A DNA stretch of 64,000 nucleotides from Gemmatimonadota bacterium (GTDB taxonomy: Bacteria > Gemmatimonadota > Gemmatimonadetes > Gemmatimonadales > Gemmatimonadaceae): positions 107,490 through 171,489 of the forward strand of contig JAJTGR010000011.1 of assembly GCA_021299375.1 (NCBI GenBank), written 5' to 3'. The notes below the pieces were generated by a model, which was not told the DNA's origin, searched no databases, and worked only from the letters and a program-made list of their open reading frames with translations. Shown here piece by piece: positions 1 through 64,000 of the stretch; position 1 is the first letter of the stretch, and each line of letters opens with the position of its first letter. The position numbers and the translations under genes were made by a program.

Positions 1-1
1 A

Positions 2-1063
2 GGGCATCTGTATCCTGGTCTTGCCATTGCTCGTGCGCTGGTGCGCCTCTCGCCGTCGATGAGGCCACATTTCATTGGCGCGCGGCGCGGCATCGAGAAG
101 GACGTCCTCCCCGGCTCGGGCTTTCCGTATACACTGCTCGACCTGCACCCGCTCTACCGACAGCGGCCCTGGCACAACTGGAAGACCCTCGTGGGCGGCG
201 TAAGCGCGTGGCGTGCCATCTCGGCGCTGGCAGCTGACCAGCGGCCCGCGGCGGTCGTGGGCACCGGTGGCTATGCGGCCGGGGTCGCCTTGGCGTGGGC
301 GCGTGCGCATGGCGTGCCGACCATGCTCCACGAGCCCGACAGTCACCCCGGGCTCACCACCCGAGCCTTTGCCGGCGGAGCCCGCGCTCTCTACCTGGGC
401 TTTCCCGAGGCGGCCGCGCGCCTTGCCGCGGCGCCTGATGCCTCGGTGCACGCCTTCGGCTGCCCCATCGATCCGCCGCCGTCGCCGCCGCCGTCGCCGG
501 CCGAAGCGCGCGCCCACTGGGGGTTTCCGACGAACGCCTTCGTCGTGCTCATCGTGGGCGGCAGCCAAGGCGCGCGGGCGTTGAACGAGGCCACCGCCGA
601 GTGGGTGGCGCAGGGGCTGCCGCCGGGCGTCGTGCTCATCTGGGCCACGGGCCGGCAGCAGGCCGCGGCCTATCTCGATCGCGACGGTGACCGGGTGCGC
701 GTGCGTCCGTATCTCTCGCCCATCGCCGACGCATATGCCGCCGCCGACCTGGCCGTGGCGCGTGCCGGGGCGATGTCCATCGCCGAGTTGTGCGCATGGG
801 GCATCCCGTCGGTGCTGGTGCCGCTGCCGACGGCTGCGCAGGATCACCAGACCCACAATGCCCGCGCCACGGCGGCGGCTGGCGCCGCTGTGCACCTGCC
901 GCAGGCCGACCTGACCGCGGCACACCTCGACGCGCTCGTCCGATCGCTGCAGGCGGACGCACCACATCGGCAGGCCCTGCGTGACGCGGCGCTGGCGCGG
1001 GCGCACCCCGACGCTGCCGAGCGGATTGCGCGATCGCTGCTCGACACGCTGGGCCGCCGCTAG
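2..1063 (+). CDS. murG: MurG, UDP-GlcNAc:lipid I N-acetylglucosaminyltransferase (5' end missing)
   Basis: Adds GlcNAc to undecaprenyl-PP-MurNAc-pentapeptide on the inner face of the membrane, making lipid II. The reading frame is open from the first bases and begins with GHLYPGLAIARAL, the end of the conserved N-terminal glycine loop of MurG, so only about 10-20 residues should lie outside the window. The GTG at 41 is therefore internal and not the start. Further family signatures are an internal GGSQGARALN loop and a C-terminal ARAGAMSIAEL...PLPTAAQDHQ segment typical of the donor-nucleotide site. murC follows after 26 bases, as in other division/cell-wall clusters. Identity is secure; only the start is lost. 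Confidence 0.96.
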   Translation, partial: GHLYPGLAIARALVRLSPSMRPHFIGARRGIEKDVLPGSGFPYTLLDLHPLYRQRPWHNWKTLVGGVSAWRAISALAADQRPAAVVGTGGYAAGVALAWARAHGVPTMLHEPDSHPGLTTRAFAGGARALYLGFPEAAARLAAAPDASVHAFGCPIDPPPSPPPSPAEARAHWGFPTNAFVVLIVGGSQGARALNEATAEWVAQGLPPGVVLIWATGRQQAAAYLDRDGDRVRVRPYLSPIADAYAAADLAVARAGAMSIAELCAWGIPSVLVPLPTAAQDHQTHNARATAAAGAAVHLPQADLTAAHLDALVRSLQADAPHRQALRDAALARAHPDAAERIARSLLDTLGRR

Positions 1064-1089
1064 TCGTCGGCCCGCCTCGCCATATTTCC

Positions 1090-2577
1090 ATGATGCGTTC
1101 TCCTGCCGAATCTGCTCCCGCTCCCGCAACCGCGTCGCCGGTCGCGTCAACCGCCGCGGTGTCCGCCACGCGCGCCATCCTGCTCGATGCCGTCGACCGT
1201 CGCCCCGTGCACTTCGTGGGCATTGCCGGGGCCGGCATGAGCGCGCTTGCAGAGTTGCTGGCCCGACGCGGCGTAGCGGTGCAGGGCACCGACGCCAATC
1301 CCGGTGGCGCACCCGATCTGGCGCGGTACGGCATTGCCGTGGCACCGCATGATGCGGCGCTGCTCGAGGGCGCGCGCGCGCTCGTGTACTCGTCCGCCAT
1401 TCCAGCGTCGCACCCCGAGCTGGTGGCCGCACGCGAGCGCGGCCTGCCCATCGTACGCCGCGCCGAGGCCCTTGCCGACGCGGTAAGCGGTGGGACGCTG
1501 GTGGGCATCGCGGGCACACACGGCAAGACCACCACGACCGTCATGACCACCGAGGCGCTCGCGGCGGCTGAGCGCAACCCCACCGGCGTGGTGGGCGGGC
1601 GTGTGGGCCTTTGGGGCGGGAACCTGCGCCTCGGCGGCGACACCTACGTCGTCGAAGCCGACGAGTACGATCGCTCGTTCCTTGCCCTGCAGCCAGACGT
1701 CGCCGTGGTGCTCAACGTCGAGGCGGATCACCTCGACATCTATCGCGATCTGGCCGACATCATGCGGGCGTTCGAGATGTATGTGTCGCCGGCTCGCGCC
1801 CTGGTCCGCTGCGCCGACGACGACGGCGCGATGGCGCTGCGCGTCGCCTCCACGCGTGAGGTGATTGCGTATTCGGCCACCGGTCCGGGCACCACCCCGT
1901 CGGCCCACGCCGGCGACGCCCGCCTGGTGGCTGAGGCGCTGGTGTTCGATGCGGCCGGGGCGCGCTTCACGGTGCGATTCGACGGCGAGGCGGTCGGCGA
2001 GGTACAGCTGGCCGTTCCCGGCGTGCACAACGTACGCAACGCCTTGGCCGCCCTGGGCGCCGGACTGGCTCTCGGGTGCACCGTGCCAGCCATGGCCTCG
2101 GGGCTGGCGGCGTTTCGCGGTGTCGAGCGGCGCTTCCAGCGGCTCGGGTCAGAGCGCGGGATCGATGTGGTTGATGACTACGCCCACCACCCCACCGAAG
2201 TGCGGGCCACGATTGCGGCAGCGCGCCATGCGTTTCCCGGCCGGCGTCTCGTGCTCGCCTTCCAGCCGCATCTCTTCTCGCGTACGCGTGACCTGCAGGA
2301 GGAGTTCGCCGAGGCGCTGTCCGCCGCCGACGTCCTCCTGCTGTGCGACATCTACGGCGCACGGGAAACACCTGAGCCTGGCGTGACGTCGGCGCTTATC
2401 GGCGATCGCGTTCCGCCGTCGGTGCTGCGCTGGCGTGGGCCGCGCCGCGACGTGCCGGCGGCGCTTGTGGCGCTCGCGCAGGAAGGCGATGTCGTGCTTA
2501 CGATGGGGGCGGGGGACATCACCTGCGTTGGCCCGGACGTGATGGCCCGGCTGCGCGCGGCCCCCTCGCACCACTGA
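1090..2577 (+). CDS. murC: MurC, UDP-N-acetylmuramate--L-alanine ligase
   Basis: ATP-dependent ligase adding the first amino acid of the stem peptide in the cytoplasm. The 495-residue protein is family length. It has an N-terminal Rossmann segment (HFVGIAGAGMSALAEL), the Mur ligase ATP loop GIAGTHGKTTTT near residue 140, the NVEADHLD motif, and the C-terminal DDYAHHPTE signature of MurC. A roughly 30-residue Ala/Pro-rich leader precedes the Rossmann fold, so a slightly later start is possible. The stop overlaps the ftsQ start by one base (TGATG), so the two are probably translationally coupled. No murB lies between murC and ftsQ, unlike many cell-wall clusters. Confidence 0.97.
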   Translation: MMRSPAESAPAPATASPVASTAAVSATRAILLDAVDRRPVHFVGIAGAGMSALAELLARRGVAVQGTDANPGGAPDLARYGIAVAPHDAALLEGARALVYSSAIPASHPELVAARERGLPIVRRAEALADAVSGGTLVGIAGTHGKTTTTVMTTEALAAAERNPTGVVGGRVGLWGGNLRLGGDTYVVEADEYDRSFLALQPDVAVVLNVEADHLDIYRDLADIMRAFEMYVSPARALVRCADDDGAMALRVASTREVIAYSATGPGTTPSAHAGDARLVAEALVFDAAGARFTVRFDGEAVGEVQLAVPGVHNVRNALAALGAGLALGCTVPAMASGLAAFRGVERRFQRLGSERGIDVVDDYAHHPTEVRATIAAARHAFPGRRLVLAFQPHLFSRTRDLQEEFAEALSAADVLLLCDIYGARETPEPGVTSALIGDRVPPSVLRWRGPRRDVPAALVALAQEGDVVLTMGAGDITCVGPDVMARLRAAPSHH

Positions 2578-3329
2578 TGGCCACCGCCGTGCTGGAGCCG
2601 TCGTATACGCTGCCGAAGGCGCCGGAGGTCCCCCCCGCGCCGCGCTGGCTCCGTGTAGTGCGACGGGCGCTGGTCGCGCTGGCTCTCGGCCTGGTCGTGG
2701 CCAGTCCGTGGTGGGCGCCGCGCCTGCTGTCCCAGCTCGCCTTTTTCCACGTGCGCCGGGTCTGGATCGAGGGAGCCCGGTATACCCGCACGTCCGAACT
2801 GCTCACCCTCCTGGCCGTGGACACCCTGCAGTCGGTATGGCAGGATCTCGAACCGCTGGCCAGGCGCGCCGGGTCGCACCCGCTGGCGGCGAACGTCGTG
2901 GTCGAGCGTAAGCTGCCCGGGACGTTGCTGGTGCGCCTGGTAGAGCGGGAGCCAGTGGCGCTGGTGCAGCAGGCGGGGCACCCCCTCCTGCCGATGGACG
3001 CTGCGGGTCACCAGCTGCCCATCGATCCGGCGCGGGTGCCGCTGGACCTGCCCGTGGCCACGAGTGCCGACAGCGTGCTCCTGCACCTGCTGGGCGGGTT
3101 GAAGCAGACGGCACCCACGCTGTATGCGCGGGTCACGCAGGCGCATCGGGCCGGCCCAGACGAACTCCGCCTCGTCCTCGAGTCGCTCGTTGTTCGTACG
3201 GCGGGCGACGTGACCGTGACACGCCTCAAGGACATATTACCGGTGGAAGCGGATCTCGCACGGAATCGCCTGCGTGCCGTGGAACTCGATCTGCGCTTCC
3301 GTGACCAGGTGATCGCCCGACAGCCATGA
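2577..3329 (+). CDS. ftsQ: FtsQ/DivIB-type cell division protein
   Basis: Bitopic divisome protein that links early and late division proteins. The 250-residue protein has a short cytoplasmic tail, one membrane helix at about residues 25-50 (ALVALALGLVVASPWWAP), then a POTRA-like segment beginning FFHVRRVWIEGARYTRTSEL. After it come the VERKLPGTLLVRLVEREPVAL strand pattern and a PMDAAGHQLP-type turn usual in FtsQ. The assignment rests on this architecture plus the position between murC and ftsA, because FtsQ sequences diverge strongly. It overlaps ftsA by four bases (ATGA). Confidence 0.9.
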   Translation: MATAVLEPSYTLPKAPEVPPAPRWLRVVRRALVALALGLVVASPWWAPRLLSQLAFFHVRRVWIEGARYTRTSELLTLLAVDTLQSVWQDLEPLARRAGSHPLAANVVVERKLPGTLLVRLVEREPVALVQQAGHPLLPMDAAGHQLPIDPARVPLDLPVATSADSVLLHLLGGLKQTAPTLYARVTQAHRAGPDELRLVLESLVVRTAGDVTVTRLKDILPVEADLARNRLRAVELDLRFRDQVIARQP

Positions 3330-4579
3330 CAACCGAACCCATTGTCGCCGCCCTCGATATCGGCACTGCTTATACCACGGCCATCGTGGCGGCAGTGCAT
3401 GGCGACCTGCCGCGTGCACCGCGTCTCAAGGTCCTTGGCGTCGGCAGCAGCCGCACGATGGGGCTGCGGCGTGGCGCCGTGTCGGACATCGAGGAGGCGA
3501 CCCGGTCCATTCGTGCGGCGGTCGAGGAGGCGTGCCGGGTTTCGGGGGTGCAGCCGGACAGCTTGTACGTGGGCATCGCTGGCGAGCACGTGCGGGCCAT
3601 GTGCTCCGCTGGTGTGGTGGCCATCAGCGGCGATGAGATCACGCGGGCCGACGTGGACCGCGTCAACGAAGTAGCGCGGGCCATGGCCATCCCGCAGGAC
3701 CGCGAACTCCTGCATGCCATCCCGCAGGAGTATCGCGTCGACAAGGCCGACGGCATCCGTGATCCCGTGGGCATGATCGGTACGCGGCTCGAGACCGAGA
3801 TGTATCTCGTGACCATCGGCAGTGCGCCGGCCATGAACCTGCGCAAGGCCATCGAAAAGGCCGGCTACAAGACGCGCGAACTCGTGCTCGAACCGCTGGC
3901 GAGTGCGCTCGCCGTGCTCACCGAGGAAGAGAAGGAGCTGGGGGTCATTCTGGTGGAGCTGGGCGCCGGCACCACCGACCTGGCCATCTTCCACGAGGGC
4001 AAGATCCGCCACCTCGGTACCATCCCCTACGGCGGCAACACGGTCACGAGTGATCTCGTGCAGGGGCTCGGCATCACGCAGCACGACGCGGAGCAGCTCA
4101 AGGAAGCGTACGGCTGCGCCTACGAGCCCATGGTCGATCCCGATCAGGTCATTGCCATGCCGGCCACCAGCGCGCACGCCGAGCGGCACCTGTCGCGTGA
4201 GCTCATGACGCACATCATTCACCAGCGGATGGATGAGATCTTCGAGAAGGTGCAGCGCGAGGTGCGCACGGCCGGTTACGTCGGCCGGCTCAATGCGGGC
4301 ATCGTGCTGACCGGCGGCGGCGCGTCACTCGAGGGTGTGACCGAGTTGGCGACGGACGTGTTCGGGCTCGGTGCACGCGTGGGCGTACCGGGCGAGAAGT
4401 TGGACGGGCTCGCGGAAACCGTGGCCGCACCGCAGTTCGCGACCGTCACGGGGCTCGCGCTCTACGGCGCGCATCGCACCGCGTTGGGCGGCGTGATCGC
4501 GCGGCGCCCGTCGCTGAGCGGGGCGGGAGTCGACAAGCTGGCCACACGGGTCAAAACGTGGCTGCAGGATTTCTTCTGA
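3326..4579 (+). CDS. ftsA: FtsA, actin-like divisome membrane tether
   Basis: Actin-family ATPase that anchors FtsZ to the membrane and recruits later divisome proteins. The 417 residues start with the phosphate-1 loop ALDIGTAYTTAIV. A central LVELGAGTTDLAIF matches phosphate loop 2, and GIVLTGGGASLEGV matches the adenosine loop. The extreme C terminus (DKLATRVKTWLQDFF) is an amphipathic helix, as expected for the membrane-targeting sequence. FtsZ is not the next gene: a kinase and a peptidase intervene, about 6 kb in all. Confidence 0.97.
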   Translation: MTTEPIVAALDIGTAYTTAIVAAVHGDLPRAPRLKVLGVGSSRTMGLRRGAVSDIEEATRSIRAAVEEACRVSGVQPDSLYVGIAGEHVRAMCSAGVVAISGDEITRADVDRVNEVARAMAIPQDRELLHAIPQEYRVDKADGIRDPVGMIGTRLETEMYLVTIGSAPAMNLRKAIEKAGYKTRELVLEPLASALAVLTEEEKELGVILVELGAGTTDLAIFHEGKIRHLGTIPYGGNTVTSDLVQGLGITQHDAEQLKEAYGCAYEPMVDPDQVIAMPATSAHAERHLSRELMTHIIHQRMDEIFEKVQREVRTAGYVGRLNAGIVLTGGGASLEGVTELATDVFGLGARVGVPGEKLDGLAETVAAPQFATVTGLALYGAHRTALGGVIARRPSLSGAGVDKLATRVKTWLQDFF

Positions 4580-4627
4580 TCGCGAAGGCCAGGCGCCGGT
4601 CACCACGTGATCGGCGTTTCGGTTTGC

Positions 4628-4646
4628 CTGCCTGTCGCTCAGGCAG
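4628..4646 (+). other. Short hairpin between ftsA and the kinase gene
   Basis: CTGCCTG and CAGGCAG form a perfect 7-bp stem around a TCGCT loop, about 50 bases after the ftsA stop and 50 before the kinase start. No T-run follows, so this is at best a weak or factor-dependent terminator. It may be only a local palindrome. Confidence 0.3.
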
Positions 4647-4697
4647 TCGGCAGGGGGGGGCCGCGGGCCGCAGGGCGGACGCCCTCTCCTGCGCCCC

Positions 4698-7301
4698 ATG
4701 ACCTCACTGCTCGAGCAGTTGCAGTCGTCGTTCCCGTCCACCTACGCGCTCGAGCGCGAGGTGGGGCGTGGCGGCATGGCCACGGTGTTCCTCGCGCGCG
4801 ACGTGCGCTACGATCGCAAGGTGGCGGTGAAGGTCCTGAGCCCCGAACTGGGCGCCGTGCTCGGCATGGAGCGCTTCCTCAGCGAGATTCGCGTCACGGC
4901 CACGCTGCAGCATCCCAATCTCTTGCCGCTGTTCGACAGCGGCGAAGCAAACGGGCTGCTGTACTACGTGATGCCGTTCGTGGAAGGCGAAACGCTGCGC
5001 GCGAAATTGGAGCGCGAGAAGCAGCTGAGTGTGAGCGAGACCGTGCGGTTGGGCAGCGCGATCGCCAGCGCGCTCGACTACGCGCATCGCAACGGCGTGA
5101 TCCACCGCGACCTCAAGCCCGAGAACATCCTCCTCCAGGACGGCCAGCCGCTGGTGGCCGACTTCGGGATCGCGCTGGCGGTGAGCAACGCCGGTGGCAC
5201 GCGGGTCACACAGACCGGCCTCTCGCTCGGCACGCCGCAGTACATGAGCCCCGAGCAGGCCACGGGCGACCGCGTGATCGACGCGCGCAGTGACGTGTAT
5301 GCGTTGGGCGCGATCCTGTACGAGTGTCTCACCGGCGAGCCGCCGCATACCGGCACGACCGCGCAGGCCATCATTGCGCGCCTCATGACGGAGGAGCCGC
5401 GGGCGATCACGGCGTCGCGCAAGAATGTGCCGGCGCATGTGGAAGCAGCGATCGCGAAGGCGTTGGAGAAGCTGCCGGCGGATCGGTGGGCGACGACGAA
5501 GGCGTTGGCGGATGCACTGCAGGATCCGGCGCGAATGGCCGCAGCCGCCGTGCATGGCTCGTCGATCGACGCCGCGCCTCGGCGGGCGCGCGTGATGGGC
5601 CGCGCGGTCGTTGGCGGTCTGCTGGCCGCGACTGCCGGCTACTACGGTGGCCTCGGGCGCGGTGCCTCAGCGGACGCGGACTCGGTCCGGTTCACCGTCG
5701 CGCTACCACCCGACGTCCGGGTGACGTCGACTGTCGGGCTGAACATCGGCATCTCCCGGGATGGCCGGCAAGTCCTTGTCGTAACCGAACGCGTCGGGGA
5801 AGGCGGTGCGCCGATGGTGTATGTACGGCACCTCGACAGCCTCGACGCGGTGCCGATCAGCGGCAGTGAGAATGGGTTTGGGCCAGTGTTCTCGCCGGAT
5901 GGCAGGAGCATCATGCTCATGCGTACGCAAGGTGACCGCCGTTCAGTGTTTCGCGTGCCGCTGCCAGGTGGTGGCCCGACAACGCTGCGGGAGTTCACGG
6001 GATCGCTGTACGGATCCTCATGGGCGCACGGTGACGTCTTCGTGTATTCGCGAGCTGCCACGATCGAGCGGCTGGGTGCGGGTGACCAGCAGGGGCGTGT
6101 CATCGCCGACGTCCGCTCGGTACCGCAGTCGACCTACTTCTCCAACCCATTCACCTTTCCGGATGGGCGATCCATCGGGTCGCGGATCCATGTAGGCGAG
6201 GCCGACAAGCTGGCTCTGGTTCCCGTCGACAGTGGTGCGGTGCGCGTGATCGATCTCGACCTGGCGAACGTGGTGGGCTACCACGACGGATACCTGTACT
6301 TCGGCCGCTTGGATGGGTGGATCTACAAGGTGCGGTTTGCGCTTCCGTCGGGGGAGCTGGAGGGCGTTCCGGAGCGTGTCATGGGCGGCATCAGTGCGAA
6401 GAGCGCAGGTGGACTCAATGCGGTCCTGGCGGCGAACGGTACCTTGGCCGTGTTGCGTGGCACGGTTGGCGGTGAGGTGCAGTTCGTGTCGTTCGATGGG
6501 AAGGTCCGGCCGGTGCAGACCGAGCGAAAACAGTACCAATCCGTGCGTTGGTCGCCCGACGGGCGCTTCCTCGTGGCCGAACTGAATGCGGCTACGTCCC
6601 AGAGTTTCGCCGACGAGTTGTGGCTGATCGATCCACGGTCCGGTGCACCGACGAAGGTGGGGAATGGCGTCGACCCCGTCTGGTCGACCGAAGGGACGCT
6701 TCTGGCGTATCGCACGAGCAACACGGTCACGCCGCAGGGCATCTACCTCGCACCAGTCGATGGCAGCACGCCGCCTCGCCTGATTAGTGCCGGGAGGGGG
6801 AGACCGCATGCACTCCTGCGGAATGGCACCGTGCTTCTTGTTGAGCGGGGGGGCGGGCTGTTCACCGTGCCCTTGGATGACACCGCCTCGAGCGCTCGGG
6901 TCATCGCCGAGGGGGAGACCAGCCGGCAAGCCCGAGTCTCACCGAACGAGCGATGGCTGGCGTTCCTGTCGGAACGGAACGGCCGCGCCGATCTCTTTCT
7001 CAAGCCACTCGCCCCCGGCGGCGCGGTGACGCAGGTGTCAGTGCAGGGCGCGTCGGGCGGTGCCTGGAGCGGCGACGGCCAACAGCTGTACTATCGCAGC
7101 GGTGGCACCCTGTGGCGTGCCACGCTCTCGTTTGCCGGTGCCACCGTCTCCATCGTGCAGCGCGATTCGGTGACCCAGATCGGTGATGTGTGGGACGTGC
7201 ACCCCACCAGGCCGGAGATCGCCATGCTGCAGGATCGCACCGGAGAATCCCAACTGCAGGTATTCACCGGCTGGGCGCAGCAGCAGACAAGGAAGCGCTG
7301 A
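4698..7301 (+). CDS. Membrane Ser/Thr protein kinase with C-terminal beta-propeller
   Basis: Hanks-type kinase expected to sense at the envelope and phosphorylate cytoplasmic targets. Residues about 17-275 form a complete kinase domain: glycine loop GRGGMATV, invariant Lys45 (VAVKVL), catalytic HRD at 136-138 in HRDLKPEN, DFG Asp155 in ADFGIAL, and an SPEQATG activation segment. A hydrophobic stretch near 300-325 (VVGGLLAATAGYYGG) is the single membrane span. The rest (about 340-867) shows repeated S-P/N-D/E-G-R/Q strand turns such as FSPDGRS, RWSPDGRF and RVSPNERW, typical of WD40/TolB-like propellers, presumably periplasmic. The residues needed for activity are all present. Target unknown; its place between ftsA and ftsZ suggests but does not prove a division or wall role. 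Confidence 0.93.
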   Translation: MTSLLEQLQSSFPSTYALEREVGRGGMATVFLARDVRYDRKVAVKVLSPELGAVLGMERFLSEIRVTATLQHPNLLPLFDSGEANGLLYYVMPFVEGETLRAKLEREKQLSVSETVRLGSAIASALDYAHRNGVIHRDLKPENILLQDGQPLVADFGIALAVSNAGGTRVTQTGLSLGTPQYMSPEQATGDRVIDARSDVYALGAILYECLTGEPPHTGTTAQAIIARLMTEEPRAITASRKNVPAHVEAAIAKALEKLPADRWATTKALADALQDPARMAAAAVHGSSIDAAPRRARVMGRAVVGGLLAATAGYYGGLGRGASADADSVRFTVALPPDVRVTSTVGLNIGISRDGRQVLVVTERVGEGGAPMVYVRHLDSLDAVPISGSENGFGPVFSPDGRSIMLMRTQGDRRSVFRVPLPGGGPTTLREFTGSLYGSSWAHGDVFVYSRAATIERLGAGDQQGRVIADVRSVPQSTYFSNPFTFPDGRSIGSRIHVGEADKLALVPVDSGAVRVIDLDLANVVGYHDGYLYFGRLDGWIYKVRFALPSGELEGVPERVMGGISAKSAGGLNAVLAANGTLAVLRGTVGGEVQFVSFDGKVRPVQTERKQYQSVRWSPDGRFLVAELNAATSQSFADELWLIDPRSGAPTKVGNGVDPVWSTEGTLLAYRTSNTVTPQGIYLAPVDGSTPPRLISAGRGRPHALLRNGTVLLVERGGGLFTVPLDDTASSARVIAEGETSRQARVSPNERWLAFLSERNGRADLFLKPLAPGGAVTQVSVQGASGGAWSGDGQQLYYRSGGTLWRATLSFAGATVSIVQRDSVTQIGDVWDVHPTRPEIAMLQDRTGESQLQVFTGWAQQQTRKR

Positions 7302-7412
7302 CGGCGGGCGGGCGGATGGGTCGGAATCCTGCGAGGCCGGTCGGAAACGAACGCCGTTCGTGGTTGATGCGTAGCTTCGGGGATCGTCGTCTCCCCTCTA
7401 CCCACCCACATC

Positions 7413-10352
7413 GTGTCCACGTTGCTCGCCAAAACCCGCCGTTTCGCCGCGGCGCTGGCACTGACCCTTCCTGTGGCGCTCCGCGCACAGCAGGTCACGC
7501 TCGACACCCGCGACCCGGCCCAGAAGCAGGACCCCACCTACGATCAGGCCATCAAGGACTGGCTTGCCAATCCCAGGCATTCGAGCCCGCTGGTGGATCA
7601 CCTGCCCCTCGTACCGGGCATCCCCACGCCGCGTGATGTGCTCGGCTACCACGTGGGAGCCCCGCGCATTCTCACGTATTACGAGAAGCAACTGGCCTAC
7701 TACCGCGCGCTGGAGAAGGCGTCGCCGCGCGTAAAGGTGGAGACCATCGGCCGCTCCGACGAGGGCCGTGAACTCGTGGTGGTGTGGATCTCAAGCGACG
7801 CGAATATGCGGAAGCTGGCCGAGAACCGAAAGAATCTCGCCCGCATCGCCGATCCGCGCGGCATGAGTGACGCACAGGTGCGTGCGTTGCTCGCGCAGAC
7901 CAAACCGCACTACCACCTCATGGGGGGCCTGCACTCGGGTGAGACCGGCCCGTCCGAAACCCTGATGGAGCTCGCGTACCGGCTCACCGCCGAACCATCG
8001 CCCATCATCAACCAGATCCGCGAGCAACTGTATGTCTCCATCACGCCCGCCGCCGACGCCGACGGCCGTGATCGCAACGTGGACTGGTTCCTGCGCAATC
8101 AGGCGCTGGCGCGGTCCACGGGCACGGCGCTGGCCCCGCGCACGGTCGCTCCGGGCGCGGCTGCCCCGGGTGACACCGCGCGCCGTGTAGCGGCCCCTGG
8201 CACGGCGGCGCCGAACGATACCGCGCGCCGTGCCGCTGCCCCGACGGCGCCGCCGGCGTTCGCCGGCGGGCAGGTGCCCTATTGGGGCAAGTACGTGTAC
8301 CACGACAACAATCGCGACATCAACATCAAGCTGGTGCAGATGCGCGCGATCATCGACTGGTACTTCACGGCGTATCCGCCGATCATGCACGACCTGCACG
8401 AGGCCCAGCCGCTGCTGTACACGTACACCGGTGGTCCGCCACAGAACCCCAATCTCGACCCCATTCTCTTCGCCGAGCTACCGTGGTTCGGCAACTGGGA
8501 GCTCGCGCAGATGACGAAGTGGGGCATGCCGGGTGTATACACGCACGCCTTCATGGACGGCTGGTCGCCGGGCTACCTGGGCAGCGTGGCGTATAACCAC
8601 AACGGCCTCATGAAGATGTACGAAACCCAGTCCGGCCGCGATCTCGACAGTGCGGCCATGGCCGCGGCGCGTCGTGGTGAGAACCCGGGTGGTGCGGGGG
8701 GAGCCGGTGGATTCGGCGGACGTCCGGCGGCCATGCCCACCGGTCGCGGCGGTGGACAGGAGCGTGAGTGGTACCGTGGCATTCCCATCGGCTTCAATGA
8801 TCTCGCCACGTTCACGCGGCGCTCGAACGCCAACTACATGCAGAGCGGCGTGATTTCGGCGCTGCAGCTCGCGAGCATGTTTCCGCAAACGGTGCTCGAG
8901 AATTTCTGGATCAAGACGCGCAACAGCATCGAGGACGGCAAGAGCAAGGCGCCGTACGGGTTCGTCATTCCCAAGCAGCGCGACATGACGCGCGTGGCCG
9001 AGATGGTGAACCTGCTGCGCGTGCAGCGCATCGAAATCGGTGAAGCGACGGGGCCGGTCAAGGTGGGCAACACCACCTATCCCGCCGGTTCGTACATCAT
9101 CAAGCGCGATCAGCCGTATGGGCGTCTGGCCAAGAACCTGCTCGAAAAGCAGGACTATCCCGATGCGCGCCTCAACACGTACGACGACAGCGGCTGGAGC
9201 ATGGGCTACGCCATGGGTGTCGATGTCGTCGCCGTTGCCGACACGAGCATTCTCCAGGCGGCGGTGAAGCCGGTGGACAAGGTGGCCCTCAAGGGCACCG
9301 TGACCGGCACAAGTGGCAGCACCATCGCCGTCGCCCATCTCGGCAGCAACAACATGGTGGCGTTCCGCTACCTGCTGCGCAGTGTGCCGATGAAGGTGGC
9401 CGAGGCGAGTTTCGCTGCCGGAGACACCATGTATCCGGCCGGTTCGTTCCTCGTGGATGCCAAGCACGCGAACAAGGTGCGTGCGCTCGTCGACTCGCTC
9501 GGGCTTACCGCGCGCTACCTGCCGAGTGCGCCGCCGGTCGCGGTGCACGACGCCGATGTCCCACGCGTGGCCATCTACTCACAGTGGAGCGGCACGCAGA
9601 ATCTCGGCTGGTACCGTCTCACGTTCGACGAGTTCAAGATCCCCTTCGATCTCATCTACAAGGAGCGGGTTCGCCAAGGCAACCTGCGCCGCGACTACGA
9701 CGTGATTCTGATGGCGGAGCAGAACCTGTCGAAGAGCACCGTGATGCAGGCGCCCGCGGCCAAGCCGGTGCCGTACAAGAAGGACCCCACGTACAAGTTC
9801 CTCGGCATGTACGGCGAGACGGACGACATCACGGGCGGTTTGGGTCAGGCCGGTGTGGACGCCTTCGCGTCGTTCCTGGAGAGCGGTGGGACGCTCATCG
9901 CCATCGGCGAGAGTGCGCGGTTGCCCATCGAGTTCGGCTGGGCGCGCACGGTGGACAAGCGGCCGGTACCGGGGCTCACCGCACAGCGGCCGCTGGTGGA
10001 AGCCAGCATCTCGCGCCTTGATCACCCCGTGTTCTACGGCTTCGGCAAGACGACGATTCCCGTGAAGTACGTGGGTGGCACGCCGTTCACGGTGGGGATC
10101 GCCGACGAGGAGAATGTGCTGGCGCGCTATGTGGGCGGCGACAAGATGGTGCTCTCGGGGCTCATGACCGGCGCCGATTCGCTCAAGGCGCGTCCGTTCG
10201 CCGTGGATATGCCGCAGGCAGTGAAGGGGCGTGGGCGGGTGATCCTGTTCGCCAACAACCCCATCTACCGGTGGCAGAACCACGGGGAATTCAACATGGT
10301 GTTCAACAGCCTGATCAACTGGAACGACGTGGTGGCGCCCAGGAAGCCGTAG
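7413..10352 (+). CDS. Secreted M14-family zinc carboxypeptidase-like protein
   Basis: Probable periplasmic or outer-surface metallopeptidase of 979 residues with a Sec signal peptide (hydrophobic about residues 10-24, cleavage after LRAQ). The zinc HxxE motif is His174-Ser-Gly-Glu177 in MGGLHSGETG. A downstream HDLHE at about 326-330 probably supplies the third ligand. A low-complexity Ala/Pro/Thr insertion of about 45 residues (about 235-285), with two DTARR repeats, interrupts the peptidase domain. The C-terminal third resembles a class I glutamine-amidotransferase-like fold (VDAFASFLESGGTLIAIGES). Start is GTG at 7413. Substrate cannot be told from sequence; its position before ftsZ makes a peptide or wall substrate conceivable. 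Confidence 0.88.
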   Translation: MSTLLAKTRRFAAALALTLPVALRAQQVTLDTRDPAQKQDPTYDQAIKDWLANPRHSSPLVDHLPLVPGIPTPRDVLGYHVGAPRILTYYEKQLAYYRALEKASPRVKVETIGRSDEGRELVVVWISSDANMRKLAENRKNLARIADPRGMSDAQVRALLAQTKPHYHLMGGLHSGETGPSETLMELAYRLTAEPSPIINQIREQLYVSITPAADADGRDRNVDWFLRNQALARSTGTALAPRTVAPGAAAPGDTARRVAAPGTAAPNDTARRAAAPTAPPAFAGGQVPYWGKYVYHDNNRDINIKLVQMRAIIDWYFTAYPPIMHDLHEAQPLLYTYTGGPPQNPNLDPILFAELPWFGNWELAQMTKWGMPGVYTHAFMDGWSPGYLGSVAYNHNGLMKMYETQSGRDLDSAAMAAARRGENPGGAGGAGGFGGRPAAMPTGRGGGQEREWYRGIPIGFNDLATFTRRSNANYMQSGVISALQLASMFPQTVLENFWIKTRNSIEDGKSKAPYGFVIPKQRDMTRVAEMVNLLRVQRIEIGEATGPVKVGNTTYPAGSYIIKRDQPYGRLAKNLLEKQDYPDARLNTYDDSGWSMGYAMGVDVVAVADTSILQAAVKPVDKVALKGTVTGTSGSTIAVAHLGSNNMVAFRYLLRSVPMKVAEASFAAGDTMYPAGSFLVDAKHANKVRALVDSLGLTARYLPSAPPVAVHDADVPRVAIYSQWSGTQNLGWYRLTFDEFKIPFDLIYKERVRQGNLRRDYDVILMAEQNLSKSTVMQAPAAKPVPYKKDPTYKFLGMYGETDDITGGLGQAGVDAFASFLESGGTLIAIGESARLPIEFGWARTVDKRPVPGLTAQRPLVEASISRLDHPVFYGFGKTTIPVKYVGGTPFTVGIADEENVLARYVGGDKMVLSGLMTGADSLKARPFAVDMPQAVKGRGRVILFANNPIYRWQNHGEFNMVFNSLINWNDVVAPRKP

Positions 10353-10745
10353 GGTCTGGCTTCGCGGTTACGGTGCCGGGGGCGGGGACGGCGTGTCGGC
10401 CCGCCCGGAGAGGCGACATCACGCGCCGGCGGAGCCCACATGCGAAGGGCACGGCAAATCTCACAAACCGTCGGGCGGTGCGGTGTTGTGGAAAAAAACC
10501 GGGGCAGGTCACGGCGGCTCGGACGGGCGGCCGGCAGCGGCAACTTCAACAAAATCCAGTGCTTGCGCGGCAGGATCGAACGTGTATTCTAGGGGAGCCT
10601 CCACACTGCGTAGCCGGTTCCTCCACATGTGCACACCGGCGGGACGCGGGTTCTGCCAACCTTAGGCAGTGCGCGCCGCCCGGCTGATTTCGGACTGTGC
10701 CTTCCGGCTGCTCGCGACCTCCACCCTGTGCCCGCCTTGCCCCGT
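10353..10745 (+). other. 393-base gap between the M14 peptidase and ftsZ
   Basis: I find no convincing gene here. It holds an imperfect GC-rich hairpin (10376-10386 with 10400-10408, with a two-base bulge) that could end the peptidase transcript, an A-run at 10494-10500, and a recognisable promoter at 10563-10590. An in-frame upstream extension of ftsZ from 10629 is open, but its residues look non-coding and it lacks similarity to FtsZ N termini. Confidence 0.6.
10563..10590 (+). promoter_or_regulatory. Candidate sigma70-type promoter for ftsZ
   Basis: TTGCGC (10563-10568) and TATTCT (10585-10590) are separated by 16 bases, and the -10 box stands out in an otherwise very GC-rich region. Transcription would begin near 10597, leaving a leader of about 150 bases before the FtsZ start. 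This would give ftsZ its own promoter, independent of ftsQ-ftsA. Confidence 0.5.
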
Positions 10746-12011
10746 ATGGAGCTTCCCCGGATGACCTTCGAGTTCGAAGAGAGCGGTTCCCAGAACGCCC
10801 GCATGAAGGTAGTGGGCGTGGGTGGCGGCGGCGGGAACGCCGTCAACCGCATGATCGAGGAGCACCTCGAAGGTGTGGAGTTCATCTCGGTGAACACCGA
10901 CGCGCAGGCCCTCATGAACTCCAAGGCCGACGTCAAGATTCAGATCGGCAAGAAGCTCACGCGCGGGCTCGGCGCGGGCGCCCGTCCCGACATCGGGCGT
11001 CAGGCCGTCGAGGAGAACCGCGAGGACACCAAGCGGGTGCTTGGCAACGCCGACCTGGTGTTCGTGACCTGCGGCATGGGCGGCGGGACCGGCACCGGTG
11101 CGGCACCGGTCATCTGCCAGCTGGCCCGTGAGGCCGGCGCGCTGACCGTGGGCATCGTCACCCGCCCGTTCCTCTTCGAAGGCCGCAAGCGCATGCGGCA
11201 GGCGGAAGAGGGCATCGCCGAAATGCGCAAGCACGTCGACACCATGATCATCGTGCCCAACGAGCGGCTGCTGGCGGTGGTGGGCAAGGGCATTCCCTTC
11301 CACGACGCCCTCAAGAAAGCCGATGAAGTGCTGCTGCATGCCACGCAGGGCATCTCGGTGCTGATCAGCGAGACCGGTCTCGTCAACGTCGACTTCGCCG
11401 ATGTGCGCACGGTAATGCAGAACGGCGGGTCGGCCCTCATGGGCACCGGCATCGGCCGTGGGGAGAATCGGGCCGTGGAGGCCGCCCAGCAGGCCATTGC
11501 CTCGCCACTCCTCGACAACGTGTCCATCTCCGGCGCCACCGGCGTGCTGGTGAACATTACCGGGGGCGAAGATCTCACCTTGGGCGAGGTGCACCAGATC
11601 AACGACATCGTGCACGACGCCGTGGGGGACGACGCCGAGATCATTTTCGGAGCCGTGCATGAGCCCGCCATGATGGGCGAGATCCGGGTCACGGTCATTG
11701 CCACGGGCTTCGACCGCTACGTGCAGAACGCCTCGTCGGCGACGCTGTTGGCGGGCCAAGGCGCCCACGGCCCTTCCGCACGGCCCATCGCGGCCCCATC
11801 TTCCGACAGCGCGTCCGCTCCCAAGGCCCAGTCGGTGCTGCCGTTTCCTACCCGCGATCGGCCGGCCGTGAGACCTGCAGCCCCGGCTGCGCGTCCTGCC
11901 TGGGAGGGGGCGTCACCGCGCCCGACCCGTGTACCGCCCGCCTCCCCATCGTCCAGCGCTGAGCTGGACGACATGGAAATCCCGACGTTCATTCGGAGAC
12001 AGATGGATTGA
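10746..12011 (+). CDS. ftsZ: FtsZ, tubulin-like GTPase of the division ring
   Basis: Polymerising GTPase that forms the Z ring at midcell. The sequence begins near MTFEFEESG and then [17 protein letters not shown]. It carries the tubulin signature [13 protein letters not shown], the synergy-loop region [12 protein letters not shown], a variable Pro/Ala/Ser linker, and a C-terminal conserved peptide [12 protein letters not shown] that binds FtsA. Two ATG codons, 10746 and 10761, are both plausible starts (421 or 416 residues). The stop overlaps the TTG start of the M23 peptidase, so division and wall remodelling may be co-expressed. Confidence 0.97.
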
Positions 12012-13264
12012 CCTCCTCGCGAAAGCTGCTCGTCGCCGCCGGTTGCCTGGGCATCGGAGCGGCTGCCATCGCGCTGGGACGTCCCGTCAAGGAGCGCCCC
12101 GCGGCCAGTGTGCTGGCGGCGGGGCCTCGTGTTTCCGTCGCGAGTCGGTGGCGCACCAACGTCGACACCATTCGTCGCGGTGAACTCCTCACCGCTGCGC
12201 TCGAGCGCGCCGGCGTGGCGCCCAGCGAGGCGGCGGAGGCACTGCGCGCGGCCTCGGCGCTCGATCCGAGGAAAGTGCGCGCCGGTACGCCGATCACGGC
12301 CAGGGTCGACCCCGACTCGGGCACGGCCGAAATCGTGCTCCACCTCGCCATCGATCGCGCCATCCGGCTCACCCGCTCGGCCACGTCGTGGATCGAGAAG
12401 GAAGAAACGCTCCCCTGGAGCACCGACACCGTGGTCGTCGGTGGCGTGGTCACGTCCACGCTGACCGGAGCGATCGCCGGAGGGGCGGGAGCATTCCCGC
12501 AGCGCCAGCGCACGGAACTGGCGTACGCCCTCGCCGACATCCTCGAGTACCGCGTCGACTTGAGCCGTGACCTGCAGAAAGGGGACTCCATTCGCGTGCT
12601 CGTGGAGCGGCAGACGGCACCCAACGGCCTCGTGCGGCCGGGCACCATTATCGCCGCGCGTCTCACGGTCGATGGCAAGCCGGTGGAAACCTTGCGCTTC
12701 AACCAGGGCACCCGGGTGTCGTATTTCGACGGCGAGGGCAAGGCGATGCGCGCGGCTTTCCTGCGCGCCCCGTTGGCCTTCCGCCGCATTTCCAGCGTCT
12801 TCGGTTTGCGCCGGCACCCCATCCTCGGCACGGTCCGGCGCCACCAGGGCATGGACTATGCCGCGGCCCGTGGCACACCGGTGCGGGCCCTCGGCAACGG
12901 GCGCGTCATCTTCGCTGGGTGGCGTGGTGGCTACGGCAAGACCATCGAGATCCGTCACGCCAACGGGTTCGTGACGCGGTATGGTCACCTCGATGCCATC
13001 AGCATCCGTACCGGTGCGGCTGTCTCCATTGCCCAGACGATCGGCAAGGTCGGCTCGACGGGTCTTTCGACGGCGCCGCACCTTCACTTCGAAGTGCTGG
13101 TGGGTGGCGTCCATCGTGACCCGCGCGTCGCGCTGCGCAACGTGACCGGTGAACCGCTCGCTGCCTCACAGCGCGAGGCGTTCGCGTCGCTCAAGCAGCG
13201 GGTGTTTGCGATGCTCGACGGTGCCGCAGGGCACGACGGCCCCGCACGGCTCGGTGGCGATTGA
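12008..13264 (+). CDS. M23-family murein endopeptidase
   Basis: Predicted periplasmic zinc peptidase or divisome-associated LytM factor, 418 residues. A signal anchor covers about residues 5-22 ([17 protein letters not shown]). An OapA/LysM-like segment follows (about 55-110). The catalytic domain begins at [13 protein letters not shown], with the HQGMD motif (HxxxD), AHLHF-type closing motif PHLHFEV, and YGHLD between them, so all zinc ligands are present. Translation appears to start at a TTG overlapping the ftsZ stop; no ATG lies before the anchor. Location after ftsZ supports a role in septal peptidoglycan splitting. Confidence 0.88.
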
Positions 13265-13326
13265 GGGGCTGAGTGACCTGCAGCGAGCATCCCGGGCGAC
13301 ACGCGCGTCACATGGTGGCGACCGAC

Positions 13327-13356
13327 GGGGCAGGAGAATTCCCATTCTTCTGCCCC
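13327..13356 (+). terminator. Hairpin downstream of the M23 peptidase gene
   Basis: Thirteen-base arms (13327-13339 and 13344-13356) pair with a single G:U wobble around a TCCC loop. Short T- and C-rich sequence follows (CCCTTTCCCCC). It lies 62 bases after the stop of the ftsZ-M23 pair and before the next gene, the right place for a factor-independent terminator, although the T-tract is weak. Confidence 0.55.
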
Positions 13357-13397
13357 GCGCCCTTTCCCCCACCTGAGTCTTCCGTGAGCGTTCGGTC

Positions 13398-15287
13398 GTG
13401 ATTCGTTGGTCGATTGCCATTGCCCTCGGCCTGTTGGCAGCCTGGTTCGCCTACGGGCGTACCGGAACCATGGCGCGGTCGGGTGCGTGGGTACTGGGTA
13501 CCCTACGGGCCTTGGCGGTGACCATCGTGGCGGCGCTACTCGTCGGCGCCCCGGCCGGCCGTGCCCGCCCGCGTACGCCGCTGGTCGCGATCGACGGCTC
13601 GGCGTCCTGGCGGCGCGCGGTGGGCGACGACAGCACGTTTCTGCGTCGCTGGCGTCGGCTGATCAGCGACTCGATCGTGGCGCCCCTCGGGGATGACGTC
13701 GCGCTGGTGGTGGTGGGTGATTCCGTGCGTGATGTCTCGGCCCGCGACGTGGGGCAGTTCACCCCGAACGATGCGGCCTCGCGGGTGCGACCGGCGGTCG
13801 ACCGGGCGGCCTCGCTGGGGCGCAGCCTGGTGCTCGTCACCGACGGCGAAGTCGACGATGGAGACGCGTTGGCCGAAGCGCCACCGGGCTCACGCGTGGT
13901 GCGGCTGCCGCGGGCATCGCGTACTGATGTGGCGGTCGCCGATCTCGCCGCGCCGTCCTCCGCCACCGCATCGGATACCGTGACCGTCTCGGCGACGGTG
14001 GTGTCCGGCGCCGCCGCCACCCCCGACGGGGTGCTCAGATTCCTGCTCGACGGCGCTGAGGTCGCGAGCCGTCCGGTCCCGGCGTTGGCGCCGTTCGGCA
14101 GTACCCGCCTCACCGTCCCAGTGACCTTGGCGCGCGGGGCGCGTACGTCACTGCTGCAGGCGGTCGTGCAGGTGCCCACCGACGCCGAGCCGCGCAACGA
14201 TACGCTGGGCGTCGCGATCGACGTGGGCGACCGGCCGACGGCCGTGTTCGTGTCCACGGCCCCAGATCTCGACGTGCGCGAGGCGCTCACGGTACTGCGC
14301 GGCGCACTCGATGTGCCTACGCGGGCGTACCTGCGCGTGGCGCCGTCGGTGTGGCGCGTCGAGGGATCGTTGACGCCGATCAGTGAAGCGGAGGTGAAGG
14401 CTCGGGCAGCGGGGGCGGGCATGTTGATCGTGCATGGTGATACCGCGTGGCGTCCGGCTACGGCGGTCAAGGGCGCGACCACGGCGACGGCGCGCGCCCT
14501 CTGGGTGCCGGCGCCGCCGACGCAGGTCGCCCGGGCCGGGGAAACCGCGCGCACCGCGGAATGGTACATGGCGGCGACGCCGGCCTCGCCACTGCGGTCT
14601 GCCCTCGCCGGACTCCCGTTCGATTCGCTGCCGCCAATCACCTTGGCTGGGCCCGTGCGTGGCGCCGTGCCGGTCCTCAGTGCGCAATTGGGCAAGCGCG
14701 GCGACGCCGTTCCGGCGGTGGCCATCCGGGAAGGCGGTGGTTCGCGCACCGTCCTGATCTCGGGCTCCGGCTACGCGGGCTGGTCCTTACGGGCCGGCCG
14801 GAGCCGCGAGGCGTTCAGCGCGTTGTGGGGCGCTATCTTCGATTGGCTGGCGGCCGGGCGCGGCGATGCACGAGCCGCGCGGCCGGTCGCGGGTATTGTC
14901 CGCGCCGGTGAGCCGATCGTGTGGCGTCGGGGCGGGGCCGATTCGGTCGTGTCTGTGCAGGTCGTCCGGCGCGGCGTTGAGCCGGTGTCTGCCCGCGTGG
15001 CGGATTCGGTGCGCTTGCGGTTTGCTGCGTCGTCCTTCGAGACGGCGTCGCCATCGCTGCCTGCGGGCGTGTACGAGGTGAATACAGCCGGCGGGTCGAG
15101 TGTACTGGTGGTGAACGGCGCCCGCGAGTGGGTGCCACGGGCGCCGGTGGTGTCGGCTGGGCCGTTGGCGCGCGGGGCGTCCGGGGCCGATGCCCCGCGG
15201 CTCGCCGACACCAGCTGGCCCTTCGTGCTGGCGCTGCTGCTGCTCTGCGGCGAGTGGATTGGCCGCCGTGCCGCCGGCCAGCGTTGA
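13398..15287 (+). CDS. Membrane protein with VWA-like domain, function unknown
   Basis: The 629-residue protein has two N-terminal membrane helices (about residues 3-18 and 31-50). A segment LVAIDGSASW resembles the metal-binding DxSxS loop of von Willebrand A domains, and VLVTDGEVDDG fits the later acidic turn. A long Ala/Val-rich beta-sheet region and a C-terminal helix (FVLALLLLCGEWIGRR, about 605-622) follow. This arrangement resembles BatA/BatB-like and other aerotolerance-type VWA membrane proteins, but I cannot assign it more closely. The start is a GTG at 13398. It sits upstream of ftsY without overlap. Confidence 0.6.
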   Translation: MIRWSIAIALGLLAAWFAYGRTGTMARSGAWVLGTLRALAVTIVAALLVGAPAGRARPRTPLVAIDGSASWRRAVGDDSTFLRRWRRLISDSIVAPLGDDVALVVVGDSVRDVSARDVGQFTPNDAASRVRPAVDRAASLGRSLVLVTDGEVDDGDALAEAPPGSRVVRLPRASRTDVAVADLAAPSSATASDTVTVSATVVSGAAATPDGVLRFLLDGAEVASRPVPALAPFGSTRLTVPVTLARGARTSLLQAVVQVPTDAEPRNDTLGVAIDVGDRPTAVFVSTAPDLDVREALTVLRGALDVPTRAYLRVAPSVWRVEGSLTPISEAEVKARAAGAGMLIVHGDTAWRPATAVKGATTATARALWVPAPPTQVARAGETARTAEWYMAATPASPLRSALAGLPFDSLPPITLAGPVRGAVPVLSAQLGKRGDAVPAVAIREGGGSRTVLISGSGYAGWSLRAGRSREAFSALWGAIFDWLAAGRGDARAARPVAGIVRAGEPIVWRRGGADSVVSVQVVRRGVEPVSARVADSVRLRFAASSFETASPSLPAGVYEVNTAGGSSVLVVNGAREWVPRAPVVSAGPLARGASGADAPRLADTSWPFVLALLLLCGEWIGRRAAGQR

Positions 15288-15335
15288 TCGCTGTACTTCG
15301 CAACCGCCAACCCGCTCTCCGGAGCTGCAGGTCCC

Positions 15336-16265
15336 ATGTCGCGTTTGTTTCGCCGGAAGGATGACGTTCCCCAGCGCTCGTTGTGGCAGCGCATCAAGGA
15401 CGTGGTACGCACCGACGTGTCGGTGCTGTTCAGCGGAGTGGATGAAGGGTCGCTGGAGGCCCTCGAGACGCTGCTGATCGAGTCGGATTTCGGGGTGCCC
15501 ACCTCGCTGGCGCTGGTGGCTGAGGTGGAACGCCGGCACAAACGTGGTGAGGTGAAGACGGAGGCCGAGTTCCGGCGCGCGCTGGCCGAAGGCGTGGAGG
15601 CCGCGCTGCGCAGGGGGAATGCCGATCCCTCGCTCGCCATGGTGGCGGGCGGCCCCACGGTGCTGCTCGTGATCGGCGTGAACGGTGCCGGCAAGACGAC
15701 GTTCATCGGCAAGCTGGCGGCGCGCTTCCAGGGGCAGGGGCAGCGGGTGCTGCTCGGCGCCGCCGACACCTTCCGGGCGGGGGCGATCGACCAGCTCCGG
15801 GTCTGGTCGGAGCGGGCGGGCGTGGACTTCGTGGGCGGGGCGGCGGGATCGGATCCGGCGTCCGTGGCGTACGACGCGGTCGATGCCGGGATCACCCGGG
15901 GCGCCGATGTCATCATCGTCGACACGGCGGGGCGGCTGCACACCAGTGACGATCTGATGACGGAGCTGCGCAAGATTCACCGGGTGATCAAGAAGCGGCT
16001 TCCCGAAGCGCCCCACGAGGTGTTGCTCGTGCTCGATGGTACCATCGGGCAGAACGCGCTGTCGCAGGCGCGCACCTTCTCGGCGGCGGTGCCGGTCACC
16101 GGGCTGGTCGTCACCAAGCTCGATGGCACCGCCAAGGGCGGCATCGTGGTGGCGGTGCACGAGGCCCTCAACGTGCCCATCAAGTTCGTGGGGCTCGGTG
16201 AGCAGATCGGCGATCTCGAACCCTTCGATGCTGGCGAGTACGCGCGGGAGCTCGTCGCGACGTGA
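15336..16265 (+). CDS. ftsY: FtsY, signal recognition particle receptor
   Basis: SRP GTPase that docks ribosome-SRP complexes at the membrane. The 309-residue protein is essentially only the NG domain: a helical N segment and then G1 GVNGAGKTTFIGKLA, G2-region DTFRAGA, G3 DTAGRL, G4 TKLDGTAKGG and the closing GLGEQIGDLEPF. The acidic A domain of proteobacterial FtsY is absent, so membrane binding presumably uses the N-terminal helix, as in other short FtsY proteins. Its 3' end overlaps recG by four bases. Confidence 0.96.
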   Translation: MSRLFRRKDDVPQRSLWQRIKDVVRTDVSVLFSGVDEGSLEALETLLIESDFGVPTSLALVAEVERRHKRGEVKTEAEFRRALAEGVEAALRRGNADPSLAMVAGGPTVLLVIGVNGAGKTTFIGKLAARFQGQGQRVLLGAADTFRAGAIDQLRVWSERAGVDFVGGAAGSDPASVAYDAVDAGITRGADVIIVDTAGRLHTSDDLMTELRKIHRVIKKRLPEAPHEVLLVLDGTIGQNALSQARTFSAAVPVTGLVVTKLDGTAKGGIVVAVHEALNVPIKFVGLGEQIGDLEPFDAGEYARELVAT

Positions 16266-18391
16266 CCCCCCGCGGTGATCCGGATGCGCAGGAGCGTCGG
16301 CGACGCCCGCCCGCGCATCCGGCGCTGCGCCTGACGCTCGACACGCCGGTCACCTATCTCAAGGGCGTGGGGCCGGCGCGTGCCACCCTGCTCGCCAAGC
16401 TCGGTATCAGCATGGCGGGCGACTTGTTGCGACATGTGCCGCATCGCTACGAAGATGCGACCACCGTCACCCGCATCGTCGACGCCGCCGTGGGAAGCGA
16501 TGTGACCGTGCTGGGACAGGTCATTGCGAAGGGCGTCCTGCCCACCCGCAAGGGGTTGCGCGTTTTCCAGGCAGTCATCCAGGACGCATCGGGGATGATC
16601 GAGGTGGCGTGGCCCGGCCAACCCTTCCTCGATCGCACCATCGCCAAGGGCGATTGGCTGCTGTGCACCGGCGCGGTGCGCTTCTTTCACGGACGCCGGC
16701 TGCAGCCGCGCGAGTTCGTCAACCTCGGACCCGAAGAGGAAGGGACGGCGGGCGGGCGCGTGCTGGCCGTCTATCCCAGCACCGAGGGGCTGTCGGTGCG
16801 GTTGCTGCGAGGACTGGTGCAGCAGCACCTCGACGCACTGCTGCCGTTGGTGTCGGAGCCGCTCCCGGTCGATCTGCTTGCCGAGGCCGATGTCCCGCCG
16901 CTGCGGGACGCCTTGCGCATGGTCCACCGCCCGGATTCGGTGGTCGAGGCGGTGCGTGGACGATCGCGCCTGGCATTTGAGGAGCTGCTGTGCGTGCAGA
17001 TCCTGCATCGCCGCGCCAATCAGGTGGCGCGCCAGGCACGCGGTGGTCGCCGCTTCGTCAACCGACGCGACCTGACGACGAAGCTGCGCGCGGCGCTGCC
17101 CTTCCAATTGACTCACGCGCAGGTCCGGGCCATTCGCGAAATCGTGGCCGACATGGCGAGCCCGCGCCGCATGCACCGGCTGCTGCAGGGCGACGTGGGA
17201 GCCGGCAAGACCGTCGTGGCCCTGTTCAGCGCGCTGCTGGCCATGGAGAACGGGGCGCAGGTGGCGCTCATGGCGCCTACCGAACTGCTCGCCGAACAGC
17301 ACGCCCGCAGCATCGGGACCATGCTCGCCCCGCTCGGCATCACACCGGTGCTGCTTACCGGTCGGCTGGCGGCCAAAGACAAGCGCGCGGCGCTCACGCG
17401 CCTGGCCAGCCATGAGCCCGTCCTGGCCATCGGCACCCACGCGCTGCTGCAGGACGACGTGAGCTTCGCCGATCTTGGGCTCGTCATCATCGATGAGCAG
17501 CATCGCTTCGGGGTGGAGCAGCGGGCCACGCTGGGCAACAAGGGGGAGGCCCCGGATGTGCTGCTCATGAGCGCCACGCCCATTCCGCGTTCCCTGGCGC
17601 TCACGCTGTACGGTGATCTCGACGTGAGCGTGCTCGACGAGCGCCCGCCCGGGCGGCAGCCCATCACCACAGTCGTTCGCCCCGAATCCGGCCGAGGTAA
17701 GGTGTTCGAGTTTGCCAACACGCAGCTCGATGCCGGGCGCCAGGTATACGTGGTGTATCCGCTCATCGAGACGAGCGAGAAGATCGAGCTCAAGGCGGCG
17801 ACGACGATGTACGAGGCGTTGCTGGCCGGGCCGCTGGCCGGGCGACGCGTGGCGCTGCTGCACGGTCGTCTGCCCAGTGATACGCGCGACGACATCATGC
17901 GGCAGTTCCGTGATGGGGCGCTCGACGTGCTGGTGGCCACGACCGTCATCGAGGTCGGGATCGACGTGGGGAACGCCTCGGTGATGATCATCGAGCACCC
18001 CGAGCGCTTCGGGCTGTCGCAGCTGCACCAGCTGCGCGGGCGTGTGGGGCGCGGCGCCGCCCAGTCGTACTGCATCCTGTTGGGCGATGTGGGGGCAGAG
18101 GCCGCCGAACGGCTGGCCATGTTTGCCAGCACCGAGGACGGCTTCGAGATCGCCAGAGCCGATCTCCAGCTGCGCGGCATGGGCGACCTCTTTGGCGCCA
18201 AGCAGCACGGCCTGCCGGCGTTCCGCATCGCCGATCCGCTGCGGGACGAGGCGCTGAACGAAACGGCGCGCCAGGTGGCCGACCGACTGCTGCAGGAGGA
18301 CCCGGGGCTTGAGGCGCCGGCGCATCAGGCGTTGCGGCAATTGCTGACGGTGGGCTACGCGCGCGCGCTTGACCTGTTCCGGGTGGGCTGA
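16262..18391 (+). CDS. recG: RecG, ATP-dependent branch-migration helicase
   Basis: Remodels stalled replication forks and Holliday junctions. The 709 residues include the wedge/OB region near 75-160, Walker A GDVGAGKTVVAL, the RecG-typical DEQH box in IIDEQHRFGVEQR, motif III LMSATPIPRSLALT, and motif V-VI VATTVIEVGIDVGNA and QLRGRVGRG. The C terminus holds the TRG hook region (FEIARADLQLRGMGDLFG). The GTG start at 16262 overlaps the ftsY stop. Length and motifs agree with full activity. Confidence 0.97.
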   Translation: MTPRGDPDAQERRRRPPAHPALRLTLDTPVTYLKGVGPARATLLAKLGISMAGDLLRHVPHRYEDATTVTRIVDAAVGSDVTVLGQVIAKGVLPTRKGLRVFQAVIQDASGMIEVAWPGQPFLDRTIAKGDWLLCTGAVRFFHGRRLQPREFVNLGPEEEGTAGGRVLAVYPSTEGLSVRLLRGLVQQHLDALLPLVSEPLPVDLLAEADVPPLRDALRMVHRPDSVVEAVRGRSRLAFEELLCVQILHRRANQVARQARGGRRFVNRRDLTTKLRAALPFQLTHAQVRAIREIVADMASPRRMHRLLQGDVGAGKTVVALFSALLAMENGAQVALMAPTELLAEQHARSIGTMLAPLGITPVLLTGRLAAKDKRAALTRLASHEPVLAIGTHALLQDDVSFADLGLVIIDEQHRFGVEQRATLGNKGEAPDVLLMSATPIPRSLALTLYGDLDVSVLDERPPGRQPITTVVRPESGRGKVFEFANTQLDAGRQVYVVYPLIETSEKIELKAATTMYEALLAGPLAGRRVALLHGRLPSDTRDDIMRQFRDGALDVLVATTVIEVGIDVGNASVMIIEHPERFGLSQLHQLRGRVGRGAAQSYCILLGDVGAEAAERLAMFASTEDGFEIARADLQLRGMGDLFGAKQHGLPAFRIADPLRDEALNETARQVADRLLQEDPGLEAPAHQALRQLLTVGYARALDLFRVG

Positions 18392-18568
18392 GCCGGTTCA
18401 CGCAGGGCGGGGCGGGCGGGTGCGTTCCAGACCGGCGCCGTGGGGCCCGGCCTGCACACCGTGGGGCGCCGGCAGTCCCGGCACCGTGGGCAGGCATGGC
18501 ATATTGCAGGCTTGCCACGCCCAAGCCCGCCGGAGGTGCCGGCGGCGTCCCTTTCACCCGTTGGTGCC

Positions 18569-19870
18569 GTGAACCAGTCCACTGTCCGCATCGCCGATCT
18601 CCGCCACCATGTCGGTGCCACCGTCACCGTGCGCGCCTGGGTCACCCACCTGCGCAGCAAGGGCAAGCTGGGGTTCGCCGTGGTCCGCGACGGCACCGGC
18701 GTGATGCAGGCCGTGGTGGTCAAGGCCGAAGTGCCCGAGGCCGACTGGGACACGTTCGGGCAGCTCACGCAGGAAAGCAGCGTGGCGCTCACTGGCGAGG
18801 TGCGAGCCGATGCACGGGCGCCAGGGGGCTTCGAGATGGGGGTGCAGTCGTTGACCCTGATCGGTTCGAGTCCGCTGGATTATCCAATCCAGCCCAAGGA
18901 GCACGGCATCGACTTTCTGCTCGACCACCGCACGTTCTGGCTGCGCAGCCAGCGGCAGGTGGCGATCATGCGGGTGCGGCACGAGTTGGAGCAGGCAGTG
19001 CACGACTTCTTCTACGCGCGCGACTTCGTGCGCTGCGATACGCCCATTCTCACGGCGGCGATCGGCGAACGGGCCGGTCTGTTCAGCACCGAGTACTTCG
19101 AGGAAGGCACCGCGTACCTCGCGCAGACGGGCCAGCTCTACGGCGAGGCGCTCGCCGCCGCGCTGGGTCGCATCTACACCTTCGGCCCCACCTTCCGCGC
19201 CGAGAAGAGCAAGACGCGCCGCCATCTGACCGAGTTCTGGATGATCGAACCGGAGATGGCGTGGTACGATCAGGACGACAATATGGACCTGCAGGAGGAC
19301 TTCGTCCGCTACCTCGTCGAGCGCGTACTCGAGCGGCGGCAGGAGGAGCTCAAGGTCCTCGAGCGCGATACGAGCAAGCTGGATTGCGTGTCGCAGCCGT
19401 TCGTGCGGCTGGACTACGGCGAGGCCGTGACGCTCGCGCAGAGCAAGGGCAGCGAGATCACGTGGGGCGACGACCTCGGCGCGCCGGATGAGGCCATGAT
19501 CGTGGACGCGTACCAGCGTCCGGTGTTCGTGGTGAACTATCCGAAGGCGGCCAAGGCGTTCTACATGAAGGAGAACCCGGCCGATCCGCGCACGGTGCGC
19601 TGCGCCGATCTGCTGGCGCCCGAGGGGCGCGGCGAGATCATCGGCGGCTCGCAGCGTGAGGATGATTACGACAAGATCCTCGCCCGCCTCACGCACGAAG
19701 GGCTGCCGGTGGAGGCGTACGGCTGGTACCTCGACCTGCGCAAGTACGGCACCTTCACGCACTCCGGCTTCGGCCTCGGGCTCGAGCGTACGATCGCGTG
19801 GATCTGCGGCATCGAGCACATCCGCGAGTGCATTCCGTTCCCGCGCATGATGGGGCGCATCGCACCGTAA
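18569..19870 (+). CDS. asnS: AsnS, asparaginyl-tRNA synthetase
   Basis: Class II synthetase charging tRNA-Asn. The frame stays open upstream to 18440, but the residues there are unlike the family. The GTG at 18569 gives NQSTVRIADLRHHVG, the normal beginning of the OB anticodon-binding domain, and 433 residues. Motif 2 is FRAEKSKTRRHLTEFWMIEPE-like and motif 3 is GFGLGLERTIAWICG. The absence of an AspRS-type insertion and the EMAWYD stretch favour AsnRS over AspRS. The start is uncertain because no strong ribosome-binding site precedes this GTG. Confidence 0.92.
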   Translation: MNQSTVRIADLRHHVGATVTVRAWVTHLRSKGKLGFAVVRDGTGVMQAVVVKAEVPEADWDTFGQLTQESSVALTGEVRADARAPGGFEMGVQSLTLIGSSPLDYPIQPKEHGIDFLLDHRTFWLRSQRQVAIMRVRHELEQAVHDFFYARDFVRCDTPILTAAIGERAGLFSTEYFEEGTAYLAQTGQLYGEALAAALGRIYTFGPTFRAEKSKTRRHLTEFWMIEPEMAWYDQDDNMDLQEDFVRYLVERVLERRQEELKVLERDTSKLDCVSQPFVRLDYGEAVTLAQSKGSEITWGDDLGAPDEAMIVDAYQRPVFVVNYPKAAKAFYMKENPADPRTVRCADLLAPEGRGEIIGGSQREDDYDKILARLTHEGLPVEAYGWYLDLRKYGTFTHSGFGLGLERTIAWICGIEHIRECIPFPRMMGRIAP

Positions 19871-19897
19871 AGCGCAAGCGGCACGCCGTTTTGTCTG

Positions 19898-20719
19898 TCA
19901 GCGCTCGCGCGCAGGTCCGTCGCCGCGCGATGCGCCGGCCCGCTCGGCGGCCTTGACCCGGTCCCAGTACAGGTCCTGTTCGGCGAGCGACAGCGCGGTC
20001 AGCGACTTCCCATCGGCGGCGGCGAGCCGCTCCATGAGCGCGTACCGCCGCACGAACTTGGCGTTGGTGCGGTCGAGGGCGAGTGCCCCGTGCACACCGG
20101 TCTTGCGGCAGAGGTTCACCACCGCGAACAGCAGGTCGCCCAACTCCGCTTCGAGGGCATCCTGATCGTGCACGGTGCCGGTCTCGGCGTCGATGTGGTG
20201 CGCGACCTCCGCGATCTCCTCGCGCACCTTGGCCAGCGGGCCAAGGGCGTTGTCCCAGTCGAAACCGACACCGGCGGCCCGGTCCTGCAGGCGGTGCGCG
20301 CGGTGCAGTGACGGGAGCCCGGCCGGCAGGCCGTCCTCGAGCGTGGAGCGCTTCGTCTTCTGCGCCTTCATGCTCTCCCACGGGCGCTTGACGCCATCGC
20401 CGTAGAGGTGCGGGTGGCGCGCGTGCATCTTGGCCACCAGCGCCCCCGCCACATCGTGCATGCCGAAGGCCCCGCGCTCCTCGGCCACCACGCTGTGAAA
20501 GAGCACCTGCAGCAGCAGGTCGCCGAGTTCGTCGCGCAGCACGGCGTCATCCCCGCCGGCGATGGCGTCGTCCACCTCGTGCGCTTCCTCGATGAGGTAG
20601 GGGCGCAACGACTGGTGCGTCTGCACGCGGTCCCACTCGCAGCGGGCGCGCAGGTCGCGCATGAGCGCGAGGGCGTCGTCGAGGGAACGCGGGGCGGGGG
20701 ACGGAGAAGAATCGCTCAT
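19898..20719 (-). CDS. mazG: MazG nucleoside triphosphate pyrophosphohydrolase
   Basis: House-cleaning enzyme hydrolysing (d)NTPs to monophosphates. The 273 residues contain two MazG domains. The first is LRARCEWDRVQTHQSLRPY with the Mg-binding EEAHEVDDAI and DELGDLLLQV. The second is EIAEVAHHI with AELGDLLFAVVNL. Such double-domain length equals E. coli MazG. It converges with asnS (27 bases between stops) and diverges from the restriction-modification remnant 68 bases away. No mazEF toxin pair accompanies it. Confidence 0.95.
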   Translation of the reverse strand: MSDSSPSPAPRSLDDALALMRDLRARCEWDRVQTHQSLRPYLIEEAHEVDDAIAGGDDAVLRDELGDLLLQVLFHSVVAEERGAFGMHDVAGALVAKMHARHPHLYGDGVKRPWESMKAQKTKRSTLEDGLPAGLPSLHRAHRLQDRAAGVGFDWDNALGPLAKVREEIAEVAHHIDAETGTVHDQDALEAELGDLLFAVVNLCRKTGVHGALALDRTNAKFVRRYALMERLAAADGKSLTALSLAEQDLYWDRVKAAERAGASRGDGPARER

Positions 20720-20787
20720 TTCCGTGGGGGCAGGGGGAACCGAGGCTTGAGATTGCGCACAGCGGCCGGCTTCTGCATCCTGTACCG

Positions 20788-23700
20788 ATGTCGAGCGAAA
20801 TCAAGTTCAATGAGGCTGTCGCCCGCTACGGCGCAGCGGCCGCGGCGAAGCTGACCAATCCAGCCGCACGGGGCGAACCTGAGGATCAGTTACGCACCCC
20901 CTTTTGAGGGGCTGCTGACGGATCTGGCGGGACTGATGGGCTTTCCGGGCGAGGCGGTCGTGGCGGTCGGTGAGTCCTCGCTCGCGGAACTGCAGACGCG
21001 TCCGGACTACGCCGTGTCGGTGCGCAACGCGTTGGTGGGCTTCGTGGAGGTCAAGGCACCCGGCAAGGGTGCCGATCCGCGTCGGTTTCGGGATCGTCAC
21101 GACAAGGCGCAGTGGGAAAAACTGAAGGCGATTCCCAATTTGGTGTACACCGACGGGCAGTCGTTCTCGTTGTGGCGATACGGGGAACGTATTGGAACCA
21201 TCGTGAATCTCGATGGAGACATCGAGTCTGCATCGCGGCTCACGGCTCCGCTGGCTCTGCTTGGGCTGTTCGAGGACTTCTTGCGATGGCAGCCTGTCGC
21301 CCCGCGCACTGCGAGGCAATTGGCCGAGCTCACGGCACGCCTCTGTCGGCTGCTACGCGATGAGGTGGCTGAGCAGCTCAAGGAGGGCAGTGAAGCACTC
21401 ACCGCGCTATCCAAAGACTGGCGTCGGCATCTCTTCCCATCGGCCAGCGATGACGAGTTTGCGGACGGATACGCGCAGGCCGTAACGTTCGGTCTGCTCG
21501 TTGCTCGTGCCCGCGGCTTGACGCTCGCCAACGGGCTGGATCAGGCGGCGAAGGCGCTCGGCCGTACCGACTCGCTCATTGGCACGGCCCTGCGTCTCCT
21601 GACGGACGATGCCACGAATCAGCGGACGCTACGCACCTCCATTGGGACGCTGACGTGAGTCCTCGACGCGATCGATTGGACGCGCATCAGCCGCGGTGAG
21701 CCGGATGCCTGGTTGTACTTCTACGAAGATTTCCTGGCGACCTACGACGCGGCACTTCGCAAGCGCACTGGTTCGTACTATACCCCGACGCCCGTCGTGG
21801 ACGCGATGGCTCGCCTCGTTCACGAGGTGCTCGCGTCGCGGTTCAATGGGCCGCACGGGTTCGGATCGCCGAAGGTCGTAGTGGCCGATCCGGCCGCTGG
21901 CACGGGTACGTTCCTGCTGGGCGTGCTGCGGTGCATTGCCCAAGCGGTCAGTGCGCGTGATGGCGAGGGAGCGGTACCGGCCGCTATCGAGACTGCCGTG
22001 CGGCGGCTCATTGGCTTCGAGATTCAGCTCGGTCCTTTTGCCGTCGCCCAGTTGCGCCTTGTGGCGGAGGTCGCGGAGCTCACCGGCTCGGTACCGACTG
22101 AGCCACTGCGATTGTTCGTGACCGATACGCTGGCCAATCCGTGGCTCGAACAGGAAAAGCTGGGGCAACTGTACGAGCCGATCGCGGAATCCCGTCGCCG
22201 CGCCAACGAGATCAAGCGTGACGCGCCCATCACCGTGGTGATCGGCAACCCACCGTACAAGGAGAAGGCCAAGGGATTGGGCGGGTGGGTCGAGGCGGGC
22301 GGCGAAAACCATACGGCACCATTGACCGCCTGGATACCGCCGGCGGACTGGGGGGTGGGTGCCCACGTCAAGCATTTGCGAAACCTGTACGTGTACTTCT
22401 GGCGCTGGGCCACCTGGAAGGTGTTCGAGGCGCATGAGGACTCCACGCAGGGCATCGTCTGCTTCATCACAGTAGCTGGGTTCCTCAACGGTCCCGGGTT
22501 CGCGCGGATGCGCGATGCGCTACGACGTCAGTGCGACGAGATCTGGGTGATCGATGCATCTCCCGAAGGGCACCAGCCGGAGGTGGCCACGCGCATCTTC
22601 GAAGGCGTGCAGCAGCCCGTGTGCATCGTGCTGGCATCACGTTCGCCCTCGACCCGTAGCGACGAACCGGCGCCGGTGCGCTACGCGAGCCTTCCGGCGG
22701 GGCACCGAAGCGCGAAGTTCGTTGCGCTGCAGCAGCTGCCACTCGAGGGCGCGATGTGGCAGGCGTGCTCCGGCGAGTGGCGCGCGCCGTTTCTCCGCGC
22801 GTCGTCTGGCGAGTGGAGTGCGTTTCCGTCGCTCGACTCCCTGTTCGTCTGGAACGGCTCCGGGGTCATGCCCGGGCGCACGTGGGTGATTGCGCCGGAT
22901 CGGGAGACGCTGAAGGCGAGATGGGAAGCACTGGTTCGGGCTCCCGCTGAACGAAAGGCCATGCTCTTCCATCCGCATCTCAGAAACGGTGAGCCCGGAG
23001 ACCGGCACGTAGATAAGCGTGTTACGAAGGGCCTCACGGGACATGAGTTCCGACCGATTTCGGTCGCACGAGACAAGGGTGAAGTAATTACGCCGATCCC
23101 CTACGGATACCGGTCTTTCGATCGTCAATGGCTCATCCCCGATCCGCGCGTTATCAACCAGCCAAACCCAACGATTTGGGCTAAACATTCTCGGAGGCAG
23201 ATCTATATCGCCGCCCTCCACCGAACCGCACCTTCGGCAGGTCCAGCGATTACCGGCACATCGCTTATTCCCGATCTCGACCACTACAAGGGGTCATTCG
23301 GCGGCCGCATCTTCCCCCTTTGTGGCGATGCGTCCGCCGCGAGCAGCAACATTGCCCCAGCCGTGCTCGCGCAGCTGTCGGAACGCTGGGGGCGCGACGT
23401 GGCTGCGGACGACGTGTTCGCCTACGTCGTGGGGATCGCCGCGTCTCCCGCCTACACGCAGCGGTTCGCCGAAGACCTGAAGCAGCCAGGTCTGCGCATT
23501 CCGCTGACAGCCGACGCTGAGCGTTTCGACGCCGTGGTCGCCATCGGGCGCCGCGTGGTGTGGCTGCACACCTACGGCGAGCGCTTCGTTGATGCGGCGG
23601 CCGGTCGCCCCCCGGGACCACCGAGGATTCAGAGTGGTGATCGTCCGGAGTTGCCACGAGAGGGCGCCATCTCCACTGCAGTCGGGGACCTACCAGACTC

Positions 23701-24112
23701 CATGACGTACGACCCCGCGACGCGACGGCTGACGATCGGGAACGGCTTCGTGGACCACGTGGCCCCTGAGGTGTGGTTGTATGAGGTCTCCGGCAAGCAA
23801 GTGCTTCGGCAGTGGTTCAGCTACCGGCAGCGCAATCGCGAGCGTCCCCTGATCGGCGATCGCCGACCGCCGTCGCCTTTGGGTGACATCCAGCCCGATC
23901 GATGGCTGCCCGAATACACGGCCGACCTCCTCGATCTGCTCCACGTGCTCACTGGCCTCGTGGAACTTGAGCCGGAGCAGGCTCGTCTCCTTGAGGCCGT
24001 AGTAAGCGGCCCCCTCATTCCGGCGGACGACTTGACCAGCGGCCACAGGGCCGCGCGTTCTCCAACGCGCTCCACAGACCCCGCGCAGGGCGCGCTGTTC
24101 GGTGATGAGTAA
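20788..24112 (+). pseudogene. Type ISP-like restriction-modification enzyme, broken by a frameshift and an in-frame stop
   Basis: Read with two corrections this is one protein of about 1,100 residues: an N-terminal PD-(D/E)xK-type nuclease (PDYAV...EVKAPG), then an adenine-N6 methyltransferase with motif I DPAAGTGTFLLGV and catalytic GNPPY, then a C-terminal target-recognition region (NGFVDHVAPEVWLYEVSG) like that of Type ISP enzymes. No helicase lies between, unlike LlaGI. From ATG 20788 the frame hits TGA at 20905-20907. The family sequence continues in another frame after CCCCCTTTT (20897-20905), so one base is extra there. A second stop, TGA at 21656-21658, interrupts the same frame before VLDAIDW. 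Pieces from 20936 and 21713 (TTG) could be expressed separately. Codon usage is less GC-biased than in flanking genes, suggesting acquisition. Confidence 0.85.
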
Positions 24113-24133
24113 CCGAAACCCCGCGCCGAGTGC

Positions 24134-24691
24134 TCACAGCAGGGGGCGATCCTGCAGCGGGCCAAGGTCATATCGCATACTGCGGTCGCCATTGGCCTTG
24201 TCCGCTTCCGTGCTTGGCTGGTCCGCAATGCGCGTGAATTCGAAGCCGCGCTTCCGATACCAGTCAACTTTGTCGCCCACGGCATCGAGGGTGAGGTAGC
24301 AGACGCCGATCTGCTGCCCCAGTTCGAGCGCCTGCACGGTGATCAGCTCGAGCAGCGCCGGACCGATGCCGCTTCCTCGGCGATCATATCGAACACCAAG
24401 TCGCGCCACCTTTATGCATGGGGCGCTGCGGTAGTCCCAGGTCGAGTCGACCTCGCCGTCTTCCAAACGGATGGCGTCGGCGAGGAGTGTGTAATAGCCG
24501 ATGACTTCGCCCGCGCCATCGCGAACCAGATAGGGACGCGAGAAGCCGACCTCCTGATCGCGGGCGGCCGTGCCGTCGGCGAGATATGCGCCGATCGCGT
24601 CGGCGTTGTCGGGTGCCTCGCAACGAAAGCCCCCGAGAAGGAATCCCGGGGGCATCGGTTCGACGGTGAACGGAGGAGGCGACGGTGCCAT
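24134..24691 (-). CDS. GNAT-family N-acetyltransferase, possible toxin
   Basis: The 185-residue protein carries the GNAT acetyl-CoA loop as ARLGVRYDRRGSGIGPALLE and the closing strand YRKRGFEF. Its central GYYTLLADAIRL and PCIKVARLGV pattern is like the tRNA-acetylating toxin subgroup rather than ribosomal Rim enzymes, but this is judged by eye. The ATG directly follows the TGA of the 62-codon gene upstream with no spacer, so the two are almost certainly one unit. Its 3' end faces the end of the broken restriction-modification gene. Substrate unknown. Confidence 0.8.
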   Translation of the reverse strand: MAPSPPPFTVEPMPPGFLLGGFRCEAPDNADAIGAYLADGTAARDQEVGFSRPYLVRDGAGEVIGYYTLLADAIRLEDGEVDSTWDYRSAPCIKVARLGVRYDRRGSGIGPALLELITVQALELGQQIGVCYLTLDAVGDKVDWYRKRGFEFTRIADQPSTEADKANGDRSMRYDLGPLQDRPLL

Positions 24692-24880
24692 TCAGCGAGA
24701 CGCTTTTCGCTTTTTCTCAGCGCCCTCGATCCGCACAAACTTCGAACGGCTGGAGGCAATCGCATGTTCGTGCGCGGCGCGTCGCGCTTCGTTCGGTGCT
24801 ACATCGGCACGCATGTCCGCCCGGATCCGGCGCGCATCTACACCCCGCGCTACCGGGGTCGCTTCAATCGGCTTCGCCAC
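24692..24880 (-). CDS. Small charged protein coupled to the GNAT gene, possible antitoxin
   Basis: Encodes 62 residues starting at GTG (MAKPIEATPVARGVDAR). An AGGAGG sequence lies four bases before the GTG, one of the best ribosome-binding sites in the window, which argues that this short frame is real. The protein is rich in Arg, Ala and Lys, is predicted helical in the middle (ARRAAHEHAIASS), and ends KKRKASR. There is no recognisable ribbon-helix-helix signature of the DUF1778 partners of TacT toxins. Its size, order and zero-base junction with the acetyltransferase resemble antitoxin-toxin operons; that role is inference. Confidence 0.6.
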   Translation of the reverse strand: MAKPIEATPVARGVDARRIRADMRADVAPNEARRAAHEHAIASSRSKFVRIEGAEKKRKASR

Positions 24881-25062
24881 TGCTCCTCCTCGTCGTCAGC
24901 TTGGCTCCACAGGAACGGACGATTGTTCGTAGGGACCCACAACAAATGCGCCGTTGCCAGTGCCAGTCGTTCACGGCACTCACCTCGCTGATGAATTGAC
25001 GAGCCGAAACCGGCAGTAGCGGTCCGTACACCGGAATTGTCCGAGGGGTTGCATTATGCTTC

Positions 25063-26241
25063 ATGGCTATGGCTCACAACTCCCCCCCCACGGCTCGCGC
25101 CTGGCTCGAGGTCGACCTCGCCGCCGTGCGCCACAACGCGGCGGCGCTCGGTGCGCGCGCCGGGGTGCCGCTGCTGGTCATGGTGAAGGCCAATGCCTAC
25201 GGCGTGGGAGCCACGGCGGTATGCCGGGCGCTGGGCGTCCCGTTCGCGGGGCGGACCGAGGGGGCCGGTCAAGCGGCGCCATGGGGCGTGGGTATCGCCA
25301 CTCTCGACGAAGCCGAGGCGTTGCGAGCGGCCGGCTGCCTGGGGCGTATCGTCTGTCTGCAGCCGCTGCTCGCCGCCGAGCTGCACCGGGCCGTCGAGCT
25401 GAAGGTAACCCCGTCGCTGCACCGGGCCGACGACATCGGCCATTGGCGCGCCCTTACGGACGCGCCGTATCACCTGTCCATCGACACGGGCATGGCACGA
25501 GCCGGGGTGCGGTGGACCACCGTATCCACGCTGCGCAACGCGCTGCAGGGCGCCGCCCCCGAGGGCGTCTTCACGCACTTCCACTCGGCCGATGATTCGC
25601 TGGACTCGCGCGTGGAGCAGGACAGGCGCTTTGCCGAGGCGCGGGCCGCGCTGGCCGACGTGCTGCCGGCGGATGTGCTGGTGCACGCCGACAACAGTGC
25701 CGGTATCGTCAGCCGGACGGCCGGGTCACCCGGGCACCTCGCCCGCCCGGGGATCGCGTTGTACGGCGGCATGTTCAGCGCGGAACTCGGACTGCGGCAG
25801 GTGGTGCACCTGCGGGCCCGGATCATCGATCTTCGCCACGTGCACGACGGCGAGTCAGTGAGCTATGGCGCGACCTGGCGCGCGTCGGGAACCCGCCGCA
25901 TCGCTACCGTGGCGGCCGGCTACGCCGATGGCTACCGGCGGCATCTTTCCAACGCCGGCGTGGTACTCATCAAGGGTGTCCGCTGCCCGGTGGTGGGGCG
26001 CGTCACGATGGACATGACCATGGTGGACGTGACCGGGGTCGAGTGCGGGACGGGAGACACGGCCACTCTCATCGGGGGCGATGGCACCGACTGCCTCGGC
26101 ACCGAGGCGGTGGCGGCCCTGGGCGGCCTGTCGCCGTACGAACTGCTGGTCGGCCTGTCGTTGCGCGTTCCGGTGGTGTACCACGAGGCCGGTCTTCCGC
26201 CTTTCCCCCTGATGTCTTCTCCCGTGTCTCTGCCGGCATGA
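25063..26241 (+). CDS. alr: Alr, alanine racemase
   Basis: PLP enzyme making D-alanine for peptidoglycan. Lys42 in VMVKANAYGVGA is the PLP lysine, and the second catalytic base is the Tyr of SVSYGATW. The CPVVGRVTMDMTMVDVT segment near residue 310 is also characteristic. ATG at 25063 (or 25069) starts the protein; 392 residues is slightly longer than usual because of a short insertion near 65-75 (RTEGAGQAAP). The last codons overlap the deoB start (ATGA). Confidence 0.96.
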   Translation: MAMAHNSPPTARAWLEVDLAAVRHNAAALGARAGVPLLVMVKANAYGVGATAVCRALGVPFAGRTEGAGQAAPWGVGIATLDEAEALRAAGCLGRIVCLQPLLAAELHRAVELKVTPSLHRADDIGHWRALTDAPYHLSIDTGMARAGVRWTTVSTLRNALQGAAPEGVFTHFHSADDSLDSRVEQDRRFAEARAALADVLPADVLVHADNSAGIVSRTAGSPGHLARPGIALYGGMFSAELGLRQVVHLRARIIDLRHVHDGESVSYGATWRASGTRRIATVAAGYADGYRRHLSNAGVVLIKGVRCPVVGRVTMDMTMVDVTGVECGTGDTATLIGGDGTDCLGTEAVAALGGLSPYELLVGLSLRVPVVYHEAGLPPFPLMSSPVSLPA

Positions 26242-27449
26242 GCCACCCGCCTGAACAGTCCGTGTCTCGCCCCGATCTGCTCACCCGCCGGGCCCTCATT
26301 CTGGTGCTCGATGGGGTGGGGTGCGGCGCTGCGCCCGACACCGATGCCTACGGGGACACGGGCAGTGACACCATCGGGAATGTCGCCCGGGCAGTCGGCG
26401 GCTTGCGCCTCCCCAATCTCCGCCGCCTCGGCCTCGGAAACGCTACGGAGATCCTGGGGGTGGCACCGGTCGATCATCCCACCGCCGGCTACGGCGTGAT
26501 GCTCCCCCAGTCGTCGGGCAAGGACTCCACCACGGGCCACTGGGAGATCGCGGGCCTCCACCTCGAACGCCCGTTCCCGACGTATCCGCAGGGGTTCCCC
26601 GCAGAGATCATCGACGCGTTCACCAGGGCCACCGGGCGTCCCGTCATCGCCAACACCGTGGCCAGCGGTACGGCGGTGATTGCCGAGTACGCCGAGGCAC
26701 AGCAGCGCACGGGGGCGTGGATTGTGTACACGTCGGCCGACTCGGTGTTTCAGGTGGCGGCCCACGAAGAATGGATTCCCCTCGCCGAGCTGTACCGGGC
26801 CTGCGAGACTGCCCGCGCCATGCTGGTGGCGCCGCACGACGTCTCGCGCGTGATTGCCCGGCCATTCCTCGGGACACCGGGGGCGTGGCGGCGGACGGCC
26901 AATCGGCGCGACTACGCCATCCAACCGCCCGGATCTACGCTGCTCGATGTTCTGGCCGCCGCGGGCGTGCCGCGGGACGGGGTGGGCAAGGTGGACGATC
27001 TCTTCGCCGGCCGGGCCCTCGTGTCCCGGCATACGCACGACAATGCGGAGGGGGTCGAGGCGATCCGGCAATGGCTCGATTCCGCCCCTCGTGGGTTCTG
27101 CTTCGCCAATCTGGTAGATTTCGACCAGCTGTTCGGGCATCGCAACGATGTCCCGGGCTTTCGGGGAGCGCTCGAAGCGTTCGATCAGGTGCTCCCATCC
27201 TTGTTGGCTGCCCTGCGGGAGGACGACCTGCTGTTCATCACGGCGGACCACGGCAACGATCCGACGACCCCGTCCACGGATCACGCGCGCGAGCGTGTGC
27301 CGTTGCTGGCGGTGGGCCCGCGGGTACGTGGCGGCCCGTTGGGGACGCGCCAAACCTTCTCCGATCTCGGGGCCACCGTGGCCGACTGGTTCGGACTCTC
27401 CTGGCGCGGCGGTGGGACGTCCTTCCTGCCGCAGCTGTTCGCGTCGTGA
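26238..27449 (+). CDS. deoB: DeoB, phosphopentomutase
   Basis: Interconverts ribose or deoxyribose 1- and 5-phosphates in nucleoside salvage. The 403 residues belong to the alkaline-phosphatase superfamily, with metal-binding Asp in LILVLDGVGCGAAPD, the phosphate-accepting Thr region SSGKDSTTGHWEI, and C-terminal FITADHGNDPTTPSTDH. The ATG at 26238 overlaps the alr stop; longer upstream frames are not DeoB-like. It continues into cdd through a GTGA overlap, placing two salvage enzymes side by side. Confidence 0.96.
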   Translation: MSHPPEQSVSRPDLLTRRALILVLDGVGCGAAPDTDAYGDTGSDTIGNVARAVGGLRLPNLRRLGLGNATEILGVAPVDHPTAGYGVMLPQSSGKDSTTGHWEIAGLHLERPFPTYPQGFPAEIIDAFTRATGRPVIANTVASGTAVIAEYAEAQQRTGAWIVYTSADSVFQVAAHEEWIPLAELYRACETARAMLVAPHDVSRVIARPFLGTPGAWRRTANRRDYAIQPPGSTLLDVLAAAGVPRDGVGKVDDLFAGRALVSRHTHDNAEGVEAIRQWLDSAPRGFCFANLVDFDQLFGHRNDVPGFRGALEAFDQVLPSLLAALREDDLLFITADHGNDPTTPSTDHARERVPLLAVGPRVRGGPLGTRQTFSDLGATVADWFGLSWRGGGTSFLPQLFAS

Positions 27450-27859
27450 CCCCGCTGCCGTCGCAACACGAACCGCTGCGCCAGGCGGCCGATGCCGCGC
27501 GGGCGAACGCCTGGGCGCCGTATTCGCGGTTCCACGTGGGGGCTGCGTTGGAATCCGACGAAGGCCGGATGTTCGTGGGGTGCAACGTGGAAAACGCCTC
27601 GTATCCTGCCGGAACGTGCGCCGAGCGGGTGGCGCTCGGGGCCGCCATCGCGGCGGGTGCACGTCAGTTCGTACGCATCGTGATCACCACGGAGGCGGCC
27701 GATCCGACGCCGCCCTGTGGCATTTGTCGTCAGGCATTGGTGGAATTCGCCCCGATGCTGGAAATCTTCGCCGTGTCGCCCGATGGGCGGACGGCGCGCT
27801 GGTCGCTGGCGGAGCTGCTGCCGGTACCATTCACGCCTGCTTCGCTCGCGCATGACTGA
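27446..27859 (+). CDS. cdd: Cdd, cytidine deaminase
   Basis: Zinc enzyme converting (deoxy)cytidine to (deoxy)uridine. The 137-residue protein matches the short tetrameric class: substrate loop FHVGAALES, NVENASYPAGTCAERVAL with the catalytic CAE, and PCGICRQAL with the two further zinc cysteines. The GTG start at 27446 overlaps deoB. Together with DeoB it feeds nucleosides into pyrimidine and pentose pools. Confidence 0.96.
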   Translation: MTPLPSQHEPLRQAADAARANAWAPYSRFHVGAALESDEGRMFVGCNVENASYPAGTCAERVALGAAIAAGARQFVRIVITTEAADPTPPCGICRQALVEFAPMLEIFAVSPDGRTARWSLAELLPVPFTPASLAHD

Positions 27860-29144
27860 GCGCTTTCGTTGGTCCTGGTCGCGTCTGCGCGGCCCGCTGC
27901 TGGTGCTGGCTCTGGGCCTGGGGGCCGGAGCGGTGGGGGCGTGCAGCGAATCTCTCGACGGGGGCGCCGCCTGTCCGACGCTCTGCCCGTCGCGCACTGC
28001 GTCCTTCCGTGACACGACGTTCGACGCCGTGGTGCTCGATTCGTCGCTCGGCGGTTACCCGACGCTTGGCCTGTCGTCGACCCTGCTGCTGGCCAACCGG
28101 CCCGACACGCTCGTCACGCATGGTGTCTTGCGCTTCGACCGCCTGGCCACGTCGTTCCAGCCGAATCGCACGGGAGCCCTCGACTCGATCACGACGGTCG
28201 ATTCCGTCTACCTCACGCTGCCGTTGGATTCGACCGGCCGCCGCGGGGGGGCACCGGTGACGCTTGAGGTGTTCGACGTCGATACGACGGAGCGCGACTC
28301 GGTGCAGGCGGTCGTGCGCTCGCTGTTCCGGGCCGATCGGCGCATCGGCATGCTGATCGTAACCCCGAGCAGTACACGGGATACGCTGCGGGTCCCACTC
28401 AACAAGGTCGTCGTGCAACAGAAGATTGCGGCCAAGGCACGGCTCCGGCTGGGCCTTCGCCTGTCGGGGGCAAGCGGCCAGCTGCGGGTGCGGGCGTTCC
28501 AACTCGGTGCCGGTGCCCCGACGGTGCAGTACGATCCATCGACCGACACCACCTACACCCCGATCTCGATCAACACCGCGACGGCGCTCACCAATGCCAC
28601 CGCCGACGTGGCACTGGCCTACCAGGTGTATGGCATCACCGATCTCGGGTCGCCGGCCCTGTCCCCGGGGACGCTCCTCGTCGGCGGATTCCCGGCGTAC
28701 CGGAGCTACCTGCGCTTTGCGATTCCGGCGCGCATCACCGATTCCAGCACCATCGTCCGTGCCGATCTGCTGCTCACCCAACAGCGGAGCCGCTTCGGCA
28801 ACGCCAACGACTCGGTGACCATCGTGCCCATCGTGCCCACCACCACCGATGTGGTGAGCGACCTGCGCCGCGTGCTCGACCTGGCGGCCGAGGGGGTGTT
28901 CGCGGGTGTGGACACGGCGCGGCTCGTACCCAGCGACAGCGGGACGCGGACGCTGAACGTGCTCGCGCTGGCGCGCAATTGGCGCACCCTTCCCACGAAC
29001 GTGCCACGTGCCATCGCCTTCCGCATCGGCCTCGAGGGCGGACAGCCCGCCGAGCTGCGGTTCTTCAACAGCAAGGCCGCGGCGGCGGTCCGTCCGAAGC
29101 TTCGCATCACCTACCTCCCACGCTCGGAGTACGCCCTGCCATGA
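27852..29144 (+). CDS. Lipoprotein with DNRLRE-like repeats, function unknown
   Basis: The 430-residue protein has a lipoprotein signal (LLVLALGLGAGAVGAC, lipid Cys at about residue 33). Two copies of a beta-rich motif resemble DNRLRE/TGF-propeptide-like adhesin modules: VLRFDRLA...SVYLTLPL and YLRFAIPARITDSS...ADLLLTQ. The final residues KLRITYLP are also usual for that module. It overlaps cdd by eight bases (ATGACTGA) and the next outer-membrane gene by four, so it travels with that protein. I cannot name a ligand. Confidence 0.65.
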   Translation: MTERFRWSWSRLRGPLLVLALGLGAGAVGACSESLDGGAACPTLCPSRTASFRDTTFDAVVLDSSLGGYPTLGLSSTLLLANRPDTLVTHGVLRFDRLATSFQPNRTGALDSITTVDSVYLTLPLDSTGRRGGAPVTLEVFDVDTTERDSVQAVVRSLFRADRRIGMLIVTPSSTRDTLRVPLNKVVVQQKIAAKARLRLGLRLSGASGQLRVRAFQLGAGAPTVQYDPSTDTTYTPISINTATALTNATADVALAYQVYGITDLGSPALSPGTLLVGGFPAYRSYLRFAIPARITDSSTIVRADLLLTQQRSRFGNANDSVTIVPIVPTTTDVVSDLRRVLDLAAEGVFAGVDTARLVPSDSGTRTLNVLALARNWRTLPTNVPRAIAFRIGLEGGQPAELRFFNSKAAAAVRPKLRITYLPRSEYALP

Positions 29145-30295
29145 CTCACCGTTTGCGGCAGTGGGCCGTGGCGTGCCTCAGCGCGGCAACACTCGGGGTC
29201 GGCACGGCCCTGCCGGCGCAGGGGACGCTGAGCGGCCTGGGCTTCGGGTATCCGGTGGGCGGGTGGAGTACGCGCGTGGCGGGCACGGCCGGGGCGTTCC
29301 AGGAATTCGATGCCATCTCCACGTCCAATCCGGCGGCGCTGGGGGGCGTGGTCCGCACGGTCCTCAATGCCCAGGCGGAGCCTGAGTTTCGCACCGTGTC
29401 GATCGGGGCGGCGCGCGAGAGAACCACGGCCCAGCGCATTCCGCTGCTGACGGTGCTGTTGCCCGCGCGACGCGGGGTCGCCGCCTCGATCTCGGCGAGC
29501 AGCTTCCTCGATCGGTCGTACAGCATCAGGACGACCGGATCGGCGATCATCGACGGCGTGCCCGTCCCGACGCGGGACCGCTTCGACATGCGCGGCGCCA
29601 TCGGCGACCTGCGGGCGGCGGTGGGGTGGCAGATCGACGCGCGGTTCCGGGTCGGCGTGGCTGGCCACATCCTCACCGGTGAACATGTCGCCTCGCGCGA
29701 ACGGACGTTTGCCGACACCCTGCGCTTCGGCGGAGTGCTCGATTCGGCACGGGCGACGTTCTTCGGCACGGCCCTCTCTGTGGGTGGCGAGGCCCGTCTG
29801 GCCAAGGGGTTCACGGCGCATGCATCGTATCGCGCCGGCAGTGCGTTCGATGCGCGCATCCGTGACACGCTGCGGGCACAGGGCGAGGTCCCGAACCGCC
29901 TTGGCGCGGCGCTGCGCTACGACGGTATTTCGGGGTCGGTGTTCGCCGTGGGCATCGAGCAGGTCCAGTGGTCGGGGATGGCGCGGATGGGCTCGAGTCA
30001 GGTGACCGCCAGCGACGCCCGGAATCTGTACGCCGGCGCCGAGGTGGCGGGTCCACGGCTGCGTGGCTACCCCGTACTGGTGCGCGTCGGCGCGGCGCGC
30101 AACGAGTTGCCGTTCGGGACACCCGCCGGAGAGCGGGTGCGGGAGTCGCGCCTGTCGGCCGGGCTTGGGCTCCCGATCGCGCGCGATGCCGCGTCACTCG
30201 ACCTGTCGATGCAGCGCGCCAATCGCACCGTGGTGGGTGGCGCCGCGAGGGAATCGGCCTGGCTGCTCGGTGTTGGCCTGCAGATCCGTCCCTGA
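29141..30295 (+). CDS. Predicted outer-membrane beta-barrel protein
   Basis: Signal peptide at residues 1-25 (cleavage near LPAQG) is followed by a 360-residue region of alternating strands with small turns, for example EFDAISTSNPAAL, which recalls the FadL/PorV-type N-terminal motif. The chain ends WLLGVGLQIRP, with an even-spaced hydrophobic C terminus as in barrels. It is co-translated with the preceding lipoprotein (ATGA) and lies three bases before miaB, so the pair may form a surface complex. Specific cargo is unknown. Confidence 0.65.
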   Translation: MTHRLRQWAVACLSAATLGVGTALPAQGTLSGLGFGYPVGGWSTRVAGTAGAFQEFDAISTSNPAALGGVVRTVLNAQAEPEFRTVSIGAARERTTAQRIPLLTVLLPARRGVAASISASSFLDRSYSIRTTGSAIIDGVPVPTRDRFDMRGAIGDLRAAVGWQIDARFRVGVAGHILTGEHVASRERTFADTLRFGGVLDSARATFFGTALSVGGEARLAKGFTAHASYRAGSAFDARIRDTLRAQGEVPNRLGAALRYDGISGSVFAVGIEQVQWSGMARMGSSQVTASDARNLYAGAEVAGPRLRGYPVLVRVGAARNELPFGTPAGERVRESRLSAGLGLPIARDAASLDLSMQRANRTVVGGAARESAWLLGVGLQIRP

Positions 30296-30298
30296 GCG

Positions 30299-31699
<1,401 letters not shown>

Positions 31700-31725
31700 C
31701 GCACCGCGCGGCCGCCGTGGGCTCC

Positions 31726-31755
31726 GGGGGACGGCCGCCGACAGCGCCGTCCCCC
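31726..31755 (+). terminator. Rho-independent terminator after miaB
   Basis: GGGGGACGGC (31726-31735) pairs perfectly with GCCGTCCCCC (31746-31755) around a ten-base loop. GTCGTGTTTT follows. It separates the alr-deoB-cdd-lipoprotein-OMP-miaB run from comEC. Confidence 0.7.
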
Positions 31756-31810
31756 GTCGTGTTTTCTGGCCATGGCGGCGTCGTTTCGGTGACGGCGATC
31801 CGCGAACGCG

Positions 31811-34174
31811 GTGGCAGGTTGGCCCATGCCGTTGCTTGTTCATGGCGTCGCCTGGTGGTTGATCGGGCTGCTGGCCGGGAGCGCGTTGGCGCTGCCGCTG
31901 GTGCTCCTGTTGGCGGGTACGTTGTTCGTCACGCTCGCGGCGTGGGTACTGGAGCGGCGCGACCCGCGCTGGGTCGTGGCGCCGTGGCTGGGGGTGGCGG
32001 CGGCCGCACTCGCCGGCATCTCGGCGCGGCAGCAGGCCGCGTGTACCACGCTGCTCGAACGGCGGCTCGTATCGGGCGCGGCGGCGTGGCTCGTGCTCGA
32101 CGACCGTCCGATCGCGAAGGGGCGGGGCGCGGCGGTCGGGCGCGGGGCGCTTGGCCTGGCGCCGGGCGACCGGCGCTGCGCCATCCCGGCCACCTCGCGC
32201 TGGACGGGAGCGCCGCCGCCTGCCGGCCAGTGGGTGGCTGTCACCGCGCGCCCCACCCGCACCAGTCGAGGTCTCCGTCTGGATGGCGCGCAGGTGGCCC
32301 GTGCGGACGGCCCGCGCGATCCCTGGCGGCGCTGGCGGGCGCACCTCGGCACCGTCATCGACCGCACCTTTCGGAGTCGGGCCCCGCTGGTGCGGGCGCT
32401 GCTCGTGGCCGACCAGCACGGGATCGACCCCGAGGTCCGCGACCGCTTCGCCGACGCCGGCCTCGTGCACGCGCTCTCGGTGTCGGGCATGCACGTCGCC
32501 ATCATCGCGTCGGCCATCCTCACGCTCGGCAGCCTGCTGCGCCTGCCGCGGCGCCTGCTCGAACCACTGTCGCTCGCGTTGGTGGCGGCCTACGTGCTGC
32601 TGCTCGGATGCCCGCCGCCCGCCGTACGCAGTGCGGTAATGCTGGCAGTCATGGCGCTGTCCATGCGCTGGCAGCGGCCGGTGCACGACTGGACGGCCCT
32701 CGCGCTCGGTGCCGTGGTACCCACCACCGACCCGCTCGTGGTGACCGACCTCGGATGGCAGCTCAGCGTCGGCGGTATGGCCGCCCTGGTGGCGGCTCGC
32801 GCTCTGCGCCGTCGCTGGCGTTCGGCGGACCGACGCCCGCGCCGACCGGCCACCGAGGCGCGCCGGGGGGTCGAGTCGCTTGGCGACGCGGTGGCGGCCC
32901 TTGGCGCACAGCGCGGCCCCGCCGGCTGGCTGCTGGGTGAACTGCTCACGGGGATTGTGGCAACGGCTGTCACGGCGCCGATCATCGCCTGGACGTTCGG
33001 GCGCGTGAGTCTCGTGGCCCCACTCTCCAATCTGGTGGCGGCGCCGCTTGTGGCCGTGCTGCAGCCGGCGCTGTTCCTTGGCCTCGTGTGGGCCCTGCTG
33101 CTGGCACCATGGCCCTCCGTGGCCACCCTGCTCCCCGATGCGACCCAGCCGCTGATGCGGCTCTTTGAAGCCCTCGCCGATGTCGCCTCGGCGCCGTCGT
33201 GGGTGGTGTGGCCGGTGGCACCGACCCTGGCGACCGCTGTGGGGAGCGGCCTGGCGGCCGCCCTCGTGGTGCGGGCCAGCGCGGCGCGGCGCATGGCGCC
33301 GTGGCTGCTGGCGGCGGCCACGGCGGTCGTGATCACGGTGTGGGCGCCGCTGCTGCGCCCGGGACCGGGCCAACTGGAAATGCATGTGCTCGACGTTGGG
33401 CAGGGGGACGCGATCGCGCTGCGCACCCCTCGGGGACGGTGGGTGCTCGTGGACGCCGGGCCCCGCTGGCAGGGCGGCGACGCCGGGCGGCGCACGGTGG
33501 TGCCGTACGTACGCCGCCTCGGCGGCGACGTCGCGCTGTTCGTACTGTCACATCCCCACGACGACCATGCTGGTGGCGCCGAGAGTGCCGTGCGGGCGCT
33601 CCGCCCCTTGAGGTGGTGGGAGTCGGCGTTCGTGACCACCAGTCCGGGCTATCGCGCGGCGCTCGAGGCCGTGCGGCAGGTCGGCACGGCGTGGGCCCGG
33701 GTGGCCCCCGGTACCACGTGGGACCTCGATGGCGTGGCATTCACCGTACTCGCCCCCGATTCCGCGTGGACCGCGAAGCAGCACGACGCCAACGAAACCT
33801 CCGTCGTGCTGCGAGTGCAGTACGGTGCACGGCGCCTGTTGCTCACGGGCGACGCCGAGCGGGAGGAGGAACAGTGGCTGCTGGCGCACTATCCGGAGGA
33901 AGCGTTGCGGGCCGACGTGCTCAAGGTGGGGCATCATGGCAGTCGAACGAGCTCGTCGCCGCGTTTCCTCGAGGCGGTGGATCCTCGCGTGGGTATCGCG
34001 TCGCTGGCCACCGGCAATCGCTATGGGCATCCGGCGGTCGAGACCCTCGTCGCCTTTCTCGCTCGCGGGACCCCGTTGATCCGCACCGATCTCGAGGGAA
34101 CGGTGGTCGTGCGGACGGACGGGCGACGTCTCGAAATCGAGAGCAGCGGTGACCGCTGGCTGGTGCCCGACTAG
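31811..34174 (+). CDS. comEC: ComEC/Rec2-type DNA uptake channel
   Basis: Polytopic inner-membrane protein that carries single-stranded DNA into the cytoplasm during natural transformation. The 787 residues have the DUF4131-like N-terminal membrane and OB region, the competence domain beginning GLVHALSVSGMHVAIIASAI with many helices, and a C-terminal metallo-beta-lactamase domain from about 520 (MHVLDVGQGDAIALRT, SHPHDDHAGG, LLLTGDAE, KVGHHGSRTSSS). All three parts of the full-length family are present. Start GTG 31811 or ATG 31826. No other competence genes are nearby. Confidence 0.93.
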   Translation: MAGWPMPLLVHGVAWWLIGLLAGSALALPLVLLLAGTLFVTLAAWVLERRDPRWVVAPWLGVAAAALAGISARQQAACTTLLERRLVSGAAAWLVLDDRPIAKGRGAAVGRGALGLAPGDRRCAIPATSRWTGAPPPAGQWVAVTARPTRTSRGLRLDGAQVARADGPRDPWRRWRAHLGTVIDRTFRSRAPLVRALLVADQHGIDPEVRDRFADAGLVHALSVSGMHVAIIASAILTLGSLLRLPRRLLEPLSLALVAAYVLLLGCPPPAVRSAVMLAVMALSMRWQRPVHDWTALALGAVVPTTDPLVVTDLGWQLSVGGMAALVAARALRRRWRSADRRPRRPATEARRGVESLGDAVAALGAQRGPAGWLLGELLTGIVATAVTAPIIAWTFGRVSLVAPLSNLVAAPLVAVLQPALFLGLVWALLLAPWPSVATLLPDATQPLMRLFEALADVASAPSWVVWPVAPTLATAVGSGLAAALVVRASAARRMAPWLLAAATAVVITVWAPLLRPGPGQLEMHVLDVGQGDAIALRTPRGRWVLVDAGPRWQGGDAGRRTVVPYVRRLGGDVALFVLSHPHDDHAGGAESAVRALRPLRWWESAFVTTSPGYRAALEAVRQVGTAWARVAPGTTWDLDGVAFTVLAPDSAWTAKQHDANETSVVLRVQYGARRLLLTGDAEREEEQWLLAHYPEEALRADVLKVGHHGSRTSSSPRFLEAVDPRVGIASLATGNRYGHPAVETLVAFLARGTPLIRTDLEGTVVVRTDGRRLEIESSGDRWLVPD

Positions 34175-34351
34175 GGCCGGCCCCGGGCGCCGCCGGCGCG
34201 GTGTTACATGTGTTTCATCGCGCCCGCTCTCGTGGACACGCCGAGTCGCTCTTGCACGAGCTTGCCCAGTGTCGACAGCTTCCGGGAGCTGCTCGTGCAC
34301 ACGAGCGGTCCGCACTGCCGCCTTCCAGCAGGAATCCGGGGGAGCCCCACC

Positions 34352-35434
34352 GTGGTCAAGCATACCGCGACATCCGTCGTCACCATTGAGCGCTTCATCA
34401 TCGAACAGGAGCGCCTGTGGCCGGAGGCGACCGGCGAACTGTCCGGCATCCTGTACGACATGGCCCTGGCCGGCAAGATGATCGCGAACAAGGTGCGCAG
34501 CGCCGGCTTGGCGGACATCCTCGGATCGACCTCCGACACGAACGTGCAGGGTGAAGTCCAGCAGAAACTGGACGTCATCGCCAACGAGATCGTGGTGAAG
34601 GCGTTCGATCACGGCGGCCGGTTGTGCGCCATGGCCTCAGAGGAAGAACCGGACATCATCCAGATCCCCGAGGGGTTCCGCAGCGGCAAGTACGTGCTGC
34701 TCTTCGATCCGCTCGACGGCTCCTCGAACATCGACGTGAACGTACCGGTGGGCACCATCTTCTCCGTGTTCCGCAAAATCACGCGTGGTACGCGTGGCGA
34801 GATGGAGGATCTGCTGCAACCGGGCCGCCGTCAGGTGGCTGCGGGGTACATCCTGTACGGCTCGAGCACCATGATGGTGTACACCACCGGACAGGGGGCG
34901 CACGGGTTCACACTCGATCCGTCCATCGGGGAGTTCCTGCTGTCGCACCCGAACATCCGCATCCCCGAGCGGGCGCGGTATCTCTCGGTGAACGACGCCT
35001 ACGAGCAGGATTGGCCGGAGCCCACGCGGGCGCTGATGCGCCGCTATCGTGGCATGGACGGCCAGAAGAAGGCGCTCAACGTGCGCTACGTGGGTTCGCT
35101 CGTGGCCGACTTTCATCGCAACCTGCTCGGCGGCGGCGTGTTCTGCTATCCGGCCAACGAGAAGGCCCCGCGCGGCAAGCTGCGCCTGCTGTACGAGGCG
35201 AATCCGCTGGCGTTCATCGCCGAACAGGCCGGCGGGCTGGCGACCGATGGGTACGGCAGCATCCTCGACGTCGAACCGACGGAACTGCACCAGCGCACAC
35301 CGCTGTACATCGGCAGCAAGGCCGAGGTGGAGCTGGTGAACGAGTTCCCGCTCCCCAAGTTCGTGGCGCCGGGCATTCCCGAGCGGCGGCATGCCGGGCG
35401 CGCCGCCACCTCGGCGCCGGCGGCGGCCGGCTGA
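34352..35434 (+). CDS. fbp: Fbp, class I fructose-1,6-bisphosphatase
   Basis: Gluconeogenic phosphatase. The metal and phosphate motifs are [12 protein letters not shown] and [22 protein letters not shown]. The C-terminal half has [44 protein letters not shown] and [10 protein letters not shown]. The open frame extends back to 34208, but the GTG at 34352 with GGGGGAG eight bases ahead gives a normal beginning ([13 protein letters not shown]) and 360 residues. A roughly 20-residue Ala-rich tail after the catalytic domain is non-essential by position. Confidence 0.95.
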
Positions 35435-35512
35435 ACGGCGGGTACGCTCGGCGTTGTGAGGGGCAGGGCTGCTCCGGGCCAACAGTCATGTCGCGCAACA
35501 GATGACAGACGT

Positions 35513-35648
35513 ACCCGATCACGCAGAGGCGGGGAGGCAAGGAGGCAACGACATGGCCGGGTTGGCAGCATTCCCAGTTACCAATGGGAACTCAACCAAG
35601 CTCGCGAGGTCGTTGCCTCCCTGCCTGTGTGCCTCTGCGTGATCGGGT
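35513..35648. repeat. Long imperfect palindrome between fbp and the mutase gene
   Basis: The left arm (35513-35552) and right arm (35609-35648) are reverse complements at 35 of 40 positions, with an unbroken outer 18 bases including GATCACGCAGAGGC. The 56-base centre contains nested smaller stems: GGTTG (35560-35564) with CAACC (35593-35597), and TTCCCA (35571-35576) with TGGGAA (35585-35590). The whole 136-base element can fold into one hairpin on either strand. It has no open frame of note. A MITE- or REP-like mobile palindrome, or a transcript-end structure, are both possible. Confidence 0.8.
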
Positions 35649-35714
35649 AAATCTGCAGTCTCAGAGTCTCCCAAGTGCTCGGAAGCCAGAAGCCGCGCTG
35701 CTAGATTCCGCGGC

Positions 35715-37310
<1,596 letters not shown>

Positions 37311-37338
37311 CGGCGGGACGCGGGAGCCGGCGTTGGTG

Positions 37339-37434
37339 ACTGCGGTACGGCGCGAGCCAAGGCGCGCCCCCTGGCTCGCGCCCTCTAGCTCGCGCCCTCT
37401 AGCTCGCGCCCTCTAGCTCGCGCCGTTCCGCAGT
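37339..37434. repeat. Inverted repeat enclosing a 14-bp tandem repeat
   Basis: An 18-base arm at 37339-37356 (ACTGCGGTACGGCGCGAG) is complementary to 37417-37434 with one mismatch. Inside, GCTCGCGCCCTCTA is repeated three times perfectly (37374-37415) with a nine-base fourth start. The GGCGCGAG part of the left arm can pair with each copy, giving alternative hairpins. It lies in the 270-base gap between the mutase gene and tyrA, where I see no gene. Confidence 0.8.
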
Positions 37435-37580
37435 TACCAGCCGTACCGCGCGCCCCGCCGCCGTCACCCGGCCTCGGTCCCACCGGCGCATGACGTGCGC
37501 CGAGCCACGCGATAGCTTCAAAGCGAGCCGCCGATCTTCTCTGTGCTCTCCCCCCGCCCCGCCGAATCGCCTCCTCGCCC

Positions 37581-38726
37581 GTGAGTGACATCCCGTCTGG
37601 AGTGCCGCGTCCGCTCGCGGTGGTGCGGGCCATGATCGACGCCCTCGATCGCGACCTGCTCCAGATCATGGCGCGCCGCATGGCCTTGGTGGCGGAGGTG
37701 GCGGCATTCAAGCGGCAGCACGGCATCCGCATTCGTGATGCCCAGCGGGAGGCCGATGTCCTGCGCGATCGCCACGAGCGTGCCCTCGAACTCGGCCTGC
37801 CCGCCGGGGAGATCGAATCGATCTTCCGCGTCCTGCTGCGCTCGAGCCGCGATCACCAAGCGGCGTTGCGGGCTGAAATCCCCATCGACGAATCGCCGCG
37901 CACGGTGGCCATCATCGGTGGGCACGGCAAGATCGGACGGCTGCTGGCGCGCCTGTTCGGCGACCTCGGTCATCGCCTGCTGCTGGTCGATACCGACACC
38001 ACCTTGCGGGGGGCCGAAGCCGCGGCCGCTGCTGACGTCACGGTCATCAGCGTGCCGATCGACCGCACAGAGGCGGTTATTCGCGAGGTGGGGCCGCACG
38101 TGCGCGAGGACGCCCTGCTCATGGACGTCACGAGCCTCAAGGAGGCGCCGGTACGCGCCATGCTGGAGGCCACGCGCGGCAGCGTGGTGGGAACACACCC
38201 CATGTTCGGGCCCAGTGTGCACACCCTGCAGGGGCAGCGGGTGGTGCTGTGCCGGGCGCGTGGCGAGGCCTGGGCCGATTGGGTGGCGCACACCCTGACG
38301 GCGCGCGGGCTCGTGATTACCGAGACCTCGCCAGCCCAGCATGACCGGGCCATGGCGGTGGTGCAGGTGCTCACGCACTTCCAGACGCAGGTGCTGGGGC
38401 TCACGCTCGCCCGTCTCGGTATCCCGCTCACGGAAACCATGCCCTTCACGTCGCCCGCCTACCTGCTCGAGTTGTACGTGGCGGCTCGGCACTTTGCCCA
38501 GGACCCGGGCCTCTACGGCCCCATCGAGATGCGCAATCCGCGCACGGGCGATGTCACGACGGCGTTCGGTGGGGCGGTGCAGGAGCTGGCGGCCGTCATC
38601 GGCGAGGGCGACCAGGCCGCGTTCACCCGCCTCTTCGAGGAGGTCCGAGCCTTTTTCGGGGACTTCACGGCCGAGGCCCTGATCCAGTCGAGCTTCCTCA
38701 TCGACCGGATCGTGGAACGCAGCTGA
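37581..38726 (+). CDS. tyrA: TyrA, fused chorismate mutase-prephenate dehydrogenase
   Basis: Bifunctional first and second steps of tyrosine synthesis. Residues about 12-95 form an AroQ-type chorismate mutase helix bundle (VRAMIDALDRDLLQIMARRMALVAEVAAFK). From about 110 comes the dehydrogenase NAD loop VAIIGGHGKIGRLLARLF, DVTSLKEAPV, GTHPMFGPSV and the C-terminal dimerisation helices. Order and 381-residue length equal the E. coli T-protein. GTG at 37581 is the start. The stop is embedded in an 11-bp repeat array. Confidence 0.93.
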   Translation: MSDIPSGVPRPLAVVRAMIDALDRDLLQIMARRMALVAEVAAFKRQHGIRIRDAQREADVLRDRHERALELGLPAGEIESIFRVLLRSSRDHQAALRAEIPIDESPRTVAIIGGHGKIGRLLARLFGDLGHRLLLVDTDTTLRGAEAAAAADVTVISVPIDRTEAVIREVGPHVREDALLMDVTSLKEAPVRAMLEATRGSVVGTHPMFGPSVHTLQGQRVVLCRARGEAWADWVAHTLTARGLVITETSPAQHDRAMAVVQVLTHFQTQVLGLTLARLGIPLTETMPFTSPAYLLELYVAARHFAQDPGLYGPIEMRNPRTGDVTTAFGGAVQELAAVIGEGDQAAFTRLFEEVRAFFGDFTAEALIQSSFLIDRIVERS

Positions 38727-38790
38727 CGTCGCGGAGACGTCGCGGAGACGTCGTGGAGACGTCGTGGAGACGTCGTGGAGACGTCGTGGA
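38725..38790. repeat. Six 11-bp tandem repeats overlapping the tyrA stop
   Basis: GACGTCGYGGA occurs six times in a row with no gap: the first two copies have C and the last four T at the variable position. A degraded seventh (GACCTCGGGA) follows. Each unit holds the palindrome GACGTC, spaced 11 bases, about one DNA turn. Confidence 0.9.
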
Positions 38791-38831
38791 GACCTCGGGA
38801 CCCCGCAGCGTGCTTCCGGTGTTCATCCGGC

Positions 38832-39230
38832 ATGGCCACGAAGTTCTCGCTCAACCCGCTCACCTGGTTCCGCCGCGTCGAGAACGCCATCTTCGCGGTG
38901 GCGGCCGAGGTCGAGTATCGCCTGAAGCTGGCCCCACGGGGGACGAAGATCGTGCCCAGCGACTTCGACCGGCGCATGATCCGCATGTTTCTGGTGGTCA
39001 TGCCGCTGCTGATCGGGTCGCTGTTCCTCGACGACCGGGCGCTGCGCATCCGTCTGCTGCTGCTGGCGTTCGCCGTGGTGCTGTTCACGGTGGGGCTCAT
39101 CTTCGTGCTCGATGCGCGGTCCGCCAACTACACCGGACGCGGTCGTCCGCCAGTTGCTCGGAACCGGCCCGCCAAGCCGCCCGCGCCGTCCCCCCGTACG
39201 CCTACCACCCACTGGACGCGTCGCAAGTAG
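38832..39230 (+). CDS. Small two-helix membrane protein, function unknown
   Basis: The 132-residue protein begins MATKFSLNPLTWFRRVENAI. Two predicted membrane helices follow, about residues 52-68 (FLVVMPLLIGSLFL) and 74-96 (LRIRLLLLAFAVVLFTVGLIF). The C-terminal tail is Arg/Pro-rich and presumably cytoplasmic. Upstream bases in the same frame are only the 11-bp repeat array, so the ATG at 38832 is the natural start. I recognise no family. Confidence 0.6.
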   Translation: MATKFSLNPLTWFRRVENAIFAVAAEVEYRLKLAPRGTKIVPSDFDRRMIRMFLVVMPLLIGSLFLDDRALRIRLLLLAFAVVLFTVGLIFVLDARSANYTGRGRPPVARNRPAKPPAPSPRTPTTHWTRRK

Positions 39231-39259
39231 GCGTGTCGTCACCCTCGCTCGGACCCTCC

Positions 39260-39700
39260 ATGCCGCTGCGCGTCCTGAAGACTGCCCTGGCTCTGGCGAC
39301 CTGTAGCGCCCTGACGGCCTTTGCCGCCGTGCGTGTGCATCCGAACACCGAGTGGCGGGCGGCCGTGGCCGGCAAGGACGGGCGCAAGGTGACCGGGACG
39401 GCGAGCGCCAAGCCCACGGCCGACGGGACAGGCACGGAGGTCGTGCTGGCGATTGACGGGGACACGCCCGGGGCCACGCGCCCCTGGCACGTGCACGCGG
39501 GCTCGTGCACCAAGGCGGGACCGGTGCTCGGCGGGGCCCGGGCCTACGCGCCCATGGCCATCGACGGCAAGGGGCGCGGGAGTGCGACGGCCACGATCGC
39601 CGCGGCCTTGAGCGACACCGGGTCCTACTACGTCAACATTCACGATGCCACCGCCGCCATGGGCGTCATCGTGGCCTGCGGCGACCTGCAGAAGCGCTAG
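39260..39700 (+). CDS. Secreted CHRD/Cu-Zn SOD-like protein
   Basis: Secreted 146-residue protein: signal peptide about residues 1-22 (LALATCSALTAFA), then a single beta-sandwich-like domain. PWHVHAGSC, APMAIDGKGRGSATATI and YYVNIHDA give the His-rich strand order seen in CHRD domains and distantly in Cu/Zn superoxide dismutases. The full set of SOD copper and zinc ligands is not apparent, so enzymatic superoxide removal is not supported. Two cysteines (GSCTKAG and VACGD) could form a disulfide. Confidence 0.6.
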   Translation: MPLRVLKTALALATCSALTAFAAVRVHPNTEWRAAVAGKDGRKVTGTASAKPTADGTGTEVVLAIDGDTPGATRPWHVHAGSCTKAGPVLGGARAYAPMAIDGKGRGSATATIAAALSDTGSYYVNIHDATAAMGVIVACGDLQKR

Positions 39701-39786
39701 CGGCGCGCTCGGCGGGCAGGGCTGGACGGACCCGCCCGCGGCGGCGGCGGGTACTGACGGGAGAGGCAATCCCATAACTTTCCGCC

Positions 39787-40662
39787 ATGTCCCCACTCCC
39801 CCATTTCTCCGGTTCCCCGCGCTCGGTGCGTCTGTCGCTGTGCGCCGGTGCCGTCCTGAGCATGGCCCTTGCTCTGCTCAGCACGACGGTCAGTGCTCAA
39901 GCGCGCACCACCGTGCGCGACCGCGCGCAGCAGGAGCGCGCCCGCGATGCCGTGCGCGACGCCGACCGGTTCTCCGTGATCGACGGGACGGTCACCGATA
40001 CGCTGATGCAGCCGCTTGGGTCGGCCGATGTGTCGGTGGTGGGCACTGGCGCCCGCGTGGTCACCAGTGAGAACGGCCGCTTCCTCATGCTTCAGGTGCC
40101 GCCGGGGCAGTACCTCGTGGTGGTGCGTCGCATCGGCTTCGCGCCCACTTCCGGCATCATCGAGGTCCCGGAACGTGATACACTCCGCCTGTCCTACACC
40201 CTTGTGCGATCCAGCAACCTCATGGATACGGTGCGCGTCCGCAGCAGCCGCGTCACCATGCGCATGTTCGATTTCGAGAAGCGCCGCCAGCAGGGGCTGG
40301 GCCAGTTCATCACCCAGGACGAGATCGAGCGGCGTGGCTCCGTACAGACCTCCGACTTCCTGCGCTACATGCGCGGCGTGCAGGTGTCGCAGAACACCAC
40401 GCAAGCGTTCGGGGGCACCCAGGTGTACAGCCGACGCGAGGGCGGCGGATTCGACGGCAACCAGCAGCAGCAGTACTGCCCCATGCAGGTGCTGCTCGAT
40501 GGCATCATCCTGCCACGCTATTTCAATCTCGACCTGTTGCCACCGCCCAAACAGATCGCCGGCATCGAGGTGTACAGTGGAGCGGCGACCATCCCGCCGC
40601 AGTTCGGCGGCGTGGACCGGCGGTGCGGGGTGGTGGCAGTCTGGACGCGGGACGGATATTGA
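39787..40662 (+). CDS. Secreted carboxypeptidase-regulatory plus TonB-plug protein lacking a barrel
   Basis: Sec signal peptide (about 18-37, ending VSAQA), then a carboxypeptidase-regulatory-like beta-sandwich (IDGTVTDTLMQPLGSADVSVVG, GRFLMLQVPPGQYLVVVRRIGF). A TonB-receptor plug-like region follows (DFLRYMRGVQVSQ, CPMQVLLDGIILP, IAGIEVYSGAATIPPQFGG). The protein ends after 291 residues, where the beta-barrel of a SusC/TonB receptor should start; no barrel fragments follow. So it is a standalone plug protein rather than a transporter. It may act as an outer-membrane accessory or be a receptor remnant kept as a unit. Confidence 0.75.
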   Translation: MSPLPHFSGSPRSVRLSLCAGAVLSMALALLSTTVSAQARTTVRDRAQQERARDAVRDADRFSVIDGTVTDTLMQPLGSADVSVVGTGARVVTSENGRFLMLQVPPGQYLVVVRRIGFAPTSGIIEVPERDTLRLSYTLVRSSNLMDTVRVRSSRVTMRMFDFEKRRQQGLGQFITQDEIERRGSVQTSDFLRYMRGVQVSQNTTQAFGGTQVYSRREGGGFDGNQQQQYCPMQVLLDGIILPRYFNLDLLPPPKQIAGIEVYSGAATIPPQFGGVDRRCGVVAVWTRDGY

Positions 40663-40683
40663 AGCGTGACGCGTAACGCGCTG

Positions 40684-40758
40684 GGACAGCGTCCCCCTGG
40701 ACAGCGTCCCCCTGGACAGCGTCCCCCTGGACAGCGTCCCCCTGGACAGCGTCCGCGC
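40684..40758. repeat. 15-bp tandem repeat, four perfect copies and one variant
   Basis: GGACAGCGTCCCCCT is repeated at 40684, 40699, 40714 and 40729. A fifth copy at 40744 keeps only the first 11 bases. Each unit contains GGAC-AGC-GTCC, a small palindrome. The array begins 22 bases after the stop of the plug protein gene, in the gap between convergent genes. Confidence 0.9.
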
Positions 40759-40790
40759 CGCGTGACCGGTCCCGTGTGAGGTCGAGACGA

Positions 40791-40827
40791 CAACAGCCCC
40801 GCGTGAGGAGCTCACGTGGGGCTGTTG
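40791..40827 (+). terminator. Strong hairpin in the convergent gap, first of two
   Basis: CAACAGCCCC (40791-40800) pairs with GGGGCTGTTG (40818-40827). Inside it CGTGAG pairs with CTCACG, leaving one G:T step and a three-base GAG loop: a 17-step stem. No T-run follows on the + strand. Its location after the plug gene and repeat array suggests transcription termination from either direction. Confidence 0.6.
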
Positions 40828-40852
40828 GCATTCGATCGGGGGTGCGGCGACC

Positions 40853-40883
40853 GTCAGGGGCACCCCGGCGGGGTGCCCCTGAC
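40853..40883 (-). terminator. Strong hairpin after the SusD gene, second of two
   Basis: GTCAGGGGCACCCC (40853-40866) pairs perfectly with GGGGTGCCCCTGAC (40870-40883) around GGC. It lies 15 bases beyond the susD-like stop on the minus strand, the expected place for that operon's terminator, although the usual T-tract is missing. Confidence 0.6.
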
Positions 40884-40897
40884 AGGCTTCGGGCAGC

Positions 40898-42358
40898 TCA
40901 GCAGCCCGGCCCAGCCAGCGGAGCCGGCCGGCCGACACGCACCAGGCACTCACCCTGTGGCAGCGGCTGCACCCGGGCCACGAAGTGTGCGTTCACACCC
41001 GTGGTGACGTCGAGCGGCAGCTGGTTGAGTCGGCCGTAGCGGCGCATGTCGATCCACCGGTGCCCTTCGAGCAGCAGCGAGTAGCGCTTCTGCACAAGGA
41101 TTTCGGTGACGATGTCCGCATCGGGCGAGGCCGCCGTCAGCGTGGTCGGCGCGAGACCGCCCGAGTTCACGCGGATGTTGTTGATCATCGCCAGCGCGCC
41201 CGCCTTGTCACCCGTGGCCAGCAGGATCTCGGCGCGGAGGAGCATGAGCTCTTCATTCCGGATGATCGGAATGGGGGTGGTGATCGCCGGGTAGACCTGG
41301 AAGCCGAGCGACGACGCGACACCCAGCCCTTGCGGCGCATTGCGCGACGGCCGGGGACCGATCTTGGCGAGGAACCGGTTGTCCTTCGTGCCATCCGGCT
41401 TGAGCGGCGCGTCGGCATCGATGGACATGTGGGCGTACAGGTCGGTGTTCGTCGCCGCCGCGAGCGGGTTGGTGACGTCGGGCGCGGCGGCAAAGGGGTG
41501 GTACACACCCACGTTGTACGCCGCCGCCGTCGTGGCGTTGATGTTAATGAACGACGCGTCAAGGGCCGTGCGGGCCCGCGTCCACGCCGCCGCACCACCG
41601 CCTGCGGTGGCGTGATACGCCGCTGCCCGTGCCGCCATGGCACGGTTGAACAGACGGAACGTGGCCGGCGTGTTGAAGCCCGCGAATCCCGAGTTCAGGT
41701 TGAACGGGAACGCCGAGCCACCGGCCGCGAGGTCGGCCGCCGCCTCATCCAGCGTGTTGAGGATGTAGCGGTAGGTCGAGTCGCGGGACACGAACGGCGC
41801 CAGATCGGTGGCATCCTGATTGATCTGGACCACCGCGCCGATGGTGTCGCGGGTGGCGATCACCGTCAGCAGCTCGATCCCCTCGATGGTCTTGGCGAAG
41901 CCGAGCGCGGCGCGCTTCTGCTCGGCGGTCAGCGTTGACCCGTTCACCGTGTTCTTGAAGTTGAACACGTCGCGCAGGTTCCCGTACGGGCCACCCCAGC
42001 TGCCCACGGCAAAGCCGGCCGGATCGAGACGGTTCTGCCCCGAGATGCCGATAAGGTAAGCCGATGTGTTGCGCCCTTCCTGCGGCGTGTACACGTAGGC
42101 TTCACGCCCGAAACGGCCCGTCTCGGTGATGAAGCCGCCGCGGCTGTTGCGGTTCTGCCGCAGCAGCCCCGTGGCCAGCAGCTGCAGTGCCTGCGGGTCG
42201 GCACTGGCGCCCGCCACTGTCGGCGTGTTGGGGTTGGCGATGTTCAGCGTGTCCGAGCTGCAGGCCGCAAGGGACAGCGAGGCGAGGAGCAGCGCACTCG
42301 CAGTGCGCGCGGTGTGTGTGGTCATCCGCGAAGTGCCGGAATGTAGAATGGTCGTCAT
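40898..42358 (-). CDS. SusD/RagB-family outer-membrane lipoprotein
   Basis: Surface lipoprotein that captures nutrients for its SusC partner. A lipoprotein signal ends SLSLAAC, followed by SSDTLNIANPNTPT. TPR-like helices appear (ALGFAKTIEGIELL, AEILLATGDKAGALAMINNIR), and the family C-terminal motif EILVQKRYSLLLEGHRWIDMRRYGRL is clear. Start is ATG 42358 (486 residues) or the closer ATG 42325; neither has a strong ribosome-binding site, consistent with coupling to the SusC gene ending three bases upstream. The substrate is not evident, as no glycosidase or peptidase specific to this pair lies within the operon. Confidence 0.9.
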   Translation of the reverse strand: MTTILHSGTSRMTTHTARTASALLLASLSLAACSSDTLNIANPNTPTVAGASADPQALQLLATGLLRQNRNSRGGFITETGRFGREAYVYTPQEGRNTSAYLIGISGQNRLDPAGFAVGSWGGPYGNLRDVFNFKNTVNGSTLTAEQKRAALGFAKTIEGIELLTVIATRDTIGAVVQINQDATDLAPFVSRDSTYRYILNTLDEAAADLAAGGSAFPFNLNSGFAGFNTPATFRLFNRAMAARAAAYHATAGGGAAAWTRARTALDASFININATTAAAYNVGVYHPFAAAPDVTNPLAAATNTDLYAHMSIDADAPLKPDGTKDNRFLAKIGPRPSRNAPQGLGVASSLGFQVYPAITTPIPIIRNEELMLLRAEILLATGDKAGALAMINNIRVNSGGLAPTTLTAASPDADIVTEILVQKRYSLLLEGHRWIDMRRYGRLNQLPLDVTTGVNAHFVARVQPLPQGECLVRVGRPAPLAGPGC

Positions 42359-42361
42359 GGC

Positions 42362-45300
42362 TTAGAACCCCACGTCGACGCTGAGGAAGAACTGCCGGCT
42401 CGGCGGGAACGGCGCGAGGTCGATGAACCGGTTGAAGTTCTGGTTGCCGAAGTTGTTGAACTCCGGATCGAAGCCCCAGTAGTCGGTCCACATCATCAGG
42501 TTGCGGCCGCTCAGGTTGAAACGCAGCGACTTGGCGCCGGGCAGCTTCTTGGCCCAGGCGTCGGGCGCGTCGTAGTTCAGCGTGACTTCGCGCAGCTTCA
42601 CGTACGAGCCGTTCTGCATGTACACGCGCGTGTCGCCGCCGTTGAACGTGAAGAAGCGGCAGGCGCCCAGCGTCCGCGTACCGCAGGCCGCCGACGCGGG
42701 CTGGTTGGCCGTGGCCGAGATGATGGAAGCCGGCGCCGCCGCGTCGAAATCACGCGAGTTGCCGCCTTCATCCCACAGGTTGTTCGTCATGTTCGACACC
42801 GCCCCGCCGGCACGCCAGTCGACCAGTGCGGACACCGTGAAGCGGCCGAACGTGAAGTCGTTGTTGAACGTGGTGATGTGGATCGGGTTGCTGTCGTACG
42901 TGATGGTGTCACGCACCGCGCCGTTCACGCCGAGCGGGGCATTCGACCAGATGTACGACGAACGGGTGTTCGCGGTGATGCGGTTGCGGCCGTAGGCCGC
43001 GCCGAACGAACCGGGCACCGGGAAGGCCGGCACCGGGATGTCGTTGGTGTACTGCACGTTGGCGTTGTAGATGATGCGGCTGGTCCACTCGAACTTGCCG
43101 CGGCGCAACGGAATGAGCGACAGCACGGCTTCGTTGCCGAGCACCGAGAGCTGGCCACCGTTGATGATCTGGTTGCCCAGCCCCGACGACGGCGGCAGCG
43201 GGAACGTGAGCAGCAGGTCGGTGATCCTGCGCTGATAGCGCGTGAACTCGATGGCCACGCGCGACTTCAGGAACGCGGCATCGAGACCGAATTCCAGCTC
43301 GTTCATGACCTCTGGCTTGATGCCCGTGTTGCCGAGCAGGCCGGCCGACACCAGCGAGTTCTGCCCGCCGATCAGGCCGCCGTCGGCGTAGAGAATGTCC
43401 CGGTCACCGAAGCGCGGGCGGTTGCCCGACTGGCCCCACGCACCGCGCACCTTGATCTCGTCGATCTTGTCGGTGAGCGGCTTCACGAACCGGTACGAAC
43501 CCGAGTACTTCGGGAAGAGATAGAAGCGTTCCCGGTCGCCGTTGGCGCTCGACCGGTCTGCGCGGAAGCCGGCGTTGAGGGCCAGCTTTTCGTCAAAGAG
43601 CAGGGCCTGCTCGTTCACGTAGTAAGACTGGTCGCGGAACTCGGTGCGGTTGTCTTCGGTGGCGATGTCCTGAGCGCCGGCGGCAATGCGCCGAGTCGGC
43701 AGCAGGCCACGACCACGGATACGGTAGATCTCCTGCTTCTGCCGCTCGTACGTCCCACCCACGGAGGTGGTGAGTGACGTCAGCCAGCTGGTTGCTGGCG
43801 TCCAGGTCCACACGGCATTCATACCGGCGTTGGTCTGCAGGCTGGACACGTTGTTCTGGCCGGCCGTGCCGAGGAAGCCGTCCGCCGGTTCGAACTGCAG
43901 GAAGTTCGGCGAGTACTGTACGCCCTCCTGCTGGAAGCGGTCGTAGCCCATGAGCGTGGAGACCTGCACGCTGTGGCGAGCCGTGCTCAGCGCCGAGTAG
44001 TTGAGGCGCAGATTCCCAGCCTGGCGGAACACCGACTCGTCGCTCTGGATGGCCCGCAGCACTTCAAACGGGTTCGCCGTACCCGCGCCACCGCCATCGA
44101 AGGGCATGAGTGGATACCGGCCATTCTCGAGCTGACGGTTGAGGTCCACGATCGCGGGCGTGTAGCCGAACGTGTAGGTGGGGCTGACACCGGCGTTGTT
44201 GTTGTTGCCGAGGCCGCGCTGCAGGAAGTTGCGCGTCACGTCGAGGCCCATGCTCGCCGTGAGCTTGCTGCTGAGCGTCTGGTCGAGGTTGATGCGGCCA
44301 CCGGTGCGCCGGGCGCCGGTGTTGATCATGATGCCCGACTCCTGACGGTCGTTCAGCGAGGCGAAGTAGCGCGTGTTGCCCGCGCCGCCCGATGCCGACA
44401 GCAGCGTCTCGTACGACGGGTCGGTGCGGCCGTACAGCTGGCCCTGCCAGTCGTAGTTGGTGCAGTTCGGCGTGCACACTTCGCGCGCCGCCGCTTCGCC
44501 GATCGGGCCGTCCACCCACGGCAGCACATCGTTCAACGTGGCGTACTGCCGGTGCCCCAGCGAGCGCATGAGCTGCTGGGTACCAACGCGCTGCGTCAGG
44601 TTCCAGCGCGTCTGGCCGGCGGAGCCCTTCTTGGTGGTGATCACCACCACGCCGTTGGTCGCGCGCGAGCCGTAGATGGCCGTCGCCGCCGCCGACTTGA
44701 GCACTTCGATGCTCTCGACGTCGTTCGGATTGAGGTCGGCCAGACGGTTCACCACCTGGTCCTGGTTCGACCCGGTGGTGCCGGAGGCGCGCGTGATCGC
44801 CGACGCACCGGACGAAATGCCGGCGTTGGAGATGATGACGCCGTCCACGACGTACAGCGGGTCACCCTGTCCCAGTACCGACGTCGCGCCGCGGATCTGG
44901 ACCTGGGCACCGCCACCGGGGGCGCCACTGTTGTCGGAGATGCGGGCACCGGCCACCTTGCCGGCCAGATTGCCTTCGAGCGAGCGCGCCGGGACCCGGT
45001 TGAGCTCCGCCGCATTCACCGTGGCCACCGCCGTGGCCGCCACGCGGCGATCGACCGTCGTGGCGGCACCCGTGACCGTCACGCCTTCCAGCTGCAGCAC
45101 GTCCTTCTCGAGCACGAAGTTCGCCGTGTTCTCGTTGGGGCCAAGACGAATGGTCTGCCGCTTGTAGCCGAGCTGGCGCGCCAGCACCGACACCTCGCCA
45201 GCTGGGACGCGCAGGCGGTACTCGCCGCGTTCGTTGGTGCGCACGCCGAGCTGCTGACCGACCACGCTGACGGTCACCTCGGCAAGGGGCTGGCCGGTGC

Positions 45301-45406
45301 CGGCCATCGTCACCTTGCCCGTGACATCACGGGTCTGCGCGTCCGCACGGAACGGCAGCAAGGCAACCACGGCGACCGCGGTCACGAGTGTAGAGAACCT
45401 ACCCAT
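42362..45406 (-). CDS. SusC/RagA-family TonB-linked outer-membrane transporter
   Basis: TonB-dependent importer of 1,014 residues. A signal peptide (VVALLPFRADAQ) is followed by a carboxypeptidase-D-like regulatory domain (VTGKVTMAGTGQPLAEVTVSV). The plug has the family signature DPLYVVDGVIISN and DVESIEVLKSAAATAIYGSRATNGVVVITTKKG. The remainder is barrel strands ending in RQFFLSVDVGF with the terminal aromatic. It is complete and is transcribed before its SusD partner. A palindrome about 120 bases before the start is a possible operator. Confidence 0.94.
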   Translation of the reverse strand: MGRFSTLVTAVAVVALLPFRADAQTRDVTGKVTMAGTGQPLAEVTVSVVGQQLGVRTNERGEYRLRVPAGEVSVLARQLGYKRQTIRLGPNENTANFVLEKDVLQLEGVTVTGAATTVDRRVAATAVATVNAAELNRVPARSLEGNLAGKVAGARISDNSGAPGGGAQVQIRGATSVLGQGDPLYVVDGVIISNAGISSGASAITRASGTTGSNQDQVVNRLADLNPNDVESIEVLKSAAATAIYGSRATNGVVVITTKKGSAGQTRWNLTQRVGTQQLMRSLGHRQYATLNDVLPWVDGPIGEAAAREVCTPNCTNYDWQGQLYGRTDPSYETLLSASGGAGNTRYFASLNDRQESGIMINTGARRTGGRINLDQTLSSKLTASMGLDVTRNFLQRGLGNNNNAGVSPTYTFGYTPAIVDLNRQLENGRYPLMPFDGGGAGTANPFEVLRAIQSDESVFRQAGNLRLNYSALSTARHSVQVSTLMGYDRFQQEGVQYSPNFLQFEPADGFLGTAGQNNVSSLQTNAGMNAVWTWTPATSWLTSLTTSVGGTYERQKQEIYRIRGRGLLPTRRIAAGAQDIATEDNRTEFRDQSYYVNEQALLFDEKLALNAGFRADRSSANGDRERFYLFPKYSGSYRFVKPLTDKIDEIKVRGAWGQSGNRPRFGDRDILYADGGLIGGQNSLVSAGLLGNTGIKPEVMNELEFGLDAAFLKSRVAIEFTRYQRRITDLLLTFPLPPSSGLGNQIINGGQLSVLGNEAVLSLIPLRRGKFEWTSRIIYNANVQYTNDIPVPAFPVPGSFGAAYGRNRITANTRSSYIWSNAPLGVNGAVRDTITYDSNPIHITTFNNDFTFGRFTVSALVDWRAGGAVSNMTNNLWDEGGNSRDFDAAAPASIISATANQPASAACGTRTLGACRFFTFNGGDTRVYMQNGSYVKLREVTLNYDAPDAWAKKLPGAKSLRFNLSGRNLMMWTDYWGFDPEFNNFGNQNFNRFIDLAPFPPSRQFFLSVDVGF

Positions 45407-45526
45407 GGACTCTCCGAAGGAGGAAATCGGGGGACTGCCACCGCCGACACGGCACGTGGCACGCGAATCCGAATGCGATCCGCCCCGACACTGTCAAGTC
45501 CGGCAACGCACGAAACGGGACGGACG

Positions 45527-45544
45527 TGTCACGTTCGTGTGACA
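45527..45544 (-). promoter_or_regulatory. Candidate operator upstream of the SusC/SusD operon
   Basis: TGTCAC and GTGACA are perfect inverted half-sites separated by six bases, the layout of CRP/FNR-type sites although the half-site differs from TGTGA. It lies 121 bases before the SusC start, in a 266-base gap that contains no gene. No convincing promoter boxes could be placed beside it. Confidence 0.4.
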
Positions 45545-45672
45545 GATATCGGGATGGTCACAAACTACATGGGGAACCGCAGAGGGCCAGAGCGCGTCAC
45601 CGCGCCGCCACCGGTCGCCGCGGCCTGCGGAAACGGCCTGGGTCGCGTAGTGCCAAGGTCGTACCTCCCGCA

Positions 45673-48336
45673 TCACCCCGGCGGTGCCGTCGTCGCACTG
45701 AAGTGTTGCCGGATGAGAACCGTACGCTCCAGGTCGTCCCGCGCCTGCAGCACCTTCTGCCGCAGATCCGCCGGGAGCGCAGGGTTCGCGGCCAGCCACC
45801 CATCCACGAGGGTCAGGGCGTCCGGCTCCGTCTGGCCGTTCAGCATCGCGCTCAGCCACGCACCCAGAAAGAAGATCCGCCGATTCTGCTGAATCCAGGG
45901 CAACGAATCCAACCCCGCGGTGAGAAACGCACGGGTCAGCCCCCGCTGATCAGGATCGTGGAAGGCGCGCAGGCTCGACGTCACCCATTCCTCATTCAAC
46001 GACGCGTCGGCAAACCAGCGTCTGAACAACGCCTGCTTGGCGGCGGCGTCCGGCCTCGCGGCCTCGGCCACGAAAGCCTGACGGTGCCCCTCAGTCGTGG
46101 CATCACGGTGCCGTTCGGTGGCAATGAGCGAGTCCGCATCCTCCGCCCCGCGCGCGACCAGCCGCGTCACCACCGACCAACGCGTCGGCGCCCGAAGCGG
46201 AAGCCCAAGCACCGTGTCCCGTGTCAGCCACCCGCGAAGGTTGCCCAATGCCTCCCGACGCCGAGCTACTGTCACATAGGTGTCGAGATGCGCCTTGCGC
46301 GTTCCATACGGCGACGCCGTGTCGGCAACGCCCGCCAGCAGCTGCGCTTCGAGTTCCGGCAGCATCGCGTCACGTGTCCCGGCGTCCACGTAGCGGCTCG
46401 TCACCGTGACCACGCGGCTCAGCAGCACACCGGACAACTGTTCATCGCGTTCATGCCGCAGCGCGTCGATGGCCATACGGGCGTAGCGCCGGGGATCCAG
46501 CCGCGCCTCGCGCACGAGGTCCCACAGCGAACCCCAGAGCATCGCGCGCAGGAAGTCGTCGCCGACGGTGCCGATCTGCTGCTCCAGCCAGGCAACGCTC
46601 GCCGAGTCGGGGAGGACGATCGCGTAGCCGTAGTCGCCTTCGTTGGCATACACAAAGGCCGGTGCCGGCCGTCCCGCTGCCTCTGGCACCAGGGTGGTGT
46701 CGCCGCGCAGCTCCACCGGCAGGCTCACTGCCGGCGCATCGGCATAGTGCAGCCGCACCTGCACCTTGAGCGGCCAGGCGCCGGCGCCCGACACCGACGG
46801 CTGCGCGGGGCGCTGCACCAGCGCCAGCCGCGCAATGCGTCCGTTCTCGAGGCGCACCTCCTGGGACACGAGCGGCATACCGGGGCGCAGCATCCAGTGC
46901 TGTCCCCATGCCGTGAGGTCGCGGCCGGCGGCGGAACCGATCGCCGCCAGCAGCGCCTGCCACGTGGCGTTCCCATACGGATGCTGCTGCAGGAAGCCCT
47001 GCACTCCTCGCTGAAATGCCGGCGGGCCCACCAGGAATTCGAGCTGCCGAAGCACCGACGGCGCCTTGTTGTACACGATGGGCCCGTAGTTGCTCTTGGC
47101 CTGGTCGAGGTTGGCCAGCGCCTGCCACACCGGCGTGGTACCGGCGGTGGCATCGGTCGCGTAGGCCACCGGCTTGTTGCGCAGATAGAAGGTCTTCCAC
47201 GCGTTCGACGACGGTTCGAGATCGGCCTGCATGCGCGCCGCCATGAAGGTGGCGAAGCCTTCCTTGAGCCAGAGGTCGTCGAACCAGCGCATCGTCACAT
47301 AGTCGCCGAACCACTGATGGGCGACTTCGTGAAACGTGGTGGCCTGCCGGCCCAGCAGCTGCGCGGTCGTGGGACGCTCGCGGTAGATGAAGCTCTCTTC
47401 GTTGTAGAACACCGCGCCGGGGTGCTCCATGCCGCCGAACGGGAACGCGGGGGCCAGCAGCGCGTCGTACTTGTCGAAGGCATAGGGCACACCGAAATAC
47501 GTGCCGAGCCAGCGCAGGGCGCGGGCATTCATGGCGAGCAACGTGTCACCCTCGGCCTCCCTGGCCCGCGATGCCCGGACATAGAGTGACAGGGGGACGG
47601 CTGGCCCGCCGGTGCGCAACGCCTCGCGCCGGGTGTGCGTCACCCACGGCCCGGCGGCGAAGGCGATGAGATACGTGCTGAGCGGCTTCGTCTCGGCGAA
47701 CCGGTGGGTGATGGTGGCGCCGCTGGTGTCGCGCCGAATCATTGGCCCGTTAGCCAGCGCGGTCCATCCGCGGGGGGTGGTCAGCGTCAGGCGCAGGCGG
47801 GCCTTGAGATCCGGCTGATCGAAGGACGGGAAGAGCAGGTTGGCGTCCGACGGCACGAGCAGCGTGTAGAGATACGTGCTGCTGTCACGCGCATCCCGGG
47901 TGCGGATGATCGCCGCGCCGGCGGAGGCGATGGGGGTGCGGAACGCGAGCGTGATGGCGTTCCGCCCCGGTCGCAGCCGCGATGCCGGCACGGTGAGGTG
48001 ATGCCGGTTCCACTCGGCCGCGGCGCCCGGCCACGCCACCCCGTTCACCGCGGCGCTGTCGAGCGCCAGCCCCCGGAAGTCGAGGAGCACATCGCCGGGG
48101 CCCCGTCGGGTGAATGTGACGGTCACCCGGCCCGTGGCGGTGTCCCCCGGAGAAACGGAGAGGGCAAGGTCGTAAGCGACCTGCGACAGCTGGGCCCGGC
48201 GCCGGGCCGCCAGGTCGGCGGAGACGCCGGGGCCGGCGAGCGTGGCCTGTGGGTGGGCGGGGGCAGGCGCAGCGACGAGACCCGTCGCGAGCAGGCCGCC
48301 GAGGAGGACAACGCGATATCCGAGCGGTGAGATCAT
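45673..48336 (-). CDS. Secreted M1-family metallo-aminopeptidase
   Basis: Zinc exopeptidase of 887 residues with signal peptide (VVLLGGLLATGLVAAPAPAHP). The start is the ATG at 48336; the open frame upstream of it is Arg-rich and not secretory. The catalytic core is HEVAH at 336-340 with the third ligand Glu359 in WLKEGFAT. The substrate-binding motif is GGMEH instead of the common GAMEN. Domain order is an N-terminal beta saddle, thermolysin-like core, then a C-terminal helical array (about 560-880), as in full-length M1 enzymes. Likely periplasmic peptide scavenging, consistent with the neighbouring SusC/SusD pair though not overlapping it. Confidence 0.92.
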   Translation of the reverse strand: MISPLGYRVVLLGGLLATGLVAAPAPAHPQATLAGPGVSADLAARRRAQLSQVAYDLALSVSPGDTATGRVTVTFTRRGPGDVLLDFRGLALDSAAVNGVAWPGAAAEWNRHHLTVPASRLRPGRNAITLAFRTPIASAGAAIIRTRDARDSSTYLYTLLVPSDANLLFPSFDQPDLKARLRLTLTTPRGWTALANGPMIRRDTSGATITHRFAETKPLSTYLIAFAAGPWVTHTRREALRTGGPAVPLSLYVRASRAREAEGDTLLAMNARALRWLGTYFGVPYAFDKYDALLAPAFPFGGMEHPGAVFYNEESFIYRERPTTAQLLGRQATTFHEVAHQWFGDYVTMRWFDDLWLKEGFATFMAARMQADLEPSSNAWKTFYLRNKPVAYATDATAGTTPVWQALANLDQAKSNYGPIVYNKAPSVLRQLEFLVGPPAFQRGVQGFLQQHPYGNATWQALLAAIGSAAGRDLTAWGQHWMLRPGMPLVSQEVRLENGRIARLALVQRPAQPSVSGAGAWPLKVQVRLHYADAPAVSLPVELRGDTTLVPEAAGRPAPAFVYANEGDYGYAIVLPDSASVAWLEQQIGTVGDDFLRAMLWGSLWDLVREARLDPRRYARMAIDALRHERDEQLSGVLLSRVVTVTSRYVDAGTRDAMLPELEAQLLAGVADTASPYGTRKAHLDTYVTVARRREALGNLRGWLTRDTVLGLPLRAPTRWSVVTRLVARGAEDADSLIATERHRDATTEGHRQAFVAEAARPDAAAKQALFRRWFADASLNEEWVTSSLRAFHDPDQRGLTRAFLTAGLDSLPWIQQNRRIFFLGAWLSAMLNGQTEPDALTLVDGWLAANPALPADLRQKVLQARDDLERTVLIRQHFSATTAPPG

Positions 48337-48400
48337 TCCCGCAAGGTGCCGGCGCCCGCGACGTTCTGTCCAGCGCACGCCGGGTAGGCGGGACCGGCGG

Positions 48401-49411
48401 TCAATCGAACATGCGGTCGGCAATCGCGGCGATCTCTTCGGCATCGCGCCACGCCGCCTCGAGTGCCGCCAACTCACCCTGCATGGCCTGGCGTTCGGCA
48501 TCCTCGTTCATGGCGATCTCCAGCGCGAGCCGTTCGGTCGACGTGAGCCCCAGCACGCCGACGTCGTCGTCCCAGAAAATGGCGTTCTTTCGACGGCGCG
48601 TCGCGCGCAGCGCGCTGCTCGTCCGGATGTACTGCTCGGCGTCGCCCGCCTCCGTGATGCGACGGGTGGCCTCGGAGATCTGCCCACGACTGCCGCCGCG
48701 GGCGTTGAGGTGAGCGAGCAGGGGGCTGGCGACCTGCACGGCCTGCGACCGGTCGAGGTCCAGCACGCCGTCGGCATGGGCGATGCGGAGTTGCCACGGG
48801 ACCGACCCGTGGTCAGCCAGGACTTCGAGCCGCGCGACGTGGCTGAAGCGCAGCGGGCGCAACGCACCATCCGGGGTGCGCACGTGCGCCAGCACGCGAT
48901 CGTACTGCAGTCGCGCCTCGAGGTGCTCCAGCGGCGTCTGCACCGCCGATTTCCAACGGCGGCTGCTCGTGAGTTCATAGGCCACGCCCGCCATGGCCGC
49001 GAAACTCCCGACCACGAGAGCCGCACCGCCGCCAAGGAGCGAGGCCGCTGTGGACGATGGGCCCGGGAGCCTCAACCGGCGGCGGCGAAGCCGTGACCCG
49101 TAGCGCCATGCCGCGAACTCCGGCCGCAGCGGCTTGCCGACGCGCACCAGGTCGAGCCGGTCGGCCAGCGTGGCCAGCCCGATGTTGTCGGTGCTTACCC
49201 GCACGGTCGTGCCGCGGTACAGGCGTTCGCAGGCTTCGACCGTCTCCCAGCGTTCCTCGAGCGGGGACAGGTTCCAGTTCCGGCACCGGGTGCACACCAC
49301 CCACAGGCGGCCGCGCTGGGCATCGAAGGCGAGCCGGCGCCCCACCGGAAAGGTCTCGAGCTGGTCATTGCGTCCCAGGCCGCTGTGGCAGAACAAGCAC
49401 GTCGAATACAC
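48401..49411 (-). CDS. Zinc-ribbon membrane protein, function unknown
   Basis: The open frame reaches back to 49483, but GTG 49411 has AGGAGG seven bases upstream and yields a protein starting VYSTCLFCHSGLG. CLFC and a later CTRC (about residue 42) form a zinc ribbon of four cysteines. After a polar region there is one hydrophobic segment near 125-147 (LLGGGAALVVGSFAAMAG). The C-terminal 180 residues are helical and charged, ending ERQAMQGELAALEAAWRDAEEIAAIADRMF. No family is recognised. It diverges from the double-Rieske gene and precedes the M1 peptidase on the same strand, 65 bases away. Confidence 0.65.
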   Translation of the reverse strand: MYSTCLFCHSGLGRNDQLETFPVGRRLAFDAQRGRLWVVCTRCRNWNLSPLEERWETVEACERLYRGTTVRVSTDNIGLATLADRLDLVRVGKPLRPEFAAWRYGSRLRRRRLRLPGPSSTAASLLGGGAALVVGSFAAMAGVAYELTSSRRWKSAVQTPLEHLEARLQYDRVLAHVRTPDGALRPLRFSHVARLEVLADHGSVPWQLRIAHADGVLDLDRSQAVQVASPLLAHLNARGGSRGQISEATRRITEAGDAEQYIRTSSALRATRRRKNAIFWDDDVGVLGLTSTERLALEIAMNEDAERQAMQGELAALEAAWRDAEEIAAIADRMFD

Positions 49412-49699
49412 GAACTCGCCTCCTCGTCGCCCCTGTGGTGAATGGCGTTCCCCAGGCGACCGCCTGCGGGCCCCGCCTCGCATCCCCCCTCATCGCGAAT
49501 CTGCAGCGAGGTCGCTCCCTCCGCACGGTGACGAAGGTGACAATTGGATTAACGGTGCCCGTCTTCCCCCGTCCCCGTCGCGGCAGCAACGTTTACAAGG
49601 AATCCCGAGCGTGCGCGCGCTGGCTCGCGTCGATCGCTCGCGTTCGTTGCTCGAGCCGTACCTCGCGCGCTGTTCTTCTTGACCTCCAACCGCTCCCCG
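49412..49699. other. 288-base divergent gap between the zinc-ribbon and Rieske genes
   Basis: The region must contain both promoters. I see the AGGAGG site of the minus-strand gene at its left edge and an AT-richer stretch near 49535-49555 (GACAATTGGATTAACGG), but no -35/-10 pair I would defend. No RNA gene or repeat is evident. Confidence 0.5.
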
Positions 49700-51133
49700 A
49701 TGTCCTCCGATCCCTCTCCTTGCGCGACCTGCGCCCGGCTGGACCGCCGGCAGTTCCTCACCTCGGCGTCGTTGCTGTCGCTCGGGGCCATGGTCACCGC
49801 GTCGTGCGGAGACGGGGTGCTCAGCGGCCCGGAGATCAGCCCCGGCTTTCCCGAGGAGACGCTGCGACTGGATCCGCGACAGATCACGGCGCTGCAACAG
49901 GTCGGCGGACGGACCGTGGTCACCCAGGGCGTGACGACACCGGTGCTCGTGGAACGCGTGACCAGCGGTCAGTACCGCGCCCTCTCGCTGGTCTGCCCGC
50001 ACCGTGGCACGATCGTCGCCGTGGAGCCGAACGGGTTCCTGTGCCCCAATCATGGCGCCCGCTTCGATCGCGACGGCACCTGGCTTGGCGGGCAGGCCAC
50101 CGCCGACCTCGCGCCACTGGGCGTCCGGGTCAACGCCGACGGCACGCTGACCATTGGTGGCGCCCCGCTGCCGCCGGCGCTCGCGCTCGGCGCCTCGTCG
50201 GCGGCCTTCGTGACGACCTTGGGCGGCGCGCAGCCGGCGCCGCGCACCATCGCCATCGGTAACGACGGCGGCGGCATCCTGTCCGGCCTCCAGGTTTCGC
50301 TGGCCTATGGGCCGAACCAACGCAGCGGCTGGCTCAGTGTGCAGCTCGACCAGGCGTCGGCACCCGCCGTGCTCACGCTCACGGCACAGCGCGGGACCCT
50401 CACAGCAGGCACCTACAACGCGACGGTCACGGTTGGCGCACCCGGCATCAGCAACGGCGCCCAGACCATCGCCGTGTCGCTGCTCGTGCAGGACCCGGCC
50501 GCACCGGCGGCGCTCCAGCTGTCGGTCGGGGCGGTGGCGTTCTCGTCGCCGGCGGGTACCACGCCGCCGCCTCAGACCGTGCAATGCAGCAACAGCGGGG
50601 GCGGCACGCTCGCTGGCCTCCAGGCGCAGGTGGCCTACGGGGCGACAGGCGGGCGGTGGCTGTCCGTGAGCTTCGATCGCACGTCCGCGCCCGCCGCACT
50701 CACCCTGCAGGCGGACCTGACTGGGCTGGCCGCCGGCAGCTACACCGCCACCGTCACCGTCTCGGCCACCGGCGTGGCGTCCCGCACCATCGCCGTGGTG
50801 CTCACGGTCACGCCGCAGGGGTTGGTCGTCACCCTCGCCGCGTGGCCGGCACTGGCCAATGTGGGCGGTGTGGCCGGCAGTGTGGGCAACGTGAGCGGGG
50901 GGCCTGTGGCCGTCGCTCGCACGGGGCCGACGAGCTTCGCCGCGTACTCCATGCGCTGCCCGCATGCGGGCACCACCATCAATGTGGTCAACGGCACCAG
51001 CTTCCGCTGTCCGAACCATGGCGCCCAGTTCAACAGTCAGGGGGTGTGGCAGCCCTCGCCGCAGCGCGCCGAAGACCTCACGCGCCTGACCGTGACATAT
51101 ACCCCGGGCGCCTCGACGTTGGTGGTCTCATAG
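49700..51133 (+). CDS. Tat-exported lipoprotein with two Rieske [2Fe-2S] domains
   Basis: Predicted redox protein of 477 residues. A twin-arginine signal (LDRRQFLTSASLLSLG) leads to a lipobox ending TASC (Cys36). Rieske site 1 has Cys99-x-His101 and Cys115-x-x-His118 (CPHRG ... CPNHG). Site 2 has Cys420-x-His422 and Cys437-x-x-His440 (CPHAG ... CPNHG). Between them lie two similar Ig/BACON-like repeats of about 100 residues (IGNDGGGILSGLQVSLAYG and SNSGGGTLAGLQAQVAYG). Both clusters keep all four ligands. A CATC motif precedes the Tat arginines. ATG 49700 is preferred over TTG 49679. No cytochrome b or oxygenase neighbour shows its electron partner. Confidence 0.85.
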   Translation: MSSDPSPCATCARLDRRQFLTSASLLSLGAMVTASCGDGVLSGPEISPGFPEETLRLDPRQITALQQVGGRTVVTQGVTTPVLVERVTSGQYRALSLVCPHRGTIVAVEPNGFLCPNHGARFDRDGTWLGGQATADLAPLGVRVNADGTLTIGGAPLPPALALGASSAAFVTTLGGAQPAPRTIAIGNDGGGILSGLQVSLAYGPNQRSGWLSVQLDQASAPAVLTLTAQRGTLTAGTYNATVTVGAPGISNGAQTIAVSLLVQDPAAPAALQLSVGAVAFSSPAGTTPPPQTVQCSNSGGGTLAGLQAQVAYGATGGRWLSVSFDRTSAPAALTLQADLTGLAAGSYTATVTVSATGVASRTIAVVLTVTPQGLVVTLAAWPALANVGGVAGSVGNVSGGPVAVARTGPTSFAAYSMRCPHAGTTINVVNGTSFRCPNHGAQFNSQGVWQPSPQRAEDLTRLTVTYTPGASTLVVS

Positions 51134-51150
51134 ACGAACGCGCGAGGAGT

Positions 51151-51176
51151 GGGGCGGCCTTTGTCGGTAGCGCCCC
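51151..51176 (+). terminator. Possible terminator after the double-Rieske gene
   Basis: GGGGCG (51151-51156) and CGCCCC (51171-51176) flank a 14-base loop, and TTCCTT follows, 17 bases after the stop. The stem is short, so this is a weak call. Confidence 0.35.
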
Positions 51177-51283
51177 TTCCTTCGCGCCGGTCCTCCGCCG
51201 TCGGCCCGCCGATCAGGCGTTGAATCAGCCGCCTGGTCCGGCTACGTTTCGAGGTTGTTTGACCTCAGCCAACTTTAGTAGCC

Positions 51284-51613
51284 ATGCCGACTTACGAGTT
51301 CCGCTGCCCCGACGGCACTATCATCGAGCGGATCTTCAAGATCAGCGAAGTGCCCGATACCGTCGAGTTGCCCGATGGCGGCGTAGCCACGCGCCAGATT
51401 TCGGGAGGCGCCGGCCTGCTCTTCAAGGGCACCGGCTTCTACATCACCGACTACGGGAAAGACGGCAAGAAGGATCAGCGCGCCGGCTCGTCCAGCGGTG
51501 ATGCCAAGAGCGAAACCAAGAGCGAAACCAAGAGCGAAACCAAGAGCGAGACCAAGAGCGAGACCAAGAGCGAGGCGAAAACGGCCCCGACGCCCTCGCC
51601 CAAGGCCGAGTGA
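51284..51613 (+). CDS. FmdB-like small protein that has lost its zinc cysteines
   Basis: The first 60 residues follow the FmdB zinc-ribbon family: start MPTYEFRCPDG and end ISGGAGLLFKGTGFYITDYG. Yet of the four ribbon cysteines only Cys8 remains; CEKC-type pairs are replaced by CPDGT and VELPDGG. The C-terminal part is a low-complexity tail of five exact SETK units and one SEAK, encoded by a 12-base tandem repeat (51509-51580). Function of the family (regulatory or DNA-binding) is unproven; here zinc binding should be lost. Confidence 0.8.
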   Translation: MPTYEFRCPDGTIIERIFKISEVPDTVELPDGGVATRQISGGAGLLFKGTGFYITDYGKDGKKDQRAGSSSGDAKSETKSETKSETKSETKSETKSEAKTAPTPSPKAE

Positions 51614-51679
51614 CCGCGGCCGGCGCCCACCCCACGCGACCGCTCGCCGGCATCCGCACCTCCCTTCAGACTCCACGCC

Positions 51680-53332
51680 GTGACCCAGGCTGATGCCCTG
51701 CGGGCCGAACTGGCGCGCGCGGCGCGCACACTCGGTGCGCCCGACGACGTAGCTCCCATTCTCGAACGCCCGCGTGATCCGTCGTTCGGGGATTGGGCCA
51801 CCAACCTCGCGATGACCCTCGCCAAGCCGCTCGGACGCAAGCCGCGCGAGTTGGCGGAGGAGATCATCGCCGCCCTCGACAGGCCCAGCGTCGGCATCGT
51901 CGCCGCCGACATCGCCGGCCCCGGCTTCATCAACATCCGGCTCGATTCCGGCTTCCAGGCGCGAGGCCTGCTGCAGATCCTCGCTGCGCCCGAGCGGTGG
52001 GGCCGTCACGACATCGGGCACGGGCGCAAGGTCTGCGTCGAGTTCGTGTCCGCCAATCCCACCGGGCCATTGCACGTGGGCCACGGCCGTCAGGCGGCAC
52101 TCGGCGACGCCATCAGTACGCTGCTCGAGTGGACCGGCTGGGACGTCGACCGCGAGTTCTACTACAACGACGCCGGCGCGCAGATCGCGAATCTTGCGCG
52201 CAGTACACAGGCGCGCGTCCGCGAACTCGCCGGGCAGCCGCTCGAGATACCCGAGGGCGGGTATCACGGCGCGTACATCGCGGAAATCGCCGAGCGTTAC
52301 GTGCAGCAGCACCCCGACGATCGCGAGGGTAACGACCTCGAGGCGCTGCGCCTGTTCGCGGTGGCTGCGCTGCGCCACGAGCAGGACCTCGACCTGCAGG
52401 CGTTCGGCGTCAAGTTCGACACCTACTATCTCGAAAGCTCGCTGTACGCCGACGGACGCGTGGAACAGACCGTCGAGGCGCTGAAAGCCTCCGGCCACAC
52501 GTACGAAGAGGAGGGGGCGTTGTTCCTGCGCACCACCACCTTCGGCGACGACAAGGACCGCGTCATGAAGAAGAGCGCGGCCAAGGGTGGCGACTACTCC
52601 TACTTCGTGCCCGATGTCGCGTATCACGTGACCAAGTGGGAGCGCGGCTACACGCGCGCCATCAATGTGCAGGGCGCCGACCACCACAGCACCACCACGC
52701 GCGTACGGGCCGGGCTGCAGGCGCTCGGGCTTGGTATTCCGCAGGGCTACCCCGACTACGTGCTGCACCAGATGGTGACGGTCATGCGAGGCGGGGAGGA
52801 GGTGAAGATCTCCAAGCGCGCCGGGTCGTACGTGACGGTGCGCGACCTCATCGACGAAGTCGGCCGCGATGCCGTGCGCTACTTCTACCTCATGCGCAAG
52901 GGCGACTCGCAGCTCATCTTCGATGTGGACCTCGCCCGCAGCCAGTCGGAAGAGAACCCGGTCTATTACATCCAGATGGCTCATGCCCGCATGTGCGGCA
53001 TCTTCCGGGTGGGCGAGATCGATGCTGCCACCGTCTCGGCCGAGGGCGTCGAGCTTGGCGTACTCGCGGAGCCGGCGGAGCAGGAGCTCGTCAAGCAGCT
53101 GCTCGACTTCCCAGCCATCGTGAAGGGCGCCGCCGACAACCTCGAGCCGCACCGCGTCGCCGGCTGGTTGCTCGAGACCGCGCGCGCCGCGCACACCTGG
53201 TACCACAAGCACCACGTCCTCGGCGAACCTGAGGCCATCACCCGCGCCCGCCTGGTGCTGGCGCGCGCCTCGCAGCTCGGCATCGCGGCCGGTCTGCGCA
53301 TTCTCGGACTGTCTGCGCCGGAGCGCATGTGA
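51680..53332 (+). CDS. argS: ArgS, arginyl-tRNA synthetase
   Basis: Class I enzyme charging tRNA-Arg. The HIGH-type signature is NPTGPLHVGHGRQAALGD. The KMSKS-like loop is KISKRAGSYVTVRDL. The N-terminal domain (PSFGDWATNLAMTLAK) and the C-terminal DALR anticodon-binding helices ending in PERM complete 550 residues. The GTG at 51680 is the start. A GTGA junction joins it to the sugar-kinase gene, starting a long overlapping run that reaches the end of the window. Confidence 0.97.
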   Translation: MTQADALRAELARAARTLGAPDDVAPILERPRDPSFGDWATNLAMTLAKPLGRKPRELAEEIIAALDRPSVGIVAADIAGPGFINIRLDSGFQARGLLQILAAPERWGRHDIGHGRKVCVEFVSANPTGPLHVGHGRQAALGDAISTLLEWTGWDVDREFYYNDAGAQIANLARSTQARVRELAGQPLEIPEGGYHGAYIAEIAERYVQQHPDDREGNDLEALRLFAVAALRHEQDLDLQAFGVKFDTYYLESSLYADGRVEQTVEALKASGHTYEEEGALFLRTTTFGDDKDRVMKKSAAKGGDYSYFVPDVAYHVTKWERGYTRAINVQGADHHSTTTRVRAGLQALGLGIPQGYPDYVLHQMVTVMRGGEEVKISKRAGSYVTVRDLIDEVGRDAVRYFYLMRKGDSQLIFDVDLARSQSEENPVYYIQMAHARMCGIFRVGEIDAATVSAEGVELGVLAEPAEQELVKQLLDFPAIVKGAADNLEPHRVAGWLLETARAAHTWYHKHHVLGEPEAITRARLVLARASQLGIAAGLRILGLSAPERM

Positions 53333-54273
53333 CGTCAATCGTAGGCAGTGCCGCCAGCCAGGTGCTGGTCGTCGGCTCGGTGGCCCTCGACTCCGTGGAA
53401 ACCCCCTTCGGCAAAGCCGACGAGGTCCTCGGCGGCTCCGGCAACTACTTCGCGTCGTCGGCGTCGCACTTCACGCCGGTGCAGTTGGTCGGCGTGGTGG
53501 GCGACGACTACCCGCTCGAGAAGCTCGCACCCCTCGCCGCGCGCGGCGTGGACTTGAGCGGCGTCGAGAAGGCCGAGGGCACGAGCTTCCGCTGGCGTGG
53601 GCGTTACCGTCACGACCTCAATTCAGCGGAGACGCTCGAGACGCACCTCGGCGTGTTTTCGCACTTCCGCCCCAAGATCCCCGAGCAGTTCCGCCGCGCG
53701 CCGTTCGTGTTTCTGGCCAACATCGATCCGCGCCTGCAGCTGCAGGTGCTCGAGCAGGTGGAGAAGCCCCAGCTGGTGGCGTGCGACACGATGAACTTCT
53801 GGATCGAGTCACGGCGTCCCGAACTGGTGGAGCTGTTGGGGCACGTCGATCTCATCACCCTGAACGATGCCGAAGCGCGCCAGCTCACCGAGCACACCAA
53901 CCTGGTGCAGGCCGCGCGCTGGATCATGGACAAGGGGCCGAAGCATGTGCTCATCAAGAAGGGCGAGCACGGCGCGTTCATGTTCACGCCCGACAGCATC
54001 TTCTTCGCGCCGGCGTACCCGCTGGAGAGCGTCTTCGATCCCACCGGCGCCGGCGACTCGTTCGCCGGGGGGTTCATCGGCTACCTGGCGGCCACCGGTG
54101 ACTTGAGCGATCGCAACATGCGGCGCGCCGTCGTGGTGGGCTCGGCGATGGGCTCGTTCGCAGTCGAGAAGTTCTCCAATACGCGCCTGCTCGAGATCAC
54201 CCGGGATGACATCGACGCGCGCGTACGGGAGTTCCGTCAACTCGTGGCCTTCGATACGGAGCTCGGCGCATGA
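53329..54273 (+). CDS. PfkB-family carbohydrate or nucleoside kinase
   Basis: Ribokinase-fold kinase of 314 residues. The N-terminal substrate motif is GGSGNYFASSA, and the C-terminal anion hole with catalytic Asp is DPTGAGDSFAGGFIGYLA. The lid and several strands (HVLIKKGEHGAFMF) fit the family, but specificity cannot be read. The position directly before purM, overlapping by four bases, hints at a nucleoside or ribose phosphate link. The GTG start overlaps argS. Confidence 0.9.
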   Translation: MTSIVGSAASQVLVVGSVALDSVETPFGKADEVLGGSGNYFASSASHFTPVQLVGVVGDDYPLEKLAPLAARGVDLSGVEKAEGTSFRWRGRYRHDLNSAETLETHLGVFSHFRPKIPEQFRRAPFVFLANIDPRLQLQVLEQVEKPQLVACDTMNFWIESRRPELVELLGHVDLITLNDAEARQLTEHTNLVQAARWIMDKGPKHVLIKKGEHGAFMFTPDSIFFAPAYPLESVFDPTGAGDSFAGGFIGYLAATGDLSDRNMRRAVVVGSAMGSFAVEKFSNTRLLEITRDDIDARVREFRQLVAFDTELGA

Positions 54274-55322
54274 CCACCCCCGGGAGCGCTCCCCTCGACT
54301 ATCGATCGGCCGGCGTCGACATCGACGCGGCGGACGACGCCAAGCATCGCCTCGCCACGCTGGTGCAGAGCACCATGACGTCGGGGGCGCGTGGCGCTTT
54401 CGGTGGCTTCGGCGGCATGTTCCGGGTGCCTGAGGGCTATCGCGCACCGCTGTTGGTGGCCAGCGCCGACGGCGTCGGCACCAAGATCAAGATTGCCATC
54501 GAGGCGGGGCGCCACGACACTATCGGGCACTGCCTGGTGAACCACTGCACCAACGACATACTGGTGCAGGGCGCCATTCCGCTCTACTTCCTCGACTACG
54601 TGGCCTTCGGCAAGCTCGAGCCGCCCGTGGTGGAGGGGGTCGTTGCCGGTGTCGCAGCCGGATGCCGTGAGAACAAGTGTGCGCTCATTGGTGGCGAAAC
54701 CGCCGAAATGCCCGGCGTCTACACGCCGCCCGATTACGACCTCGCCGGGTTCATCACCGGCATTGTCGAGGAGGATGCCGTCCTCACGAGCGCGCGTGTT
54801 TCGCGTGACGACGTGCTCGTGGCCCTGGGCAGCAACGGCCTGCACACCAACGGGTACTCGCTCGCGCGCCGCATCATCACCGAGCGACTCCGCCTCGGCG
54901 TGCACGAGGCGTTTCCCGACGCGAATGGCGCAACCGTGGCCGACGTCATGCTCAAGGTGCACCGCTCGTACCTGCGGTGTCTCGAGCCGGTGCTGGGTCA
55001 CATTCACGCCATGGCCCACATCACCGGTGGCGGGTTGCCCGGCAACCTGAATCGTGCGCTGCCTGACACGCTCGATGCCGATGTGGACACCGGCACATGG
55101 ACCGTCCCCGGTGAGTTCCGGGTCCTCGCGGAGGCAGGGCAGGTGGCCCCGCTCGAGATGTTCCGGGCGTTCAACATGGGGGTGGGCATGGTCGTGATCA
55201 CAGCGAAGGACAACGTGTCGCACGTCACGTCGCGCGCCGCGGTGTGCGGCATCGCGGCCTGGGAGCTGGGGCGGGTCATTCCGGGAACAGGCCGAGTGCG
55301 TCTGGACGGCGTCATCACGTGA
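54270..55322 (+). CDS. purM: PurM, phosphoribosylformylglycinamidine cyclo-ligase
   Basis: Fifth step of purine synthesis, closing the imidazole ring with ATP. The 350-residue protein begins YRSAGVDIDAADDAKHRL, then VASADGVGTKIKIAIEAGRHDTIG, VNHCTNDILVQGA, LIGGETAEMPGVY and GSNGLHTNGYSLAR; the C-terminal part has MAHITGGGLPGNLNR. All family blocks are intact. It is flanked by four-base overlaps on both sides; the remaining purine genes are not in this window. Confidence 0.97.
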   Translation: MTTPGSAPLDYRSAGVDIDAADDAKHRLATLVQSTMTSGARGAFGGFGGMFRVPEGYRAPLLVASADGVGTKIKIAIEAGRHDTIGHCLVNHCTNDILVQGAIPLYFLDYVAFGKLEPPVVEGVVAGVAAGCRENKCALIGGETAEMPGVYTPPDYDLAGFITGIVEEDAVLTSARVSRDDVLVALGSNGLHTNGYSLARRIITERLRLGVHEAFPDANGATVADVMLKVHRSYLRCLEPVLGHIHAMAHITGGGLPGNLNRALPDTLDADVDTGTWTVPGEFRVLAEAGQVAPLEMFRAFNMGVGMVVITAKDNVSHVTSRAAVCGIAAWELGRVIPGTGRVRLDGVIT

Positions 55323-56329
55323 AGCGTGGCGCGCGGGGACTTGCGATCCTGGTTGGCCTGGGCGCCGCGGCGCCTTCGCCCGTGCGTGCGCAGACCACGG
55401 CCGGCAGTTGCAGCGTGACGCCGTCCGTGGCGTCCGGGGCCGACGCCTGCCGCAAGGCGACTGACCTGTTCGCCTTCGTCATCCCGCAGGTGGGTGTGGC
55501 GCTTGCCGCGGGCAATCCCGTATTGGGTGAAGGCGGCACGATGGGTGGATGGGGACGACGCGCCCTGTCGGTGCGCCTCTCCGCGGCTGAGGGATTCCTG
55601 CCGCGCAATGCCGTGCCGATCTCGGCCTCCGGAGGTGCGGTGGGGAGCGAGTTCGGGGCGGCGCGGACGGTGATCCCCGTCCCGTCGGCCGATGTGGCGA
55701 TTGGGCTGCTCAGCGGGGTACCGCTGGGCGTCACCAATGTGGGTGGCGTCGATGTGCTGCTGGGGGCGACCTACGTGCCGGAAGTCTCGCGGGGAGCGCT
55801 GCGATTGGCCCCCGTGACGTCACCGGTTGCCATCGGGTATGGCGTGCGGGTGGGTGCCTTGCAGGAGTCGTCCTTCGTGCCCGGGATCAGCCTCAGCGTC
55901 ATGCGGCGCCGCCTTCCCACGGAGAATCTGGCCTACACGCCCGGCAACGACACGCTCGAGGTGCGCAACATGGCGGTCACCGCCAACACGTGGCGCCTGG
56001 TAGCCAGCAAGCGTGTGGCAGTGCTCGGCATTGCGGCCGGCGTCGGGCGCGACGCCATCGAGGGCACAGCCGGCATGCAGGCATCGCTTACCGAGTCGGT
56101 GCGTGGTACGCCCCAGCAAGTGCGGGTCGCGCTGTCCGACCTGCGCAGTACCGTGTCGCGCAACACCGCCTTCGTAAACGCGTCGTTCGGGCTGCTGATG
56201 GTGCGCCTCGTGGGTGAGTATGGCTGGTCGAGCGCTGGCACCGTTCAGCAGACGGTCAACCAGTTCGGGGGTCGCGAGGCCAACGGCGGATACCGCTACG
56301 GCTCCCTTGGCGTCACCGTCCGATTCTGA
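55319..56329 (+). CDS. Secreted or outer-membrane protein, function unknown
   Basis: The 336-residue protein starts at GTG (KRGARGLAILVG) with a signal peptide ending near PVRAQT. After a Cys-containing stretch (GSCSVTPSVASGADAC) the sequence is Gly/Val/Ala-rich with alternating hydrophobics, and the last residues are YGSLGVTVRF, consistent with a small beta-barrel ending in Phe. It sits between purM and ribD in the overlapping run, an odd place for an envelope protein. No family is recognised. Confidence 0.55.
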   Translation: MKRGARGLAILVGLGAAAPSPVRAQTTAGSCSVTPSVASGADACRKATDLFAFVIPQVGVALAAGNPVLGEGGTMGGWGRRALSVRLSAAEGFLPRNAVPISASGGAVGSEFGAARTVIPVPSADVAIGLLSGVPLGVTNVGGVDVLLGATYVPEVSRGALRLAPVTSPVAIGYGVRVGALQESSFVPGISLSVMRRRLPTENLAYTPGNDTLEVRNMAVTANTWRLVASKRVAVLGIAAGVGRDAIEGTAGMQASLTESVRGTPQQVRVALSDLRSTVSRNTAFVNASFGLLMVRLVGEYGWSSAGTVQQTVNQFGGREANGGYRYGSLGVTVRF

Positions 56330-57452
56330 TCTGACGCCGCTGGCGGGCCTTGCGGCGCACGTACCGGGCACCACGCCCGACGACGTGCGCTTCATGCGTC
56401 GGGCGCTCGAACTCGCCGAGCGCGGCGCCGGCCTGGTCGCGCCCAACCCGAAGGTCGGGGCGGTCATCGTCCGCAACGGCGTGGTGGTCGGCGAGGGATG
56501 GCACCAACGGTTCGGCGAGGCCCACGCCGAGGTGCATGCGCTCGGTGCCGCCGGCGAGCAGGCGCGCGGGGCCACGGCGTATGTGAGCCTCGAACCCTGC
56601 AACCACCACGGCAAGACGGGCCCCTGCACGGAGGCGCTCATCGCCGCTGGCATCAGGCGCGTGGTGTGCGGGGTGCGCGACCCGAACCCGCAGGCGGCGG
56701 GGGGCCTCGAGCGCCTGCAGCAGGAAGGAATCGTGGTGCAGGCGGCGGTCTGCGAGGGCGAGGCACGGCTGCAGAATGCGCCGTTCCTGCACCTCGCGGG
56801 TGGTGCTGCGCTCCCATTCGTGACGCTCAAGCTGGCGCTGTCCATTGACGGCGCGATCGCCGGGGCCTCTCGGCGGCGCGCTTGGCTGACCGGAGCCGAG
56901 GCGCAGGCCGCCGTGCATGCACTGCGAGCCGAGGCCGACGCGCTGGCCGTGGGGATCGGGACCGCGCTGGCCGACGACCCCGCGCTCACCGTGCGGCTGG
57001 CGTCGCCTCCGCGCGTGGCCCCCCGGCGCGTGGTGTTCGATCGCGGCGCCCGGCTCCCCCTGCGCAGTGCCCTGGTACAGACCGCCGGGGCGACGCCCGT
57101 GACGGTGGTGACCGACGGGCGGGCCCCGGACGCCGAGGCGAGGCTGGCGGAGGCCGGCGTGGACATCCTCATCGCGCCCGACCTCCCCACCGCGCTTCGT
57201 GGGCTGCGCCAGCGTGGAGTCGGCCATCTGCTCGTGGAGGGGGGCGCCCTCCTCGCCGCGTCGCTGGTCGACGCCGGACTCGTCCACCACCTGATTACCT
57301 TTCAGGCACCGGTCATCCTCGGGGCAGGCGCCGTTGGTGCCTTTGCCACGATGACCGGCCGAGACGCCGACGTGGCGCCTCGTTTCCGGGTGCTCGAGCG
57401 GCGCGTGTATGGCGCCGACCTGATGACCCGCTACGCTGTTTCCGGAGACTGA
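56307..57452 (+). CDS. ribD: RibD, bifunctional riboflavin deaminase-reductase
   Basis: Deaminates and reduces the pyrimidine intermediate of flavin synthesis. The deaminase part has RFMRRALELAERGAG, APNPKVGAVIV, zinc His in HAEVHAL and cysteines in EPCNHHGKTGPC. From about residue 165 the reductase follows (FVTLKLALSIDGAIA, HLLVEGGALLAASL). The start is unclear: TTG 56307 (381 residues) is chosen, within the end of the preceding gene; GTG 56214 is also open, and ATG 56394 would cut the first helix. No FMN riboswitch precedes it. Confidence 0.93.
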   Translation: MASPSDSDLTPLAGLAAHVPGTTPDDVRFMRRALELAERGAGLVAPNPKVGAVIVRNGVVVGEGWHQRFGEAHAEVHALGAAGEQARGATAYVSLEPCNHHGKTGPCTEALIAAGIRRVVCGVRDPNPQAAGGLERLQQEGIVVQAAVCEGEARLQNAPFLHLAGGAALPFVTLKLALSIDGAIAGASRRRAWLTGAEAQAAVHALRAEADALAVGIGTALADDPALTVRLASPPRVAPRRVVFDRGARLPLRSALVQTAGATPVTVVTDGRAPDAEARLAEAGVDILIAPDLPTALRGLRQRGVGHLLVEGGALLAASLVDAGLVHHLITFQAPVILGAGAVGAFATMTGRDADVAPRFRVLERRVYGADLMTRYAVSGD

Positions 57453-57459
57453 CGACAGG

Positions 57460-58086
57460 ATGTTTACGGGGCTTGTGGACGACGTGGGGCTCATCGAGCA
57501 CGTCGCCGACACGCCGGCCGGGCGCGAATTGCGCATCCGCTGCCGGTACACCGACCTGACGCACGGCGAGAGCATCGCCGTCAACGGGGCCTGTCTCACG
57601 GTGCGGGAGCACGGCCAGTCCGCCGACGGCCAGGGCTGGTTCACCGTGGCCGCCGTCGTGACCACCCTCGCGCGTACCACCATCGGCGACTGGGTGACCG
57701 GCGGCCTCGTCAACCTCGAGCGCGCGATGCAGCTCGGCGACCGGTTGGGCGGCCATCTTGTCCTCGGGCACGTCGACGGCTTGGGGCGTGTAGTGCGTAC
57801 CGCGGAGGCCGGCGACGCCTGGCTCATCGACCTGGAACTTCCGATCGCGCTTCGGCCGCTCATGGTGGACAAGGGGTCGATCGCGGTCAACGGCGTGAGC
57901 CTCACCGTGAACGCCCTGCTCGACGAGGGCGTCCAGCTCTCGATCATCGAGTATACCAGACGGCACACCACTCTGGGCGAACTCGTCGCCGGGACGTGTG
58001 TGCACGTGGAAGCCGACGTGCTCGCCAAGCATGTCGAGCGGTTGCTGGCGCCGTATGGCCGCCTGCGCGAGGGGGTGTTGGCGTGA
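57460..58086 (+). CDS. ribE: RibE, riboflavin synthase alpha chain
   Basis: Dismutates two lumazine molecules into riboflavin. The diagnostic N terminus MFTGLVDDVG is present. Each half holds a lumazine-binding barrel with NGACLTV and NGVSLTV turns. LGGHLVLGHVDG and YTRRHTTLGEL are also typical. At 208 residues it matches the family. It lies seven bases after ribD and overlaps ribBA by four. Confidence 0.97.
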   Translation: MFTGLVDDVGLIEHVADTPAGRELRIRCRYTDLTHGESIAVNGACLTVREHGQSADGQGWFTVAAVVTTLARTTIGDWVTGGLVNLERAMQLGDRLGGHLVLGHVDGLGRVVRTAEAGDAWLIDLELPIALRPLMVDKGSIAVNGVSLTVNALLDEGVQLSIIEYTRRHTTLGELVAGTCVHVEADVLAKHVERLLAPYGRLREGVLA

Positions 58087-59360
58087 GCGACGGCACCGAA
58101 GGAGCGAAGGACCCGATGCCCGAGAGCGCCGCGTTGCCGACCCCGTCGATCGACGAGCCGGTCTTTGGGACGGTGGAGCAGGCGCTGGCCGACATCGCGG
58201 CTGGCAAGTTCGTGGTTGTCGCCGACGACGAGGATCGCGAGAACGAAGGTGACCTCGTCTGCGGGGCTGAACTCGTCACGCCGGAGATGGTCAACTTCAT
58301 GCTCGAGGCCAAGGGCATGATCTGCCTCGCCATGACCAATGCGTGGGCCGATCGCCTCGGGCTCGACATGCAGGTCGACAAGAACACCGAGGCCATGTCC
58401 ACGGCGTTCACGGTGAGCATCGACGCCGCCGCCCAGTTCGGCGTGAGCACCGGCATCAGCGCCAGCGATCGCGCCACCACCATTCGCGTGGCGGTGGCCC
58501 CCGAGGCCACGCGGGCCGACTTGCGGGTACCTGGGCACATCCATCCGCTCCGCGCCCGTGATGGTGGCGTGCTGCAGCGCGTCGGCCACACGGAAGCCGC
58601 CGTCGACCTCGCGCGCCTTGCCGGCCTGCGACCGGCCGGCGTGATCTGCGAGATCCTGAACAAGGACGGCACCACCGCCCGGCGTCCGCAACTCGAGGTC
58701 TATGCCCGCGAGCACGGCCTCACCTTCATCACCATCGCCCAGTTGGTGGCCTACCGGCTGCGCCACGAACGCCTCGTGCATCGCGCGGCCGATGCGCGCC
58801 TCCCCACCGACTTCGGGGAGTGGCGGGTGGTGGGCTATCGCAACGACGTGGACAGCCGTGAGCACATCGCCATCGTGTACGGCGACGTGACCGACGGCGA
58901 GGACGTGCTCGTGCGCATGCACAGCAAGTGCCTCACCGGCGACGTGTTCCACTCGCGCCGCTGCGACTGCGGCTGGCAGCTCGAGACCGCCATGCAGATG
59001 ATCCGGAGCGAAGGGCGGGGCGTGATCGTGTACCTCGACCAGGAAGGGCGCGGTATCGGCTTGCTCAACAAGCTCAAGGCGTACGAGCTGCAGGACACCG
59101 GGGCCGACACGGTCGAGGCGAATGAACGCCTCGGCTTTGCCCCCGACCTGCGCAATTACGGGATCGGCGCCCAGATCCTCCTCGACCTCGGCGTGCAGTC
59201 CATCCGCATCTTGACCAACAACCCGCGCAAGCTCGTGGGGCTCGACGGCTACGGCCTCGTGCTCAAGGATCGGGTGCGCATCGAGGCGCCGTCGACCGAT
59301 GAGAACGCTTCCTATCTTGAGACCAAGCGAACCAAGCTCGGTCACCTCTTCGCCATCTGA
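58083..59360 (+). CDS. ribBA: RibBA, fused DHBP synthase and GTP cyclohydrolase II
   Basis: Supplies both precursors of riboflavin. The N-terminal DHBP synthase domain has VVADDEDRENEGDLVCGAE, and HTEAAVDLARLAG. The GTP cyclohydrolase II domain (from about residue 230) has zinc cysteines in KCLTGDVFHSRRCDCGW and catalytic DQEGRGIGLLNKLKAYELQD, then RILTNNPRKL. The GTG at 58083 is chosen because it overlaps the ribE stop; ATG 58116 is possible. Both active sites look intact. Confidence 0.97.
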   Translation: MSDGTEGAKDPMPESAALPTPSIDEPVFGTVEQALADIAAGKFVVVADDEDRENEGDLVCGAELVTPEMVNFMLEAKGMICLAMTNAWADRLGLDMQVDKNTEAMSTAFTVSIDAAAQFGVSTGISASDRATTIRVAVAPEATRADLRVPGHIHPLRARDGGVLQRVGHTEAAVDLARLAGLRPAGVICEILNKDGTTARRPQLEVYAREHGLTFITIAQLVAYRLRHERLVHRAADARLPTDFGEWRVVGYRNDVDSREHIAIVYGDVTDGEDVLVRMHSKCLTGDVFHSRRCDCGWQLETAMQMIRSEGRGVIVYLDQEGRGIGLLNKLKAYELQDTGADTVEANERLGFAPDLRNYGIGAQILLDLGVQSIRILTNNPRKLVGLDGYGLVLKDRVRIEAPSTDENASYLETKRTKLGHLFAI

Positions 59361-59367
59361 GATCGCT

Positions 59368-59862
59368 GTGCCCGAATTCTCCGGAGAACCCCGCGGCGAA
59401 GGACGCCGGCTGGTCGTCGTGGCGAGCCGCTTCAACGAGGGCATCACCGTACCGCTCACGGAGGGCGCCGTGAGCGCGCTCGTCGAGCGTGGCGTGCGCT
59501 TCGAGGACATCGATGTGCTCTGGGTGCCCGGCGCCTGGGAACTGCCGGCGGCGGCGCGCCGGGCGCTCGCCACCGAGCGCTACGACGCCGTGGTGGCGGT
59601 GGGTGCGGTCATTCGCGGTGAGACGCCGCACTTCGACATCGTCGCCAACGAGGCGTCACGTGGCCTCATGGAGGCGTCCCGCGACTTTGATGTCCCCGTC
59701 ACCTTGGGCGTGCTCACGACCGACACCATGGCGCAGGCCGAGGCGCGTGCTGGTGGCGAACACGGCAACAAGGGCGCCGATGCCGCCCTCGCGGCCCTCG
59801 AGATGCTCGACCTGTTCGACCGGGCCTTCGCCGACGACGACCTCGATGCGGAGGAGGCGTGA
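59368..59862 (+). CDS. ribH: RibH, lumazine synthase
   Basis: Condenses DHBP with the ribityl pyrimidine, forming the lumazine used by RibE. VVVASRFNEGIT, WVPGAWELPAAARR, GAVIRGETPHFDIVANEASRGL and GVLTTDTMAQAEARAGGEHGNKG are the family blocks. GTG 59368, seven bases after ribBA, gives 164 residues; the open frame upstream is an extension without RibH character. The acidic tail (DDDLDAEEA) overlaps the nusB start. Confidence 0.96.
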   Translation: MPEFSGEPRGEGRRLVVVASRFNEGITVPLTEGAVSALVERGVRFEDIDVLWVPGAWELPAAARRALATERYDAVVAVGAVIRGETPHFDIVANEASRGLMEASRDFDVPVTLGVLTTDTMAQAEARAGGEHGNKGADAALAALEMLDLFDRAFADDDLDAEEA

Positions 59863-60371
59863 TGGCCGACGTACGTGACGACGCCTTCTGGGACGCCCCG
59901 ACCCAGGAACCGCTGGCGCCGGCCCGCGGCCGACGTACACCGCGGTCGGCCACCAAGACCGAGCGCATGGAGACCCGCGGTCGGGCGCGCGCACTGCAGG
60001 CGCTGTATGCGGCGGACCTGCGCGATCTCGCGCAACTGCGGCGTATCGCCACCACCGTGTTCGACGATCTCGCCATCGATCCCGAGGAGCGCCAGTTTGC
60101 CTCGCGCCTGGTGGCGACCGTCGCCGATCGTGGCGCCGAACTCGATGCGGCCCTTTCCGAAGTGACCGCCAACTGGCGTCTGGAGCGACTCGGCGCCATC
60201 GAGCGCAGCGTGTTGCGCCTCGCCGCCGCCGAGATGGCGCGCAATGATGCGCCGGTCAAGGTCGTGCTGCAGGAAGCGGTGCACCTCGCCGAGCGTTACG
60301 GCACCTCGCGCGGTGCACGCTTCGTCAACGGGGTGCTCGACGCGTACGCCCGCCGACTCGGTCTCCTGTGA
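59862..60371 (+). CDS. nusB: NusB, transcription antitermination factor
   Basis: Binds boxA RNA with S10 during rRNA transcription. Residues from about 37 give the NusB fold: ETRGRARALQALYAADL, DPEERQFASRLVATV, WRLERLGAIERSVLRLAAAEM, KVVLQEAVHLAERYG and FVNGVLDAYAR. A charged N-terminal extension of about 35 residues is longer than usual. ATG 59862 follows the ribH stop as TGATG. The ribH-nusB order is common across bacteria. Confidence 0.95.
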   Translation: MADVRDDAFWDAPTQEPLAPARGRRTPRSATKTERMETRGRARALQALYAADLRDLAQLRRIATTVFDDLAIDPEERQFASRLVATVADRGAELDAALSEVTANWRLERLGAIERSVLRLAAAEMARNDAPVKVVLQEAVHLAERYGTSRGARFVNGVLDAYARRLGLL

Positions 60372-60387
60372 CGGTGGTGGCGTCGCC

Positions 60388-61533
60388 GTGACGAACGCGG
60401 GTACCACCAGCGGGCAGCGGCTCCGAATCGCGGTCGTCAACTGGCAGTGTCGCGACAATCCGTTGGCGGGCGGAGCGGAGATCCACCTCCACGAGATCTT
60501 CGGCCGGCTGGCCGCGATCGGGCATGAGGTGGTGCTGCTCTGCGGCGGGTGGCCGGGGTGTCCTCCCCGCGCCACCCTCGACGGCATCGAGGTCCACCGG
60601 GTCGGCACTCGGCAGACGTTTCCGTTTTTCGCGCGGCGCTATTGGCACGCGCACCTCGCGGGGCGGGGCTTTGACGTGCTCGTCGAAGACATCAACAAGG
60701 TGCCGCTGTATACCCCCACCTGGCGCGCGCCGAAGCTCGTGGGGCTCGTACCGCATCTCTTCGGGGGCACCGCGTTTCAGGAACTGGCGGCCCCGCTGGC
60801 AACAGCCGTCTGGCTCGCCGAAAAACCGCTGCCGTGGTTCTACCGGCGGCAGGCGTTCGAAGCGATCAGCGAGAGCACGAAGGCCGACCTCGTCCACCGG
60901 GGGATCGCGGCCGACCGGATTCGGGTCATCTTTCCGGGCATCGATAGCCAGCATTACACGCCTGATCCCGCCCTCCGAGCGGATCGCCCCGTTTTCGCGT
61001 ATCTCGGTCGCCTCAAGAAGTACAAAGGCGTCGATCTGGTGTTGCGGGCATTCGCCGCCTCCGGGGTCGAGGAGGCGACGCTCGAGGTTGCGGGGGCCGG
61101 GGAATTCCGCGCGGAACTCGAGCGGCTCGCGGGAACCCTTGGGGTAGCCTCGCGGGTACGGTTCTTGGGCCGAATTGACGAGACTCACAAGTGCGCCCTG
61201 CTGCGACGGGCATGGGCGACCGTTTTCGCATCACCCAAGGAGGGCTGGGGCATCACGAATCTGGAGGCAGCAGCGAGCGGAACTCCGGTGATTGCGTCGA
61301 ACTCCCCGGGCATCCGCGAATCGGTGAAGCACGGCGAAACGGGCTTTCTCGTGCCTCACGGTGACGTTGCTGCGATGGCTGCCTGCATGCGGCGCCTCAG
61401 CGGCGAGCGGACGCTCGTCGAACACCTGGGGGTTGCGGCACGACGTTTCGCCGAAGGATTCACCTGGGCGAACGCCGCTGATCAGACCGAAGCCCACCTC
61501 CGTGAGGTGGTGGGAAGGGAGGAAGGTCGCTGA
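60388..61533 (+). CDS. GT4-type glycosyltransferase
   Basis: Retaining GT-B enzyme of 381 residues (GTG start 60388). RIAVVNWQCRDNPLAGGAE is the N-terminal acceptor-side loop. GRLKKYKGVDLVLRAF marks the start of the donor domain, and the nucleotide-sugar E-x7-E motif is in SPKEGWGITNLEAAASGTPVIA. Such enzymes build glycans or glycolipids, but acceptor and sugar cannot be predicted. It sits 16 bases after nusB and shares TGATG with hpf. Confidence 0.85.
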   Translation: MTNAGTTSGQRLRIAVVNWQCRDNPLAGGAEIHLHEIFGRLAAIGHEVVLLCGGWPGCPPRATLDGIEVHRVGTRQTFPFFARRYWHAHLAGRGFDVLVEDINKVPLYTPTWRAPKLVGLVPHLFGGTAFQELAAPLATAVWLAEKPLPWFYRRQAFEAISESTKADLVHRGIAADRIRVIFPGIDSQHYTPDPALRADRPVFAYLGRLKKYKGVDLVLRAFAASGVEEATLEVAGAGEFRAELERLAGTLGVASRVRFLGRIDETHKCALLRRAWATVFASPKEGWGITNLEAAASGTPVIASNSPGIRESVKHGETGFLVPHGDVAAMAACMRRLSGERTLVEHLGVAARRFAEGFTWANAADQTEAHLREVVGREEGR

Positions 61534-61844
61534 TGGAGATCATCCTGCACGCGCACCACGCCGAAGTGACGGACTCACTTCGCGCCCAGGCCGAATCGGC
61601 CGTCCACCGCCTTGCCGCGCGCCTGAGCAAGGTCGTCAACGCCATCGTGCGATTCGTCGGTGACGGGCACACCCGACGCGTCGAGATCGCGCTCCGTGGA
61701 TCCCGCCACCGCGAGTTCTTCGCCCAGGCCGATGCGCGCGCGTTCGCCCCGGCACTCTCCACCGCCGTCCAGCGGCTCGAGGCCCAGGTCACCCGGGTTC
61801 GGCGGTCCCATCGCGCCCCTCATGACGGAGCGCGCACCGGGTGA
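61533..61844 (+). CDS. hpf: Short-form ribosome hibernation promoting factor
   Basis: Binds 30S subunits in stationary phase. The 103-residue protein has the single N-terminal domain (ILHAHHAEVTDSLRAQAESAVHRLAARL, HTRRVEIALRGSRHREFFAQADARAFAPALSTAVQRLEAQV) and lacks the dimerising C-terminal domain of long HPF. Identification rests on fold pattern and on location before hprK and PTS genes, the neighbourhood also used in Proteobacteria. Confidence 0.8.
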   Translation: MEIILHAHHAEVTDSLRAQAESAVHRLAARLSKVVNAIVRFVGDGHTRRVEIALRGSRHREFFAQADARAFAPALSTAVQRLEAQVTRVRRSHRAPHDGARTG

Positions 61845-62815
61845 GTCCCCGCCTGACCGTCGGCAAGTTGGTCGAGCGTCTCAAGGATGCGCTCGAACTC
61901 GAAGTGCTCGGCCCTGCCACCGGTCTCGATCGTGAGATCACGAGCCCCGAGGCGTCCAGCCCGGGGCTCGTGCTTGCGGGGTACATCAACCGCTTCCCGT
62001 ATCAGCGGATTCAGGTGCTCGGCGAAACCGAGATCACGTACCTGCAGTCGCTGGACGCGGCGCAGCGTGACGCCAATCTCGCCCAGTTCTTCGCCTTTCC
62101 CATCCCGTGCGCCTTCGTCACCAAGGGACTCGAACCGCCCGAGCCGCTGATGCGGCTCGCCGAGGAGGCCGGCGTCGCGGTGGTGCGCTCCCGGCTCAAG
62201 ACGGCCGAGTTCTACCGGCTCATCAAGCCGTTCCTCGCCGATCAGTTTGCCCCCACGACCACCATGCACGGCTCGCTCGCTGACGTGTATGGCGTGGGGC
62301 TCTTCTTCACCGGCAAGAGCGGCATCGGCAAGTCGGAGTGCGTGCTGGATCTTGTGGAGCGCGGGCACCGGCTCGTGGCCGACGACCTCGTGTTCGTCTC
62401 GCGGCGCGGCAACGACGTGCTGATCGGGCGCGGGCACGAACTGCAGCGGCATTTCATGGAAATCCGCGGCGTCGGTCTGCTCGACGTGCCCGCCATCTTC
62501 GGCATTCATGCCGTGCGCCAGCAGAAGCGGCTGGAAGTGGTCGTGGTCCTCGAGGAATGGGATGCCGATGCCCCGGTGGACCGAACCGGGCTGGATGTGC
62601 AGACCATGGACATCCTCGGCGTCGAGGTGCCCAAGATCACCGTGCACCTGAATCCGGGCAAGAACATCACCGTCATCGCCGAGGTGATCGCCATGAACCA
62701 TCTGCTGCGCTATTATCGCGGCTACGATTCGGCCACGGCATTCAACGAGCGGCTCATGGGCCGGATGCGGCGCCAGGCCGATGTGCAACGGTACCTGCAG
62801 GAAGATGACGAGTAA
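61841..62815 (+). CDS. hprK: HprK, HPr kinase/phosphorylase
   Basis: Phosphorylates and dephosphorylates Ser of HPr, linking sugar flux to regulation. The 324-residue protein has an N-terminal domain (LTVGKLVERLKDALELEVL) and a C-terminal kinase core with Walker A TGKSGIGKSE at about 157-166, the following LVADDLV, and the family loop FMEIRGVGLLDVPAIFG. GTG 61841 overlaps hpf. HPr itself is not in the window. The 3' end overlaps the EIIA gene by 11 bases, a sign of joint expression. Confidence 0.96.
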   Translation: MSPRLTVGKLVERLKDALELEVLGPATGLDREITSPEASSPGLVLAGYINRFPYQRIQVLGETEITYLQSLDAAQRDANLAQFFAFPIPCAFVTKGLEPPEPLMRLAEEAGVAVVRSRLKTAEFYRLIKPFLADQFAPTTTMHGSLADVYGVGLFFTGKSGIGKSECVLDLVERGHRLVADDLVFVSRRGNDVLIGRGHELQRHFMEIRGVGLLDVPAIFGIHAVRQQKRLEVVVVLEEWDADAPVDRTGLDVQTMDILGVEVPKITVHLNPGKNITVIAEVIAMNHLLRYYRGYDSATAFNERLMGRMRRQADVQRYLQEDDE

Positions 62816-63221
62816 CGGGAATTCGGCGGTGAGTCCGACGGCGCCCTCCGTTCGGGCCATCGTCGCCGGGCACGGCAGTTTCGCCAGCGGCATCATTTCG
62901 GCGCTCGACCAGATCACCGGGCAGGGACGCCAGTTCCTGCCGGTGTCCAATACGGGCCTCTGTCTCGATGACATTCAGGGCACCTTGGCGGGTGCGCTTG
63001 ACGCGACCGGCGCACGGGTGATCTTCACCGATCTGCCCGCGGGCAGTTGCACCATGGCCGTGCGTCGCATGCTCCGCGACCGACCGGGGGTGCTACTGGT
63101 CACCGGGGTCAACCTCTCGGTCCTGCTCGACTTCGCCATGCAACCCGATGCCGATCCGGAAGCGGCGGCGCGGACGGCGCTCGAGCGGGGTCGCGCGTCC
63201 ATGGTCGTCCACGGTCGTTGA
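62805..63221 (+). CDS. PTS mannose-family EIIA component
   Basis: Cytoplasmic phosphocarrier passing phosphate from HPr-His to EIIB. The active-site region AIVAGHGSFASGIISAL holds the phosphorylated His. FTDLPAGSCTMAVRR and LVTGVNLSVLLDFAM match the mannose-family EIIA fold. ATG 62805 lies in the last codons of hprK (138 residues). It may act mainly in regulation, as EIIA-Man-like proteins do next to hprK in other phyla, but EIIB and EIIC follow here. Confidence 0.9.
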   Translation: MTSNGNSAVSPTAPSVRAIVAGHGSFASGIISALDQITGQGRQFLPVSNTGLCLDDIQGTLAGALDATGARVIFTDLPAGSCTMAVRRMLRDRPGVLLVTGVNLSVLLDFAMQPDADPEAAARTALERGRASMVVHGR

Positions 63222-63269
63222 CCGCCGCACCGTTCCTCCCACCGTTGTCGTCCGCGACGACCCCCTCGC

Positions 63270-63764
63270 ATGCCCATCGCGTTGTATCGTATCGATGATC
63301 GCCTCATCCACGGCCAGGTCGTCGTGGGGTGGGGACAACCGCTCGAACTCCGGTTCATCGTGCTCGTCGACGACGAGGTGGCGGTGAGCGAGTGGGAGCA
63401 GGAGTTGTACCGCATGGGTGTGCCGCCGGAGATGACGGTCTATTTCACGACGGTGGACGCCGCGGCCTCCCTGCTCGCCACGTGTGCGCGAGATCCGGCC
63501 CCGGGCATCGTGCTCGTCGGCGACATCGGGACCATGGGTCGCCTCGTCGAGGCGGCGCCGGGTCGGATCGCGGCGGTGAACGTGGGTGGCGTACACCACG
63601 CCCCCGGCCGGACGGGGCGGTTGCGCTACGTGTTCCTCACCCCCGCCGAGGAGCAGGGGCTGCGCGACCTGGCGGCGCACGGAGTCGAAGTGACGGCGCA
63701 GGACGTCCCGTCGGCGCGTCCGGTCCCGCTGGCCGAGTTGCTGGCCAGCACGACGGGCGGCTGA
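63270..63764 (+). CDS. PTS mannose/sorbose-family EIIB component
   Basis: Accepts phosphate on His in YRIDDRLIHGQVVVGW, the signature of EIIB-Man, and hands it to sugar at EIIC/EIID. The remaining 164 residues follow the family (VNVGGVHHAPGRTGRLRYVFLTPAEEQGLRDL). It lies 48 bases after EIIA and joins EIIC through TGATG. Confidence 0.93.
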   Translation: MPIALYRIDDRLIHGQVVVGWGQPLELRFIVLVDDEVAVSEWEQELYRMGVPPEMTVYFTTVDAAASLLATCARDPAPGIVLVGDIGTMGRLVEAAPGRIAAVNVGGVHHAPGRTGRLRYVFLTPAEEQGLRDLAAHGVEVTAQDVPSARPVPLAELLASTTGG

Positions 63765-64000
63765 TGGACTGGGTGACCCGCGTGGCAGACGTCGTGCCAG
63801 TCGCTCTGCTGGCCGGCCTGGTGGGCCTCGACGTCGTGAGCTTTCCGCAGGCCATGCTGTCGCGGCCCATCGTGGGGGCGGCGCTGGGGGGCGCCCTGGC
63901 TGGGTCACCTGCATCCGGACTCGTCTGCGGCGTGGCCCTGGAGTGCTTGGCGCTCGAGTCGTTGCCGGTCGGGGCGTCGCGCTACCCGGAGTGGGGGAGC
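63764..64000 (+). CDS. PTS mannose-family EIIC permease (3' end missing)
   Basis: Reading from ATG 63764 gives MDWVTRVADVVPVALLAGL, then LDVVSFPQAMLSRPIVGAALGG and SGLVCGVALECLALESLPVGASRYPE, with no stop before the window end. LSRPIV followed by G-rich helices and PVGAS is the N-terminal pattern of EIIC-Man membrane permeases. EIID should follow outside. At least 79 residues are visible. Confidence 0.88.
   Translation, partial: MDWVTRVADVVPVALLAGLVGLDVVSFPQAMLSRPIVGAALGGALAGSPASGLVCGVALECLALESLPVGASRYPEWGS

Follow-up and report, generated by a model that had tools for sequence, protein, structure and literature searches.

The window, a 64,000-nucleotide stretch of a Gemmatimonadota genome, encodes at positions 49700..51133 of the plus strand a 477-residue Tat lipoprotein with the domain order Rieske1-Ig1-Ig2-Rieske2, an assignment based on the open reading frame, Pfam matches and full-length orthologues. 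Judging from sequence comparison and structural models, this protein is, on balance, best explained as a Tat-exported, lipid-anchored periplasmic carrier in which two independent putative [2Fe-2S] heads are mounted on an Ig stalk. Rieske proteins are normally single-domain parts within larger complexes, and a self-contained, lipid-tethered two-cluster chain would, if the proposal is correct, represent a new way of moving electrons across the space outside the inner membrane. The chain also directs attention to a Rieske/membrane-protein module, so far undescribed, of the Gemmatimonadota. This phylum, which has been little studied, contains both phototrophs and nitrous-oxide reducers. In the open-licence literature on two-Rieske proteins, Gemmatimonas Rieske proteins, PetC3 potentials and CxxC-containing Tat signals, we found no description of such a protein.

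The reading frame starts with ATG; an in-frame TTG at 49679 is an alternative start that would add seven residues. Because the orthologues match over the full length at 52-72% identity, this is not a chance frame. A scan of the locus revealed neither a promoter nor a terminator. The earlier note had identified the product as a Tat-exported lipoprotein, and the alignment of 18 orthologues bears this out: the twin-arginine motif DRRQFL (residues 15-20; 49742..49759, plus strand), in which D15, R16, R17, F19 and L20 are invariant, is followed by an equally invariant lipobox cysteine, C36 (TAS-C-GDG; 49805..49807, plus strand), which is preceded by lipobox-like residues and is the predicted site of lipid attachment. 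The residue at position +2 after this cysteine is Gly, not Asp. The n-region of the signal peptide, 5' of the twin arginines, contains a CxxC motif (C8 and C11; 49721..49732, plus strand) that is likewise invariant in all 18 sequences. This motif had been noticed as an extra CATC; it is indeed present, but it is hardly extra, being a family-wide feature of Tat-Rieske signal peptides: C-x(1-4)-C lies directly ahead of the twin arginines in 52 of the 54 Tat-Rieske proteins of both kinds compared across the phylum (L003-L139), and one of the two exceptions is the conventional bc-type Rieske protein encoded in the same genome as the window (L006). The non-Rieske Tat proteins used as controls numbered three, too few to assess specificity. 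Given that the motif precedes the arginines, it would belong to the cytoplasm-facing part of the signal and would be cleaved off with it; that it takes part in inserting the cluster or in controlling export is speculation.

Rieske domain 1 occupies residues 52-156 (49853..50167, plus strand), with the predicted ligands C99, H101, C115 and H118, and Rieske domain 2 residues 374-477 (50819..51130, plus strand), with C420, H422, C437 and H440. When each half of the protein was scanned alone, both yielded a separate PF00355 match well above the cut-off of 20.3 bits (E = 5e-9, 36.4 bits, and E = 3e-9, 37.1 bits, respectively). The two complete Rieske centres first proposed from the sequence are thus upheld, with a residue numbering that is exact from the ATG: all eight ligands, located in the loops CPHRGT...CPNHGARF and CPHAGT...CPNHGAQF, are invariant and show the usual loop spacing in the 18 orthologues (16 of them distinct). 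Rieske 2 is the most conserved stretch of the chain: 40 of its 104 alignment columns are invariant, and the mean pairwise identity among orthologues is 76%, whereas Rieske 1 reaches 64% and the two Ig domains 57-58%. Modelled alone (pLDDT 75), Rieske 2 had only Rieske proteins among its top structural matches, namely CarAc-type ferredoxins, with Z of about 10, PetC3 and AioB; profile matches include Kuste4569, PetC3 and AioB. Together, the invariant ligands and these matches suggest that the second CxH/CxxH set would be able to bind a cluster, as had been assumed. They argue against the suggestion in the earlier note that the protein might be a folded structural derivative of a ferredoxin: with the cluster ligands invariant, a structural relic is unlikely.

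The segment between the two Rieske domains was modelled as two Ig-like domains, residues 157-266 (50168..50497, plus strand) and 267-373 (50498..50818, plus strand). In VIA-align searches, the modelled beta-sandwiches (about residues 159-264 and 269-373) match Ig/cadherin-like domains, with Z up to 11.5, the value reached by the second domain. Aligned with each other over 106 residues, the two copies show 48% identity (E = 8e-24), in agreement with the predicted duplicated beta-sandwich spacer of about 100 residues per copy. In Pfam, no Ig family exceeded its cut-off in the spacer, and the BACON and He_PIG matches were sub-threshold. The whole-chain model is of moderate confidence (pLDDT 74, pTM 0.51), and the domain orientation in it is not firm. 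A fold search with the whole chain was dominated by the Ig part and returned Ig/cadherin-type matches only; Rieske 2 was therefore folded alone. The Rieske heads are under the strongest constraint and the Ig domains under the weakest, the pattern expected for heads on a stalk, and the Ig part would probably set the reach of the distal head.

Full-length orthologues are present in 23 of the 30 genomes of the genus Gemmatimonas and in 15 of the 16 high-quality ones. Two overlapping, evenly drawn sets, 151 genomes from the order and 395 from the phylum, contained no Rieske-Ig-Ig-Rieske chain outside the genus; within this sampling, the domain order, singled out as unusual from the beginning, is confined to a single genus. 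Among 299 Pseudomonadota genomes, there were only weak single-domain matches, and a plasmid search produced no match. Nearly all members of the genus have two Ig repeats between the Rieske domains; relatives from other genera have none. The orthologue in G246 (L076:1-2814), a frame of 937 residues, has six, which increases the spacing between the matching Rieske cysteines from the usual 321 residues to 760. In G062, the one high-quality genome without a full-length copy, the orthologous locus retains a decayed remnant (L064:6642-6974) that consists of a Rieske 2 fragment with an early stop, in which CPNH is changed to CPNQ. The gene is thus dispensable in that genome, and the ligand change is what lost constraint looks like.

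In every orthologous locus, the two-Rieske gene is followed by a gene for an FmdB-type zinc-ribbon protein and then argS, with pfkB and purM further downstream wherever the available sequence extends that far. On the upstream side, there is a divergent gene for an M1 peptidase or a hypothetical protein, replaced by another gene in a few loci. No cytochrome b gene lies beside it among these neighbours (peptidase M1, FmdB-type, argS, pfkB, purM), and no redox gene was found within several genes on either side or at the orthologous loci, in line with the initial observation that an adjacent redox partner gene is missing. In all orthologous loci checked, the gene stands alone, outside any Rieske operon, and its housekeeping neighbours give no functional hint. 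The conserved divergent gene in the window (48401-49483, minus strand) has no Pfam or NCBIfam match and encodes two Cys-x-x-Cys motifs, CLFC and CTRC, at its start.

Many Tat lipoproteins across the phylum resemble the two-Rieske protein in signal layout and cluster loops; they contain one Rieske domain or two. We defined this 'd' type family of CxxC-Tat lipoprotein Rieske proteins by a CxxC before the twin arginines, a lipobox and the loops CPHxG...CPNHGA, all of which occur in the two-Rieske protein. Examples with one or two Rieske domains are L048:7845-8285, from the same genome as the window, and L052:6823-7737. Besides the CxxC motif, the 'd' type proteins share with the two-Rieske protein an ACGDG-like lipobox, the loops CPHxGT...CPNHGA and 44-53% identity, with similarity extending beyond the loops; however, they lack the Ig stalk and are often encoded in an operon, whereas the two-Rieske gene stands alone. 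Two Rieske domains without a stalk between them were found in nine chains from eight genomes of the phylum, with 107-122 residues between the matching cysteines. The earlier note, in considering two Rieske domains in one chain unusual, was right about the four-domain order but overlooked these stalkless chains.

Although not universally, the 'd' type genes often form an operon together with two genes for membrane proteins and another Tat-Rieske gene (CPHQNTALKW...QCPKHKSKY). In the first membrane protein, four histidines are invariant across 16 of 16 sequences, and in the second two are, which suggests haem b binding. This conserved operon thus encodes two small membrane proteins and two Tat-Rieske proteins, of which one is a lipoprotein, and has the appearance of a Rieske/haem b membrane module of the phylum that has not been described. 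It occurs in the same genome as the window (L048:7845-9854, on another contig, C107) as well as in L052-L062 and L065-L067. The two-Rieske gene is related to the lipoprotein gene in the L048:7845-9854 operon but stands alone.

Ig repeats of the stalk type also make up large proteins found throughout the phylum. In G063 and G065, Ig-repeat genes (L056:929-4465 and L057:4753-7071) whose repeats are similar to those of the stalk are located directly 3' of two-Rieske lipoprotein genes. The idea that such repeats mark Rieske operons was rejected, given that no Rieske gene was near any of 20 other Ig loci. Because repeats of this kind often occur away from any Rieske gene, the adjacency in G063 and G065 is no more than suggestive.

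The two-Rieske protein shares the Rieske fold and cluster ligands with PetC3-type proteins and the bc1/b6f subunits (5cxm, 9rk4, 1rie). It differs from both groups (bc1/b6f loops, CTHLGC...CPCHGSxY) in lacking the loop-disulfide cysteine pair, in the replacement of Ser and Tyr by Ala and Phe, and in its predicted lipid anchor, which takes the place of a transmembrane helix. The bc1/b6f equivalogs in NCBIfam match only far below their cut-offs (NF045928, 40.1 vs 250 bits; TIGR01416, 23.1 vs 97.4 bits). The Pfam scan detected no Rieske oxygenase catalytic domain, with its mononuclear iron site, or any other enzyme domain. The Rieske ferredoxins that serve oxygenases (CarAc, BphA3), although among the best structural matches of lone Rieske 2, are soluble, cytoplasmic, single-domain carriers, unlike the tethered two-Rieske chain. 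AioB is, similarly, a Tat-exported periplasmic Rieske electron carrier, and that of NT-26 also lacks the disulfide (PMC3758308), but AioB consists of a single Rieske domain without a stalk. The AioB family profile TIGR02694 does not match the two-Rieske protein, and its neighbours include neither aioA nor a molybdenum enzyme gene. With neither the disulfide cysteines nor the hydrogen-bonding Ser and Tyr in place, the sequence suggests that both clusters would have midpoint potentials below those of bc1/b6f Rieske proteins, which for bc1 are about +300 mV. In the yeast Rieske protein, loss of Ser and Tyr lowers Em by about 130 and 65 mV, respectively, and Kustd1480, with Phe in place of Tyr, is still at +335 mV (PMC12954380). 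NT-26 AioB, which has neither the disulfide nor the Tyr, is a working electron carrier at +225 mV (PMC3758308).

As in other Rieske proteins, cluster insertion would take place in the cytoplasm, before Tat exports the folded protein. Processing by signal peptidase II and lipidation would tether Rieske 1 close to a membrane, and the Ig stalk would keep Rieske 2 several nanometres off in a stretched chain. With Rieske 2 held at such a distance, the two heads would dock separately on their partners, and no electrons would pass between them; one head may serve a membrane-bound donor and the other, by virtue of the stalk, a distant acceptor. In this capacity, the protein is quite likely to be a two-cluster periplasmic electron carrier. 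The earlier note had considered instead a two-cluster electron wire. This would mean cluster-to-cluster transfer within one chain, for instance when the chain bends back or when molecules are stacked head to tail. The chain does contain two intact Rieske sites, and in the stalkless relatives, with adjacent domains only 107-122 residues apart between cysteines, intramolecular transfer is conceivable. However, two Ig domains with short linkers, and six in G246, separate the heads, and from the typical size of Ig domains the clusters would be roughly 8 nm or more apart. Electron tunnelling is limited to roughly 1.4 nm, a distance that the stacked Ig domains exceed, which makes such a wire very unlikely.

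The Ig part could alternatively bind a partner, a polysaccharide or the cell wall, and thereby position or display the redox heads, perhaps at the outer membrane. Large proteins of the phylum with the same repeats have a typical surface-protein design, and an Ig-repeat gene directly follows a two-Rieske gene in G063 and G065. Nevertheless, the Ig part is the least conserved region of the chain, the 20 other Ig-repeat loci have no Rieske gene nearby, and the outer-membrane sorting rule by which Gly at +2 would be read is only putative in this phylum; we regard adhesion or display as rather unlikely. A structural or sensory use, in which one or both sites would sense the redox state or bind another metal and no turnover electron transfer would occur, is consistent with the missing redox partner gene next door and with the Pfam scan, in which the chain contains no enzyme domain. 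Invariance of the eight ligands, with the usual loop spacing, in 18 orthologues and the appearance of ligand loss (CPNH to CPNQ) in the decayed G062 copy, where constraint is gone, make such a use very unlikely.

For the proposed carrier, the partners would be encoded elsewhere in the genome. A candidate, which we put forward with little confidence, is the membrane module at L048:7845-9854, whose operon encodes two more Rieske proteins. In a broader and equally speculative scheme, the two-Rieske protein might be the carrier arm of an undescribed periplasmic electron-transfer system of the Gemmatimonadota that bridges part of the periplasm, with two low-potential Rieske heads on a stalk whose length is set by the number of Ig domains (0, 2 or 6). 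Its membrane complex would combine two Tat-Rieske subunits with two histidine-bearing subunits that are putative haem b proteins.

In the phylogenetic tree, each of the two Rieske domains forms one clade across the genus (support 100/98 and 100/100), which indicates a single emergence of the four-domain chain that predates the diversification of the genus, with both heads kept since. The AU test of an internal duplication of the two heads gave p = 0.16. When all two-Rieske chains in the phylum were taken to share one origin, p was 0.055-0.07, with L034, which is not a two-domain protein, left out of the second-domain group in the final test.
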